45,615 bases of DNA from Salinivirgaceae bacterium. Its GTDB lineage: Bacteria; Bacteroidota; Bacteroidia; Bacteroidales; SZUA-534. Positions 1-45,615 of the stretch are shown here, piece by piece. The position numbers were made by a program, and so were the translations under genes. The notes beneath the pieces are model-generated. The model was not told the DNA's origin, made no database searches, and saw only the letters and a list, made by a program, of their open reading frames with translations. Within the stretch, counting starts at the first letter, position 1. Each line of letters begins with the position of its first letter. The DNA lies in the NCBI GenBank assembly GCA_017617355.1, contig JAFZWI010000076.1:1-45615 (forward strand), given 5' to 3'.

Positions 1-249
1 AGCAAATGATTACATTCGGTCATACTGATAGCATTATGTGCTGCGTTTGATACAGCATACAAAAACATCGGTATGGCGAATATCATAAAATACATTTTTG
101 GTTAAATGTTTTGGCAAGTATAATGGTTTTATTGATTGGTTGTGTGGTTCACAACGAGAAAGGGTTGGGAAATGTTTTTTTTGAGTGGGGGCGATTTTTA
201 GGTAGTTCAGCTTCGACAAATAAATAATCCGCTTATCGCAAGAAAGTAT

Positions 250-257
250 TATTTTTG
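250..257 (+). promoter_or_regulatory. Promoter -7 box for GHKL/STAS pair
   Basis: TATTTTTG matches the Bacteroidota -7 consensus TAnnTTTG and lies 18 bases before the ATG at 276. No convincing -33 TTTG is seen at the expected 18-22 base spacing. The rest of positions 1-275 holds no supportable gene. Confidence 0.5.
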
Positions 258-275
258 TAAAAAGTTGTTTTAGAA

Positions 276-1001
276 ATGGCTACAGGGCATCCGCATATCG
301 AATCTTTGGAAAGTGTTTTGTCCTCGTTTTTTTCCGCAATCACAACGGGGAAAAAACAAGAACCCGATTCAACACCATTTCTTAATGCGATTGTAAATAT
401 TTATAATAGAACGATTTCCGAGAATATTATTCAATTCGCATTGGATAATGGCGCAACATCGGAAGCCATCAATGAGTTGAAGAAAAATTTGGGCACATCG
501 ATTCCTGATGGCATAAAAACAATAAACAATCCGCTCACATATCTGCTTGATGAGTTAATTTGCAATATTCAACAACACGCTTGCACCGATACTGGCTATA
601 TCTATTCGAATTACAATGAGATAACCGATTCTGTCGAGATTATTATTGCCGATTTGGGCATCAGTATTTACGGAAGTTATGTTGCTGCACAAAAGCACCT
701 CGACAAACTTGGCAACAGTGACGCCGAAGCATTGAATCTGGCGCAAAACGGTTACTCAATCAAAAACTTACCCGATGCGGAAAATCGTGGTTATGGCATA
801 TCATCAAACATCAAAATGGTTGTTGAAGGACTACACGGCGAATTTGCCATCTTGTCGGGCAACGCGCTAATGATTCATTCCGCAAACAAGAAAAAAATAT
901 TCACGTTGCCATCAGAAGTAGATTTTAAGGGCACAATGGTTATGGTGATAATACCAGCTACGCTGCCTACCGATTTTAACATTTATAATTATACAAGTTG
1001 A
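276..1001 (+). CDS. GHKL-type ATPase domain protein (anti-sigma-like)
   Basis: A 241-residue soluble protein with the three sequence boxes of a GHKL (HATPase_c) ATP-binding fold in its C-terminal two thirds. They are an N box, LLDELICNIQQHA (about 90-102), with the E..xN..xxH pattern; a G1 box, ADLGISI (125-131); and a G2 box, RGYGISSN (171-178). There is no phospho-accepting HisKA helix and no membrane segment, so it is not a sensor kinase. The fold without HisKA recalls SpoIIAB/RsbW anti-sigma kinases. It is followed after 3 bases by a STAS-like protein, which fits a partner-switching pair. That role is inferred from architecture and neighbourhood; the target (a sigma factor or another protein) cannot be told from sequence. 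The N-terminal 80 residues are unrecognised. Confidence 0.75.
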   Translation: MATGHPHIESLESVLSSFFSAITTGKKQEPDSTPFLNAIVNIYNRTISENIIQFALDNGATSEAINELKKNLGTSIPDGIKTINNPLTYLLDELICNIQQHACTDTGYIYSNYNEITDSVEIIIADLGISIYGSYVAAQKHLDKLGNSDAEALNLAQNGYSIKNLPDAENRGYGISSNIKMVVEGLHGEFAILSGNALMIHSANKKKIFTLPSEVDFKGTMVMVIIPATLPTDFNIYNYTS

Positions 1002-1004
1002 GCT

Positions 1005-1340
1005 ATGAAACACATTATCAAGATAAAAGAACAATTCGGAACGGAACTGCACACGCGGCAAATGATTGAACAATTGGGCGCATCGCTTAATAATGGCGAT
1101 TCATATCTACTTGATATGAGTGGTGTTATGCAGATTTCACGTTCGGCAGCCGACGAACTCTATAATCTCACTCACGGCTCACAGCGTGTAGATATGATTA
1201 ATATTGAGCCATTTGTCGAGAAAATGCTGTCGGCGGTTACACTTGGACGTTTTATGCCGCGCACCCACACAAGCGGCGACATACCAATAATTCAATGCCA
1301 AACAATTGAAAGCGTAATTGCTCAATTACAGGCGAATTAG
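1005..1340 (+). CDS. STAS-like domain protein (DUF4325 type)
   Basis: A 111-residue protein that is a single STAS-like domain. The strand LDMSGV (36-41) is followed by ISRSAADEL (44-52). This matches the region where anti-sigma-factor antagonists carry their regulatory serine, and it agrees with the DUF4325 group of STAS-like proteins usually found beside a GHKL ATPase. The gene begins 3 bases after that ATPase and must be co-transcribed with it. By analogy with SpoIIAA/SpoIIAB it may bind, and perhaps be phosphorylated by, its partner. This is inference: the motif differs from the classic DSSGL form, and no sigma factor or phosphatase lies next to it. Confidence 0.7.
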   Translation: MKHIIKIKEQFGTELHTRQMIEQLGASLNNGDSYLLDMSGVMQISRSAADELYNLTHGSQRVDMINIEPFVEKMLSAVTLGRFMPRTHTSGDIPIIQCQTIESVIAQLQAN

Positions 1341-1370
1341 CGAGCTTGATATTCTTCAATTTCATTTCCA

Positions 1371-1378
1371 TATCTTTG
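1371..1378 (+). promoter_or_regulatory. Promoter -7 box for yitT-like gene
   Basis: TATCTTTG matches TAnnTTTG exactly, 24 bases before the ATG at 1402. A TTG at 1346-1348 lies 22 bases upstream, close to the usual -33 spacing. The box supports the 1402 start over the earlier in-frame start at 1318, which would overlap the STAS gene and lie upstream of the promoter. Confidence 0.6.
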
Positions 1379-1401
1379 CTACAAAATCGATATTGAAAAC
1401 T

Positions 1402-2337
1402 ATGGCATTGGATTTAAACAAGTTGACTGGCGGCGGCACGTGGCGCGATGCTGCAAAATCTGTCGCCTATATTCTGGTGGGCACTTTTGTGCTGTCGCTG
1501 GGATTTGTGCTGTTCATCAACCCCTACAAGATTGTGCCGGGCGGTGTTTACGGTATCTCCATCGTCATTCACCACTCTACTAAAGGAATGTTTGACTTGT
1601 TCCCCGACGGAACACCAATCGGTCTCGTGTCGGCTTGCCTTGATACCATACTTACTATTATCGGCACAAAAATTCTAGGGCCTCGTTTCGGCTTTAAAAC
1701 GGTGCTTGGGTTCCTCTCGACGGCGGCGTTTATGGATACGCTCACGGCTTTCATTGGCGAGAACGACCCGCTGGGCCTGGCCGACGATTTGCTGCTGGCT
1801 TCGGTGTTCGGCGCCACCATCATCGGCATTGGGTTGGCTATTGTGTTCAAATCGAAGGCCACATCGGGCGGCTCCGACATTATTGCGGCCATTATCGCAA
1901 AATACACTCACCTGCCCATCGGCCACTTGCTGATTTATGTCGATAGCGCCATCGCCTTGTTGGGACTTATCGCGTTCAGCGACTGGAAGATACCATTGTA
2001 CTCGTGGCTTGTGATTTTCATCACGGGCAAGGTTGTGGATATGATTCTCGAGGGCGCGGGGCACGAAAAAATGCTGCTTATCGTCTCAGACCATCACGAA
2101 GAAATCCGCGAGCGCCTGCTCAACGACCTTGGCCGCGGCGGCACCTATCTGAACGGCGAGGGAATGTACGGCGGCACGCCTAAAAAGGTGATTTACACCA
2201 TTGTTGACCGCCGCGAGGTGCTGATTCTTGAAGAGCACATCGGCCGCATCGACCCCAACGCCTTTGTGGCTGTGATTGACGCAAAAGAGATTCTTGGCGA
2301 AGGATTTAAATCGCTGTCGGAGAAGACGAAAGGGTAA
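1402..2337 (+). CDS. YitT family membrane protein
   Basis: A 311-residue integral membrane protein of the YitT family. The N-terminal two thirds has about five to six hydrophobic helices typical of the YitT membrane domain, including the GGVYGIS segment after the first helix and the SGGSDII segment typical of the family. The C-terminal 90 residues form a soluble DUF2179 domain containing the GGTYLNGEGMYGG region. Family members are uncharacterised or proposed transporters, so no substrate is assigned. The start was placed at the ATG at 1402 because the upstream 28-residue extension lies in the promoter and overlaps the preceding gene. Confidence 0.85.
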   Translation: MALDLNKLTGGGTWRDAAKSVAYILVGTFVLSLGFVLFINPYKIVPGGVYGISIVIHHSTKGMFDLFPDGTPIGLVSACLDTILTIIGTKILGPRFGFKTVLGFLSTAAFMDTLTAFIGENDPLGLADDLLLASVFGATIIGIGLAIVFKSKATSGGSDIIAAIIAKYTHLPIGHLLIYVDSAIALLGLIAFSDWKIPLYSWLVIFITGKVVDMILEGAGHEKMLLIVSDHHEEIRERLLNDLGRGGTYLNGEGMYGGTPKKVIYTIVDRREVLILEEHIGRIDPNAFVAVIDAKEILGEGFKSLSEKTKG

Positions 2338-2399
2338 GTGGTGAGAGTTTAGAGGTAAGAGTTAGTTTTAAGTTTTCGAAGTTTGAAGTTATAAGTAGG

Positions 2400-2416
2400 G
2401 ACGCAATGCTTGCGTC
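2400..2416. repeat. Short palindrome GACGCAA-TGC-TTGCGTC
   Basis: A perfect 7-bp inverted repeat with a 3-base loop in the 113-bp gap between the YitT gene and the convergent glutaminyl cyclase gene. There is no T-run directly after it on either strand, so it is not a clear terminator. It resembles small dispersed palindromes common between Bacteroidales genes. It is flanked by GTTAG/GTGTCAG-type low-complexity sequence. Confidence 0.5.
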
Positions 2417-2450
2417 AGCGTTAGTGTCAGTGTTTTCGTTTAAGTTATCG

Positions 2451-3521
2451 TTAGCGTTTTTCAACAAACTCAACTTGAAACATTTTAGGCCACAGCTTGC
2501 CGGTAACATACCAACGATTGGTGCTTTTTTGATAAGCAATGCCGTTGAGCACATCGACACGCTGCTTAAGTTCGGCAGTGTTTAGCAAACCACGCATATC
2601 TATAATTTTCAGCACCTTACCGGATGTCGGTTCAATAGCCACAATAAAATCGGAGCAGTAGATGTTAGCGTAAATCAAACCATCAACATACTCCAACTCG
2701 TTTAGCATTGTAACAGGACCATTGTTGTCGTAAACCTCAATCCGGCGCACCTCGCTAAAAGACGCAGTATCAACAAAATAAATCTTCTCACTGCCGTCGC
2801 TCATTATCAGATTGCTGCCGTCGTTGGCAAGTCCCCACCCTTCAGTTGGGTACGAAAATCCGGCTATCTTATTGAGGGTGTTTTTGTTATACACAAAGCC
2901 GGCAAACGACCGCCACGTCAACTGATAAACTTTTTCGCCAAGCACCGTAACACCCTCTCCAAAATACTGATTATCCAACGCAACACTATTCTCGACCGTT
3001 TGTTTTTGGAAATCAATCTTATACAAAGCCGAACGTCCTTCAAGTCCGGTTCCTTCGTACAGATAATCGCCATCGAACTCCAGGCCTTGTGTGTAATAAT
3101 CATGATTATGTGGCAGTTGCTTGATTATTTTGTAGGTATAGCGCTCGGGCTCAACATCGGAAACAATACGCACATGCGCCCGTCCTTCGGCTTGTGAACC
3201 ATCTGCTGTCCAGGCTGTTATGCGGATTGTATGCTGCCCAACGCTTGCCTGATTGGTTGGCAGGCTCAGTTTTGCTGTTCGGGCAAATTTCATTGTCCGT
3301 CCGCCAAAGCTGACGCTTAACGAATCAATGACCCCACCACTTTCGGCATCGCATTGCAAATCAATATTTTGTCCAAACACATACTTATCGCCATTAATGA
3401 GCGACACCGCCAGCCGCTCAATCTTGACTGTAGCTTGTTTGCCACCGTTTTGCCGCTCGGCGCACGATGCAAACAACAATGCTATCGACAATAAAACAGC
3501 GGTTCTAACATATAGCTTCAT
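2451..3521 (-). CDS. Glutaminyl-peptide cyclotransferase (glutamine cyclase), lipoprotein
   Basis: A 356-residue lipoprotein. The signal peptide ends in the lipobox LFASC with Cys20 as the lipidation site, so the protein is probably anchored in the envelope. An Ig-like region (about 35-125) is followed by the five-bladed propeller of the plant/bacterial glutamine cyclotransferase family. Seen are the segments YTQGLEFDGDYLYEGTG, LNELEYVDGLIYANIY and LNGIAYQKSTNRWYVTGKLW, which are typical of that family. The enzyme converts N-terminal glutamine to pyroglutamate. In T9SS-bearing Bacteroidota such enzymes may cap secreted proteins that begin with Gln after signal cleavage; that link is inferred. 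The start at 3521 was chosen over 3563 because it directly precedes the signal peptide. Confidence 0.88.
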   Translation of the reverse strand: MKLYVRTAVLLSIALLFASCAERQNGGKQATVKIERLAVSLINGDKYVFGQNIDLQCDAESGGVIDSLSVSFGGRTMKFARTAKLSLPTNQASVGQHTIRITAWTADGSQAEGRAHVRIVSDVEPERYTYKIIKQLPHNHDYYTQGLEFDGDYLYEGTGLEGRSALYKIDFQKQTVENSVALDNQYFGEGVTVLGEKVYQLTWRSFAGFVYNKNTLNKIAGFSYPTEGWGLANDGSNLIMSDGSEKIYFVDTASFSEVRRIEVYDNNGPVTMLNELEYVDGLIYANIYCSDFIVAIEPTSGKVLKIIDMRGLLNTAELKQRVDVLNGIAYQKSTNRWYVTGKLWPKMFQVEFVEKR

Positions 3522-3554
3522 ACCTCGAAAAATTTCCGCAAAATAATCAATAAA

Positions 3555-3586
3555 AAGAGCCACCTCAAAAAAATGAAGCGGCTCTT
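3555..3586 (-). terminator. Intrinsic terminator after LPP20-like gene
   Basis: On the minus strand a 13-bp stem (two G-T wobbles) closes a 6-base T loop and is followed by TTTTTATT. It lies between the end of the 435-residue LPP20-like gene and the glutaminyl cyclase, so the two are separate units. Confidence 0.85.
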
Positions 3587-3607
3587 GTCCTTCTATTTCG
3601 GCTCAAA

Positions 3608-4915
3608 TCACCAAGCAGTCGTAAACTTTTGATTATAAAGTTTATAAGCTCCCTGCTCGCCAGTTTTGTTCGATTTGTAATAAACCACGCCTTTCAGTGC
3701 ATCATACTTCTTGGCGGTGTAAACCGACTTATCAAGCGGCTGAGCCACTGTCAGATTCAGGTCGTGAGTGCCTTTTCCGCTGAACGATGCGTTGATGTTG
3801 TCGATGATTATCGGGCTCTCGTTGCCGAAATTGAGCACCACCTTGGTAACCGTAAACGGAGTGTCGTATTTCGACACAACCGGAATGTAGCAGTTGCAAT
3901 CCGTAATCTCAGTTCCGTTGTCAGTGCCAGCGGTAAAATTGATATCGTTGTTGACAAAAATGTTGATTGACTCACCTTTGATATTGAAGAAATAATCGTG
4001 GTTGGCCTTGCCAAACTGATTTCTGCACTCAACGGTCACCTTGTTGTCCGGGTCGTCGTAACACTCATCGTATGTGTATTTTACAACCCACTCGTCGCCG
4101 TCTGGCTTAACATCGACAATCTTTGCGCAGTTCGATTTTGCGCGCGGAGTGGTTGTTGTCCGCATCACCTTGCCGGCAGCGTTTATCGTAAACCTAATCT
4201 CACCAAGCGATGTGCTCACCGTCTCGATTGAAGCATTTTTCATAATCTCGACAATCTTGCTCATTGCCACTTCAGCCTTGCGCAGGCGAGTGTCGATGTC
4301 GATAAACGCTTTTTTGAGAGCATTCAGCTCAGAATGAATTTGTTGCAATTCCTCAAAACTGTTTGTCTCATCAATTTTAGCAATCAGAGAGTTCAACTGG
4401 CTAGTAAGTTCGCGGTCGTTTTTCTCATACTCCATAACCAGCTTTTTCAGTTGGAAATCGCTGAACGGATACTTAACGTGATAGTAATAGTTGATGCGGC
4501 CGTCGCTCTCCTTCACCTTGGCCCAATAGTATTCTTCAACCTGGTTGAGCGAAACACCTTTGATGAACGGAATGTCGGCTGCGCGGGTTTTGGTAGCCAC
4601 CTTGTACGACTCTGTAATCCGCATGTCGCCCGACTGGTTGTCCTCTGTCAGCGAGTGCTCTGTCTGCGTCGAGATATTATCAGCTACCGAGCTGATAATC
4701 TGCTCTTTGACTTTCAATATCGCTTTTTCGCGTGCATCTTCCAAAGTATTTGACGATGCCGACATTACAATGTAGTCTTTGACTAATGAATTAACCCACG
4801 CCGGTTGTTTTTTGGGCTGGCTTTCAAGCACTTTGGCCTTTTGAGCCACGGCTGTGTTCAGTGTTGCCAATCCGCAGAATATCGACAACAATAACAGTAT
4901 CTTTCTCATATTCAA
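3608..4915 (-). CDS. Secreted LPP20-like protein with coiled coil
   Basis: A 435-residue exported protein with a signal peptide that ends around AVAQ (25) and no lipobox cysteine. Residues about 38-150 resemble the LPP20 fold (WVNSLVKDYIVMSASS, then AREKAILKVKEQIISSVADN). This fold is also seen in the upstream neighbour, suggesting related proteins. Residues about 150-230 form a charged, Leu-rich coiled coil. The C-terminal 200 residues are beta-rich with several cysteines and look extracellular or periplasmic. The function is not known; LPP20-type proteins are envelope components. An alternative start (Met3) is two codons downstream. It is separated from the upstream LPP20 gene by a terminator, so it probably has its own promoter, but none is obvious. 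Confidence 0.7.
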   Translation of the reverse strand: MNMRKILLLLSIFCGLATLNTAVAQKAKVLESQPKKQPAWVNSLVKDYIVMSASSNTLEDAREKAILKVKEQIISSVADNISTQTEHSLTEDNQSGDMRITESYKVATKTRAADIPFIKGVSLNQVEEYYWAKVKESDGRINYYYHVKYPFSDFQLKKLVMEYEKNDRELTSQLNSLIAKIDETNSFEELQQIHSELNALKKAFIDIDTRLRKAEVAMSKIVEIMKNASIETVSTSLGEIRFTINAAGKVMRTTTTPRAKSNCAKIVDVKPDGDEWVVKYTYDECYDDPDNKVTVECRNQFGKANHDYFFNIKGESINIFVNNDINFTAGTDNGTEITDCNCYIPVVSKYDTPFTVTKVVLNFGNESPIIIDNINASFSGKGTHDLNLTVAQPLDKSVYTAKKYDALKGVVYYKSNKTGEQGAYKLYNQKFTTAW

Positions 4916-4945
4916 ACATTTTAAGTGTGACGCAATAAAGAAAAA

Positions 4946-4974
4946 AAGAAGTTGCCCATGCCGAGCAACTTCTT
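4946..4974 (-). terminator. Intrinsic terminator after LPP20 lipoprotein gene
   Basis: AAGAAGTTGC pairs perfectly with GCAACTTCTT around a 9-base loop. On the minus strand the stem is followed by a run of seven or more T, typical of a rho-independent terminator. Confidence 0.85.
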
Positions 4975-4994
4975 TATCCGTAAAAAACCGTTAA

Positions 4995-5549
4995 TTAAAG
5001 TTTGCTCATTTCCTCGTCAAACTTCTGACGGAATTTCTCGCGGTCGTACATAACCTCAAGTTTCTTGTCTTTCGAGATTGAATTCTCAACAGTGTTGATG
5101 ACTTCGTCTTTGCCCATTTCGACAGCGACAAATGCCTCATAACCACCACCATCGGCCTGGAAATATTTCTCGCAAGTTACCTTAACCGAGTTCAGTTTCT
5201 GGTTTACAACCTCTTTGGTCAGGCTCTGATACGACTGTTCAAACTCTTGTTTGCCGGCAGCGTCCATTTCGCTTGCATAATTCTCGGTAACCGATTTAAT
5301 TGTTGACTCGATGCTTGCAGCCAAAGCTTGTTTTGCGTTAAGCAATGCTTTTTGTTTGGCAAGATTAAGGTCTTGGCTCTTGGCAGTTGCGCTTGCGCGG
5401 AATGCGTCTTTAGTGTTCTGACCAAACTCCTGGCAAGGAATTGTCAACTCTTGACGGCCTTTTGTAACTGATGCAGGCTTTGAACTACCGCAACTTGCAA
5501 ATACCATAGCTCCTAAAGCAACTAAGCTTAAAATCGAAATCTTTCTCAT
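4995..5549 (-). CDS. LPP20 family lipoprotein
   Basis: A 184-residue protein with a lipoprotein signal peptide ending in VFASC (Cys20) followed by Gly-Ser-Ser. The mature part has the helix-then-strand pattern of LPP20-like proteins: an Ala/Lys-rich helix (AKQKALLNAKQALAASIES, about 63-81) followed by strands with VKVTCEKYFQ and YEAFVAVEMGKDEV. It is predicted to be anchored in the outer membrane or periplasmic leaflet. No enzyme motif is visible. The downstream gene encodes a longer, non-lipidated LPP20-like protein, so the pair may act together despite the terminator between them. The molecular function is unknown. Confidence 0.78.
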   Translation of the reverse strand: MRKISILSLVALGAMVFASCGSSKPASVTKGRQELTIPCQEFGQNTKDAFRASATAKSQDLNLAKQKALLNAKQALAASIESTIKSVTENYASEMDAAGKQEFEQSYQSLTKEVVNQKLNSVKVTCEKYFQADGGGYEAFVAVEMGKDEVINTVENSISKDKKLEVMYDREKFRQKFDEEMSKL

Positions 5550-5680
5550 AATTAATATAAATTTAAGTTAATAAAACAAATATTATCATTTTTCAGATAA
5601 ATCAATAATAAGATGCACCTTTTGGTAAAAAGGTTGCGTGAAGATATATATTTTTTTTCAAATCCTATTATATGGCCACA

Positions 5681-6892
5681 TTATTTCACTTTCAGTAAGC
5701 AACTATCGCCATAACTTAGGAACCTGAAATTGTTGCCCAAAGCGTAGTCATAAACGCGATGCCAGTCGTCGCCGATGAGAGCTGAGACCAACAGCAGCAG
5801 AGTGCTTTGCGGCTGGTGGAAATTGGTTATCAGATTGTCGACAACCTTGTAGGTGTAGCCTGGCGCAATCATTATGCAAGTGCTGGCCGTCAGCTCGGCT
5901 GCACCTGAACTCCGCACCAAGTCGATAAGCGCGCCAAATGCCTCACCAACGGGCACCGTCCCTGGCAACGAGTAGGCTTCCCACTGCCCAAGCGACAGCG
6001 GATTATCCATCTGCAGTTTCGCCTTAACGCCCATCCAATACATACTCTCAAGCGTGCGCACTGTGGTTGTCCCCACGGCCACTACTTTTTTCCTATTATT
6101 AAAAATAGGTGCCAATATATCCTCCGACAGAACGAAATGCTCAGTGTGCATCGGGTGCTCGCCAATAGTCGGCGTCTGCACTGGCTTGAACGTTCCGGCT
6201 CCTACATGCAGCGTAACATTCAGATGCTCAATACCTTTGACTTGAAGTGAATCGAAAACCGACTGCGTGAAATGCAAGCCAGCTGTTGGTGCCGCCACCG
6301 AGCCCTTCTCCTCTGAATAGATAGTTTGATAACGCTCATTATCAACATCTTCTGATTTTCGGTTCAAATATGGCGGAATGGGAATCTGCCCTGCCCAATC
6401 GACAATCTCGCCAAAGGCAACCTGCTGATTATCCCACTCAAAACGAATAAGTTGTGCATCTTTATCAGTACCCACTCGCGTAACGCTGAGCGTTGTCTGA
6501 CGGCCACCAAAATCAATCGTCTTTGTCAGGCTGCCGCTTTTCCACTTCTTGCTATTGCCAACATAACAATCCCAAACACAACTCTTTGTCTGCGAGAACA
6601 TTACATTATACTCAGCCGGCTCGTGCGGTTCAAGGCAGAAAATCTCAACTCGCGCACCCGACTCCTTGAAAAACTCCATCCGCGCACGGATAACCTTCGT
6701 GTTGTTGGTGATAATAACCGAGTCGGCATCCAGATGCAAGGCCAGGTTGCGAAACACATCTTCAGATATATGACCTTGATTGTAAACCAACAGTTTAGAT
6801 TGGTCGCGCTCAGCCAGCGGATATTTGGCAATGCGCTCGTCGGGCAGCGGATAATTGAAATCGGCTATTCTTATTTCAGCAGGTATCTGCAT
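5681..6892 (-). CDS. queA: S-adenosylmethionine:tRNA ribosyltransferase-isomerase (QueA-type)
   Basis: About 403 residues. QueA transfers and isomerises the ribosyl part of S-adenosylmethionine onto preQ1 in tRNA, making epoxyqueuosine at position 34. Family signatures are present: FNYPLPDERIAKYPLAERDQSKLL at the N-terminus (13-36), the GSVAAPTAGLHFT block near residue 203, and TLHVGAGTFKPV followed by HPMHTEHF. It is longer than the E. coli enzyme (about 356), and the early NNTKVIRARM segment departs from the usual fNDTrViPAR. It therefore belongs to a longer QueA-like branch and might not be the only QueA of this genome. Either of two adjacent Met codons (6895 or 6892) can be the start. No other queuosine gene is nearby. 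Confidence 0.82.
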   Translation of the reverse strand: MQIPAEIRIADFNYPLPDERIAKYPLAERDQSKLLVYNQGHISEDVFRNLALHLDADSVIITNNTKVIRARMEFFKESGARVEIFCLEPHEPAEYNVMFSQTKSCVWDCYVGNSKKWKSGSLTKTIDFGGRQTTLSVTRVGTDKDAQLIRFEWDNQQVAFGEIVDWAGQIPIPPYLNRKSEDVDNERYQTIYSEEKGSVAAPTAGLHFTQSVFDSLQVKGIEHLNVTLHVGAGTFKPVQTPTIGEHPMHTEHFVLSEDILAPIFNNRKKVVAVGTTTVRTLESMYWMGVKAKLQMDNPLSLGQWEAYSLPGTVPVGEAFGALIDLVRSSGAAELTASTCIMIAPGYTYKVVDNLITNFHQPQSTLLLLVSALIGDDWHRVYDYALGNNFRFLSYGDSCLLKVK

Positions 6893-7025
6893 CACAGAAA
6901 ATGTTTTAATAATATAAAATATTACAAATCTGTTATTTAGTCAGTTTGCAAACTGCTACCGCATTTTGAATGCGATACGGCGCAAAAATAATTTAACTTC
7001 GCGCAATTATTAAAATAGATTTCAG

Positions 7026-8141
7026 ATGAACGTTAAAGTTGGCGACACCGTTAGGTTTTTGAACGATGTGGGAGGCGGAAAGGTTGTCGGCATTATCGAC
7101 CGCAACACCGCTATGGTTTTGAATGATGATGAATTTGAGGTGCCAACCCCGATGAGCGAGTTGGTTGTTGTGGAATCGGCCTCTGACAATCGTCTGCGCG
7201 AGAACCGAAGCGGCAATACCGATACAAACAAAGTAAAACATTATCAACCCGATAGCAACACCGACATTGACACTGAGGAGTCTGGAAATGACGCTCCGGC
7301 AGCACAATCGATTGAGGATATTTTCTACCCAATGGTGTCCTTCGACAAGGACAACGGCGACAGTCTGCGTGAGTTTCTGGCGTTTGTGCCCAAAGCCAAA
7401 AACGGTGGATTCGACATCTATCTGATAAACGACAGCAACTACAACGTGCTATACAATATTATTGCAACAAACGCCGACGACCAAAGCGAATCGGAGGCTG
7501 TGGGCGTGCTTGAGGCCAACACCAAAGTGCAGTTTTCGACTTTGACAATGGACAGTGTCAACTTGATTCCGGCCTATACGTTCCACCTAACTTTCTATCG
7601 CAAAGGCGTTTTCAAGGTGAAAGAGCCGCTGTCGCGAACCATTGAAATGAATCCTGTGAAGTTTTACAAGGAGACGTCGTTTGTAAAAAACGATTTCTTC
7701 AGCAAAAACGCCATGATGATTTCACTGATTGACGAACGCGCCGCAGCCGACTCAATCGAGAACATGAGCGAAAAAGATTTCAAGGCGCTTGTAAATCAGA
7801 AACGACAAGGCGAAAAAACTGAGCATAAAGAGTTTAAGTCGGGCAAGGCTACGCAATCACAGATTGTGGAGGTTGACCTACACATTCACGAACTATTGGA
7901 CGACTTCCGAGGTTTGAGCAACAGCGAAATGCTTGAAATACAAATGAAAAAATTCAACGAGGAGTTGGAGAAAGCCATGCACAACGGCACCAAAAAGATT
8001 GTCTTCATTCATGGTGTGGGCGCCGGCGTGCTGAAACTCGAAATCCGCCGCAAGCTCGACCAAATGAAGAAAAAACTTGATTATCAAGACGCTTCGTTCA
8101 AAGAATACGGCTACGGAGCTACATTGGTAAGGTTTTTCTAA
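7026..8141 (+). CDS. DUF2027 and Smr domain protein
   Basis: A 371-residue cytosolic protein. The N-terminal 70 residues (KVGDTVRFLNDVGGGKVVGI) are a small beta domain like those of Bacteroidales DUF2027 proteins, followed by an acidic linker and a beta-sandwich (about 95-225). The C-terminal 85 residues are an Smr domain with its two hallmark motifs, DLHIHEL (284-290) and FIHGVGAGVLK (327-337), which correspond to the LDxH and HGxGxG motifs of MutS2/YdaM-type Smr domains. Smr domains bind or nick nucleic acids and act in ribosome rescue or recombination. The target of this class is unknown. There is no MutS-type ATPase part, so it is a stand-alone Smr protein. Confidence 0.85.
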   Translation: MNVKVGDTVRFLNDVGGGKVVGIIDRNTAMVLNDDEFEVPTPMSELVVVESASDNRLRENRSGNTDTNKVKHYQPDSNTDIDTEESGNDAPAAQSIEDIFYPMVSFDKDNGDSLREFLAFVPKAKNGGFDIYLINDSNYNVLYNIIATNADDQSESEAVGVLEANTKVQFSTLTMDSVNLIPAYTFHLTFYRKGVFKVKEPLSRTIEMNPVKFYKETSFVKNDFFSKNAMMISLIDERAAADSIENMSEKDFKALVNQKRQGEKTEHKEFKSGKATQSQIVEVDLHIHELLDDFRGLSNSEMLEIQMKKFNEELEKAMHNGTKKIVFIHGVGAGVLKLEIRRKLDQMKKKLDYQDASFKEYGYGATLVRFF

Positions 8142-8157
8142 GATTGCCGCAAAAAAA

Positions 8158-8180
8158 AGAGGCGCCCTAAAGACGCCTCT
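8158..8180 (-). terminator. Intrinsic terminator between convergent genes
   Basis: AGAGGCG pairs with CGCCTCT across a 9-base loop. The minus-strand product ends in TTTTTTTT, so it terminates the DUF4301 gene. On the plus strand the tail is not T-rich, so termination of the Smr gene would be weaker. Confidence 0.8.
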
Positions 8181-8196
8181 CCTACTTAAATTTCAA

Positions 8197-9711
8197 CTAT
8201 TGATGTGCTTCTCGGAGCAAATCATTAACTGTCTTCACTGGGTTGAATGTGCTTGCAGGAACCTCAACAAACAAGGTAATCCAGTCGCTCATTGCGCCAT
8301 TCCACAAGCCTGGCAGCTCAAGGGCGCGCACCGTTTTGCCCTCGATGCTCTTACTGCTGATAAAGCCCGTCTGCTGGTCGACATAACGCGGAAGGTCGAA
8401 CTTGTTGCCTTTGTAATCAACCGTTGAACAAACCAAATCAACAGGGTTGAAATGTGTGGCTTGAGCCATTACATCTTTCTTATCGTCAGGTATTTGTGTA
8501 CTTTCAAGAATCTGCAGCTGCACCGAGCCGTCGACTCCTTTTACCCAGTATGGACCACCACCTGGTTCACCTTCATTGATAACCATTCCGCAAACACGAA
8601 TCGGGCGGTCAAGCTTTGCACGAAGGAAGTCAATCTTCTGATTATCAGAGAACAACGGATATTCAGCTGGTGGAAGGATTTGCAGTTTTGCCTTTACAAA
8701 CGATTCTATCTCCTGAATCAGCGCATCAGAAACGCCTTCGTCCATTTTGCGCAGATACTCATGAATCCGTGCCTGATTATGCAGCAACATTCCTGCAATA
8801 GCCTTCTTATATTGCACTGTATCAGCCTTTTTACGGTCTTGCACCACATTATCGATATTCTTCACAAAAATCAAATCGGCGTCAATCTGGCTCAGATTGG
8901 CTATCAGCGCGCCATGCCCACCCGGACGGAAAACCAACCCACCGTCAGGAGTGTGAACAGGATTATTATTTTCGTCAACAGCAACAGTGTCAGTTTCAGG
9001 CTTTTGCACACTGAACGACACTTCGTAATTGCAATTAAATTTCTTGCTATAGAACGACAACACTTCTTTCAACTTGTTCTCAAACAACTCCTTATGCGAT
9101 TCAGAAACTGTGAAATGCAAATAAGCGGTGCCGTTGGTTGAAGCGTATGAGGCAGCCTCAATCAGATGCTCCTCAAACGGTGTAATACAGCCATAATCGG
9201 TTCGGTGGAACTTCAACAATCCTTTTGGCAATTTACCGTAATTTAAACCTTCTTCAGTGAGAATAGCCTTGAGCAACTGACCTATCTGTTTGTTTTTCAA
9301 CAATTCTTCAATCGATGTACCGCGCTTTTTCAAAACATCTTGCAAATCGTCGTAGAAAGCAAACTTTGCGATATTGTTGCACAAATCAGCTATCGCGCTG
9401 TCGCTCATAGCCTTATCGTAATCTTGCGGACCTTTGTAAGAGTCCATTACCTCAAATAGTTTTTTGAACATACGCGAAGCCGCTCCTGAAGCCGGTACAA
9501 ATTTCACCTTCTTCGCCTTCGACGCCTCATACAATGTCACATAATCGAGTTTTCGGCCTTCCGACAAACATTTGATGCCATTCTTAGCCGTTGCCGGCGC
9601 GATAATTTGCAACGGCTTGAAACCTTTAACAAACTTTCTAACTTGTTCGTCCACATCACGCGACTCCAACCCGTGAGCCTTGATTGATGCTAATTCTTGT
9701 TGGTTATACAT
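8197..9711 (-). CDS. DUF4301 family protein, nucleotidyltransferase-like
   Basis: A 504-residue soluble protein matching the Bacteroidota DUF4301 family. The segment FVPASGAASRMFK (71-83) resembles the N-terminal nucleotide-binding signature of sugar-phosphate nucleotidyltransferases, where a Gly-rich loop ends in Arg and Lys. FRPGGHGALI (261-270) resembles the G-H/Q-G loop of UDP-sugar pyrophosphorylases. DADLIFVKNIDNV (277-289) could supply metal-binding acidic residues. These resemblances suggest a UTP-sugar pyrophosphorylase-like fold, but substrate and activity are not established and the reading is by motif only. It has its own well-formed promoter and terminator, so it is a single-gene unit. 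Confidence 0.78.
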   Translation of the reverse strand: MYNQQELASIKAHGLESRDVDEQVRKFVKGFKPLQIIAPATAKNGIKCLSEGRKLDYVTLYEASKAKKVKFVPASGAASRMFKKLFEVMDSYKGPQDYDKAMSDSAIADLCNNIAKFAFYDDLQDVLKKRGTSIEELLKNKQIGQLLKAILTEEGLNYGKLPKGLLKFHRTDYGCITPFEEHLIEAASYASTNGTAYLHFTVSESHKELFENKLKEVLSFYSKKFNCNYEVSFSVQKPETDTVAVDENNNPVHTPDGGLVFRPGGHGALIANLSQIDADLIFVKNIDNVVQDRKKADTVQYKKAIAGMLLHNQARIHEYLRKMDEGVSDALIQEIESFVKAKLQILPPAEYPLFSDNQKIDFLRAKLDRPIRVCGMVINEGEPGGGPYWVKGVDGSVQLQILESTQIPDDKKDVMAQATHFNPVDLVCSTVDYKGNKFDLPRYVDQQTGFISSKSIEGKTVRALELPGLWNGAMSDWITLFVEVPASTFNPVKTVNDLLREAHQ

Positions 9712-9750
9712 GGTACTATTTATTTATATGTTTATGCAAATCGCATATAC

Positions 9751-9780
9751 CAAAGTTAGTACACTATGCGAAAAAAGCAA
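9751..9780 (-). promoter_or_regulatory. Promoter of the DUF4301 gene
   Basis: On the minus strand TAACTTTG (9758 to 9751) matches TAnnTTTG exactly. A TTG (9780 to 9778) lies 19 bases upstream, the canonical Bacteroidota spacing. The start codon is about 40 bases downstream. This is one of the best-formed promoters in the window. Confidence 0.72.
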
Positions 9781-9788
9781 GAAAGATT

Positions 9789-11630
9789 TTACTCAATTTT
9801 ATCACCACGCAGAATTCGATATTGTTTCCGCGCCTCGGTCACAAAAATGCTACTGGCGTAGTCGGTTATCAGCTTCAAATAATGCTCCATGGCTTTTTCT
9901 GAATCGTTAAACTGATGCTGATAGATTGCCGCAAGCTGATAGTTGGCGTTATCGGCCAAAATATCGTCGGGATACTGCTGTGCCACAATTTGATAGGCCT
10001 CCACAGCCTCATTGTAAAGGTTTTTAAAACGATAGATTTCCCCTTTCAAATACCAAGCCTCGTCGGCTATCGGGGTGGCTGCATACATATTAATAATGGT
10101 ATCAATAGCGGCCAAAGCGGCAGTGTCATTATGCTGATAATGAAGAAGATTAGCTCTCGCGTAGATAAGCATTGCAGCGTCCGACTCATCATCCCAGCCA
10201 GTGTTGTCCTCAATAAGCACCGACAGCTGCGCCGCATCGTTGGCTGTGAGTTTCTCGGTGCTCGCCTTGAGCGCGTCGAGCTGTGCCTGCGCCCATGTGA
10301 AATTGCCAGTGAAATAGGCCAACCGGGCCTTTCGCAGCTTTGCCTCCGAACCGACTGGGCTATTGGCATTGTTCACCTCAACCCGTGCGTAGGTAAGCGT
10401 GGCGTCGGCGTAGTTTCCCTGCATCAGGTAAACATCGGCCAACTCAATGTCGATAGCGGCCAGTGTCTCTTTGTTGAGCGAACGCATTGTGCGGGCGTCC
10501 TCGAGCAAAAACTGAGCGTCGGCTGTTTTTCCAAGATATATCGACTTCAGCTTTGCCAAATCGCGAACCAAATCAATTGTTTCGTTGTTAATTCCCATAT
10601 CCTGAAGAGCATCGGTTATGGCCTGTTCAAGCCGTTCAAAATCAGACTGTTTGGTATCAATTTCAAGCTCGATGCGGCGATACATCACTTCAAGCATCTC
10701 TGTTTGCGCCACATGCGCATATTCTTGATTACCACCTTTTTGCACAACATATTGATAAGCGTCAATGGCTGTTTGGAAATCATTGTTTTCAGCCGCAACG
10801 CGCGCCAATGACACCACACGGTGTCCGTTCTCGTTAAGACGACGGTCGAGCGCCTGAGCCTGCGGCAGCGCAAGGTCGAATTTCTTGTCCTGAATATAAT
10901 TCCAGATGAGCAACTGGTTGTAAACCGTCAAATCGGGATTCTCGCGAGATTTTTGAAGCAACTTGCTGCACAACAAATCGTTAAGACTATCATCAACATC
11001 GTTGTAAATGGCCTGTTGCAGATAGTTCTGAACCTGTTGCAGATAGGCGTCGCTAACTTTCAACAGCTCAAGATACTCATCAATCATCTTCTCAAAATTG
11101 CGCTGATAATAAAACAATTGCGCCATTTCGATGCGAAAATCATAGCCTCCTTTTGTCAGTTTCCGGCCTTCAGCATAAACCGTCTCGGCATAGTTGTACA
11201 AACGATACTCGATAAAAGCCTGCGCAAGTTTCGTTATCTGTTGCACATCTGAGCTTAACTTCTTGATTGCCTGCTGATATATCTTATTAGCTTTGTCCTC
11301 ATTTCCTCGCAAACTTTGCAAATAACCCAAATCAACATTATAGCGCAGATTGGTTTTATTGCGCTGTATCTGGCTGTTAATAAGTGCTTCTGCGGCAGTA
11401 TAATCCGGTATCTTGAGGAGCGAGTTTAAATAATAATTGTAGTAATAATCGGTGCGCCCTTGCTGATACAGGCGCGCAAAGACATCGGCGGCCTTCTGAT
11501 AGTCGCCTTGCCGATAATACTGAAAACCAAGCTGACTATCAGACAGTTGACTATTGTTTTGATTCTGACAGAGTGAAGTGGAAAAGGCGAAAACGCTGCA
11601 TATCAGCAAAATCGCGCGAACATATTTCAT
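9789..11630 (-). CDS. Exported TPR-repeat protein
   Basis: A 613-residue protein with an N-terminal signal peptide (KYVRAILLICSVFAFSTSLC) and almost entirely alpha-helical tetratricopeptide-like repeats. TPR signatures recur, such as LGFQYYRQGDYQKAADVFARL near the N-terminus and EAWYLKGEIYRFKNLYNEAVEAY near the C-terminus. TPR arrays are protein-binding scaffolds. Export suggests a periplasmic or outer-membrane assembly role, but no partner is identifiable. The ATG at 11630 was preferred to the GTG at 11645, because it immediately precedes the signal peptide. It follows the DUF4293 gene by 31 bases on the same strand and is probably in one transcript with it. Confidence 0.8.
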   Translation of the reverse strand: MKYVRAILLICSVFAFSTSLCQNQNNSQLSDSQLGFQYYRQGDYQKAADVFARLYQQGRTDYYYNYYLNSLLKIPDYTAAEALINSQIQRNKTNLRYNVDLGYLQSLRGNEDKANKIYQQAIKKLSSDVQQITKLAQAFIEYRLYNYAETVYAEGRKLTKGGYDFRIEMAQLFYYQRNFEKMIDEYLELLKVSDAYLQQVQNYLQQAIYNDVDDSLNDLLCSKLLQKSRENPDLTVYNQLLIWNYIQDKKFDLALPQAQALDRRLNENGHRVVSLARVAAENNDFQTAIDAYQYVVQKGGNQEYAHVAQTEMLEVMYRRIELEIDTKQSDFERLEQAITDALQDMGINNETIDLVRDLAKLKSIYLGKTADAQFLLEDARTMRSLNKETLAAIDIELADVYLMQGNYADATLTYARVEVNNANSPVGSEAKLRKARLAYFTGNFTWAQAQLDALKASTEKLTANDAAQLSVLIEDNTGWDDESDAAMLIYARANLLHYQHNDTAALAAIDTIINMYAATPIADEAWYLKGEIYRFKNLYNEAVEAYQIVAQQYPDDILADNANYQLAAIYQHQFNDSEKAMEHYLKLITDYASSIFVTEARKQYRILRGDKIE

Positions 11631-11661
11631 AGAAACAACTTTCACACTATCAGCATTTACA

Positions 11662-12198
11662 TTAGCGAAGACGGTCGGCCGACTTCACCAAATCGTCATC
11701 TTTCTTAATTCCGCGATACGCCAACACCAATAATATAATATTGATGACCGGGAACACCATTGGCAATCGGAAATTGACGTTGAATGTCATTTCTGCGCCG
11801 CCCAAAGCTCTCGACAACCCAAAGAAATAAGCTATCATTGTCACTAAAATGACGATTTGCAAGTAGATAACCACCTTAGTTGTTTTCATTTGCAAAGTGC
11901 GGTTGTTATATTTGAAAAGAGCTATCAGACACAAAACAGCGGCTAACACCGTAATTGATGCAAGCGGCAGCATGGTGGTAACAGACAAGGACGGCATGCT
12001 AAAATCATTAACTCTAAAAGATAATGCAAACGGCAGCACGGTGGTAGCCGACGGCAATTCGACAGCCGGAGACAGATGACAGGCCGTGATTGTAAATAAC
12101 GTTCCGTTGACCGTCACTTCGGCATACGGGAAACAAAACAGGCATACCGCAAGCACTGCAGCCACAAACAGATAGACAGACTGAATTCGTTGTATCAT
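11662..12198 (-). CDS. DUF4293 family membrane protein
   Basis: A 178-residue integral membrane protein with four hydrophobic segments, roughly residues 7-27, 70-90, 103-123 and 140-160. The MIQRIQSVYLF start followed by the first helix, and the closing short cytoplasmic tail (KKDDDLVKSADRLR), are typical of the Bacteroidota DUF4293 family. No function is established for this family. The gene is first in a two-gene unit with the exported TPR protein. It is transcribed divergently from the NfeD/CPBP operon, from a 128-bp intergenic region. Confidence 0.82.
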   Translation of the reverse strand: MIQRIQSVYLFVAAVLAVCLFCFPYAEVTVNGTLFTITACHLSPAVELPSATTVLPFALSFRVNDFSMPSLSVTTMLPLASITVLAAVLCLIALFKYNNRTLQMKTTKVVIYLQIVILVTMIAYFFGLSRALGGAEMTFNVNFRLPMVFPVINIILLVLAYRGIKKDDDLVKSADRLR

Positions 12199-12299
12199 AA
12201 TAATTTAGATTTGATTTTTTCTTTATTATAGTTTTCGGTTTTCCCGATGCCAAAATAACTAAATTCACTTCACAACTTCTAATTACTCTCTCATTTTCT

Positions 12300-12307
12300 T
12301 ACATTTG
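12300..12307 (+). promoter_or_regulatory. Promoter -7 box for nfeD-CPBP operon
   Basis: TACATTTG matches TAnnTTTG and lies 19 bases before the ATG at 12327. No clear -33 TTTG is seen. The intergenic region also serves the divergent DUF4293 gene. Confidence 0.5.
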
Positions 12308-12326
12308 CATTGAAATATAAACGTTT

Positions 12327-13718
12327 ATGAAAAAGCTTCTGAATATCGTATTAATGCTTGTCTCACTCAATTTGACAGCGCAAACCATTGCTGATTCCGC
12401 TTCGTCATTGGTTATGCAAATTGAATTGAATGAGGAAGTTAACTCGTCGATGTGGATAAAAGTGCAGCGCGGATTTGAAAAAGCGCAAAGCGTCAGCACC
12501 GATATGATTCTACTTCATATAAACACATACGGCGGTGCGGTTGCCGATGCCGATTCAATCCGCACAAAGATTCTGAACAGCCCGATTCCTGTAGTGGCAT
12601 TTATCGACAATAATGCGGCGTCGGCTGGAGCGCTCATCGCCATTGCCTGCGACAAAATTTATATGCGGAAAAGTGCCAGCATTGGCGCAGCCACGGTTGT
12701 CAACCAAAGTGGTGAGGCTATGCCCGACAAGTACCAGAGCTATATGCGCGGCATTATGCGGGCCACAGCCGAAGCACACGGATGCGACACGCTGATTAAC
12801 GGCACCGACACCATATATAAATGGCGGCGCAACCCACAGATTGCCGAAGCTATGGTTGACCAAGACTTCTGCATCGACGGACTGATTGAAGCGGGCAAAG
12901 TACTGACATTCACCGCATCAGAGGCCATTGAACACGGTTTCTGTGAAGGCTTGGCAGAAAACATATCGGAAGTTCTCGAACATGAAGGTCGACCCAACGC
13001 CGTTATCACAGAATACCGGCCAACAGGGCTCGACAAAGCGCGAGGCTGGCTGATGAATCCGGCATTGCAAGGATTGCTCATTATGGCCATAATAGGCGGC
13101 ATATACTTCGAGATGCAGTCGCCTGGAATCGGCTTTCCGTCGGTGATTGCGGTCGCGGCAGCCATTCTCTATTTTGCGCCACTATACATTGAAGGACTTG
13201 CCGCACATTGGGAAATAGCACTTTTCGTTTTAGGCATAATACTGATAATCATTGAACTGTTCGCATTTCCCGGATTCGGTGTCTGCGGTATTTCGGGCAT
13301 TGCGCTTGCTGTAGCCGGACTCACAATGGCAATGGTCGGCAACTACGACGGCGATATGCCAGCCCTTAAACCTGATGATGTGCTGAAATCGCTTTTATTG
13401 GTAATTATATCATCGTCAGTATCAATAGGTTTGTGCTTGTGGATAAGTTCAAAATTCTACACCGCTACCATTTTCGGCAACCGCTTGTCGCTCACCGCAT
13501 CGCAAAAAACTGACGAGGGATTTGTTGGCGTACAAGCCGATTTAAAACAATACATTGGACGACAAGGCACGGCCGCCACAATTCTGCGCCCGTCAGGTAA
13601 AATAGAGATTGACGGGCATCTGTTCGACGCAAAATCGAACCACGGGTATATTGAAAAAGGCGAACAAGTGAAAATCACAAACTGCAGCTCCGCACAATTA
13701 TATGTTGAAAAAGTTTAG
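12327..13718 (+). CDS. NfeD-like membrane-bound ClpP-class serine protease
   Basis: A 463-residue protein of the long NfeD type. A signal peptide (to about residue 18) is followed by a ClpP-like serine protease domain in which DNNAASAGALIA holds the likely nucleophile Ser99. A Lys at about 135 (MPDKYQSYM) is a candidate general base, giving a Ser-Lys dyad. Several membrane helices (about 250-375) and a C-terminal OB-like NfeD domain (about 385-463) follow. Such proteases are thought to process membrane proteins, sometimes stomatin-type partners. No stomatin gene is adjacent here; instead a CPBP protease follows by 4 bases, making a two-protease operon. Confidence 0.88.
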   Translation: MKKLLNIVLMLVSLNLTAQTIADSASSLVMQIELNEEVNSSMWIKVQRGFEKAQSVSTDMILLHINTYGGAVADADSIRTKILNSPIPVVAFIDNNAASAGALIAIACDKIYMRKSASIGAATVVNQSGEAMPDKYQSYMRGIMRATAEAHGCDTLINGTDTIYKWRRNPQIAEAMVDQDFCIDGLIEAGKVLTFTASEAIEHGFCEGLAENISEVLEHEGRPNAVITEYRPTGLDKARGWLMNPALQGLLIMAIIGGIYFEMQSPGIGFPSVIAVAAAILYFAPLYIEGLAAHWEIALFVLGIILIIIELFAFPGFGVCGISGIALAVAGLTMAMVGNYDGDMPALKPDDVLKSLLLVIISSSVSIGLCLWISSKFYTATIFGNRLSLTASQKTDEGFVGVQADLKQYIGRQGTAATILRPSGKIEIDGHLFDAKSNHGYIEKGEQVKITNCSSAQLYVEKV

Positions 13719-13722
13719 CACA

Positions 13723-14541
13723 ATGGAAAATATTGAAAACAAAACAGATAATCCGTCAATAAGCATAGCTCAGGCATTTCTCATCATCGGTATTTTGTTT
13801 GCTGTGTCGTTGCCAGTATCATTGCTTCAAGTGGCTGTTTTACAGCAATTGCCGGGAGCCAAATCATGGATATTGCTATTCAGCTACATGCTACAATTTG
13901 GACTTGCACTGCTTATTAGTGTAAAGATTTTCAATATAAAGTATTTCGACACCAACAAATTCAAAATCAGCGTGTTGCTTTTATCATTAGTACTGATTTT
14001 CGCATTATCTCTAATTTCGGAGTCACTAGCGTCGCTGATACCGATGCCCGACTTTATTGCCGAACTGTTTAAAGACGCCATAACGCTTGATTTTGCAGGT
14101 TTTCTGACTGTTGGCATTGCAGCACCGATGCTTGAGGAATTACTATTCCGCGGTGTGATTTTAGCCGCACTCCTGCGTCGCTATTCTCCTACCAAGGCAA
14201 TTATTTGGTCGGCTGTCATCTTCGGCATAGCGCACCTCAACCCTTGGCAGTTTATTGCCGCATTTATAATTGGTTGCGCCATTGGCTGGCTGTTTTGGAA
14301 AACAGGAAGTATCTGGATTGGAATAATAATGCACTGCGCCAATAACTCTGCAAGTTTCCTGCTTGGCTATCTCACCGGCGACATCAACGCCTCAGTGACA
14401 GATATGTTCGGCGGCCCAATAACTCACGCTATCGTGCTGTTTGTTTGCGTATTAGCATCGTTTGGAATCTTCCAAATACTGAACAGGAAAATTTTCGGAA
14501 CATCAAAAGTTCCTGATGATGCTACTGCCGTAAAATTTTGA
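13723..14541 (+). CDS. CPBP family intramembrane metalloprotease-like protein
   Basis: A 272-residue membrane protein with about eight hydrophobic segments. It has the hallmarks of the CAAX-protease/bacteriocin-processing (CPBP, Abi) family: an EELLFRG motif (E138-E139, R143 in this numbering), FGIAHLNPWQF with a conserved His (about 170), and a third motif around IMHCANNS. Members are glutamate intramembrane proteases or self-immunity proteins. The start at 13723 lies 4 bases after the NfeD stop; the alternative start at 13702 would overlap it by 17 bases. Its 3' end overlaps the convergent CotH gene by 20 bp, with no terminator between. Confidence 0.88.
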   Translation: MENIENKTDNPSISIAQAFLIIGILFAVSLPVSLLQVAVLQQLPGAKSWILLFSYMLQFGLALLISVKIFNIKYFDTNKFKISVLLLSLVLIFALSLISESLASLIPMPDFIAELFKDAITLDFAGFLTVGIAAPMLEELLFRGVILAALLRRYSPTKAIIWSAVIFGIAHLNPWQFIAAFIIGCAIGWLFWKTGSIWIGIIMHCANNSASFLLGYLTGDINASVTDMFGGPITHAIVLFVCVLASFGIFQILNRKIFGTSKVPDDATAVKF

Positions 14542-17500
14542 TTATAATAGGATTACATCCGTCAATTGCTATTTTGGCAAAATACAAGCCGGGTTGCCAG
14601 TTAACGGCGCTTGTTATGTTCAAAAAGTGCTCGCCTTCAGCGTAAAAATTGCTGCCAAAATCGGCCAAAACCACCCCTTGTGCTGAGAAGACTTGAACAC
14701 GAGTGTTAGATGCAACCGCTTGATTCCAAACTATTTCAGCACTTTCGCAAAATGGATTAGGACGGCAGAAAGCAAAAGACTCCGGAACCTCGTGCTCCTC
14801 AACCACTCCAACCCGGAAACTGTCATCACTTATGCTAAAATCGTCGTGCGACGGACTGAACGAGCCATTTTCGGCACCAGGTGTGCCGTGCAAATCGTTG
14901 GCGTGCCAAAGGCGGCGGGCGGCATTGTCGGCAAACGGGTCAGTCAAGGCAAGTGTGTAACCATTGCCGTCAGCATTGGCCCACGTTTTGGTGTTGTATT
15001 CCACATCATCGACAAGATTCCACTCAGAGTCAAACAGTTGCACCTTATCATATCCGCTCAAACGGAATGCGAAATTTCCAATCACATTCTGCAGACCCGA
15101 ATTTAGACTAACCAACTTGATGCGGTTGGCGCACACAACCACGTAACCATATGGCGGAATGATAGTTCCGACAGGGATTGTGAAAGCTTCGTCAAGGTTT
15201 TCTCCTGCAAGTTTCCAGCCCGAAATGTTGATAGCCGCATCCGTGGTATTATAGAGTTCCACCCAGTCTTTGGTGTCGAAATCATCGGACGATTTAAAGT
15301 TTATCTCATTGATAACAACACTGTTATACATATCATTGGTCGGCTCAAAAACCGCCGTATAGCGCGATGCCTTGCTCAATGTAACCTTTATGCCGGCATG
15401 AGTGTCAACCGTTTGGTCATCACTATCGACCCAACGGACAAATTTGTAGCCAGGCCGCGCCACGGCTCTCAACGATACCGGCACTTTTGAAAAATAAGTT
15501 CCACTCCACGGAAAATTATTCAGTGTCAAAGAGTTCAGCTGTATGTAACCAGCTTTACTATCATTGGCGCCGAGTGTAATTTTCACATCTTTGCCAGCCG
15601 AAAAATGGTCGCGAATATGCTCTCGCAAATATGAAGGACGCTCCTCGGCAAATGTGCGCATACGTTCTACATTATTGTTCCAATTTCCAATGGCATGCCA
15701 ACGATTAATATGATATGCAATCTCATTAGAAATATTTTCTGACAAGCTATCTATCAACGAATTAACCACATCAGGGTGGAATTCATTGTTCAAACGGTCG
15801 GCAAAACGATTCACAAAGTTACGAGTGAATATTTCGCTCGCAGTAAGTTTGTTCAAGATGAAAGTTGGCCCCGCAGTATTATGCAGACACGAACCCAACA
15901 TATCTTCCTCATAGCCAGTGTCGGAATACAATCCGAAGCCGAAATCGGTGTCATAGGCTATCCAACGCCATCGACCACCGTCAACTTGTGGATGCCAAAA
16001 TTTGCAATTATTGCCAGGCCAGTCACCATTGTTGCAGTATATCTCAAGTACCATATACTCAATAAATTCGTCAAGATCCAACTGCGTTGCGACATACTCA
16101 TAATTGTCCACATTCGATATTGAATGTGATACCAAAAAACTCTTTATTGCATTGTAATGGCTATCGTCTCCATGGACCACAGTTCCACTAAGCTCTAGTA
16201 AATCAACCTCATCAGCATCAACCCAATTATAATTATTAGCCACATAGTGTTCATTGATTTTCTCACGCAAGTTAAGAATCCCCCAATACTCGCCATTCAG
16301 ATAGACTACTGACGGCTGATATGCTTGAATGTCAATATTATTATTTCGGACCAAACCTGTAATAAATGCGTCACGGAACATTGTGCTATACCAATCGTTA
16401 CCTGAATTTCGAAGCACAAACGATTTAAAGCTCGATATGTCCTTATTGCTGAACAGTTTACAATCAAATCTGTTTTTTCCATAGGCTTTACGCGCATGAA
16501 AGGCAAATGATTTTTGCGCATGAGCGCGACTCCATGCTCCGGCAATTTTAACACCGGCATCTTGGTCAATAATTTCTTCACCATTAGGGAAGAAACATTC
16601 AATATGCATCGGACGTTCCCAATCCTTATGGTAATTAGCGCCATAGTGAGGGTCCGCGCTTTCAGCATCAGGACCTTCCACATAAATGCCATAGTTATAG
16701 TCATATAGATTGTACGGGTCGGTAACCAGCGAGAAAACAGGCAGAGAGATTTCGTGGTCGGGAAATATGAATGAACGTGAGGCGGGTTGGCCTGGCAAAA
16801 GTGTGTCGCAGTATGAGATGGCTCGGATGACTGTTGTTTTTGAAATCTTCAATGGTGTTGCATAAAGTATTGATTCTTTGTTTGGTACACTGCCATCAAT
16901 GGTGTAATAGATTGGCGTTCCGGCGGCAGAAGTCATTGTCAGCGTTTGTTTCTCTATCTGCAAACCACCTGAGACAGAAAATGTTATGTCATTTTTCTGT
17001 GCTGTTGAGTACGATTTTGTTGTGTTGGCGCTGCCTGGTGTCGGTTCGGCGAAAAACACCCACTTGCTTGCACCGCCGGGCGACAGTCCTCGCGACACAT
17101 CGTTTGGCACAACAGTGCTATCGGTCTGATGCACAATCGCACCAGATGCGTTTGTAAGAAAAATAGGCTCGCCATCGGCTGAAATGTTGAAATTGGTGTG
17201 CAGATATTTGGTGTTGCTTACCGGTTTTAAACCGAGTAAATCGCTCAGTTTACGATTATCATTGACCGTTGAACCTGCCGTCAAAAACGGATAAAGCAAC
17301 AAATCGCTCGATGTTTCACTTATGTTATGAATCTGGATAGCCAAAACATTCTCGCCTTCAACAAGATATTTTAAATTAGCCGACAAATCGTAATGTAACA
17401 ACGGACTGCCGTTAGCAAGCAAGGGATTAACATAATTCGGCGTCACCTCATCGTACGGGGTGATTTTACCAACCTCGCCCAGATTCTCACGCGCAACCTC

Positions 17501-18094
17501 GTGGCCATTGATGTAAACCACAAACCCATCGTCATAGTCCAAATCGAGGAACAGTTGGCTTATCGACTCCAAATTATTGATTGTAAACCTCTTGCGAACA
17601 AAAACCGATATTGTGCCATATGGGACTTCGGTCGCGGCATAGTTTGAGCTGTAGCCGAAACCGCCCTTACCAACCGGCCATTTAGAATCATCATAATCGG
17701 CTTTATACCAATCTTTTGAAATATCTGGCGAGCCAATAGCATATGAGAATTCGTCTGTCGCATTCACTAACGGATTATAAAAGATTGTGCCGCCAACGGA
17801 ATATTCGTAAAGGTCTTTGCCAGAAGCAAATACAAGCAAATATCCGCCTGCAGGCAACGTTACCGACGGAAATGTCCATTTGGTGAGATTCGAAGCCTTG
17901 TCCGACAAGTGCCAACCTTCGAGGTTGACATCAGCCGATGATGTGTTGTAGAGTTCAATCCAATCGGCATTATCGCCGTATTCATCTAAAAATGAAGTGG
18001 ATGACGAGCAATACTCGTTAATCACCACCTGCGCGTTGGAAATGAAATTCACCAGAACCGCAACAAAAACCGCAATAATTCTAATCGCCTTCAT
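14522..18094 (-). CDS. CotH/lamin-tail T9SS protein 1, with inserted domain
   Basis: A 1190-residue secreted protein. The order is: signal peptide (1-21); lamin-tail domain 1 (VVINEYCSSS onward, about 22-100 and 294-365); an inserted beta-rich domain (about 100-293) that splits it; a chitobiase/FN3-like segment (GTPIYYTIDGSVPN, about 392-405); a CotH kinase-like domain (about 450-800, with WRWIAYDTDFGFG); a short InlB-type repeat with RAVARPGYKFVRW; lamin-tail domain 2 (VVINEINFKS); and a C-terminal T9SS sorting domain (RPNPF near its start, PGLYFAKI near its end). CotH proteins are atypical protein kinases, known from spore coats. Here the protein is exported, so a role in surface biology is inferred. 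Its two downstream-numbered neighbours are paralogs lacking the insertion. Its 3' end overlaps the convergent CPBP gene. Confidence 0.85.
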   Translation of the reverse strand: MKAIRIIAVFVAVLVNFISNAQVVINEYCSSSTSFLDEYGDNADWIELYNTSSADVNLEGWHLSDKASNLTKWTFPSVTLPAGGYLLVFASGKDLYEYSVGGTIFYNPLVNATDEFSYAIGSPDISKDWYKADYDDSKWPVGKGGFGYSSNYAATEVPYGTISVFVRKRFTINNLESISQLFLDLDYDDGFVVYINGHEVARENLGEVGKITPYDEVTPNYVNPLLANGSPLLHYDLSANLKYLVEGENVLAIQIHNISETSSDLLLYPFLTAGSTVNDNRKLSDLLGLKPVSNTKYLHTNFNISADGEPIFLTNASGAIVHQTDSTVVPNDVSRGLSPGGASKWVFFAEPTPGSANTTKSYSTAQKNDITFSVSGGLQIEKQTLTMTSAAGTPIYYTIDGSVPNKESILYATPLKISKTTVIRAISYCDTLLPGQPASRSFIFPDHEISLPVFSLVTDPYNLYDYNYGIYVEGPDAESADPHYGANYHKDWERPMHIECFFPNGEEIIDQDAGVKIAGAWSRAHAQKSFAFHARKAYGKNRFDCKLFSNKDISSFKSFVLRNSGNDWYSTMFRDAFITGLVRNNNIDIQAYQPSVVYLNGEYWGILNLREKINEHYVANNYNWVDADEVDLLELSGTVVHGDDSHYNAIKSFLVSHSISNVDNYEYVATQLDLDEFIEYMVLEIYCNNGDWPGNNCKFWHPQVDGGRWRWIAYDTDFGFGLYSDTGYEEDMLGSCLHNTAGPTFILNKLTASEIFTRNFVNRFADRLNNEFHPDVVNSLIDSLSENISNEIAYHINRWHAIGNWNNNVERMRTFAEERPSYLREHIRDHFSAGKDVKITLGANDSKAGYIQLNSLTLNNFPWSGTYFSKVPVSLRAVARPGYKFVRWVDSDDQTVDTHAGIKVTLSKASRYTAVFEPTNDMYNSVVINEINFKSSDDFDTKDWVELYNTTDAAINISGWKLAGENLDEAFTIPVGTIIPPYGYVVVCANRIKLVSLNSGLQNVIGNFAFRLSGYDKVQLFDSEWNLVDDVEYNTKTWANADGNGYTLALTDPFADNAARRLWHANDLHGTPGAENGSFSPSHDDFSISDDSFRVGVVEEHEVPESFAFCRPNPFCESAEIVWNQAVASNTRVQVFSAQGVVLADFGSNFYAEGEHFLNITSAVNWQPGLYFAKIAIDGCNPIIIKILRQ

Positions 18095-18114
18095 AACATA
18101 AAATTATACGGAGG

Positions 18115-18122
18115 CAAAAATA
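18115..18122 (-). promoter_or_regulatory. Promoter -7 box of CotH gene 1
   Basis: TATTTTTG on the minus strand, 20 bases before the start codon, matches TAnnTTTG. A -33 element is not evident. With the terminator at 18169-18196 it makes this CotH gene a separate unit. Confidence 0.5.
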
Positions 18123-18168
18123 GTATGTTTCCGCATGGTAGGTTACGATTATTCGATACCCATAAAAA

Positions 18169-18196
18169 AACGGCAGCCCGTTCCCGAACTACCGTT
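18169..18196 (-). terminator. Intrinsic terminator after CotH gene 2
   Basis: On the minus strand AACGGTAG pairs with CTGCCGTT (one T-G wobble) around a 12-base loop and is followed by TTTTTT, 24 bases after the stop of the middle CotH gene. Confidence 0.8.
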
Positions 18197-18219
18197 TATC
18201 TGAAAACAATAAAATCTTC

Positions 18220-21200
18220 TTATTGTTTCATAATCTTCAGAAGAACAGGACGTTGACCAGCGATTTCAATTTTTGCGAAATACAACCCCGATTCCCAGTT
18301 TGCTGCAATCTCGCTAATATCCAATGTATGCATACCTTCGCCGAACACATCGTCGCATATTTTGCTTATTTTAAGTCCGTTAATCGAAAATAATTCTATA
18401 TTGACGGCAGCTTCGACGGTCTGCTCCCACATTATGCGGGCATCGCTACGGAACGGATTAGGGTAGCACATTGCTACTAACTCCGGCACAATCTGTTCGT
18501 CAACATCAACATAGAAAGTATTATCAACGATAGAGAAATCGCCATGCGATGGATTGAATGTGCCGTTTTGCGCACCAGGCGTACCATGCATATCGCTGTC
18601 GCTCCACAGCTTATAGCTAGCATTATCAGCAAACGGGTCGGTCAAGGCAAGTGTTTTTCCAGTACCATCAGCATCGCCCCACGTTTTTGCATACTCAACT
18701 TCATCAACAAGATTACCCTCAGAATCAAACAATTGTATCTTAGCACTTTTTCCGAGGCCAAATACGAAATCGCCAACAACACTCACACTTTGCAATTTCG
18801 GATTCAGCTTGAACAACTTGTTTTGATTCGAGCTTACAACCAAGTAGCCATACGGCTGAATTATTGTTCCCATAGGAATGGTATAAGCCTCTTCTGGATT
18901 CTCCCCGCTAAGTTTCCAGCCCGAAAGGTTGATAGCTGCCGAGGTAGTATTGTAGAGCTCAATCCAATCCTTAGTGTCGAAATCATCGGCTGATTTATAG
19001 TTTATCTCATTGATTACAATATTGTTAATGCCAGAATTATCCGATTCGAAAACTGCTGTGTATTTTGATGCCGTAGCAAGTTTTACACTGATTCCCGCAT
19101 GCTCATCAACATTGTTACCATCGGAATCCTCCCAATGCGAGAATTTATAACCCGGACGAGCCACCGCACGAATCGAAATCGGCACATTCTTGAAATAAGT
19201 ACCGCTCCACGGGAAATTTTTCAGCGTGAGCGAGTTTAGCTGCACATATCCGGCCTTATCATCGTTGGTGTTGATTGTAACATTGACATCGGCACCAACC
19301 TTGAAGTGTGTGCGCAGATGCTCACGCACATTTTTCGGACGCTTTTGGGCGAACTCTTTCATTCCATTGCCATCGTTAGTGCCTTTGCCCCAGCGCGAGT
19401 TGTGAGAAACGATTTCTTCCGAAATATTATTATACAGACTATCAACAAGATGATTTACATTTTTCGGCAAGAATTCGTTGTTCATACGATCGGCGAAGCG
19501 GTTTGAAATGTCATTTTTGAATTGCTGGTTCTTTGCAAGATTACGAAACAGTTTGTTCGCCCAAGTATTGCCGTGCTGGTCCTTTTCATTAAGACAGGTT
19601 TGCAGCTTGTCATCACCCGACTGGTCTCCCCAAATAGAATAACACTGGTCGGTGTCGAAAAGGAACCAACGCCAGCGGCTGCCGGGCTTCTTCGATTTCC
19701 ACATCTTTACGTTGTTGTGCGGCCAGTCGTTGTTCGAGCCAAAAATCTCCGACACCATATATTCCATATACTCATCAACATCGATAAGTATTTTAACCAT
19801 CCGATAGCAGTCGTCATTACTCATATCGTTTGATTCAACGTAGCTAATCAGCGCGTCGTAAGCCTCCATATCACCCTCCTTGGGCGACATATCTTTTGTA
19901 ACATCGCTCGCCACAATCAGGTCCACCTTGTCGTGGTCGACGTGCGGATAGTGTCCCTCTATGTAATGCTCATTAATCTTCTCACGGATGTTCAGAATGC
20001 CGTAATACTCTCCGTTCAAGAATACAACGGCAGGCTGATAGGCCTGAATATCGATGTTAGTTCCGGCCACAAGATGCGTAATCATTGCATCACGGAAGTG
20101 TGTGCCGCCAAAGTCGTTACCTGAGTTACGCAGCGTGAAAGCTTTGAAGCGTGTCAGATCGAGCTCATCGAAAATTTTTGCATCAAAGTATTTCTTGCCA
20201 TACGAGCTGCGGGCATGAATGGCAAGTGATTTCTGGTCATTCATACGGCTGTAGGCACCAGCAACCTGCATCCCGGCATCCTGGTCAACAATCTTTTCGC
20301 CATTTTTGTATATCTCAACGTGAACAGGCTCCTCCCAATCTTCATAATAGTTCGCGCGGCGCGGAGTTGCGTTCAAGTCAGCGTTAGGCCCCTCAACAAG
20401 AAGTCCGGTGCTGTAATCCCACAGATTATCGGGGGCCGTCGTGAGTGAAACAACTGGCAAATCGAATGTCGATGAGTGACTTAGCGTTTTGTTCGGGTCA
20501 ACTTTTGTGGTTTGCTGGCCGCCGGCCCACCAGTTCCACGAGGTCTCGGTAGTGATAGGTTCGCCATTCTTCTTGTCTCGATTTACCCAACGCAGGCGTT
20601 TACCAAAAATGTAGCTCTGTGTTGCTGGTTGTGCGGGCAACATATTGTCGTTGAAAGTGATGGCGCGAATAATTGTTGTTGTGTCAACGGTTATCGGCCC
20701 GGTGTACTTAAACGATTTTTCGGTAGGAACGGTGCAATCGAGCGTATAATAAATTGGTGTGTTTCCACTAGTCGATAACTCAATTGTGACTTTTGATTTC
20801 ATCACTCCGCCTTCGGGAGATATTATTACTTGTGGTGTTTCAGCAGATTCATAGACCTTTGTGGTGTTGGCTGCACCTGGTGTTGGTTCCGCAAAAAACA
20901 CCCATTTCCCATTGCCGTCAGGATACAAACCGCGACTAATATCGTTGGGTACTACAAGTGTATCAGTCTGATGCACAATTTTTCCCGAAGCATTACTCAA
21001 GAAAAACGCCTCGCCTTCCGACGAGATGTTAAAGTTTGTATGCAGATATTTTCCTTCGACCACTTTGGTAATATCCCTACCCGAAGCGAAAACCTTCAAA
21101 TATCCGCCTGCCTTAATCGTAACTGCCGGAAATGTCCATTTGTCAAGTTTATCCGCCTTGTCAGACAAATGCCAACCCTCAAGATTGACATCTGCCGACG

Positions 21201-21351
21201 ATGTGTTCAGCAACTCAATCCAATCGCTGCTGCCACCATACTCGTCTCTGAATTTTGTTGAGTTTGCGCAATATTCATTGATTACTATTTGTGCGTTTGC
21301 TGCCGTTGCAGTTAGAACCGCCAAGGCGAGTAATTGAATTTTATTCATCAT
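18220..21351 (-). CDS. CotH/lamin-tail T9SS protein 2
   Basis: A 1043-residue secreted protein: signal peptide (about 1-20, ending NAQ), lamin-tail domain 1 (about 22-165, uninterrupted), chitobiase/FN3-like segment (NTPIYYTLDCTVP), CotH kinase-like domain (about 295-650, with RWRWFLFDTDQ), an InlB-like repeat (RPGYKFSHWED), lamin-tail domain 2 (VVINE-type start, about 790-920) and a T9SS C-terminal domain beginning CYPNPF and ending near LLKIMKQ. Phrases shared with the other two copies, such as VVFLNGEYYGILNIREKINEHY and DIQAYQP, show that they are paralogs. Both its own promoter and terminator can be seen. It is probably surface-exposed or released through the type IX system; substrate and role are unknown. 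Confidence 0.86.
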   Translation of the reverse strand: MMNKIQLLALAVLTATAANAQIVINEYCANSTKFRDEYGGSSDWIELLNTSSADVNLEGWHLSDKADKLDKWTFPAVTIKAGGYLKVFASGRDITKVVEGKYLHTNFNISSEGEAFFLSNASGKIVHQTDTLVVPNDISRGLYPDGNGKWVFFAEPTPGAANTTKVYESAETPQVIISPEGGVMKSKVTIELSTSGNTPIYYTLDCTVPTEKSFKYTGPITVDTTTIIRAITFNDNMLPAQPATQSYIFGKRLRWVNRDKKNGEPITTETSWNWWAGGQQTTKVDPNKTLSHSSTFDLPVVSLTTAPDNLWDYSTGLLVEGPNADLNATPRRANYYEDWEEPVHVEIYKNGEKIVDQDAGMQVAGAYSRMNDQKSLAIHARSSYGKKYFDAKIFDELDLTRFKAFTLRNSGNDFGGTHFRDAMITHLVAGTNIDIQAYQPAVVFLNGEYYGILNIREKINEHYIEGHYPHVDHDKVDLIVASDVTKDMSPKEGDMEAYDALISYVESNDMSNDDCYRMVKILIDVDEYMEYMVSEIFGSNNDWPHNNVKMWKSKKPGSRWRWFLFDTDQCYSIWGDQSGDDKLQTCLNEKDQHGNTWANKLFRNLAKNQQFKNDISNRFADRMNNEFLPKNVNHLVDSLYNNISEEIVSHNSRWGKGTNDGNGMKEFAQKRPKNVREHLRTHFKVGADVNVTINTNDDKAGYVQLNSLTLKNFPWSGTYFKNVPISIRAVARPGYKFSHWEDSDGNNVDEHAGISVKLATASKYTAVFESDNSGINNIVINEINYKSADDFDTKDWIELYNTTSAAINLSGWKLSGENPEEAYTIPMGTIIQPYGYLVVSSNQNKLFKLNPKLQSVSVVGDFVFGLGKSAKIQLFDSEGNLVDEVEYAKTWGDADGTGKTLALTDPFADNASYKLWSDSDMHGTPGAQNGTFNPSHGDFSIVDNTFYVDVDEQIVPELVAMCYPNPFRSDARIMWEQTVEAAVNIELFSINGLKISKICDDVFGEGMHTLDISEIAANWESGLYFAKIEIAGQRPVLLKIMKQ

Positions 21352-21371
21352 AACATTTTTTCAAAAACGCG

Positions 21372-21400
21372 CAAATGTAGCACTTTAATGGAACGTGCAA
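21372..21400 (-). promoter_or_regulatory. Promoter of CotH gene 2
   Basis: TACATTTG (21379 to 21372, minus) matches TAnnTTTG, with TTG (21400 to 21398) 18 bases upstream. The start codon is 20 bases downstream. Confidence 0.65.
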
Positions 21401-21516
21401 GGCTTTTTTGTGAACGAAACGTTGGCAAAATATATGTACAGGTCGACATAAATCAACCTACACAAACAATATGATTTTCAATTTTGGTTTTTGCTGTATC
21501 CAAAAACAAAAAAAAA

Positions 21517-21542
21517 CGGCAGTCAGCGCACGCCAACTGCCG
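21517..21542 (-). terminator. Intrinsic terminator after CotH gene 3
   Basis: CGGCAGT pairs perfectly with ACTGCCG around a 12-base loop. The minus strand continues with an uninterrupted T-run. It lies 25 bases after the stop of the largest-numbered CotH gene. Confidence 0.82.
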
Positions 21543-21567
21543 ATAAAAGAGTTACAATCAATAGCAC

Positions 21568-24500
21568 TTATTGCTTGATAATGCGAACATTAATAGGCAT
21601 TTGTCCGTCAATACTGATTTTAGCGATATACAACCCTGGTGTGCAAGCTGCTATAGCTCTGCTGATGTCGATTTGTTGCTGACCTTGCGCGAACCATTCG
21701 TCACAAATTTGCGCCACACAGTTGCCAAATGCATTGAATAGTTCAATCCGCACGTTTGCGTCGGCGGTCTGTTGCCACAAAAGCGCGGCCTCGCTGTTGA
21801 CAGGGTTCGGATAGCATACTGCCGATACGCTGGCTGCCTGAGCCTCTGTTATGTCAACAAAAATCTTTTCGTTCGCATTGAAATCGCTGCGCGACGGGTT
21901 GAATGTACCATTCTGCGCTCCCGGCGTTCCGTGCAAATCGCTGCCACTCCACAACTTATAGTTAGCGTTATCGGCAAACGGGTCGGTCAGAGCAATGGTT
22001 TTGCCTGTTCCATTGGCATCACCCCACGATTTGGCGTACAAAACCTCATCAATAAGAGCACCCTCTGAATCAAAGAGTTGCAGTTTGTCTTCCTTGCCCA
22101 ATCCGAACGTAAAATCACACACATAGTTTGTCACATCAGGGTTGAAAGTGAGCAACTTGTTCTGGTTAGCGCAAACGACTAAATAGCCATAAGCCTCGAT
22201 CGTTGTGCCCACCGGCATTGTAAAGGCTTCATCAGACTCACCATCAAGCATTTTCCAACCAGACAGATTGATAGCGGCAGCTGTTGTGTTATAAAGTTCA
22301 ATCCAATCCTTGGTGTCAAAATCGTCAGCCGACTTGTAATTTATCTCGTTTATAACCACGCTATTAAATGCCGCATTAGCATCCTTTTCAAAAACTGCAG
22401 TGATGTCTGCGTCGTTGTCCAAAGTAACTTCAATGCCAGCGCTGGTGCTCTCGGGTATTCCACCATCGAATTCCCAACGAACAAACTTATAACCCGGACG
22501 CGCCACTGCACGCAATTTCACCGGCACATTCTTAAAATACGAACCACTCCAAGGAAACTTTTTCAAGGTAAGTGAATTAAGCTCAATATAACCAGCTTTG
22601 CTGTCGTTGGCGCTAAGCGTTACTTTAACATCGTCACCAACATCGAAGCTATTACGGAGGTGCTTACGCATATTGTTTGGACGGCTTGAGGCAAAATCTT
22701 TCATTCCATCGCCTTTGTTGCCACCTCCCCAAAGATAGGAATGGTACCACATTTCATCCTTTATGTTATTATACAGACTGTCAATCAGTTTCCTGACATT
22801 TGAAGGACGGAATTCATAGTTCATACGGTCGGCAAATCGGTTGGCAAGTTCATTACGGAACGTTGTATTTTTCACCAGATTACGCAGCAGAACATTCGAC
22901 CAAGTGTCACCGTTTTTGCCTTTTTCGGTCAGACATTTTGCCAACTTGTCGTACGTGGCTTTATCCTCATCACGATCCCAAATATTGTACGATTGATCGG
23001 TGTCGTATAGCATCCAGCGCCAGCGTCCGCCGTTCTTTTTCGACTTCCACATCTTAACGTTGTTATGCGGCCAATCGTCATTGCCACCATATATTTCCGA
23101 CACCAAATACTCAATGTACTCGTCAATGTCGATTTGTGCAGCAACCTGCTGATAGTTGGCATCATCAGTTAAATCATGAGAGCTGATGAAATCCATCATT
23201 GCGTTATAATCATCCATATCGCCTTCTGACGCAGTCACGCCATTGCCTTTTCCGGCAAGAATGTCCACTTTGTCATGATCAACATGCGGATAATGGCTCT
23301 CAACATAATACTCGTTCAGCTTCTCGCGTATATTCAAAATGCCCCAGTACTCACCATTCAAATAGACAACTGCTGGCTGATACGCCTGAATATCAATATT
23401 ATTATTTGCTACGAGATGCGTAATCATTGCATCTCGGAAAAAAGTACTGCCAGCATCGTTACCCGAATCGCGCAGAACGAACGATTTGAACCGTTTGATA
23501 TCGAGTTCATCGAACAATTTTGTCTCGAAATACTTTTTACCGTAAGCGTTGCGGGCATGCAGAGTGAACGATTTTTGATTGTTACTCTGGCTCCACGCAC
23601 CGGCAATCTCTATTCCTGCATCTTGGTCGAGGCGCTTCGTGCCATCGGTCCAGTAAAGTTCAACATGTACGGGGCGTTCCCAATCCTGATGGAAATTGGC
23701 ACCATAATAGGGTTCTCCAGATAAGTCGGCATTCGGGCCAAATACATAAATACCTGTTTCCCAATCCCATAGATTATCGGGTTGTGTTGTCAGCGAAAAC
23801 ACTGGCAGATTGAACCGTGATGGGTGCTCAAAAATAAGATGAGGATTATAATGTATTGTCGTGTCGTGGGTAATCTCACTAATATCGCCTCCGTTTCTTA
23901 AAAACTCCTCAGCCTCATCCATCGTTATACCAGCGTTAAGAATCACATTGTGATAAGTTATTGTTGTGTCAATTATACTGCCATCCCACAAATCACGGCG
24001 GAGCGTGTGCAGCCTTTCTGGGAAAATGTAAGTCTGCGTCGAAGGCTGGCCTGGCATCAAATCGCCGTTGAATGTAGTGGCGCGGATAACCGTTGTTGAG
24101 TCAACTGTGATTGGGCCGGTATAGAGCAACGATGTGTCAGTCGGCTCGGTGCAGTCGAGAGTATAATATATAGGTGTGTTGCCGTCGGTTGAGAGTGTAA
24201 CGGTCAGCGCCGATGTCTGAAAACCGCCTTCGGGCGAGAATTTAACGCTTGTGGTTGCCGATGAGGCGTAGGCCTTTGTGGTGTTGGCCTTGCCTGGTGT
24301 CGGCTCGGCAAAAAATGCCCAATTATTTCCACCATCGGGACTCAAACCACGGCTGGCGTTGCACGGAACGGCCACAGAATCAGTCTGATAAACAATTGCA
24401 CCAGCTGCGTTTGCCAAGAAAATAGACTCACCGTCCGATGAGATGTTGAAGTTTGTGTGCAGATACTTGCCTGCGGCTACAGTGGTAAGATTCTTGCCCG

Positions 24501-24777
24501 AAGCCATAACCAAAAGGTAGCCGTTGGCCGCGATTTTCACCGACGGAAACGTCCATTTTGCCAGATTAGTCGCATTGTCCGACAGGTGCCAGCCGTTCAA
24601 ATCGACTTCAGCCGACGATGTGTTGTAAAGTTCAATCCAGTCGGACTCTTCATTATATTCGTCTAAAAACGTGGATGTTGCCGAGCTATACTCGTTAATC
24701 ACAATTTGTGCGTTGGTATTGGCACAAAACAGAAATGTGGCGGCAAAAGCCGCGCAAAGTTTGAGTTGTTTTTTCAT
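21568..24777 (-). CDS. CotH/lamin-tail T9SS protein 3
   Basis: A 1069-residue secreted protein with the same order as its neighbour: signal peptide (ending NAQ, about 23), lamin-tail domain 1, chitobiase/FN3-like segment (NTPIYYTLDCTEP), CotH kinase-like domain (RWRWMLYDTDQS), InlB-like repeat (RPGYKFVRWEF), lamin-tail domain 2 (FNSVVINEINYKS) and T9SS sorting domain (CYPNPVNSEA near its start). It carries a roughly 45-residue linker between the chitobiase-like and CotH parts (around LRRDLWDGSIIDTTITYH) that differs in length from the other copies. It is the most upstream of the tandem array. All three keep the paired lamin-tail domains flanking the CotH core, so the architecture seems functional and not decaying. 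Confidence 0.86.
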   Translation of the reverse strand: MKKQLKLCAAFAATFLFCANTNAQIVINEYSSATSTFLDEYNEESDWIELYNTSSAEVDLNGWHLSDNATNLAKWTFPSVKIAANGYLLVMASGKNLTTVAAGKYLHTNFNISSDGESIFLANAAGAIVYQTDSVAVPCNASRGLSPDGGNNWAFFAEPTPGKANTTKAYASSATTSVKFSPEGGFQTSALTVTLSTDGNTPIYYTLDCTEPTDTSLLYTGPITVDSTTVIRATTFNGDLMPGQPSTQTYIFPERLHTLRRDLWDGSIIDTTITYHNVILNAGITMDEAEEFLRNGGDISEITHDTTIHYNPHLIFEHPSRFNLPVFSLTTQPDNLWDWETGIYVFGPNADLSGEPYYGANFHQDWERPVHVELYWTDGTKRLDQDAGIEIAGAWSQSNNQKSFTLHARNAYGKKYFETKLFDELDIKRFKSFVLRDSGNDAGSTFFRDAMITHLVANNNIDIQAYQPAVVYLNGEYWGILNIREKLNEYYVESHYPHVDHDKVDILAGKGNGVTASEGDMDDYNAMMDFISSHDLTDDANYQQVAAQIDIDEYIEYLVSEIYGGNDDWPHNNVKMWKSKKNGGRWRWMLYDTDQSYNIWDRDEDKATYDKLAKCLTEKGKNGDTWSNVLLRNLVKNTTFRNELANRFADRMNYEFRPSNVRKLIDSLYNNIKDEMWYHSYLWGGGNKGDGMKDFASSRPNNMRKHLRNSFDVGDDVKVTLSANDSKAGYIELNSLTLKKFPWSGSYFKNVPVKLRAVARPGYKFVRWEFDGGIPESTSAGIEVTLDNDADITAVFEKDANAAFNSVVINEINYKSADDFDTKDWIELYNTTAAAINLSGWKMLDGESDEAFTMPVGTTIEAYGYLVVCANQNKLLTFNPDVTNYVCDFTFGLGKEDKLQLFDSEGALIDEVLYAKSWGDANGTGKTIALTDPFADNANYKLWSGSDLHGTPGAQNGTFNPSRSDFNANEKIFVDITEAQAASVSAVCYPNPVNSEAALLWQQTADANVRIELFNAFGNCVAQICDEWFAQGQQQIDISRAIAACTPGLYIAKISIDGQMPINVRIIKQ

Positions 24778-24823
24778 AAAATTAGTTATGTGTTAGTTTG
24801 TAAATGTAATATGTTTCTTCAAA

Positions 24824-24831
24824 CAAAAATA
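24824..24831 (-). promoter_or_regulatory. Possible -7 box of CotH gene 3
   Basis: TATTTTTG on the minus strand matches TAnnTTTG, 46 bases before the start. A nearer TACATTTA (24808 to 24801) has one mismatch. No -33 element supports either. Confidence 0.35.
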
Positions 24832-24922
24832 CTCACGCACACAATAGACATAGCTTTTGCAATTTCATTACAAAAATTCTGTGATTTTTTATAAAAAAAC
24901 TAAGATTTGAACCGCTAGGGAA

Positions 24923-25576
24923 TCAAGCCGTCTTGTTAATATGACGGCGGAGCTTGCGCATATTGTTAAGGAAGGTCTTGCGCACTATCGGGTCTTGCGC
25001 CCAGTTTGGATATTTCGACGGCTGTGTAGATTGTGTGGTGAAAATCACGCTTATGGTGCTCTCACTCACAGGCATAATCTCCCAGCGGGCGCTGAAAGTG
25101 TCGAGCCGTTCTATATCTTTTTTCTTCGGAATCAGGTCGGTCTGCTGGTCAATGCTGACAATGATGCGGTCGCCACGGCGCGTAACGGTGTATTTCGACA
25201 CAAAATCCTGCTTACCAATAGGCCACGGAGCATCCATCAGTGTGTAAACAAACCATTCGGTGCTGTTGGTGCGGCGCACAATGCGGCAGCTCTCAACATT
25301 ACTCATCCAGATATCGGTTTTGTTAGGGTCGGAAATAATGGCAAGCAACTCTTCGGGTGAGCATTTCAGAATCATTTTTCCCGAACGCTCACGTGCGCGC
25401 TGCTTGTCGAGCGAAATCCAACGCTCAAAAACCTTTATATCATTATCCTTATCTTCGGTGACTAAAACCCAATCGGTATCGCTATCGGCATCAGCATCCG
25501 ACGCAACTGACAGATTTACAAAAAACAGACTGGCTACTAAAAAGATATATCTGAATATGTTCGAAATCAACTTCAT
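24923..25576 (-). CDS. START-domain protein, exported
   Basis: A 217-residue protein with an N-terminal signal or anchor segment (about 1-25), a short acidic Asp-rich stretch (DADADSDTD), then one START-type lipid-binding fold over the remaining 185 residues. Seen are the strand VLVTEDKDNDIKVFERW, the helix SPEELLAIISDPNKTDIW, and the segments DAPWPIGKQDF and RWEIMPV, which are typical of bacterial START domains. These domains hold lipids or other hydrophobic ligands in a deep pocket. Export suggests an envelope role. It lies upstream of the CotH array on the same strand, but about 145 bp from the first of those genes and with its own promoter, so a link is not shown. Confidence 0.82.
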   Translation of the reverse strand: MKLISNIFRYIFLVASLFFVNLSVASDADADSDTDWVLVTEDKDNDIKVFERWISLDKQRARERSGKMILKCSPEELLAIISDPNKTDIWMSNVESCRIVRRTNSTEWFVYTLMDAPWPIGKQDFVSKYTVTRRGDRIIVSIDQQTDLIPKKKDIERLDTFSARWEIMPVSESTISVIFTTQSTQPSKYPNWAQDPIVRKTFLNNMRKLRRHINKTA

Positions 25577-25595
25577 CTTTTTCGTATAAACGGCG

Positions 25596-25603
25596 CAAAT
25601 TTA
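25596..25603 (-). promoter_or_regulatory. Promoter -7 box of START gene
   Basis: TAAATTTG on the minus strand matches TAnnTTTG, 20 bases before the start. A TTG (25628 to 25626) lies 22 bases upstream, slightly longer than ideal. Confidence 0.5.
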
Positions 25604-25696
25604 GCAGATTATCCAATACTTGCGACAATTTTTTTCACAGAAAGTGCACGATTTTAGCATTATGCCACACAATCGGCATCCATAATGCACATTTGC

Positions 25697-25727
25697 TTCG
25701 CCTAATTCAAAAGATAGTTTACCTTTG
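25697..25727 (+). promoter_or_regulatory. Promoter of PASTA-T9SS-rluA-U32 operon
   Basis: TACCTTTG (25720-25727) matches TAnnTTTG. TTCG at 25697-25700, one mismatch from TTTG, lies exactly 19 bases upstream. The ATG at 25747 is 19 bases downstream. It appears to be the only promoter for the four-gene run up to 31469. Confidence 0.6.
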
Positions 25728-25746
25728 CGGATAAAGAAATACAGTT

Positions 25747-26547
25747 ATGGCGGAAAAAGAAAATAGCGGGGAAAAGTCACCGATTAAACAGAAACTAATT
25801 CGTATCGGCATAATCGCAGAATTGATTATCGCCTTTTATATTGTTGTATTTGTGATATTTACAACATTCCTGCGTTTCTACACACACCACAATCAGTCGA
25901 TTTCGGTTCCCGATTTCAAAAGCCTGACACTGCAACGTGCGGCGCAGATAGCTGCTCACGAGAATCTGCAACTGCGCATTATCGACTCCACTTTTATCGA
26001 CTATATGCCGCGCGGCAGTATTATCGACCAGAGCCCACGCCCGGGAACGCACGTTAAGCGCAACCGCACAATATTCCTGACCACAAACGCGTTTTGCAGA
26101 GCAAAGGTTGAGATGCCGCGGCTTGTCGGACTGTCGTACCGCCAGGGAAAAGCCACTCTCGAAATGCTGGGTCTGCATGTGGGACAGCTCATTTATCAGC
26201 CCGATTTCGCTAAAAACAACATTCTGAAACAGATGCACAACAACACGCCGATAGCTGCAGGAACAATGATTGAGACAGGCTCGAAAATCGACCTTGTGCT
26301 GGGTGACGGATACGAGAGCAACTACTCTATTCCGCTGCCTAACCTGAAAGGGAAGAGTTATTTTGAAGCCGCCAACGAGCTTAACAACGCCTATCTGAAC
26401 GTGGGAAATGTCACAATAACAGACGCTTTTTCGCCTACCGACACCATCAACGCGAAGGTGTACAAACAATCGCCGGCGTACTATAACTCCGACTCGCGCG
26501 CGCCAATTGGAGCAAAAATCGACATCTGGTTGTCGCCCGAGCAATAA
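25747..26547 (+). CDS. PASTA-domain membrane protein without kinase
   Basis: A 266-residue single-pass protein: a short Lys-rich cytoplasmic N-terminus, one transmembrane helix (about 17-40), then three PASTA domains in the periplasm (about 49-115, 118-190, 196-266). Each begins with the typical V/P pattern: SVPDFKSLTLQRAAQIA, EMPRLVGLSYRQGKATLEM, LPNLKGKSYFEAANELNNAY. PASTA domains bind peptidoglycan fragments or beta-lactam-like ligands and usually form the sensor part of Ser/Thr kinases or penicillin-binding proteins. Here there is no kinase or transpeptidase domain, so the protein may recruit a partner or locate it at the cell wall. It is the first gene of a tight operon (25 bases before the next). 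Confidence 0.86.
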   Translation: MAEKENSGEKSPIKQKLIRIGIIAELIIAFYIVVFVIFTTFLRFYTHHNQSISVPDFKSLTLQRAAQIAAHENLQLRIIDSTFIDYMPRGSIIDQSPRPGTHVKRNRTIFLTTNAFCRAKVEMPRLVGLSYRQGKATLEMLGLHVGQLIYQPDFAKNNILKQMHNNTPIAAGTMIETGSKIDLVLGDGYESNYSIPLPNLKGKSYFEAANELNNAYLNVGNVTITDAFSPTDTINAKVYKQSPAYYNSDSRAPIGAKIDIWLSPEQ

Positions 26548-26572
26548 AAAGAAATTGAACCTGTCAATTTAA

Positions 26573-28426
26573 ATGATTAAAAAACTGCTATTTACAATAG
26601 GGTTCGCATTTTGTGTTCTTGGTTTGCAAGCACAGGAATACTTGTTACCGACAACGCTACAACCATCACATAATGAACACAATAGAGTGTTGATGCGCAG
26701 TGTTTCGTCAACTTTACAACTACCATTTATCGACGATTTCAGCGGTAACAGCCAAAGCCCCGACCAACAACTCTGGACCGACCGCGGCGTATGGATTAAC
26801 AACACTTTCGGCATCAACCCCTACTCTGTGGGAGTTGCCACTTTCGACGCCATTGACTCCGACGGCCGCCACTACGACCATGCTACAAGCCAACCGTATA
26901 TTGCTGATTATCTGACATCGCAGCCAATCGATTTGTCGAAAGCCGACAAAAATTCGACATACCTGAGTTTCTACTATCAGCCGCAAGGCAACGGCAACGC
27001 CCCCGAAGCCGCCGACTCGCTTGTCCTGCAAATAACATCGGGCAACGGCGTGTGGACCAACCTTTGGGCAATGGCCGGAACCGACCTTGCCACATTCCGC
27101 AGCAACGTGCTTCACTTGCTGCCGAATCGCCCTGACACTCTGGAGTTTGCACTTGTAATGCTACCAATCAGCGAACCGGAATATTTTACCGAGAAATTCC
27201 AATTCCGCTTCTTCAACTACGCCAGTCTCGCGGGCAGTTTTAACCCGTCAGCGGCCATCAACTGCGACCATTGGAACATCGATTTTGTCTATCTGAACGA
27301 CGGTCGCTCAGCTGCCGACACCGTCTTCTACGACATTGCTCTGGTGGAACCGGCAGCCACTATCTTGAAAAATTTCACATCGATACCGTGGTCGCACTAC
27401 GAATCGGCAATCAACACTGAGAACACGCGGCTTAACATCCATGTGCGCAACCATTGGGACCGCACCATGAAGGCCGAAGTGCGAATCCGTATCAAAGACA
27501 TTGACAACAACGTCTATCTAAACGACTCAGTCACAATGGGAACCATCAATTTTGAAGGCCTTTTGAACACCAACAAACTCTATGCCTACGACGATAACCC
27601 GATTGTGTACGACAGTCGCGAAAGCGCAACATATCTATTTGAATGCGAGCTTAATACCGACAAAGATGAACTTATTAGCGGCAACAACCGAAGCTATACC
27701 TACCAGCATTTTGGCAACTACTACGCATACGATGACGGCACAGCTGAAAACGCATACGGCGTTGACGCCAACTCAGCGCAGGTGGCCTATCTCTACACAA
27801 CGTATAAGGCTGATAATCTGCAAGGTTTGAGCATATGCTTCCTACCTTCGAATCCGGTGGAGAGTGCCGCCGACGCATTCAGCATTTGCGCTTGGGAAAA
27901 CAACAATGGCAAGCCTGGCCGCCTGATTGCCAGCACCGATGTGGTACGCCCGGCCTTTGGCGAGGGCCAGAACCAATTTATGGACTTTGAGTTCAGCAAG
28001 CCGATAGCCGTTGACAAGAGTGTGTTTGTGGGGTGGCAGCAATCGTCGAAACTGAGGCTCAACGTGGGCTGGGACGTCAACCGATACAGCCAGAGCAAGA
28101 TTTTCTACAACACCAGCGGCGAGTGGCTGCCGACAAGTTTCACCGGCTCACTCATGGTTCGTCCGATATTCGGGCATATGAGCACAGATATCTCTGATAC
28201 AAAATATGTTAGCGGCATTTCAATTTACCCGAATCCGGCCAACGACATACTTAACATTGAGGGTGCCGATACCGATTGCCGCGTGTCGGTTTACTCACCA
28301 ACAGGACAAGCTCTGATTCGCGAAAGCGGAAATAGTATCAATGTATCAAGCTTGCAATCAGGAATTTATCTTATCAGAATCGAAAGTGATGACCAATCAG
28401 CTTTGCTGAAATTTGTAAAAAAATAA
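26573..28426 (+). CDS. Secreted protein with T9SS sorting domain
   Basis: A 617-residue protein with a signal peptide (1-20, ending LQAQ) and a C-terminal type IX secretion domain (about 540-617; SIYPNPANDIL at its start, SGIYLIRIES near its end). The large middle part is beta-rich and contains STYLSFYYQPQGNGNAPEAAD, a pattern seen in concanavalin-like or choice-of-anchor domains of Bacteroidota surface proteins. No catalytic motif is recognised. It starts 25 bases after the PASTA gene and ends 5 bases before the RluA gene, so it is co-transcribed with them despite the unrelated role. It is expected to be secreted across the outer membrane and perhaps attached to it. Confidence 0.8.
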   Translation: MIKKLLFTIGFAFCVLGLQAQEYLLPTTLQPSHNEHNRVLMRSVSSTLQLPFIDDFSGNSQSPDQQLWTDRGVWINNTFGINPYSVGVATFDAIDSDGRHYDHATSQPYIADYLTSQPIDLSKADKNSTYLSFYYQPQGNGNAPEAADSLVLQITSGNGVWTNLWAMAGTDLATFRSNVLHLLPNRPDTLEFALVMLPISEPEYFTEKFQFRFFNYASLAGSFNPSAAINCDHWNIDFVYLNDGRSAADTVFYDIALVEPAATILKNFTSIPWSHYESAINTENTRLNIHVRNHWDRTMKAEVRIRIKDIDNNVYLNDSVTMGTINFEGLLNTNKLYAYDDNPIVYDSRESATYLFECELNTDKDELISGNNRSYTYQHFGNYYAYDDGTAENAYGVDANSAQVAYLYTTYKADNLQGLSICFLPSNPVESAADAFSICAWENNNGKPGRLIASTDVVRPAFGEGQNQFMDFEFSKPIAVDKSVFVGWQQSSKLRLNVGWDVNRYSQSKIFYNTSGEWLPTSFTGSLMVRPIFGHMSTDISDTKYVSGISIYPNPANDILNIEGADTDCRVSVYSPTGQALIRESGNSINVSSLQSGIYLIRIESDDQSALLKFVKK

Positions 28427-28431
28427 TCACA

Positions 28432-29499
28432 ATGGACGACGAGTTGGACAATATTGATGACGAACTCGACGAAGGCAGTCAGACCGAATCTGACGGCCAG
28501 AATCTATATGAGCATTTCCGCTTCGAGGTTGACCGCGGACAGGGAATGTTACGCATCGATAAGTTCCTGCAAATGAAGATTGAAAACGCATCGCGCACCA
28601 AAATTCAGGCTGCCGCTGATGCTGGATTCATCATCGTCAACGGCTCGTCGGCACGTGCCAACTATCGCGTAAAACCGGGCGATGTGATTCGGGTGATGCT
28701 CACCTATCCGCAACGCGAAATTGAAATCATCCCCGAAGATATCCCATTAGACATTGTGTATGAGGACGATAGCCTTGTGGTTGTGAACAAACCGGCCGGA
28801 ATGGTTGTGCATCCGAGCTACGGGCATTACACCGGCACGCTCATCAATGCGCTGGCCTACCGCTATAACAATTTGCCCATTTTCAACGGTGGCGACGCTC
28901 GTCCGGGACTCGTTCATCGAATCGATAAAAACACTTCAGGATTGTTGGTTGTGGCAAAAACCGAACAAGCTAAAGCACACATTTCCAGACAGTTTTTTAA
29001 CCATACATCGCACCGGCGCTATGTAGCTTTAGTGTGGGGCGAATTGCGCGACGATGAGGGCACTATTATTGGAAAGATAGGCCGGAACGTGCGTAACCGC
29101 CAGATTATGGATGTTTTCCCAATGGATGTTCCTATGGGCAAACACGCTGTGACACATTACCGTGTGCTCGAGAAATTTGGCTATGTCACACTGGTTGAAT
29201 GCCGCCTTGAGACCGGCCGCACACATCAAATCCGTATTCACATGAAATTCATCGGGCATCCGCTTTTCAACGACCCCGAATACAGCGGCTGCGAGATACG
29301 CTGCGGCACCACGTTTGCCAAATATAGCCAGTTTGTCGAGAATTGCTTCTCTCTGCTGCCCGGCCAGGCTCTGCACGCCAAGGAGTTAGGCTTCGACCAC
29401 CCTGTAACCGGCGAACGGATGATGTTCGACTCCGAACTGCCCGACAATTTTAAGACGCTAATTGACCGTTGGCGAACTTACACAAACTCAAAGGATTAG
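28432..29499 (+). CDS. RluA family pseudouridine synthase
   Basis: A 355-residue protein with an acidic N-terminal extension (about 1-30), an S4 RNA-binding domain (about 38-100, MLRIDKFLQMKI) and the RluA-type catalytic domain. The catalytic motif is HRIDKNTSGLLVV (162-174) with Asp165 as the nucleophile; GRTHQIRIHMKFIGHPLFND follows about 90 residues later. It isomerises uridines in ribosomal RNA; the architecture is RluD-like, but the exact site cannot be read from sequence, so no symbol is given. In many Bacteroidales the PASTA gene and an RluA gene are neighbours, and this arrangement is kept here with a T9SS gene between them. The next ATG is 2 bases after the stop. Confidence 0.9.
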   Translation: MDDELDNIDDELDEGSQTESDGQNLYEHFRFEVDRGQGMLRIDKFLQMKIENASRTKIQAAADAGFIIVNGSSARANYRVKPGDVIRVMLTYPQREIEIIPEDIPLDIVYEDDSLVVVNKPAGMVVHPSYGHYTGTLINALAYRYNNLPIFNGGDARPGLVHRIDKNTSGLLVVAKTEQAKAHISRQFFNHTSHRRYVALVWGELRDDEGTIIGKIGRNVRNRQIMDVFPMDVPMGKHAVTHYRVLEKFGYVTLVECRLETGRTHQIRIHMKFIGHPLFNDPEYSGCEIRCGTTFAKYSQFVENCFSLLPGQALHAKELGFDHPVTGERMMFDSELPDNFKTLIDRWRTYTNSKD

Positions 29500-29501
29500 C
29501 A

Positions 29502-31469
29502 ATGCCTTGCGCCTCCAAACCCGAACTGCTGCTGCCTGTTGGCAACGTTGAAAGCCTGTATGCCGCGCTTGAGGGCGGTGCCGATGCTATCTATTTGGGA
29601 TTGAAGGCTTTCAATGCCCGCGGACGCGCCTCAAATTTCACAAACTCGCAATTTGCAGCCATTTGCCAACTTGCCGCACAAAAGCATGTAAAAGTGTACG
29701 TTACGCTCAACACCGTCATAAAAAACAACGAACTGCCAGATTTGCTCGATACGCTGCAATTCTTGTCGGAGCAACGAATTACTGGCGTCATTATTCAGGA
29801 TTGGGGTGTTTTCAGCCTGATGCGGCGGTATTTTCCGAAACTTGTGGCGCACGCCAGCACACAAATGGTCAACCACAACTCTGTTGGCGCAAACCACTGC
29901 CAACAAATTGGTTTTAAACGTGTTGTACTTGCCCGCGAACTGACAATCAAAGAGTTGCAACTAATTCACCAACGCACCAATATCGAAACCGAAGTGTTTG
30001 TTCACGGTGCGCTATGTTATTCGGTGTCAGGACTTTGCCTGTTCAGCAGCTATTTGGGCGGTGCCGGTGCCAACCGCGGACTCTGCACTCAGCCGTGCCG
30101 CCGGTTCTACAACTGTCAAGGACAAAAACGCACCTTCTTCAGCATGAAGGATAACCAACTGATTGACAAGATTAAAGACCTTGCACAAATGGGTGTTTCG
30201 TCGCTCAAAGTGGAAGGACGGCTCAAGTCGGGTGAGTATGTTTACACAGTAGCGCAAGCCTACCGCAAAGTCATTGATGATGAAATGGTTACCAATTCGG
30301 TTGACGATTTAAGCCGCCCGAAAACACAATGGTTTATGGGCCGCAGCATTGCCGAGTCGATTGCCGACAACCCGAACACGGGTCTGTTGATTGGCAAAGT
30401 CACTGATTGTCATGACGGTACTATTGTTTTCACCACCAACATTGAGTTGTCCAAAGGCAACCGTCTGCGCGTTCGTACCGATGCCGACACCGACCAAAAC
30501 GCCTTTGTACTCGACAACTTCCGCGTTGTTGACGGTGTTTGCACTGCAAAAGGCTTCCGTGGCAACGCCACCGCTGACACCGACATCTACCTGACCGCCT
30601 ACCGCAGTCAAAAATTCGTAACTGAACTGCCAACCTCCGGCCGCCACGATGTGCGGATGCCGCAGGCAATGAAGAAAAACATCATCGGCAGTATCCGCAA
30701 ACAACTGACAACCAGACCAAAAGCCGCAACCATTGTGCGGATTGATAACCTTGATTGGCTGCAATGTGCGGCACTGCAAAAAGCCGACATTGTGGTTTTG
30801 TCGCTGCCAATGCTCGAATGGAAAATCCTTCTGACTACAAACAAGATAAATGGCTCAATGCTGCAAAAAATATGGTTTGAATTGCCTCCGTTTGTGAGCG
30901 AGACGCAAACTGAGCGCGTCAGAAAATTTTGCTCCGCATTGGCACAAAAAGGAGTTAATCGTTTTGTTTTGAGCCATTTGTCACAAAGCGCAATGTTGCC
31001 GCCACATAGCCGTTTTGCCACCAACGAAGCGGTTTACGCCTACAACGATGCCGCCGCACAGTGGCTCAAACAACAAGGCGCCGAGTGGTTTTGCAGCCCT
31101 GCGGAAAACGAGTACGAGAACCTACTCACCGGAGCTTGCCGCGAGGCTGTGATTCCCGTCTATTTCCGCCCGCGATTGTTCACCTCACGAATGCCCATAA
31201 AATTGCCAACAAACCAGTTCTCCGATGAGCGTAAAAACCGCTACCTGCGCCACCGCGTGAATGGTCTGACAATTATCACACCAGAGCAACCTGTCTGCAT
31301 CACACAGTATGCCAACAAATTGCGCGGCAAAGGCTTCGGCCGGTTCCTAATCGATTTAACCTTCGAACCAACCGACAACACCCACCTTACCCGTCTGCTG
31401 AAACTGCTCGCCACTTCGGAAGGCATTCAGGGAACATCAGCGTTCAATTTTAAAAAGGGATTGAGATAA
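29502..31469 (+). CDS. U32 peptidase-family protein, RlhA/TrhP-like
   Basis: A 655-residue protein of the U32 family. The N-terminal half is a TIM-barrel-like region (PELLLPVGNVESLYAALEG, DAIYLG). The Cys-rich motifs FVHGALCYSVSGLC (about 166-179) and ANRGLCTQPCRR (about 190-201) provide the four cysteines that bind iron in E. coli TrhP and RlhA, members that carry out tRNA or 23S rRNA hydroxylation with a prephenate-dependent system. The length and long C-terminal extension match the RlhA type best. The ATG at 29502 is preferred to a TTG at 29469 that would overlap the RluA gene. Being next to an rRNA pseudouridine synthase supports an RNA-modification role over proteolysis, but the substrate is inferred. 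It ends 2 bases from the convergent HNH gene. Confidence 0.82.
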   Translation: MPCASKPELLLPVGNVESLYAALEGGADAIYLGLKAFNARGRASNFTNSQFAAICQLAAQKHVKVYVTLNTVIKNNELPDLLDTLQFLSEQRITGVIIQDWGVFSLMRRYFPKLVAHASTQMVNHNSVGANHCQQIGFKRVVLARELTIKELQLIHQRTNIETEVFVHGALCYSVSGLCLFSSYLGGAGANRGLCTQPCRRFYNCQGQKRTFFSMKDNQLIDKIKDLAQMGVSSLKVEGRLKSGEYVYTVAQAYRKVIDDEMVTNSVDDLSRPKTQWFMGRSIAESIADNPNTGLLIGKVTDCHDGTIVFTTNIELSKGNRLRVRTDADTDQNAFVLDNFRVVDGVCTAKGFRGNATADTDIYLTAYRSQKFVTELPTSGRHDVRMPQAMKKNIIGSIRKQLTTRPKAATIVRIDNLDWLQCAALQKADIVVLSLPMLEWKILLTTNKINGSMLQKIWFELPPFVSETQTERVRKFCSALAQKGVNRFVLSHLSQSAMLPPHSRFATNEAVYAYNDAAAQWLKQQGAEWFCSPAENEYENLLTGACREAVIPVYFRPRLFTSRMPIKLPTNQFSDERKNRYLRHRVNGLTIITPEQPVCITQYANKLRGKGFGRFLIDLTFEPTDNTHLTRLLKLLATSEGIQGTSAFNFKKGLR

Positions 31470-31471
31470 TC

Positions 31472-32632
31472 TCACCTATTTCCCTTTGCCCGATTGTGCG
31501 TTTTGCAGAGCATCTGGCAGTTGCTGATGTCGGTTGCTCCGCCACGGCTCCACGCAGTAACGTGGTCGGCATCCATTTCTTTGAGTTGCCAAATTTTGTT
31601 TTTGTTATTGGTGTCAGATAATGCGCAAAGCGGACAGTTGCTTATGCCTTTTTCCTTTGCGTCGGCGGTTTGCTTTGCATATACACTTTTTATTACGCTC
31701 GGCTCAAATAATCTGATATTCAACAGACTCTTATCAACCTCGCCTCCTAAAATATACTCGAAAATTCCCTTCTTGTCCTCAACGTAATCATCGGCCATAA
31801 GAGTTTGAACACGCTCCGAAACTTTTGCTGGATTGTAAGCATTCTTGTGATAAAGTTCGTACATACGCCCCCACTCCAAACCACACATACAACTCTCTAC
31901 ATCATTGAAAACTGATGATACCCAATTTATTACGGTGTTGAAATACAACTTTAATTCGTTGATATTATTGTCGTAACGATGCTGACTCATATAACCGCTA
32001 ACATCGTTGCTTTTGCTAACCCACTGCAACGCACGCTCAAGAATCTCTTGCCGCTTAACATCTCCTTTAATGTAAGCCTTCCATTTTGAGACATTTGCGT
32101 TTTGTGAATTGCTAAACTCCTCTTTTGCAAGCGTTACAAATGGCCCTGAAAATATGGCGTTTAACTTTTCTTGCTCGTTAAGCGGCACACCGACAATATT
32201 TATCGTTTTGAACCACTCTTTTATCTCTACTTCTGTTCCCTCGCATTCGTAAACCAACAATTTGGTTTGCATAATCATTTCTTGCTGATTAGTTGCCAAA
32301 CCGCTGAAATACTGCTCCATACCATTGATTTTTATGGCGAAATTTCCTTTTACAAAACGACCAAGACTCGTTATTCGTTGCTGACCATCAAGCACTTCCA
32401 ATTGCCCACAATCAACCTTATTAAAGTAGATTAAACCTAACGGATAACCCTTCAAAACCGACTCAATTACAGCCACATCTTTTTTACCATCAGCATAGAT
32501 GTAATTGCGCTGATATTCAGGCTGAATTGTCAATCTACCCGAAAGTCCGAACAAACCTTTTCCTTCATATTCATTGTAAACAAATCCGTTACAAATTTCC
32601 TCAATCGTGTATTGTTTTAATTCGGTTATCAT
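31472..32632 (-). CDS. DUF262 and HNH nuclease protein, likely restriction component
   Basis: A 386-residue protein with two domains. The N-terminal part (about 1-150) is a DUF262 (GmrS-type, ParB/sulfiredoxin-like) domain, with IQPEYQRNY (36-44) and the hallmark [10 protein letters not shown] (81-90). The C-terminal part is an HNH nuclease: a CPLC zinc pair (333-336), [12 protein letters not shown] (354-365) with His357, then N371, C376 and HN at 379-380. All expected catalytic and zinc residues are present, so the nuclease looks active. DUF262 proteins of the GmrSD/BrxU type cut modified DNA; others pair with a methyltransferase. The gene is 17 bases after an EcoRI-type methyltransferase and almost certainly in the same operon, making it the likely endonuclease of a restriction-modification unit. 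Specificity is unknown. Confidence 0.85.
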
Positions 32633-32649
32633 AGCGTTAAAATTTTGAT

Positions 32650-33813
32650 TTATTGTTTTTTACGAATCAATATTTTTGCATAGCAACTTATCAAACGACC
32701 TGTTTCGTCTCTATAACATAGTTTACCACGACGAAAACCTTTATCTTCTTTGAATAAGCGCTTACAATCATCTGCCGACAGATTTGCGCTAATGCCGTAC
32801 GATATTCCTAATTCGCCACCATTGCCAATTCCAACGATTTCAAATTGTTCAGGACAATACTTATCCAAAAATGTAATAGGCACACCCATAACACCGTCAT
32901 AATCAGAAGGGATTGCATCAGTAAATGGCACTTCAATAGCGTCATAATTTTCATAATGGTAATACTTTTTACCTTTAACTTCCTTATGATTGCTAAATTT
33001 GATATTATCAGCCATAGTCATCAATTGCAATGGTTGGTGACGTCTTCCATGGTCAATATTTGTAAGCCAAATACTTGTTGAACGACCATAAACTTTTCCG
33101 TTTACAATTTTATAATTGCTACCATTCTTTCCATTTTTTACAAACTCTTCTTCAATACTTTTTGGAATATCAAACAGCAAATCTTCAGACATAGGGGTTT
33201 TACCCACCCATATTTTATTGTCTTTGATTAATGGAAAAACCTCTTTATATGAAATACAGTTTTTGTTGCCAATTATTAAAATGCATTTATCAGATTCCAT
33301 TAACCAAGCTAAAAACTCGCGAAACAGAGAAAATGGAGGATTAGTTACGATTATGTCTGCTTCATCACGCAGCCGTTTAACTTCATCGCTTCGAAAATCA
33401 CCATCTCCTTCAAGATACTGCCATTGCAAATCGTCGATGTCAATTTTGCCATTTGCATTAGTATCGTGGTCAAGCACAAATATTTTGCCGCAACGTTTCG
33501 ATTTGTCGAGATCGAAAATCGGATTTTCGGTTTCAAAAAGTGTTGGTTGCCAATCGGTTTTATACTTTTTGCTTTCAATTGCAAAACTCGTGCTAATGAG
33601 TTTCTTCAACCCAAAATTCTCAAAATTTTGAGCAAAGAATTTTGTAAAGTTGCTCCATTCAGGGTCATCGCAAGGCAACAGAACGGTTTTGCCACGGAAT
33701 ACATCTGGGTTGTATTCCAAATAGGCATTTACCTCCTTCTGAATATCAGTGTATTGTGTATAAAATTCATCATTTTGGGCTTTTTTGGCCACTACTAAAG
33801 TCGTATGCGCCAT
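32650..33813 (-). CDS. EcoRI-type adenine-specific DNA methyltransferase
   Basis: A 387-residue DNA adenine methyltransferase closely resembling M.EcoRI. Shared segments are [11 protein letters not shown] near the N-terminus, CDDPEWSNF (motif I region, 48-56), [21 protein letters not shown] (motif IV, NPPF, 158-161) and [16 protein letters not shown], then [16 protein letters not shown]. It transfers a methyl group from S-adenosylmethionine to adenine. The start at 33813 (MAHTT) aligns with the natural M.EcoRI start; TTG 33861 and ATG 33831 are possible extensions but would lie inside a palindrome. The family usually modifies GAATTC, but the target here is not proven. No EcoRI-like endonuclease is present; a DUF262-HNH gene follows. 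Coding sequence looks AT-richer than neighbours by eye, suggesting transfer. Confidence 0.9.
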
Positions 33814-33814
33814 A

Positions 33815-33846
33815 GTGTTTAATTTGTGCATTGCACCATTAAACAC
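33815..33846. promoter_or_regulatory. 32-bp palindrome at the methyltransferase start
   Basis: Outer arms GTGTTTAAT (33815-33823) and ATTAAACAC (33838-33846) are perfect 9-bp complements. Inner arms GTGCA (33826-33830) and TGCAC (33832-33836) are also complementary about T33831. It ends one base before the ATG at 33813. It could be an operator for a controller protein or an mRNA hairpin that covers the translation start; either would regulate the restriction operon. Confidence 0.65.
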
Positions 33847-33868
33847 TTTGAAATCAGGCAATAAGAAA

Positions 33869-34041
33869 GGCGCGAACCTTCCTACTCGCGTTCACGGGGA
33901 AGCCTGAGAAGAAACCCCGCCACCTCTCATAGTCTGGCCGCGCCAAAAGGCGCGAATCCTATATGAGAGATGTCGAGTATGCACAAAGCCACCCGTGAAC
34001 AATCAGCCTATTTCGGTTAAAAGAAACAGTTTCTCAGGCTT
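33869..34041 (-). ncRNA. Structured leader of the methyltransferase-HNH operon
   Basis: No gene lies in 33814-34167, but the region is dense with complementary segments. On the minus strand, in order, are X1 AAGCCTGAGAA (34041-34031), X2 GTTCACGGG (34000-33992), X3 TACTCG (33979-33974), X4 CTCTCATA (33969-33962), P CGCGCC (33954-33949), Q GGCGCG (33944-33939), X4' TATGAGAG (33931-33924), X1' (33910-33900), X2' (33898-33890), X3' (33888-33883) and R CGCGCC (33874-33869). P-Q and X4-X4' nest as one hairpin. X1-X3 and X1'-X3' are in the same order, so they cannot form simple nested helices. Local stem CGGGG (33919-33915) with CCCCG (33899-33895) places X1' in its loop. R is followed by TTTCTTATT, so Q-R would be terminator-like while P-Q excludes it. 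Direction is inferred from the operon it precedes; a structured-RNA or antisense role is unproven. Confidence 0.5.
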
Positions 34042-34118
34042 TTTCTTTTCGAACGCGAATAACAGTCAATGCTGATTAATAATATGTTATACTCTCGCAA
34101 AATGCGGAAGCAATGAAA

Positions 34119-34126
34119 CAAAGATA
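34119..34126 (-). promoter_or_regulatory. Possible -7 box for leader and restriction operon
   Basis: TATCTTTG on the minus strand matches TAnnTTTG exactly. It would start a transcript near 34113 with a leader of about 300 bases before the methyltransferase start. Only a weak T-rich stretch (TTATT) is found where a -33 box would be expected. Confidence 0.45.
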
Positions 34127-34167
34127 AAAAAATGTTGGCTGACGGAATAAGTGGAAACAGGAAAAAA

Positions 34168-37089
34168 CTAATCAAACAATTCCATAATTTTCTCGGGCGA
34201 GAGATTCTTAAGCGGATTGTCGTTCGATACAATTCCCGCCAAATCGCTTTTGTGATTTTGCAGGTTGATGATTTTTTCCTCAAGCGTGTCGGCGGTTATA
34301 AACTTGTAAACAAACACATTACGTTCCTGCCCGATACGATAGGCTCTGTCAATAGCCTGATTTTCAACCGCCGGATTCCACCACGGGTCAAGAATGAATA
34401 CATAATCGGCCGAGGTAAGATTGATGCCGACGCCACCGGCCTTCAACGATATTAAAAACACCTTTATATCGTTGTCTGTCTGGAATTTACGGATAACATC
34501 CTCACGGTTTTGAGTGTCGCCGGTAAGCATGGTAAACCCTATTTGGCGCTCTATCAAATACTGCTCATAAAGCTCCAGATATTTTACAAACGAGCTGAAA
34601 ACAAGCACTTTATGGTCTTCGGAAATGATTGTTTCCAAAACACGCGTAACCTCGTCAAACTTGGCCGAAGGCTCGTCGAAACCGGCTAATTTCGGGTGAC
34701 AGGCAATCTGCCTCAACCGCATCAGCGACTTCAAGACCAAAGCCGACGTCTGCAAATCGCGCTGGCTGCCAATATGTTGCAACAACTCGTTACGCATCTC
34801 TGATTTTTTCGCCTCGTAAAGCTGCTGCTGCTCGCGCTCCATGGTGCAGACGCGAATCTGCTCGGTTTTGGGCGGCAAATCGCTGGCAACCTCATTTTTA
34901 GTGCGCCGCAAGATAAAAGGCTCTATCATCGCTTGCAGTTGCGAGGCTCGATTACCATGCGGATTTCGTTCAATATAAGCAACATACTGCGATTTAAAAT
35001 ACTGCAAACTGCCAAGAAGTCCGGGATTCACAAAATTCATCTGCGCCCACAAATCCGTCAGACTGTTTTCGACCGGCGTACCAGTCAGAATCAGCTTGTA
35101 TTGCGAATGCAACTGCATGATTGACTGATAGTTTTTCGATGTCGGATTCTTTATTGCCTGGCTTTCGTCGAGGATGATGTAATAGAACTGATAGCTGCCA
35201 AGCAACTCCACATCGTTGCGGGCAAGGCCGTAAGTTGTAATCACAATGTCGTAGGAGTTAAACACCGATGCGTTGTGTGCCCGGCTGTTGCCCAAATGTG
35301 GCAAAACACGCAGTTGCGGCGCGAACTTATACACCTCGTGCAACCAATTATGAATCAGCGACAAAGGCATTACAATCAAACTCGTGGGCCGATGCTGGTT
35401 TACAGTCGGCTGCGGTGTGTCGAACAACGAAAGCTGGCCGATTTTCGGAGGCTCAATGGTTGCGTATGTCACCATATCCGACTGAGCGTCAAGCAATAAG
35501 GCAAGAGTTTGCAAGGTTTTACCAAGTCCCATATCGTCGGCAAGGCAGCCGCCAAAGTTGTTGGCTTTCAGCTGTTTCATCCAGTAATAGCCGGCAAGCT
35601 GATACGGGCGCAATGTGGCGTTCAACCCTTGGGGCTTCTGAATTTTGGCGAAGTTGTTGGCGTCGAACATTTTACACATCCGGTCGGCCTCATCGGAAAC
35701 AATACCCGACTGGCGAATCAAGCCAAACATGTTCTTCCCAATCCGCATCTCGCTGCCCGCGCAAGTGCTATGGTAAAAAAGCGCCTGAAAACGCGAGAAC
35801 CACTCATCGGGCAAAATGACAATAGTGCCGTCGGGCAAGGCGTACTCCCTGATATTGTGCAAGATATTATGGCGCAGACGCACAAATTTTATCGAAAAAC
35901 CGTTCAACTCTACCGCTCCATACAAGTCGAACCAATCGTTGCTAAGCTGCGCTTTCAGATTCAGCTCGATACGCCCAACGTAGTATTTCTGCTCGTAGAA
36001 ACTTTGTTTTATGGTGAAACCCGAATTGGAAATGTCATCAGCCTTTTGATTTAACATACTGATTATGTTATAGAACCGCGCGTCCTGTGCGTCCATGTCA
36101 TTGGCTGGCGCATAATAATATATGCCGTCGGACGAAACGAATCCTATTTCAGCAAGGCGGTCGGCGTATTGACGCTCCAAATCTTTTCGCCGCAATGTCT
36201 TGATAAACTGCACATTATCGCCTTCGTGCAGAAAATCGACAAAAGCCCGCTCGCGGCTCGACGGCAAGACGGAATTGCTGCCATAGGCGAACTTCAAAAC
36301 AAGCACTGGCCGGCCTTGCAGGTCTTCTTCAAGATTAAGCTGAGGCACAGGCGGCTCATTGTTTATCGTAACATCGAAGCCAGTGGCGCGCACCTTGTAG
36401 TTTTTCACCACATTCAGTATAAACTTCTCAAAATAAACAAGTTCGGTTTCTTTTCGAATGTGAATGAAATCGTTTTTCAGAAAAGGCTCAAATTTCTTGC
36501 TGTCAATGTCATCGAATCGATATAGTTCCTTGTTAATCACCACATTACACGGTTCTTTATCGGTAATCACCATTGCTGTTTTGCCCTTCAGCTTGTCGTA
36601 ATGGTCGCCGTGGTCAATGGCAATGCGGTAGCGGATGCCGTTCTCGTTGCGGTCGAAAAGGAAAAGAATGTGCGATTTGCCTTGAGCCACAGTCAGTTCG
36701 TTTTCGATATACATCTGCTCATACTTGAAATCTTTGAAAAAGAGGCGAATTTTGTGAGCGATGATTATCGACAGCATTTTTTTGAACCGTTGTTCAAGGT
36801 AAGGCCTGATGTGCGTCTCTACAAACTGCTTATCGACATGGCGCAGAAACTCGTGAGGTGGCTCCTTCGAGAACAACCGTGCAATGTAAATGTCATCAAT
36901 AGCGGCGGTGTATTTCATCAGTTCGCGGTAATCGTCGCAAAAGCCCTCAACTTCCTGAATATTAATTGGTGAGGCTTTATCGATTACGGAATAGAACGAC
37001 TCGCCCGAACTTGGCGTTATGACATACGGGATGAGCGTCACGCCAAATTTGCGATGATGAGTAACCGCTACTATCAGCTGCTTCGGCAT
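34168..37089 (-). CDS. SNF2-family DEAD/DEAH helicase
   Basis: A 973-residue SNF2/SWI2-type helicase. The N-terminal 480 residues are not recognised. The motor follows: LADDMGLGKT (Walker A, GLGKT 521-525), DESQ (Walker B, 641-644), LTGTPVENSLTDLW (motif III region), then the C-terminal helicase domain with VLVFSSFVKYLELYEQYL and VGINLTSADYVFILD, ending in QAIDRAYRIGQ. Such proteins are ATP-driven DNA translocases, and in bacteria they assist RNA polymerase recycling or DNA repair. It starts with TGATG overlap of a SUI1 gene, so translation is coupled. A defence role next to the restriction genes is possible but this gene looks like the usual chromosomal type. Confidence 0.87.
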   Translation of the reverse strand: MPKQLIVAVTHHRKFGVTLIPYVITPSSGESFYSVIDKASPINIQEVEGFCDDYRELMKYTAAIDDIYIARLFSKEPPHEFLRHVDKQFVETHIRPYLEQRFKKMLSIIIAHKIRLFFKDFKYEQMYIENELTVAQGKSHILFLFDRNENGIRYRIAIDHGDHYDKLKGKTAMVITDKEPCNVVINKELYRFDDIDSKKFEPFLKNDFIHIRKETELVYFEKFILNVVKNYKVRATGFDVTINNEPPVPQLNLEEDLQGRPVLVLKFAYGSNSVLPSSRERAFVDFLHEGDNVQFIKTLRRKDLERQYADRLAEIGFVSSDGIYYYAPANDMDAQDARFYNIISMLNQKADDISNSGFTIKQSFYEQKYYVGRIELNLKAQLSNDWFDLYGAVELNGFSIKFVRLRHNILHNIREYALPDGTIVILPDEWFSRFQALFYHSTCAGSEMRIGKNMFGLIRQSGIVSDEADRMCKMFDANNFAKIQKPQGLNATLRPYQLAGYYWMKQLKANNFGGCLADDMGLGKTLQTLALLLDAQSDMVTYATIEPPKIGQLSLFDTPQPTVNQHRPTSLIVMPLSLIHNWLHEVYKFAPQLRVLPHLGNSRAHNASVFNSYDIVITTYGLARNDVELLGSYQFYYIILDESQAIKNPTSKNYQSIMQLHSQYKLILTGTPVENSLTDLWAQMNFVNPGLLGSLQYFKSQYVAYIERNPHGNRASQLQAMIEPFILRRTKNEVASDLPPKTEQIRVCTMEREQQQLYEAKKSEMRNELLQHIGSQRDLQTSALVLKSLMRLRQIACHPKLAGFDEPSAKFDEVTRVLETIISEDHKVLVFSSFVKYLELYEQYLIERQIGFTMLTGDTQNREDVIRKFQTDNDIKVFLISLKAGGVGINLTSADYVFILDPWWNPAVENQAIDRAYRIGQERNVFVYKFITADTLEEKIINLQNHKSDLAGIVSNDNPLKNLSPEKIMELFD

Positions 37090-37454
37090 CAGTTTCCTCC
37101 CGACATTTTCACCTTATAACCAGCCTGTTGCAAAAGGTCGAACACTTTTTGTTTGAACTCGCCCTGGATGATAATCTCGCCGTCTTTGGCCGAGCCGCCC
37201 ACGCCGCATTTGTTTTTCAGCATTTTGGCAAGCTCCTTCAAATCGTCGGCAGTGCCGACAAAACCCTGCACAAGCGTTACCGACTTGCCTGCGCGTTGCT
37301 TACGGTCGATGCTTACCTTAAGATTCTGCTGCTGAGGAGCAAGCGTCGCCTGTTCTTCTTCCTCATCGGTCTCGTACTGAAAATCGGGATTTGTAGAATA
37401 AACCACGTTCAAGCGGTCTTTCCAATCGTTGCTCTGATTGCTTTTCTTGCTCAT
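37089..37454 (-). CDS. SUI1/YciH-like translation factor
   Basis: A 121-residue protein with an acidic, Gln-rich N-terminal half and a SUI1 domain in the C-terminal 80 residues (GKSVTLVQGF, then LAKMLKNKCGVGGSAKDGEI). The CGVGGSAKDG loop with its Lys and Gly residues is typical of eIF1/SUI1 and bacterial YciH proteins, which bind the small ribosomal subunit and affect start selection. The start at 37454 was chosen because the upstream in-frame 37 codons lack family similarity. The stop and the ATG of the SNF2 gene share one base (TGATG), showing translational coupling. No TAnnTTTG promoter is obvious upstream. Confidence 0.85.
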   Translation of the reverse strand: MSKKSNQSNDWKDRLNVVYSTNPDFQYETDEEEEQATLAPQQQNLKVSIDRKQRAGKSVTLVQGFVGTADDLKELAKMLKNKCGVGGSAKDGEIIIQGEFKQKVFDLLQQAGYKVKMSGGN

Positions 37455-37586
37455 ATTATGATATTTACAATTTTCAAAACGATATTGGTTCATCTGCCAG
37501 AAACTTTTCGGAATTCGAAAAAGAAGCTCTGGCAGAGCAACCTGCAAAGTGGCGAAGATAGACAAATTGAGCGTTCTGCAACAAAA

Positions 37587-37612
37587 AAAAGAGGCCTTGC
37601 GAAGCCTCTTTT
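37587..37612 (-). terminator. Intrinsic terminator after fecR gene
   Basis: AAAAGAGGC pairs with GCCTCTTTT around an 8-base loop, with T-runs on both strands. It lies 21 bases after the FecR stop on the minus strand and could act in either direction. Confidence 0.82.
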
Positions 37613-37633
37613 TATATTAGGTGTGATTGGAAA

Positions 37634-38584
37634 TCATCGTTTGGTGAAAACTATTTCCGTATCAGTTATCTTATATTCCCAATTCATTGCTGTGGCAACA
37701 ATCTCGGCAAAAACCTCGCTTGTAGGGTTCTCGAAACGGCCTGTATATTGCAGATTCTGAGTTCCTTCGGGCAACACCACTTTCTTGTTCAGGTAGGTGC
37801 CAATCTGCGATGCCACTTTCGACATTGCCTTGCCATTGAAGACGAAACTACCTGTGTTCCATGCGATATTGTTAGTGTCAAGCGTATCGGTAGGCATCAG
37901 TTGTTTTTTCTCGCAATCAAACGATGCCTGCTGTCCACATTCAACCACTTTGTTGCTGCGGCGGCTTCCGAACTCCACTTTGCCCTCAATAACGGCCAAA
38001 CTAATATTCGATTGCCCCTCGTAGGCCTTAACATTGAAAATGGTACCCAAAACCTTGGTGTAAACCTTGTTTTTGGTTCCAACCACAAAATCGTCGCCCG
38101 TATGGCGGACTTTGAACATGGCCTCGCCCGTCAGTGTAACATTGCGTTGATGACGACTTGCGTTGTATTTGTAGGTCAACTTACTGTTTTTGTTCAATAT
38201 AACCTCCGAACTGTCAGGAAGGACAATCTTTTCGATTTTGTTGGCCGACACGTATGTGTTCACATCGGTTTTTGACGACGGAGTAATTGCATAAATACTT
38301 ATAAGCAAAGCAATTGAAGCGGCAGCGGCGGCAATCCACATAAAGCGCGGACGCAAAACACGACGCTTGGCGGTTATCTGTCTGAAGCTCTCCCACTCGG
38401 CGTCGACATCAACATCCATGGTATATTTCACCTTACCGGTAAGGTTCCAAACCGACACCAGCTCAGCATATTCGTCGGCATTGGCAGGCACACGCAACCA
38501 TGCGTCAAGCTCCTGCTGCTCTTGCTGAGTCAGCTGGCCGCCTGTCAGGCTTTTCGAAATAATATCATAAATGGCGTCTTGCAT
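37634..38584 (-). CDS. FecR family anti-sigma factor
   Basis: A 316-residue FecR-type anti-sigma regulator. The N-terminal cytoplasmic part (about 1-80) includes the helical DAWLRVPANADEYAELVSVW segment. One membrane helix follows (about 82-100), then the periplasmic FecR domain (IEKIVLPDSSEVILNKNSKL, LTGEAMFKVRHT) and a C-terminal DUF4974 domain (LNKKVVLPEGTQNLQYTGRF). It normally holds its sigma factor until a TonB-dependent receptor signals. The sigma gene is directly upstream with a 19-base gap, so they form one unit. There is no adjacent SusC/TonB receptor downstream; a terminator follows. The signal is therefore unknown and may come from elsewhere in the genome. Confidence 0.9.
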   Translation of the reverse strand: MQDAIYDIISKSLTGGQLTQQEQQELDAWLRVPANADEYAELVSVWNLTGKVKYTMDVDVDAEWESFRQITAKRRVLRPRFMWIAAAAASIALLISIYAITPSSKTDVNTYVSANKIEKIVLPDSSEVILNKNSKLTYKYNASRHQRNVTLTGEAMFKVRHTGDDFVVGTKNKVYTKVLGTIFNVKAYEGQSNISLAVIEGKVEFGSRRSNKVVECGQQASFDCEKKQLMPTDTLDTNNIAWNTGSFVFNGKAMSKVASQIGTYLNKKVVLPEGTQNLQYTGRFENPTSEVFAEIVATAMNWEYKITDTEIVFTKR

Positions 38585-38603
38585 ACTGCTTATACCCCTT
38601 GTT

Positions 38604-39167
38604 TTATAAGAACAATTGAGAAAGGCTTAACCCTACCCCCAATGCTGAAAAAAATGCAATTAAATTCAAATAAGGCTTCAGCGTTACACGTAACTCACTG
38701 AGTGCCCGTGTAATATGCTTTTCGACTGCCTTTATTGAAATTTGCAGATTGTCGGCAATTTCCTGATTGCTCATCTCCTGAAAACGGCTTAGCGAGAAAA
38801 CCAGCTGGCATTTTTCGGGCAGCCGCGAAATGGCGTCGTTCACAATGCCCTCCATTTCTCCCTGAAGAAAGTCCGATGTGTCGCCCTGAATGGCCGAGTC
38901 CTGCTGCTGTTGCGTGTATTCGTCCTCGTATTGGATTCGGCGGTGTTTCTCGATAAAATTGAGCGATGTGTTGATTACCGACCTCTGCAGATAAGCGCGC
39001 ACATTCCCCTGTATTTCAACCGTTTCGCGCTTGTCCCACAAATGTACAAACACCTGCTGCGCAACATCGTGAGCCTGGTCGCGGTCCTTGACAATGCCGT
39101 AGGCCATGTTGCACATGTCGGCAAAATGGGCGCGGAACAACTCTTCGAACTGCTTTTCGGTAAACAT
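38604..39167 (-). CDS. ECF RNA polymerase sigma factor
   Basis: A 187-residue extracytoplasmic function sigma factor. Region 2 (about 5-75) includes MAYGIVKDRDQAHDVAQQVF and LWDKR, which bind the -10 element and core polymerase. Region 4 (about 120-170) carries LPEKCQLVFSLSRFQEMSNQ and a helix-turn-helix IADNLQISIKAVEKHI. The C-terminus has a hydrophobic extension. The start at 39167 (MFTEK) is preferred to 39218 because the TAnnTTTG box lies between them. It pairs with the FecR anti-sigma gene 19 bases downstream. The target genes are not in this window. Confidence 0.9.
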   Translation of the reverse strand: MFTEKQFEELFRAHFADMCNMAYGIVKDRDQAHDVAQQVFVHLWDKRETVEIQGNVRAYLQRSVINTSLNFIEKHRRIQYEDEYTQQQQDSAIQGDTSDFLQGEMEGIVNDAISRLPEKCQLVFSLSRFQEMSNQEIADNLQISIKAVEKHITRALSELRVTLKPYLNLIAFFSALGVGLSLSQLFL

Positions 39168-39186
39168 CAGCAAATGCTTGTTTTCG

Positions 39187-39218
39187 CAAAAGTAACACAG
39201 ATAATTTAGATTTGACAA
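39187..39218 (-). promoter_or_regulatory. Promoter of ECF sigma-fecR unit
   Basis: TACTTTTG (39194 to 39187, minus) matches TAnnTTTG, with TTG (39218 to 39216) 21 bases upstream. The predicted transcript starts near 39180, so the true start codon must be at 39167. Confidence 0.55.
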
Positions 39219-39302
39219 TTATTAACCGACTTTTCGCGCAGTATGGTTTAATGTGTTCAAAAAACGAAAAACATAATTTCGACATCCTTAATTCTAAATC
39301 CC

Positions 39303-39310
39303 TACCTTTG
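39303..39310 (+). promoter_or_regulatory. Promoter -7 box of recQ
   Basis: TACCTTTG matches TAnnTTTG and ends only 8 bases before the ATG at 39318. Transcription would begin within a few bases of the ATG, so the RecQ message may be leaderless or nearly so. The -33 element is poor (TTTCG region about 22 bases upstream). Confidence 0.5.
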
Positions 39311-39317
39311 GGCCGAT

Positions 39318-41228
39318 ATGGCAGACCTTTTTCACGAAATATTGAAGAAATACTGGGGCTACGACTCATTCCGTCCGTTACAGGAGGATATTATAAAATC
39401 GGTGGCGGCGGGTAACGACACGCTTGCGCTGATGCCTACCGGCGGCGGAAAATCAATCACTTTTCAGGTTCCGGCAATGGCCAAACCCGGAGTCTGCCTT
39501 GTCATCACACCGCTCATCGCCTTGATGAAAGACCAGGTGGAAAACCTGCGCCAACGCGGCATAAAGGCATACGCCATATACACCGGAATGACACAAGCCG
39601 AAGTGGCTCTCAACCTCGACAACTGCGTCAACGACCCTGACACAAAATTTCTCTACTGCTCGCCCGAACGGCTATGCAGCGAGACCTTTATCGCGCGTCT
39701 GAAATCGATTAATATCAACCTGTTGGCTATCGACGAGTCACACTGCATATCGCAATGGGGCTACGATTTCCGACCGGCATATCTGCAGATAGCCAAAATC
39801 AGGGAGGTGATGCCCGACGTGCCCGTTTTGGCAGTAACCGCCACCGCCACGCCTCAGGTTGTCGACGATATTCAATACCGCCTGAATTTCAAGCGGAAAA
39901 ACGTCTTCCGCAAAAGTTTCGAGCGCAAAAACCTGATTTACCTTGTGCGCGAGGTCGATGACAAATACCGCTACATGCTCCGCATAATGGACAACTTGAA
40001 GGGAACAGGCATTGTTTATGTGCGCAACAGACTGAAGACAAAAGAAATATCAGAATTTCTGCAACAAAACGGCGTCAGTGCCGATTTCTATCACGCCGGA
40101 CTGACAACTGCTGAACGCGACCTGAAACAGAACGCATGGAAAACTGGCGAAACACGTGTGATTGTAGCCACTAACGCCTTCGGCATGGGCATCGACAAGC
40201 CTGACGTCCGCTTTGTCATCCACATCGACCTGCCCGACACGCTTGAAGCCTATTTTCAGGAGGCTGGGCGCGCCGGCCGCGACGAGAAGCAGGCTTTCGC
40301 TATCCTGCTCTACCACAAGTCGGACAAAGCACGGCTTGAACAACGGACGGTGCAGACTTTTCCGCCTATCGAAGTCATAAAACAGTTTTATGACAACTTG
40401 GGCAGTTTCCTGCAAGTTCCTATCGGTGAGGGAAAAGGCCGCTCCTTCAACTTCGATATGGCTCTTTTCGCAAAAAACTATCGGATGAACATCCTGATTG
40501 CACATAACTGCCTGAAACTGTTGCAACAAGGCGGATACATCAATTACAGCGAAGATGTGAATAATCCGTCACGGATTCTGTTCACCGTCGGACGCGACGA
40601 TTTGTACAACTACAAGGAGGGCACCGAGCAGGAAGAAAATCTGATAAAAACCATTCTACGGACAACAACGGGAGTGTTCACCGAGTACCGCCCGATTGAC
40701 GAAGGCGAACTTGCCCGACACCTGAACTGCACCCGCGACACTGTCTACGAGATACTTAAAAAACTATCGCGATACAACATCATCAGCTATATACCGCAAA
40801 GCTCGATGCCGCAGATTATGTATGTCGAAGAACGACTGCCGGTGCAATCGCTGTACTTCGGTCCCGACCAATACCTCAACCGACGCAAGCTATACGAGCA
40901 AAAGATAAATGCGGTGATTGAGTACGCCACAAAATTCGAGTGCCGCGTGAAGCAGCTGCTCAGCTATTTCGATTCGGAAGGCGCTGAGATGTGCGGCACC
41001 TGCGACGTCTGCACCCATAAGCACGAAACAGATATGTCCGAATTTGATTTTCAGTCGATTAGGGCGCTGATTGAGGAAAGCATCACTGCCGCGCCGGCAT
41101 TGCCCGACACACTGCCCGACCTGATTCACAAACCACAGGCAAAAGTCTGCCGCGTGGTTCGCTGGCTTCTCGACAACAATCTGGTTGTGCAATCGGAAGA
41201 CAATTTGCTAAAAATGAAACAATTATGA
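39318..41228 (+). CDS. recQ: ATP-dependent DNA helicase RecQ
   Basis: A 636-residue RecQ helicase. The start WGYDSFRPLQEDII is the usual Q-motif region. Walker A is PTGGGKS (40-46), followed by the DESHCISQWGYDFRP box (139-153). The aromatic-rich loop and motif VI (GRAGRD) occur before the Zn-binding RQC region (CRVKQLLSYF...CGTCDVC). RecQ unwinds DNA 3' to 5' in recombination and replication repair. The HRDC domain typical of E. coli RecQ is not obvious; the last 70 residues look like a winged or short C-terminal extension. The last four bases overlap the start of the VanZ-like gene (ATGA), so the two are coupled. Confidence 0.93.
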   Translation: MADLFHEILKKYWGYDSFRPLQEDIIKSVAAGNDTLALMPTGGGKSITFQVPAMAKPGVCLVITPLIALMKDQVENLRQRGIKAYAIYTGMTQAEVALNLDNCVNDPDTKFLYCSPERLCSETFIARLKSININLLAIDESHCISQWGYDFRPAYLQIAKIREVMPDVPVLAVTATATPQVVDDIQYRLNFKRKNVFRKSFERKNLIYLVREVDDKYRYMLRIMDNLKGTGIVYVRNRLKTKEISEFLQQNGVSADFYHAGLTTAERDLKQNAWKTGETRVIVATNAFGMGIDKPDVRFVIHIDLPDTLEAYFQEAGRAGRDEKQAFAILLYHKSDKARLEQRTVQTFPPIEVIKQFYDNLGSFLQVPIGEGKGRSFNFDMALFAKNYRMNILIAHNCLKLLQQGGYINYSEDVNNPSRILFTVGRDDLYNYKEGTEQEENLIKTILRTTTGVFTEYRPIDEGELARHLNCTRDTVYEILKKLSRYNIISYIPQSSMPQIMYVEERLPVQSLYFGPDQYLNRRKLYEQKINAVIEYATKFECRVKQLLSYFDSEGAEMCGTCDVCTHKHETDMSEFDFQSIRALIEESITAAPALPDTLPDLIHKPQAKVCRVVRWLLDNNLVVQSEDNLLKMKQL

Positions 41229-41644
41229 GCGACAAAACGAATATACGCAACATTCAGTCATACCTGAAACTTATTGTTTGGATTGTTGTTATTGGCTACC
41301 TGTGCTTTTCATCGGGTGACAACCTCAACAACCTGAAAATAAACTCGATAATCCCATTATGGCTGCAGCCCCACATGGACAAGGTTGTGCATTTCACAAT
41401 GTTTTTCATTCTGGCTTTTCTCATCAAATCGCTGCATTGGCAAACAGCGATAAGCAACCGACTGTTTTACACATATTTAGGATTTGCCGTTGTTTATGCG
41501 GCATCAACAGAGATAATTCAAAGCTACTGCATAGCCACCCGCAGCGGCGACATTCTCGATTTTGGCGCCGACCTAGTTGGCATGGCTTTGTCAGTTCTAG
41601 TCTTCCCCTACTGGCCGCGCTTTGTCAAGTGGTTCTTCGGATAA
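41225..41644 (+). CDS. VanZ family membrane protein
   Basis: A 139-residue integral membrane protein with four hydrophobic segments. The VanZ pattern is visible: a first helix (KLIVWIVVIGYLCFSSG), then DKVVHFTMFFILAFLI, and finally TEIIQSYCIATRSGDILDF with the conserved acidic residues. VanZ proteins are implicated in glycopeptide tolerance in some Gram-positive bacteria; in Bacteroidota the role is unknown. Translation is coupled to RecQ by an ATGA overlap. The stop codon directly abuts the stop codon of the convergent histidine kinase with zero bases between. Confidence 0.82.
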   Translation: MSDKTNIRNIQSYLKLIVWIVVIGYLCFSSGDNLNNLKINSIIPLWLQPHMDKVVHFTMFFILAFLIKSLHWQTAISNRLFYTYLGFAVVYAASTEIIQSYCIATRSGDILDFGADLVGMALSVLVFPYWPRFVKWFFG

Positions 41645-43870
41645 TCACAACGACGGCCCTGTTTGTAACTGTTTGACATACTCTTTGATAAGTGGTGCGG
41701 TTCGCTCCCACTCGTCGGCTATTTGCGTTATTGGCAGAACGCCTGAGTCAGGATTGTCGGCAAGCAGCTTTCCTAGGTTCACAATCATTTTGACAGCCGT
41801 ACTCATGCCCAGATAGCCAAACGATGTCTTGAGCGAGTGCGTCTTCATGTTTATCGTGTCGATGTCTTTGTTGCGGCAGGCGGTTGCCAAATCGGACAAA
41901 TCGGAAGGAATGCTTATGGCGTAAACACCCACAATGCGGCTCAACTCCTCGGTTTTGCCTCCGCATATCTTCATCAGCGCGTCAAGGTTAAACGGCTCGT
42001 CGCTGACTGCTTCATCAGCTTCGTCGGCCACAGGCTTCACCTCATGCCGCATATCGACTGCGTATTTGTAGATTTTTGAGCACAAATCGTCAGAGTCGAA
42101 CGGCTTCATTACATAGTCGTTCATTCCGTTACTGAAACAGCGCTCGCGTTCTTCCTTGAAGGCGTGCGCAGTCATGGCGATAATCGGAATCTGATTCTTG
42201 GGCGGGTCGAGCTGACGGATGATTTTAGCGGCCGTGTTGCCGTCCATTACAGGCATCTGTATATCCATGAGAATCAGGTCATAATCGCCACTTTTTACCT
42301 TATCGACAGCTATCTGGCCGTTGCCGGCAATGTCGATTTGCGTGTTGCTGTTCCACGCCTTGATTGTGTCGGTGGCAAGCTGTTGGTTAATTTCGTTGTC
42401 CTCGACAAGTAAAATGCTGATGCTGCGGTCGGTTGCAACCGGCGTGGCCGCTGAAGGCGTCACTTTGGCGGACTCAGTGCTGTCGGCCATTTTCAGTATA
42501 AGATTAAATGTGAATGTTGAGCCTTTACCCTCCTCACTCTCAACCGAAATGTGACCGTGGTACATCTCCACAAGCTGCTTGGTGATTGACAGGCCAAGCC
42601 CGGTGCCACCATATTTGCGCGTAGTGTCTTTGTTGGCTTGCGTAAAACTCTGGAAAATCTCGTTCTGCTTGTCCTTCGGAATACCGATGCCGTTGTCCGA
42701 CACCTTGAACACCAACTCAACATCATCATTTACAATACGTTCAAGCCGCACTACTATATCTATCTGGCAATAAGCGCCAGTGAATTTTATCGAGTTGTTG
42801 ACCAGATTTGTCAGCACCTGGGTTATACGGTACGGGTCGCCCACAACAACCTCCGGCACCCGCGCATCTATATCAACATTGATGTTGATGTCCTTGTCGT
42901 CACGCTTGACGCTGAGCGTGCTCACAATCTTTGAAACCATGTCGCGGACATCGAAGCCGGTGCTTTCCAAATCCATTTTACCGGCCTCAATCTTCGACAA
43001 GTCGAGAATATCGTTGATGATGAACAGCAAATTGTTTCCCGAGTTTTTGATATTGTTCAGATAATTAAGCTGATACTCATCGGGGTTCATCTTCAGAAGC
43101 AAATTTGTAAAACCGATGATTGCGTTGAGCGGTGTGCGAATCTCGTGACTGGTATTGGCAAGGAAAATCTCCTTCATCTGGTTGCTTTTCTTAATCTCGG
43201 CATTCACGCGCTCAAGCTCCGATTTCTGCTCATTGATTATTGATAGAGCGTTCTCCAAATCCTGCTTCTGCTGCTCGATGCGGTACATCGCCTTTTGCAG
43301 TTTTATGTGGTGCTTGCTCGATTTTTTGAAAGCCAGCTCCAACTCCGAGCGTTGTGCGTCGAGTTGCGAAATCTGCTCTTGTGCGGCGGTGTTTTGCTCA
43401 GCAAGGTCGGTTGCCTTCTTAAGTAATTCAGCCTCACGGTCTTTGGCGTACATCTCCTGTGAAATGGCTATTATTCCTTTAATTTCGCCGTTGCTTTTGA
43501 AAGGCGAAAAAATCAAATCGATGCGCTTCACAATCCCGTCTTTCACGCTCCTCTCAATCTTCACCGTGACATTCCTCTTGTGGCGGATACACGTATTCAG
43601 ATATGTTTCGATATCTTTTGCCGGTTTGAAGGCGCTGATGTGGTCGCCCGTATGCAGGCAGCTCAACACATGCTCGTTGTTCGATGAATCGCGGTCCGAG
43701 ATAAGGATGCCGTTCAAGTCAAAAAGCATTGCGCTTGTTTTTTTCTGGATGACATTGTTGTAGTCAAATTTGGCGTCAGCCCGCTTATACATCTTTTTCA
43801 GCAATATGGCAAGGACAGCCGTTATTGCCAAAGCATAGACTATAATCAGTATAAAAGCAATATGATTCAT
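41645..43870 (-). CDS. Hybrid sensor histidine kinase with receiver and Hpt
   Basis: A 741-residue phosphorelay protein with its domains in this order: one membrane helix (about 5-25), a PAS-like sensor (about 45-140), a coiled coil (about 150-230), HisKA with the phospho-accepting His242 in NTSHEIRTPLNAI, HATPase (N box around VLTNLVNNSIKF, 352; G box GGTGLGLS), a receiver domain (484-605) with Asp536 in DLILMDIQMP, and a C-terminal Hpt with His678 in KTHSLKTSFGYLG. A phosphoryl group can therefore pass His242 to Asp536 to His678 within one chain. There is no helix-turn-helix output, so the final acceptor must be another protein. No response regulator gene lies adjacent. The 3' end abuts the VanZ gene. 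Confidence 0.93.
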   Translation of the reverse strand: MNHIAFILIIVYALAITAVLAILLKKMYKRADAKFDYNNVIQKKTSAMLFDLNGILISDRDSSNNEHVLSCLHTGDHISAFKPAKDIETYLNTCIRHKRNVTVKIERSVKDGIVKRIDLIFSPFKSNGEIKGIIAISQEMYAKDREAELLKKATDLAEQNTAAQEQISQLDAQRSELELAFKKSSKHHIKLQKAMYRIEQQKQDLENALSIINEQKSELERVNAEIKKSNQMKEIFLANTSHEIRTPLNAIIGFTNLLLKMNPDEYQLNYLNNIKNSGNNLLFIINDILDLSKIEAGKMDLESTGFDVRDMVSKIVSTLSVKRDDKDININVDIDARVPEVVVGDPYRITQVLTNLVNNSIKFTGAYCQIDIVVRLERIVNDDVELVFKVSDNGIGIPKDKQNEIFQSFTQANKDTTRKYGGTGLGLSITKQLVEMYHGHISVESEEGKGSTFTFNLILKMADSTESAKVTPSAATPVATDRSISILLVEDNEINQQLATDTIKAWNSNTQIDIAGNGQIAVDKVKSGDYDLILMDIQMPVMDGNTAAKIIRQLDPPKNQIPIIAMTAHAFKEERERCFSNGMNDYVMKPFDSDDLCSKIYKYAVDMRHEVKPVADEADEAVSDEPFNLDALMKICGGKTEELSRIVGVYAISIPSDLSDLATACRNKDIDTINMKTHSLKTSFGYLGMSTAVKMIVNLGKLLADNPDSGVLPITQIADEWERTAPLIKEYVKQLQTGPSL

Positions 43871-43943
43871 AATTTGTCTGGTTTTTAATGCAGCAAGATA
43901 GTTGAAAAATCATTTTGTGCGGCACATATTTATCGCAATAAAA

Positions 43944-43969
43944 AAAGGCAACCGAAAAAAGTTGCCTTT
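43944..43969 (-). terminator. Intrinsic terminator after tRNA-Met
   Basis: AAAGGCAAC pairs with GTTGCCTTT around an 8-base loop, and the minus strand then runs into a T-run. It directly follows the tRNA and separates it from the histidine kinase gene. Confidence 0.85.
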
Positions 43970-43971
43970 AG

Positions 43972-44045
43972 TAGCGAGGGCGGGGCATGATCCCGCGACC
44001 TCATGATTATGAATCATGCGCTCTAACCAACTGAGCTACCTCGCC
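43972..44045 (-). tRNA. tRNA-Met (CAT), elongator-type
   Basis: A 74-base cloverleaf on the minus strand. The acceptor stem GGCGAGG pairs with CCTCGCT (the first pair is G-U). The D stem is GCTC/GAGC, and the anticodon stem CATGA/TCATG holds loop TTCATAA with anticodon CAT. The T stem is GCGGG/CCCGC and the discriminator is A; CCA is not encoded. The initiator features (unpaired first base pair, three G-C pairs in the anticodon stem) are absent, so elongator Met is likelier; a tRNA-Ile with lysidine at C34 cannot be excluded. The T loop is ATCATGC instead of the usual TTCRANY, so bases 54 and 58 are A and U. Confidence 0.93.
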
Positions 44046-44064
44046 GTTTTTGGTTAAGCGGGTG

Positions 44065-44094
44065 CAAAAATAGTGCGTTTTTCTGAAAATCAAA
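44065..44094 (-). promoter_or_regulatory. Promoter of tRNA-Met
   Basis: TATTTTTG (44072 to 44065, minus) matches TAnnTTTG, with a full TTTG (44094 to 44091) 18 bases upstream. This is close to a complete Bacteroidota consensus. Confidence 0.7.
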
Positions 44095-44155
44095 ACCAGC
44101 GCAATATTTTTAATTCACCAAACTGTAAATATTGAATTCTCAACAAGTTAGCCTA

Positions 44156-44809
44156 TCACTTTTTCTTTGGCATCGGTTTCTTCTTTGCCTGCTTCTTATT
44201 GTTGTTCTTCTTCTTTTTGGCGTTTCCGCTGTTGGCCATCTGCTGAGTCTGCTCCTTTATCAAGTCTTTGGTGTCCTTCAGTTTCAGGCCTTCGGGAATG
44301 GTCAGTTTGTTGCAGGCAATGGCAAGCATGTCGGAGAAAATCAAATCGTCGCTTACGGTTTCGCGGTTCCAAGTCAGGAACGATTTTTTCATCTGATTGC
44401 CAAGAATCTCTACCAGCGCGTCACGCTCCTCACCTTCAGGATACTGTGTGGCACGGCGCACCATATTCTCGAGCACTTTGCCGTAATGTTTGAACCGTAT
44501 CTCATCGGGATTGCTGTACAAAGGCTTCTTGCGCGCAGCTATCTTCTCGGCCGGCTGAGGCATCGGATACGGCGAGTCAACGTCCAAATCGTAGTCGGAT
44601 ATCACTGCCAAATGGTCCCACAGCTTCTGTTTGTAGTCCGACATCTCGCGCATCGACGGATTCATGTTCTCCATAAGCTGCATGGTGGCTTTCGCCAAAT
44701 TGTTGCGGCTTTCGCGGTCGTCGGTTTTCTTTATTATCTGCACCATTTTCTGCACGTTACGGCCATACTCTGGAAGCAATAACTTATCGCGGTTTGTGTT
44801 GTAATCCAT
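44156..44809 (-). CDS. DUF4290 family protein
   Basis: A 217-residue soluble protein matching the Bacteroidota DUF4290 family. The body is largely helical, with conserved blocks YNTNRDKLLLPEYGRN near the N-terminus, DYKQKLWDHLAVISDYDLDV, and FKHYGKVLENMV. The last 25 residues form a strongly basic tail (KKKKNNNKKQAKKK), suggesting contact with nucleic acid or the ribosome; this is inference. No catalytic motif is known. It has its own TAnnTTTG promoter just upstream. The family function is unestablished. Confidence 0.85.
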   Translation of the reverse strand: MDYNTNRDKLLLPEYGRNVQKMVQIIKKTDDRESRNNLAKATMQLMENMNPSMREMSDYKQKLWDHLAVISDYDLDVDSPYPMPQPAEKIAARKKPLYSNPDEIRFKHYGKVLENMVRRATQYPEGEERDALVEILGNQMKKSFLTWNRETVSDDLIFSDMLAIACNKLTIPEGLKLKDTKDLIKEQTQQMANSGNAKKKKNNNKKQAKKKPMPKKK

Positions 44810-44825
44810 AAATTCTGATTTTGGG

Positions 44826-44833
44826 CAAAAGTA
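44826..44833 (-). promoter_or_regulatory. Promoter -7 box of DUF4290 gene
   Basis: TACTTTTG on the minus strand matches TAnnTTTG, 17 bases before the start. A TTG (44858 to 44856) lies 22 bases upstream. Confidence 0.55.
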
Positions 44834-44861
44834 GCAATAAATGTCAGTTATAAAACAATTT

Positions 44862-45230
44862 TCACTTTTTGAAGATAAAGTAAACGGCTAAAATCAGGAA
44901 CACGAAACCGATGACGTGGTTGAGGCGGAATGTCTCGGTTTTGAAAAGTACGATTGTAAAGATTGTGAACACTGTAAGCGACACAACTTCTTGAATCACT
45001 TTTAGTTGAATAAGGCTAAATGGTCCGCCGTTGATATTTGACCCGATGCGGTTGGCCGGAACCTGAAAACAATATTCGAACAGAGCTATTCCCCAGCTAA
45101 TAAGGATGATAGCCCACAAACCCAAATCTTTAAATCCGCGCATCTCACCGAATTTCAAATGCCCGTACCATGCAAAAGTCATAAAGGTGTTGGAAATGAC
45201 CAACAAAACAACTGTCAATAATGGTTTCAT
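44862..45230 (-). CDS. DUF486 family membrane protein
   Basis: A 122-residue protein with four transmembrane helices (about 4-24, 36-55, 70-92, 100-120). It matches the DUF486 family, which is related in fold to small multidrug/DMT-type transporters. Segments TFMTFAWYGHLKF and QVPANRIGS are typical. No substrate can be assigned. The start at 45230 was chosen over 45275, which would overlap the promoter box and add a non-conserved tail. It follows its own TAnnTTTG box. Confidence 0.85.
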   Translation of the reverse strand: MKPLLTVVLLVISNTFMTFAWYGHLKFGEMRGFKDLGLWAIILISWGIALFEYCFQVPANRIGSNINGGPFSLIQLKVIQEVVSLTVFTIFTIVLFKTETFRLNHVIGFVFLILAVYFIFKK

Positions 45231-45253
45231 ATTCAGATATTTAAAAACGGGCG

Positions 45254-45261
45254 CAAAAGTA
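45254..45261 (-). promoter_or_regulatory. Promoter -7 box of DUF486 gene
   Basis: TACTTTTG on the minus strand matches TAnnTTTG, 23 bases before the chosen start. No good -33 element is seen. Confidence 0.5.
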
Positions 45262-45406
45262 AGGCGAAATTTCAATTCTTGTTCCTATAAAAGATGTATT
45301 CTTCATAATAAGAATTGCGGTAATTAAAGGCGCAAAAAGCCATCGGCCAGCCATGGCAAAATGCTAAAATTTTACCAATATAACAATTTGATACTCAACA
45401 ACTAAA

Positions 45407-45453
45407 CATGGCGACGGTTTTCTACGTAATCTACGTAAAACCCCAACGCCATG
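45407..45453. promoter_or_regulatory. Large hairpin/palindrome upstream of gdhA
   Basis: CATGGCG (45407-45413) pairs with CGCCATG (45447-45453). Inside, GGTTT (45416-45420) pairs with AAACC (45438-45442) and TACGTA (45423-45428) with TACGTA (45432-45437), closing an ATC loop. It lies just upstream of the predicted gdhA promoter, so it is probably an operator or boundary hairpin and not part of the mRNA leader. No long T-run follows directly. Confidence 0.55.
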
Positions 45454-45476
45454 CATCGTGATATTTTTTCAACTTA

Positions 45477-45484
45477 TACTTTTG
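45477..45484 (+). promoter_or_regulatory. Promoter -7 box of gdhA
   Basis: TACTTTTG matches TAnnTTTG, 41 bases before the gdhA ATG. The predicted transcript would begin near 45490. Confidence 0.5.
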
Positions 45485-45525
45485 ACACGTAAAAAATGAA
45501 TTACAAACTTTAAAACAATAAAAAA

Positions 45526-45615
45526 ATGTCAGACATCTTAAACGTAGAAGTTGACGAGTTTATGGCGAAACTTATCGCCAAAAACCCGGGTGAGACTGAG
45601 TTCCACCAGGCAGTA
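45526..45615 (+). CDS. gdhA: NADP-type glutamate dehydrogenase, N-terminal part
   Basis: Only the first 30 codons are in the window; the reading frame runs off the end. The translated start, MSDILNVEVDEF followed by MAKLIAKNPGETEFHQAV, matches the N-terminus of hexameric bacterial glutamate dehydrogenases, where a helix with the pattern R-x-P-x-x-x-E-F-x-Q-A-V is conserved. The enzyme makes glutamate from 2-oxoglutarate and ammonia (or the reverse). Catalytic residues lie beyond the window, so the cofactor preference cannot be read. It has its own TAnnTTTG box and an upstream palindrome. Confidence 0.75.
   Translation, partial: MSDILNVEVDEFMAKLIAKNPGETEFHQAV

Follow-up and report, generated by a model that had tools for sequence, protein, structure and literature searches.

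A predicted pseudoknotted leader RNA with a hypervariable stem precedes restriction and surface-modification genes in Bacteroidales

The window analysed here is a stretch of 45,615 nucleotides from a Salinivirgaceae bacterium (assembly GCA_017617355.1, contig JAFZWI010000076.1). On its minus strand a structured element is followed, as the original prediction had stated, by a restriction operon consisting of an EcoRI-type adenine methyltransferase and then a GmrSD_N/HNH protein. The interval delimited for the element at that time (33869-34041, 173 nt) was too narrow, since conserved features begin with a promoter-like box (34126-34119) and continue as far as the start codon (33813-33811). Compared across homologs, the element is conserved and pseudoknotted, and the minus strand from about 34126 to 33811 is very likely a 5' leader RNA of about 300 nt, a prediction made because covarying long-range pairings reach the hairpin at the start codon. 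Features that had escaped the first reading are a hypervariable stem, a second partner for one strand within a terminator-like hairpin, replacement of the gene behind the leader, and membership in a multi-copy family. The leader and operon are laid out as follows.

34119..34126, minus strand: Bacteroidota-type -7 box TATCTTTG, candidate leader promoter (sequence and motif counts)
34067..34072, minus strand: 5' element GCATTG; conserved GCATT(A/G) immediately 5' of P1, in weak pairing with the start-codon hairpin loop
34051..34065, minus strand: P1 5' strand CTGTTATTCGCGTTC, pairing with the X3' segment (compensatory changes)
34031..34041, minus strand: P2 5' strand (X1) (own-versus-swapped test and shuffles)
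34008..34029, minus strand: hpA hairpin, 34029-34023 with 34014-34008 (own-versus-swapped test)
34006..34010, minus strand: P4 5' strand TAGGC, overlapping the hpA 3' side (own-versus-swapped test)
33992..34000, minus strand: P3 5' strand (X2) GTTCACGGG
33962..33977, minus strand: hpB outer stem 5' strand, hypervariable (comparison of members)
33936..33957, minus strand: hpB inner hairpin ATTCGCGCC-TTTT-GGCGCGGCC
33944-33936, minus strand: hpB 3' strand GGCGCGGCC, with a second conserved partner in the terminator-like hairpin
33915..33931, minus strand: hpB outer stem 3' strand, continuing into conserved GCGGGG
33900..33910, minus strand: P2 3' strand (X1')
33890..33898, minus strand: P3 3' strand (X2') CCCGTGAAC; its GAAC is common to the P1 3' strand
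33882..33893, minus strand: P1 3' strand GAACGCGAGTAG (X3' and adjoining bases)
33861..33882, minus strand: terminator-like hairpin GGAAGG-TTCGCG-CCTTTC and U-rich tract (33864-33861)
33878-33869, minus strand: GGTTCGCGCC inside the terminator-like hairpin, alternative partner of the hpB 3' strand
33855..33859, minus strand: P4 3' strand GCCTG, right after the terminator-like hairpin
33811..33850, minus strand: hp2 hairpin, 33850-33838 with 33823-33811, overlapping the likely start codon; loop AATGC at 33832-33828
32650..33813, minus strand: first gene behind the leader, EcoRI-type adenine methyltransferase (PF13651)
31472..32632, minus strand: second gene, GmrSD_N/HNH protein (PADLOC REase_II)

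The homologs agree with a methyltransferase start at the ATG 33813-33811; an in-frame ATG is also present in the hp2 loop.

The element was originally described by three perfect helices in crossing order, X1, X2 and X3. Two of these were recovered on the minus strand: X1 is a perfect 11-bp match of AAGCCTGAGAA (34041-34031) with TTCTCAGGCTT (33910-33900), and X2 a perfect 9-bp match of GTTCACGGG (34000-33992) with CCCGTGAAC (33898-33890). Their order is that of a pseudoknot, and X1 covaries among homologs. Dinucleotide-preserving shuffles of the 173 nt gave any 11-bp perfect helix once in 3000, a 9-bp helix in 92/3000 and a crossing 11+9 bp perfect pair in 0/3000. The argument that chance was an unlikely source of the complementarity thus stands for the crossing X1/X2 pair and falls for X3, since 6-bp perfect helices averaged 3.0 per shuffle. 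X3 was rejected as a third helix: its 5' strand (33979-33974) lies in a variable region, is not conserved and is absent from the ortholog L005. Its 3' strand, within CGCGAGTAG, is conserved, and the partner that aligns with it is CTGTTATTCGCGTTC at 34065-34051, beyond the interval first reported; this helix is P1. As a whole, the strand at 33855-34110 folded better than 200 of 200 shuffles (z -4.77).

By DNA search, the element proved to occur twice in its own genome, and 8/148 genomes, own included, had matches. A covariance model built from 11 sequences (R1) gave matches at E<=1e-3 in 22 of 393 order genomes, the own genome included; in 16 of the 22 the E-value was below 1e-11. Among the six weak order genomes, inspection by eye found the full layout in L032 and a resemblance to a nested RNA class (below) in L033, with no such likeness in L031 and L035; L030 and L034 were left unjudged. 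Within the family, R1 matched 9/20 genomes with up to six matches each, weak and antisense matches counted. R1 also gave weak antisense matches over some of its own RNAs (e.g. L014, L044 and the window at 33890-34000 on the plus strand), because hpB is self-complementary.

Across named genomes, a pattern scan returned at least 118 loci, and R1 matched 63 of those listed at E<1e-10, including the partial or shortened matches L176, L181 and L203. Titles were seen for 80 of the pattern loci and 43 of the 63 matched by R1. Every one of the 43 was labelled Bacteroidales, Bacteroidia, Bacteroidetes, Paludibacteraceae, Salinivirgaceae or Bacteroidaceae, with a rumen, another part of the gut or feces of sheep, goat, yak, water buffalo or horse named in 25 titles. 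Stricter filters were applied in searches spanning >40 genomes. We collected 91 RNAs by covariance search, the window's included, and aligned them to R1 (alignment A2); their known titles were all from Bacteroidota. A third alignment (A3) was discarded for antisense matches and excess columns, and a second model (R2) gave weak hits outside the own order. Carriage by plasmids or phages was rejected, as the window RNA had no blastn match in a plasmid or phage collection and the covariance model matched 0/12 viral pattern loci. One viral contig (L236, IMGVR_UViG_3300035510_000130) carried the P1-P2 pattern twice, 238 nt apart, and was likewise unmatched by the covariance model.

Covariation among homologous leaders, proposed at the outset as a check on the fold, was found for X1, for the hpB 3' strand with the terminator segment and for P4. 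We compared the pairing energy of each RNA's own strands with that of swapped strands in 2000 permutations, a test that ignores relatedness; 89 of the 91 RNAs were parsed, with L039 and L043 dropped throughout. Strands of P2 (X1) paired at -16.9 kcal/mol when own and -9.8 kcal/mol when swapped, over 68 distinct strand pairs in the parsed RNAs and without permutations; the 31 core strings of this analysis include length variants of one core. The X1 test on A2 is free of model bias because R1 contains no X1 pairs. Own strands were also favored, with 0/2000 permutations in each case, for hpA (-6.02 vs -4.64 kcal/mol), the hpB inner hairpin (-13.38 vs -10.53), P4, which joins the hpA 3' side to the stretch that follows the terminator-like hairpin (-8.24 vs -5.99 kcal/mol), and the 5' GCATT element with the hp2 loop (-4.20 vs -3.79 kcal/mol, some loops being badly parsed). 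Three of four control combinations were near chance (687, 784 and 845 of 2000); in the fourth, the 5' element with the post-terminator segment, 1992/2000 permutations were at or below the own value, so that own strands paired worse than swapped ones. With this departure and relatedness left uncorrected, the permutation counts are not clean probabilities. P1 showed compensatory changes at two positions (columns 10/195 and 12/193).

Switching between folds, one of the behaviors first proposed, was borne out to the extent that alternative and mutually exclusive pairings are present, with covariation at the hpB 3' strand. P1 and X2 compete for GAAC at 33893-33890. RNAalifold, run on the first alignment, paired GCGGGG with CCYCGT and did not form P3, which we read as an alternative state. 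By eye only, ACGG/CCGT offered alternative pairings at the hpB base.

In most members the inner hairpin of hpB is of the form GCTCGCACC-loop-GGTGTGGGC, and the first part recurs in the terminator-like hairpin, in the window as the direct repeat AAAGGCGCGAA. The hpB 3' strand paired with the terminator segment at -16.40 kcal/mol when own and -14.13 when swapped (0/2000, relatedness ignored), and the control with the hpB 5' strand gave -5.03 vs -4.99 (687/2000). For the window RNA the two competing helices of the hpB 3' strand have predicted energies of -12.5 and -14.3 kcal/mol. A hairpin and U-rich tract before the gene are conserved, but the hairpin is weak (-8.2 kcal/mol for the terminator-like segment alone, compared with -34.6 kcal/mol for the whole of hpB) and the window's copy of the tract is interrupted.

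The outer stem of hpB is hypervariable yet paired. Predicted folds gave it 10-23 pairs, with 88 different 3' arms among the 89 parsed RNAs. Stem identity averaged 0.67 in 44 RNA pairs that were >=95% identical outside hpB, with 39% of these pairs below 0.6, compared with 0.51 for random pairs; in the seven pairs identical outside hpB it ranged from 0.46 to 0.87. Because the stem boundaries were set automatically, these identities are noisy: L116/L156 share more of the arm than their value of 0.55 implies, and L014/L048 have the same stem. Leader RNAs do not usually combine such a stem with a constant scaffold, and the outer stem is probably either under diversifying selection or exchanged between copies. 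The leaders of L085 and L086 are near-identical save for the hpB stem and loop, which together with the C-terminal part of the methyltransferase make up the main leader and gene differences between these loci and had suggested that the stem tracks the methyltransferase recognition region. This was rejected, since L001 and L004 have the same stem, yet both variable methyltransferase regions differ, and L001 and L005 differ in their stems, with only one variable region differing. A guide to the RNA's own flanking genes was also rejected, as the longest matches were about equal for own and swapped stems (83 loci). We consider it quite unlikely that the stem serves as a sequence address, whereby a matching trans-acting nucleic acid from an invader or a partner RNA would open the clamp of that copy alone and release the gene behind it. 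If this were true, the family would be a set of RNA-sensing switches, each with its own trigger, before exchangeable phage-facing genes.

The position of the RNAs relative to genes was consistent. The motif TAnnTTTG, which we take to be the Bacteroidota -7 promoter consensus, was found <=120 nt upstream of P1 in 59/89 loci, compared with 4.9 expected from mononucleotide shuffles, after exclusion of 2/91 loci with too short an upstream sequence. A same-strand ATG open reading frame began within 260 nt behind 84/91 RNAs, the exceptions being L131, L149, L041, L185, L151, L070 and L071, and the mirrored upstream test gave 26/84. Starts lay 42-58 nt from the model end in 67/84 loci (median 47). 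By eye, hp2 ended a few nucleotides before the ATG in most loci, and a crude motif for its arm occurred <=16 nt from the ATG in 63/84.

We classed the 84 first genes by blastp cluster with scanned representatives, not protein by protein. Restriction or methyltransferase genes made up 72/84 by cluster: 47 EcoRI-type methyltransferases, an unannotated cluster of 11, five MmeI-type, two ResIII helicases, two N6_Mtase, and one each of Tsp45I, C5, D12, N6_N4 and a weak MmeI-type match (L154, under the Pfam cut-off). Enzymes of surface modification accounted for nine (four sulfatase/EptA-type, three GT2, one GT25 and one GDSL), and three first genes were unassigned; L158 and L139 were left unscanned. 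Restriction and surface modification may both be interpreted as phage-facing functions. The cluster of 11 was counted with the methyltransferases on the strength of an NPPY motif present in all nine members checked. Scans of four members in Pfam and NCBIfam, and of three in PADLOC, gave a single hit, a weak one in PADLOC (mad2, L046). These NPPY proteins (L138, L050, L058, L062 and relatives) recur behind the leader, are about 810 aa when complete, and several begin ...YENIREESLKLKVAADWF. They had no Pfam or NCBIfam match in the members scanned and are possibly an undescribed restriction-methyltransferase family. The EcoRI-type methyltransferases of the window (32650-33813), L004 and L005 are mosaic, with the middle and C-terminal regions replaced independently and the rest mostly similar; the two replaced regions are probably target-recognition regions.

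At one site the gene behind the leader was exchanged almost exactly from start to stop codon. Downstream of a tRNA-Leu gene, the own-genome locus L081 and its counterpart L072 in a congener were 92% identical over 3.3 kb, a stretch that takes in the flank, the RNA and hp2 and stops 2-5 bases short of the start codon. One locus then encodes an NPPY protein of 815 aa and the other a glycosyltransferase of 266 aa; similarity returns at the stop codon of the first gene and 33-34 nt past the end of the second. A third genome (L098) carries other genes at the same site; its similarity to L081 stops 59 nt before P1, and the R1 search found no RNA there. Several copies of a short palindrome, CCCTCATTGAGGGA in RNA orientation, lie behind the exchanged gene in both L081 and L072.

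A related RNA, in the own genome and elsewhere, has the corresponding helices nested rather than crossing, with a similar variable outer stem and inner hairpin by eye; the latter is of the GCTCACGC/GCGTGGGC type (e.g. L254, L266 and L252 at G000:C31, C30 and C15 of the own genome). A model of six nested RNAs (R3) matched 12/20 family genomes and, at E<=1e-3, 48/395 genomes of the phylum, own included. The 11 family genomes that belong to the own genus had 4-11 matches apiece, and a few of these matches are the crossing class itself (e.g. G006:C89, G004:C28). The nested RNAs often lie about 40-60 nt before an ATG, and judging by protein starts only, their genes encode secreted or BspA-like proteins, methyltransferases and others. 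One gene cluster stands behind RNAs of different classes. In the broader class the 3' strand of the inner hairpin also paired better with its own 3' element, which precedes the U tract (-15.83 vs -12.70, 0/2000; control 527/2000) in 40 of the 49 listed loci, nine having been omitted for short contigs, unclear coordinates or convenience. The two classes appear to be related, a view based on the shared module and weak cross-matches and not on a tree.

A gathering-score scan against Rfam 15 of the window and 20 loci of both classes returned tRNAs only. E-value searches gave four matches at E 1.5-8.1 in the window region, far under the cut-off, none at E<=0.5 in eight loci, and one tRNA and one sub-threshold snoRNA in 20 loci. 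The R3 matches in 48/395 phylum genomes suggest a large RNA family, no tested member of which is in Rfam 15.

Transcription attenuators of the antiterminator/terminator type rely on strands with mutually exclusive partners. The present layout is that of an attenuator because the two pairings of the hpB 3' strand exclude each other, and such a strand with conserved, exclusive pairings was found in both RNA classes, with non-significant controls in tests that ignored relatedness. The reading we favor, with somewhat better than even confidence, is that the leader is a cis-acting two-state switch of this kind for whichever restriction or surface gene follows. Transcription would start from the TAnnTTTG box; hpB, with its outer stem as a clamp, would hold its own 3' strand, the terminator-like hairpin would form and expression of the gene would be low. 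A trigger that prevents or opens hpB would leave the 3' strand available to the terminator segment and permit read-through. Both termination and its regulation are inferred. As in known attenuators, one strand has two exclusive partners, and one of these belongs to a hairpin that is followed by a U-rich tract and precedes the gene; unlike them, the leader is pseudoknotted, about 300 nt long, fitted with a hypervariable clamp and common to different, exchangeable restriction and surface genes, and neither a leader peptide nor a ligand was recognised in it. Several points stand against an attenuator. The terminator-like segment is weak and its U tract broken in the window. The stability of hpB demands a strong trigger and none was identified. 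P4, the 5'-element pairing and hp2 lie past the terminator-like hairpin, which fits a translational or structural role equally well, and a simple attenuator does not account for the hypervariability of the clamp.

Translational control, whereby the folded leader and hp2 would close or present the start codon and the terminator-like hairpin would be merely structural, is a rather unlikely alternative. It draws on the closeness of hp2 to the ATG, seen by eye in most loci and through the crude arm motif in 63/84, on the link that P4 and the 5' element make between the start-codon region and the pseudoknot, and on the report (PMC9976891) that Bacteroidia ribosomes do not recognise Shine-Dalgarno sequences. 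The U-rich tract after the hairpin and the competition of the hpB 3' strand for the terminator segment argue against it, as both are conserved in the two RNA classes and form the usual layout of a transcriptional attenuator.

We also find it unlikely that transcription normally ends at the terminator-like hairpin to yield a pseudoknotted RNA of about 250 nt that acts elsewhere, with the hypervariable stem giving specificity for a target or partner. A conserved hairpin with a U-rich tract at the 3' end, several copies per genome and a hypervariable stem that resembles an address on a constant scaffold would all suit such a trans-acting small RNA. However, the conserved P4 and 5'-element/hp2 pairings reach past the hairpin, spacing to the downstream ATG is tight, and stem arms matched the flanking genes, the only targets compared, no better than swapped arms did.

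A very unlikely reading takes the leader DNA as a recombination hot spot or the end of a mobile cassette that swaps restriction and surface genes, with the RNA fold secondary. The RNA and upstream flank that are 92% identical before different genes at one site, the third genome with other genes and no RNA, and the gene cluster shared between RNA classes are consistent with it, but homologous recombination on a conserved leader would suffice. An integron-type cassette would have a recombination site on either side of the swapped gene, and an integrase. A motif scan of 20 wider loci found the hp2-like motif at the leader only and none at the far end of the gene, no recombinase was recognised among flanking genes that were not systematically scanned, and covarying pseudoknot pairs require a function at the RNA level. 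Chance complementarity or an insertion remnant, the latter raised with the original prediction, can be practically dismissed: X3 is at chance level, but 91 members have covarying helices and the crossing pair arose in 0/3000 shuffles.

Among known RNAs, FopS sRNAs of Bacteroides are about 65-70 nt long, with a single-stranded 5' stretch (the R1 seed) and a terminator hairpin, and repress susC mRNAs in trans (PMC11697453). They too are paralogous RNAs in multiple copies in Bacteroidales genomes, whereas the present RNA is larger, pseudoknotted and placed at the start codon of an adjacent gene. Identity with FopS was rejected on length and structure, and FopS is in Rfam according to the same paper, with no Rfam match here. 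Flavo-1 (RF01705) is likewise a computationally found motif, widespread in Flavobacteriaceae (PMC9723704); its model has 76 positions, and it was rejected, as RF01705 had no match in the window nor in 20 broader-class loci at E<=1. STAXI is a pseudoknot-based motif near genes of DNA-handling proteins, but its pseudoknot repeats two or three times in tandem (PMC2864571), whereas the aligned members here are single units. A riboswitch would have a conserved ligand-binding core ahead of functionally coherent genes; the leader shows a conserved pseudoknot core, but its downstream genes have no evident common metabolite. Retron, DRT, type III toxin-antitoxin and AbiF ncRNAs are also structured RNAs beside phage-defence genes, but each of those RNAs is tied to one protein partner, and the present scaffold stands before at least ten protein families. 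No reverse transcriptase or Abi family was found among the representatives scanned, and no reverse transcriptase among the window genes. Our searches of an open-licence library turned up no study that describes such a leader. Overlap with this family is possible in PMC8040213, which catalogues candidate RNAs by the thousand, and in PMC9723704, which tabulates 64 structured 5' regions.

Should the proposed function hold, a single RNA-level switch would serve both restriction-modification systems and surface-modification enzymes in Bacteroidales, and it could be kept while the gene behind it is exchanged. This would bear on how newly acquired restriction systems are held in check in Bacteroidales.

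By eye, eight loci (L018, L111, L114, L115, L173, L211, L219 and L154) had an extra hairpin-like segment between the promoter box and P1. Seven of the eight carried AGAG in its presumed loop, and the segment is a possible additional domain of the leader.
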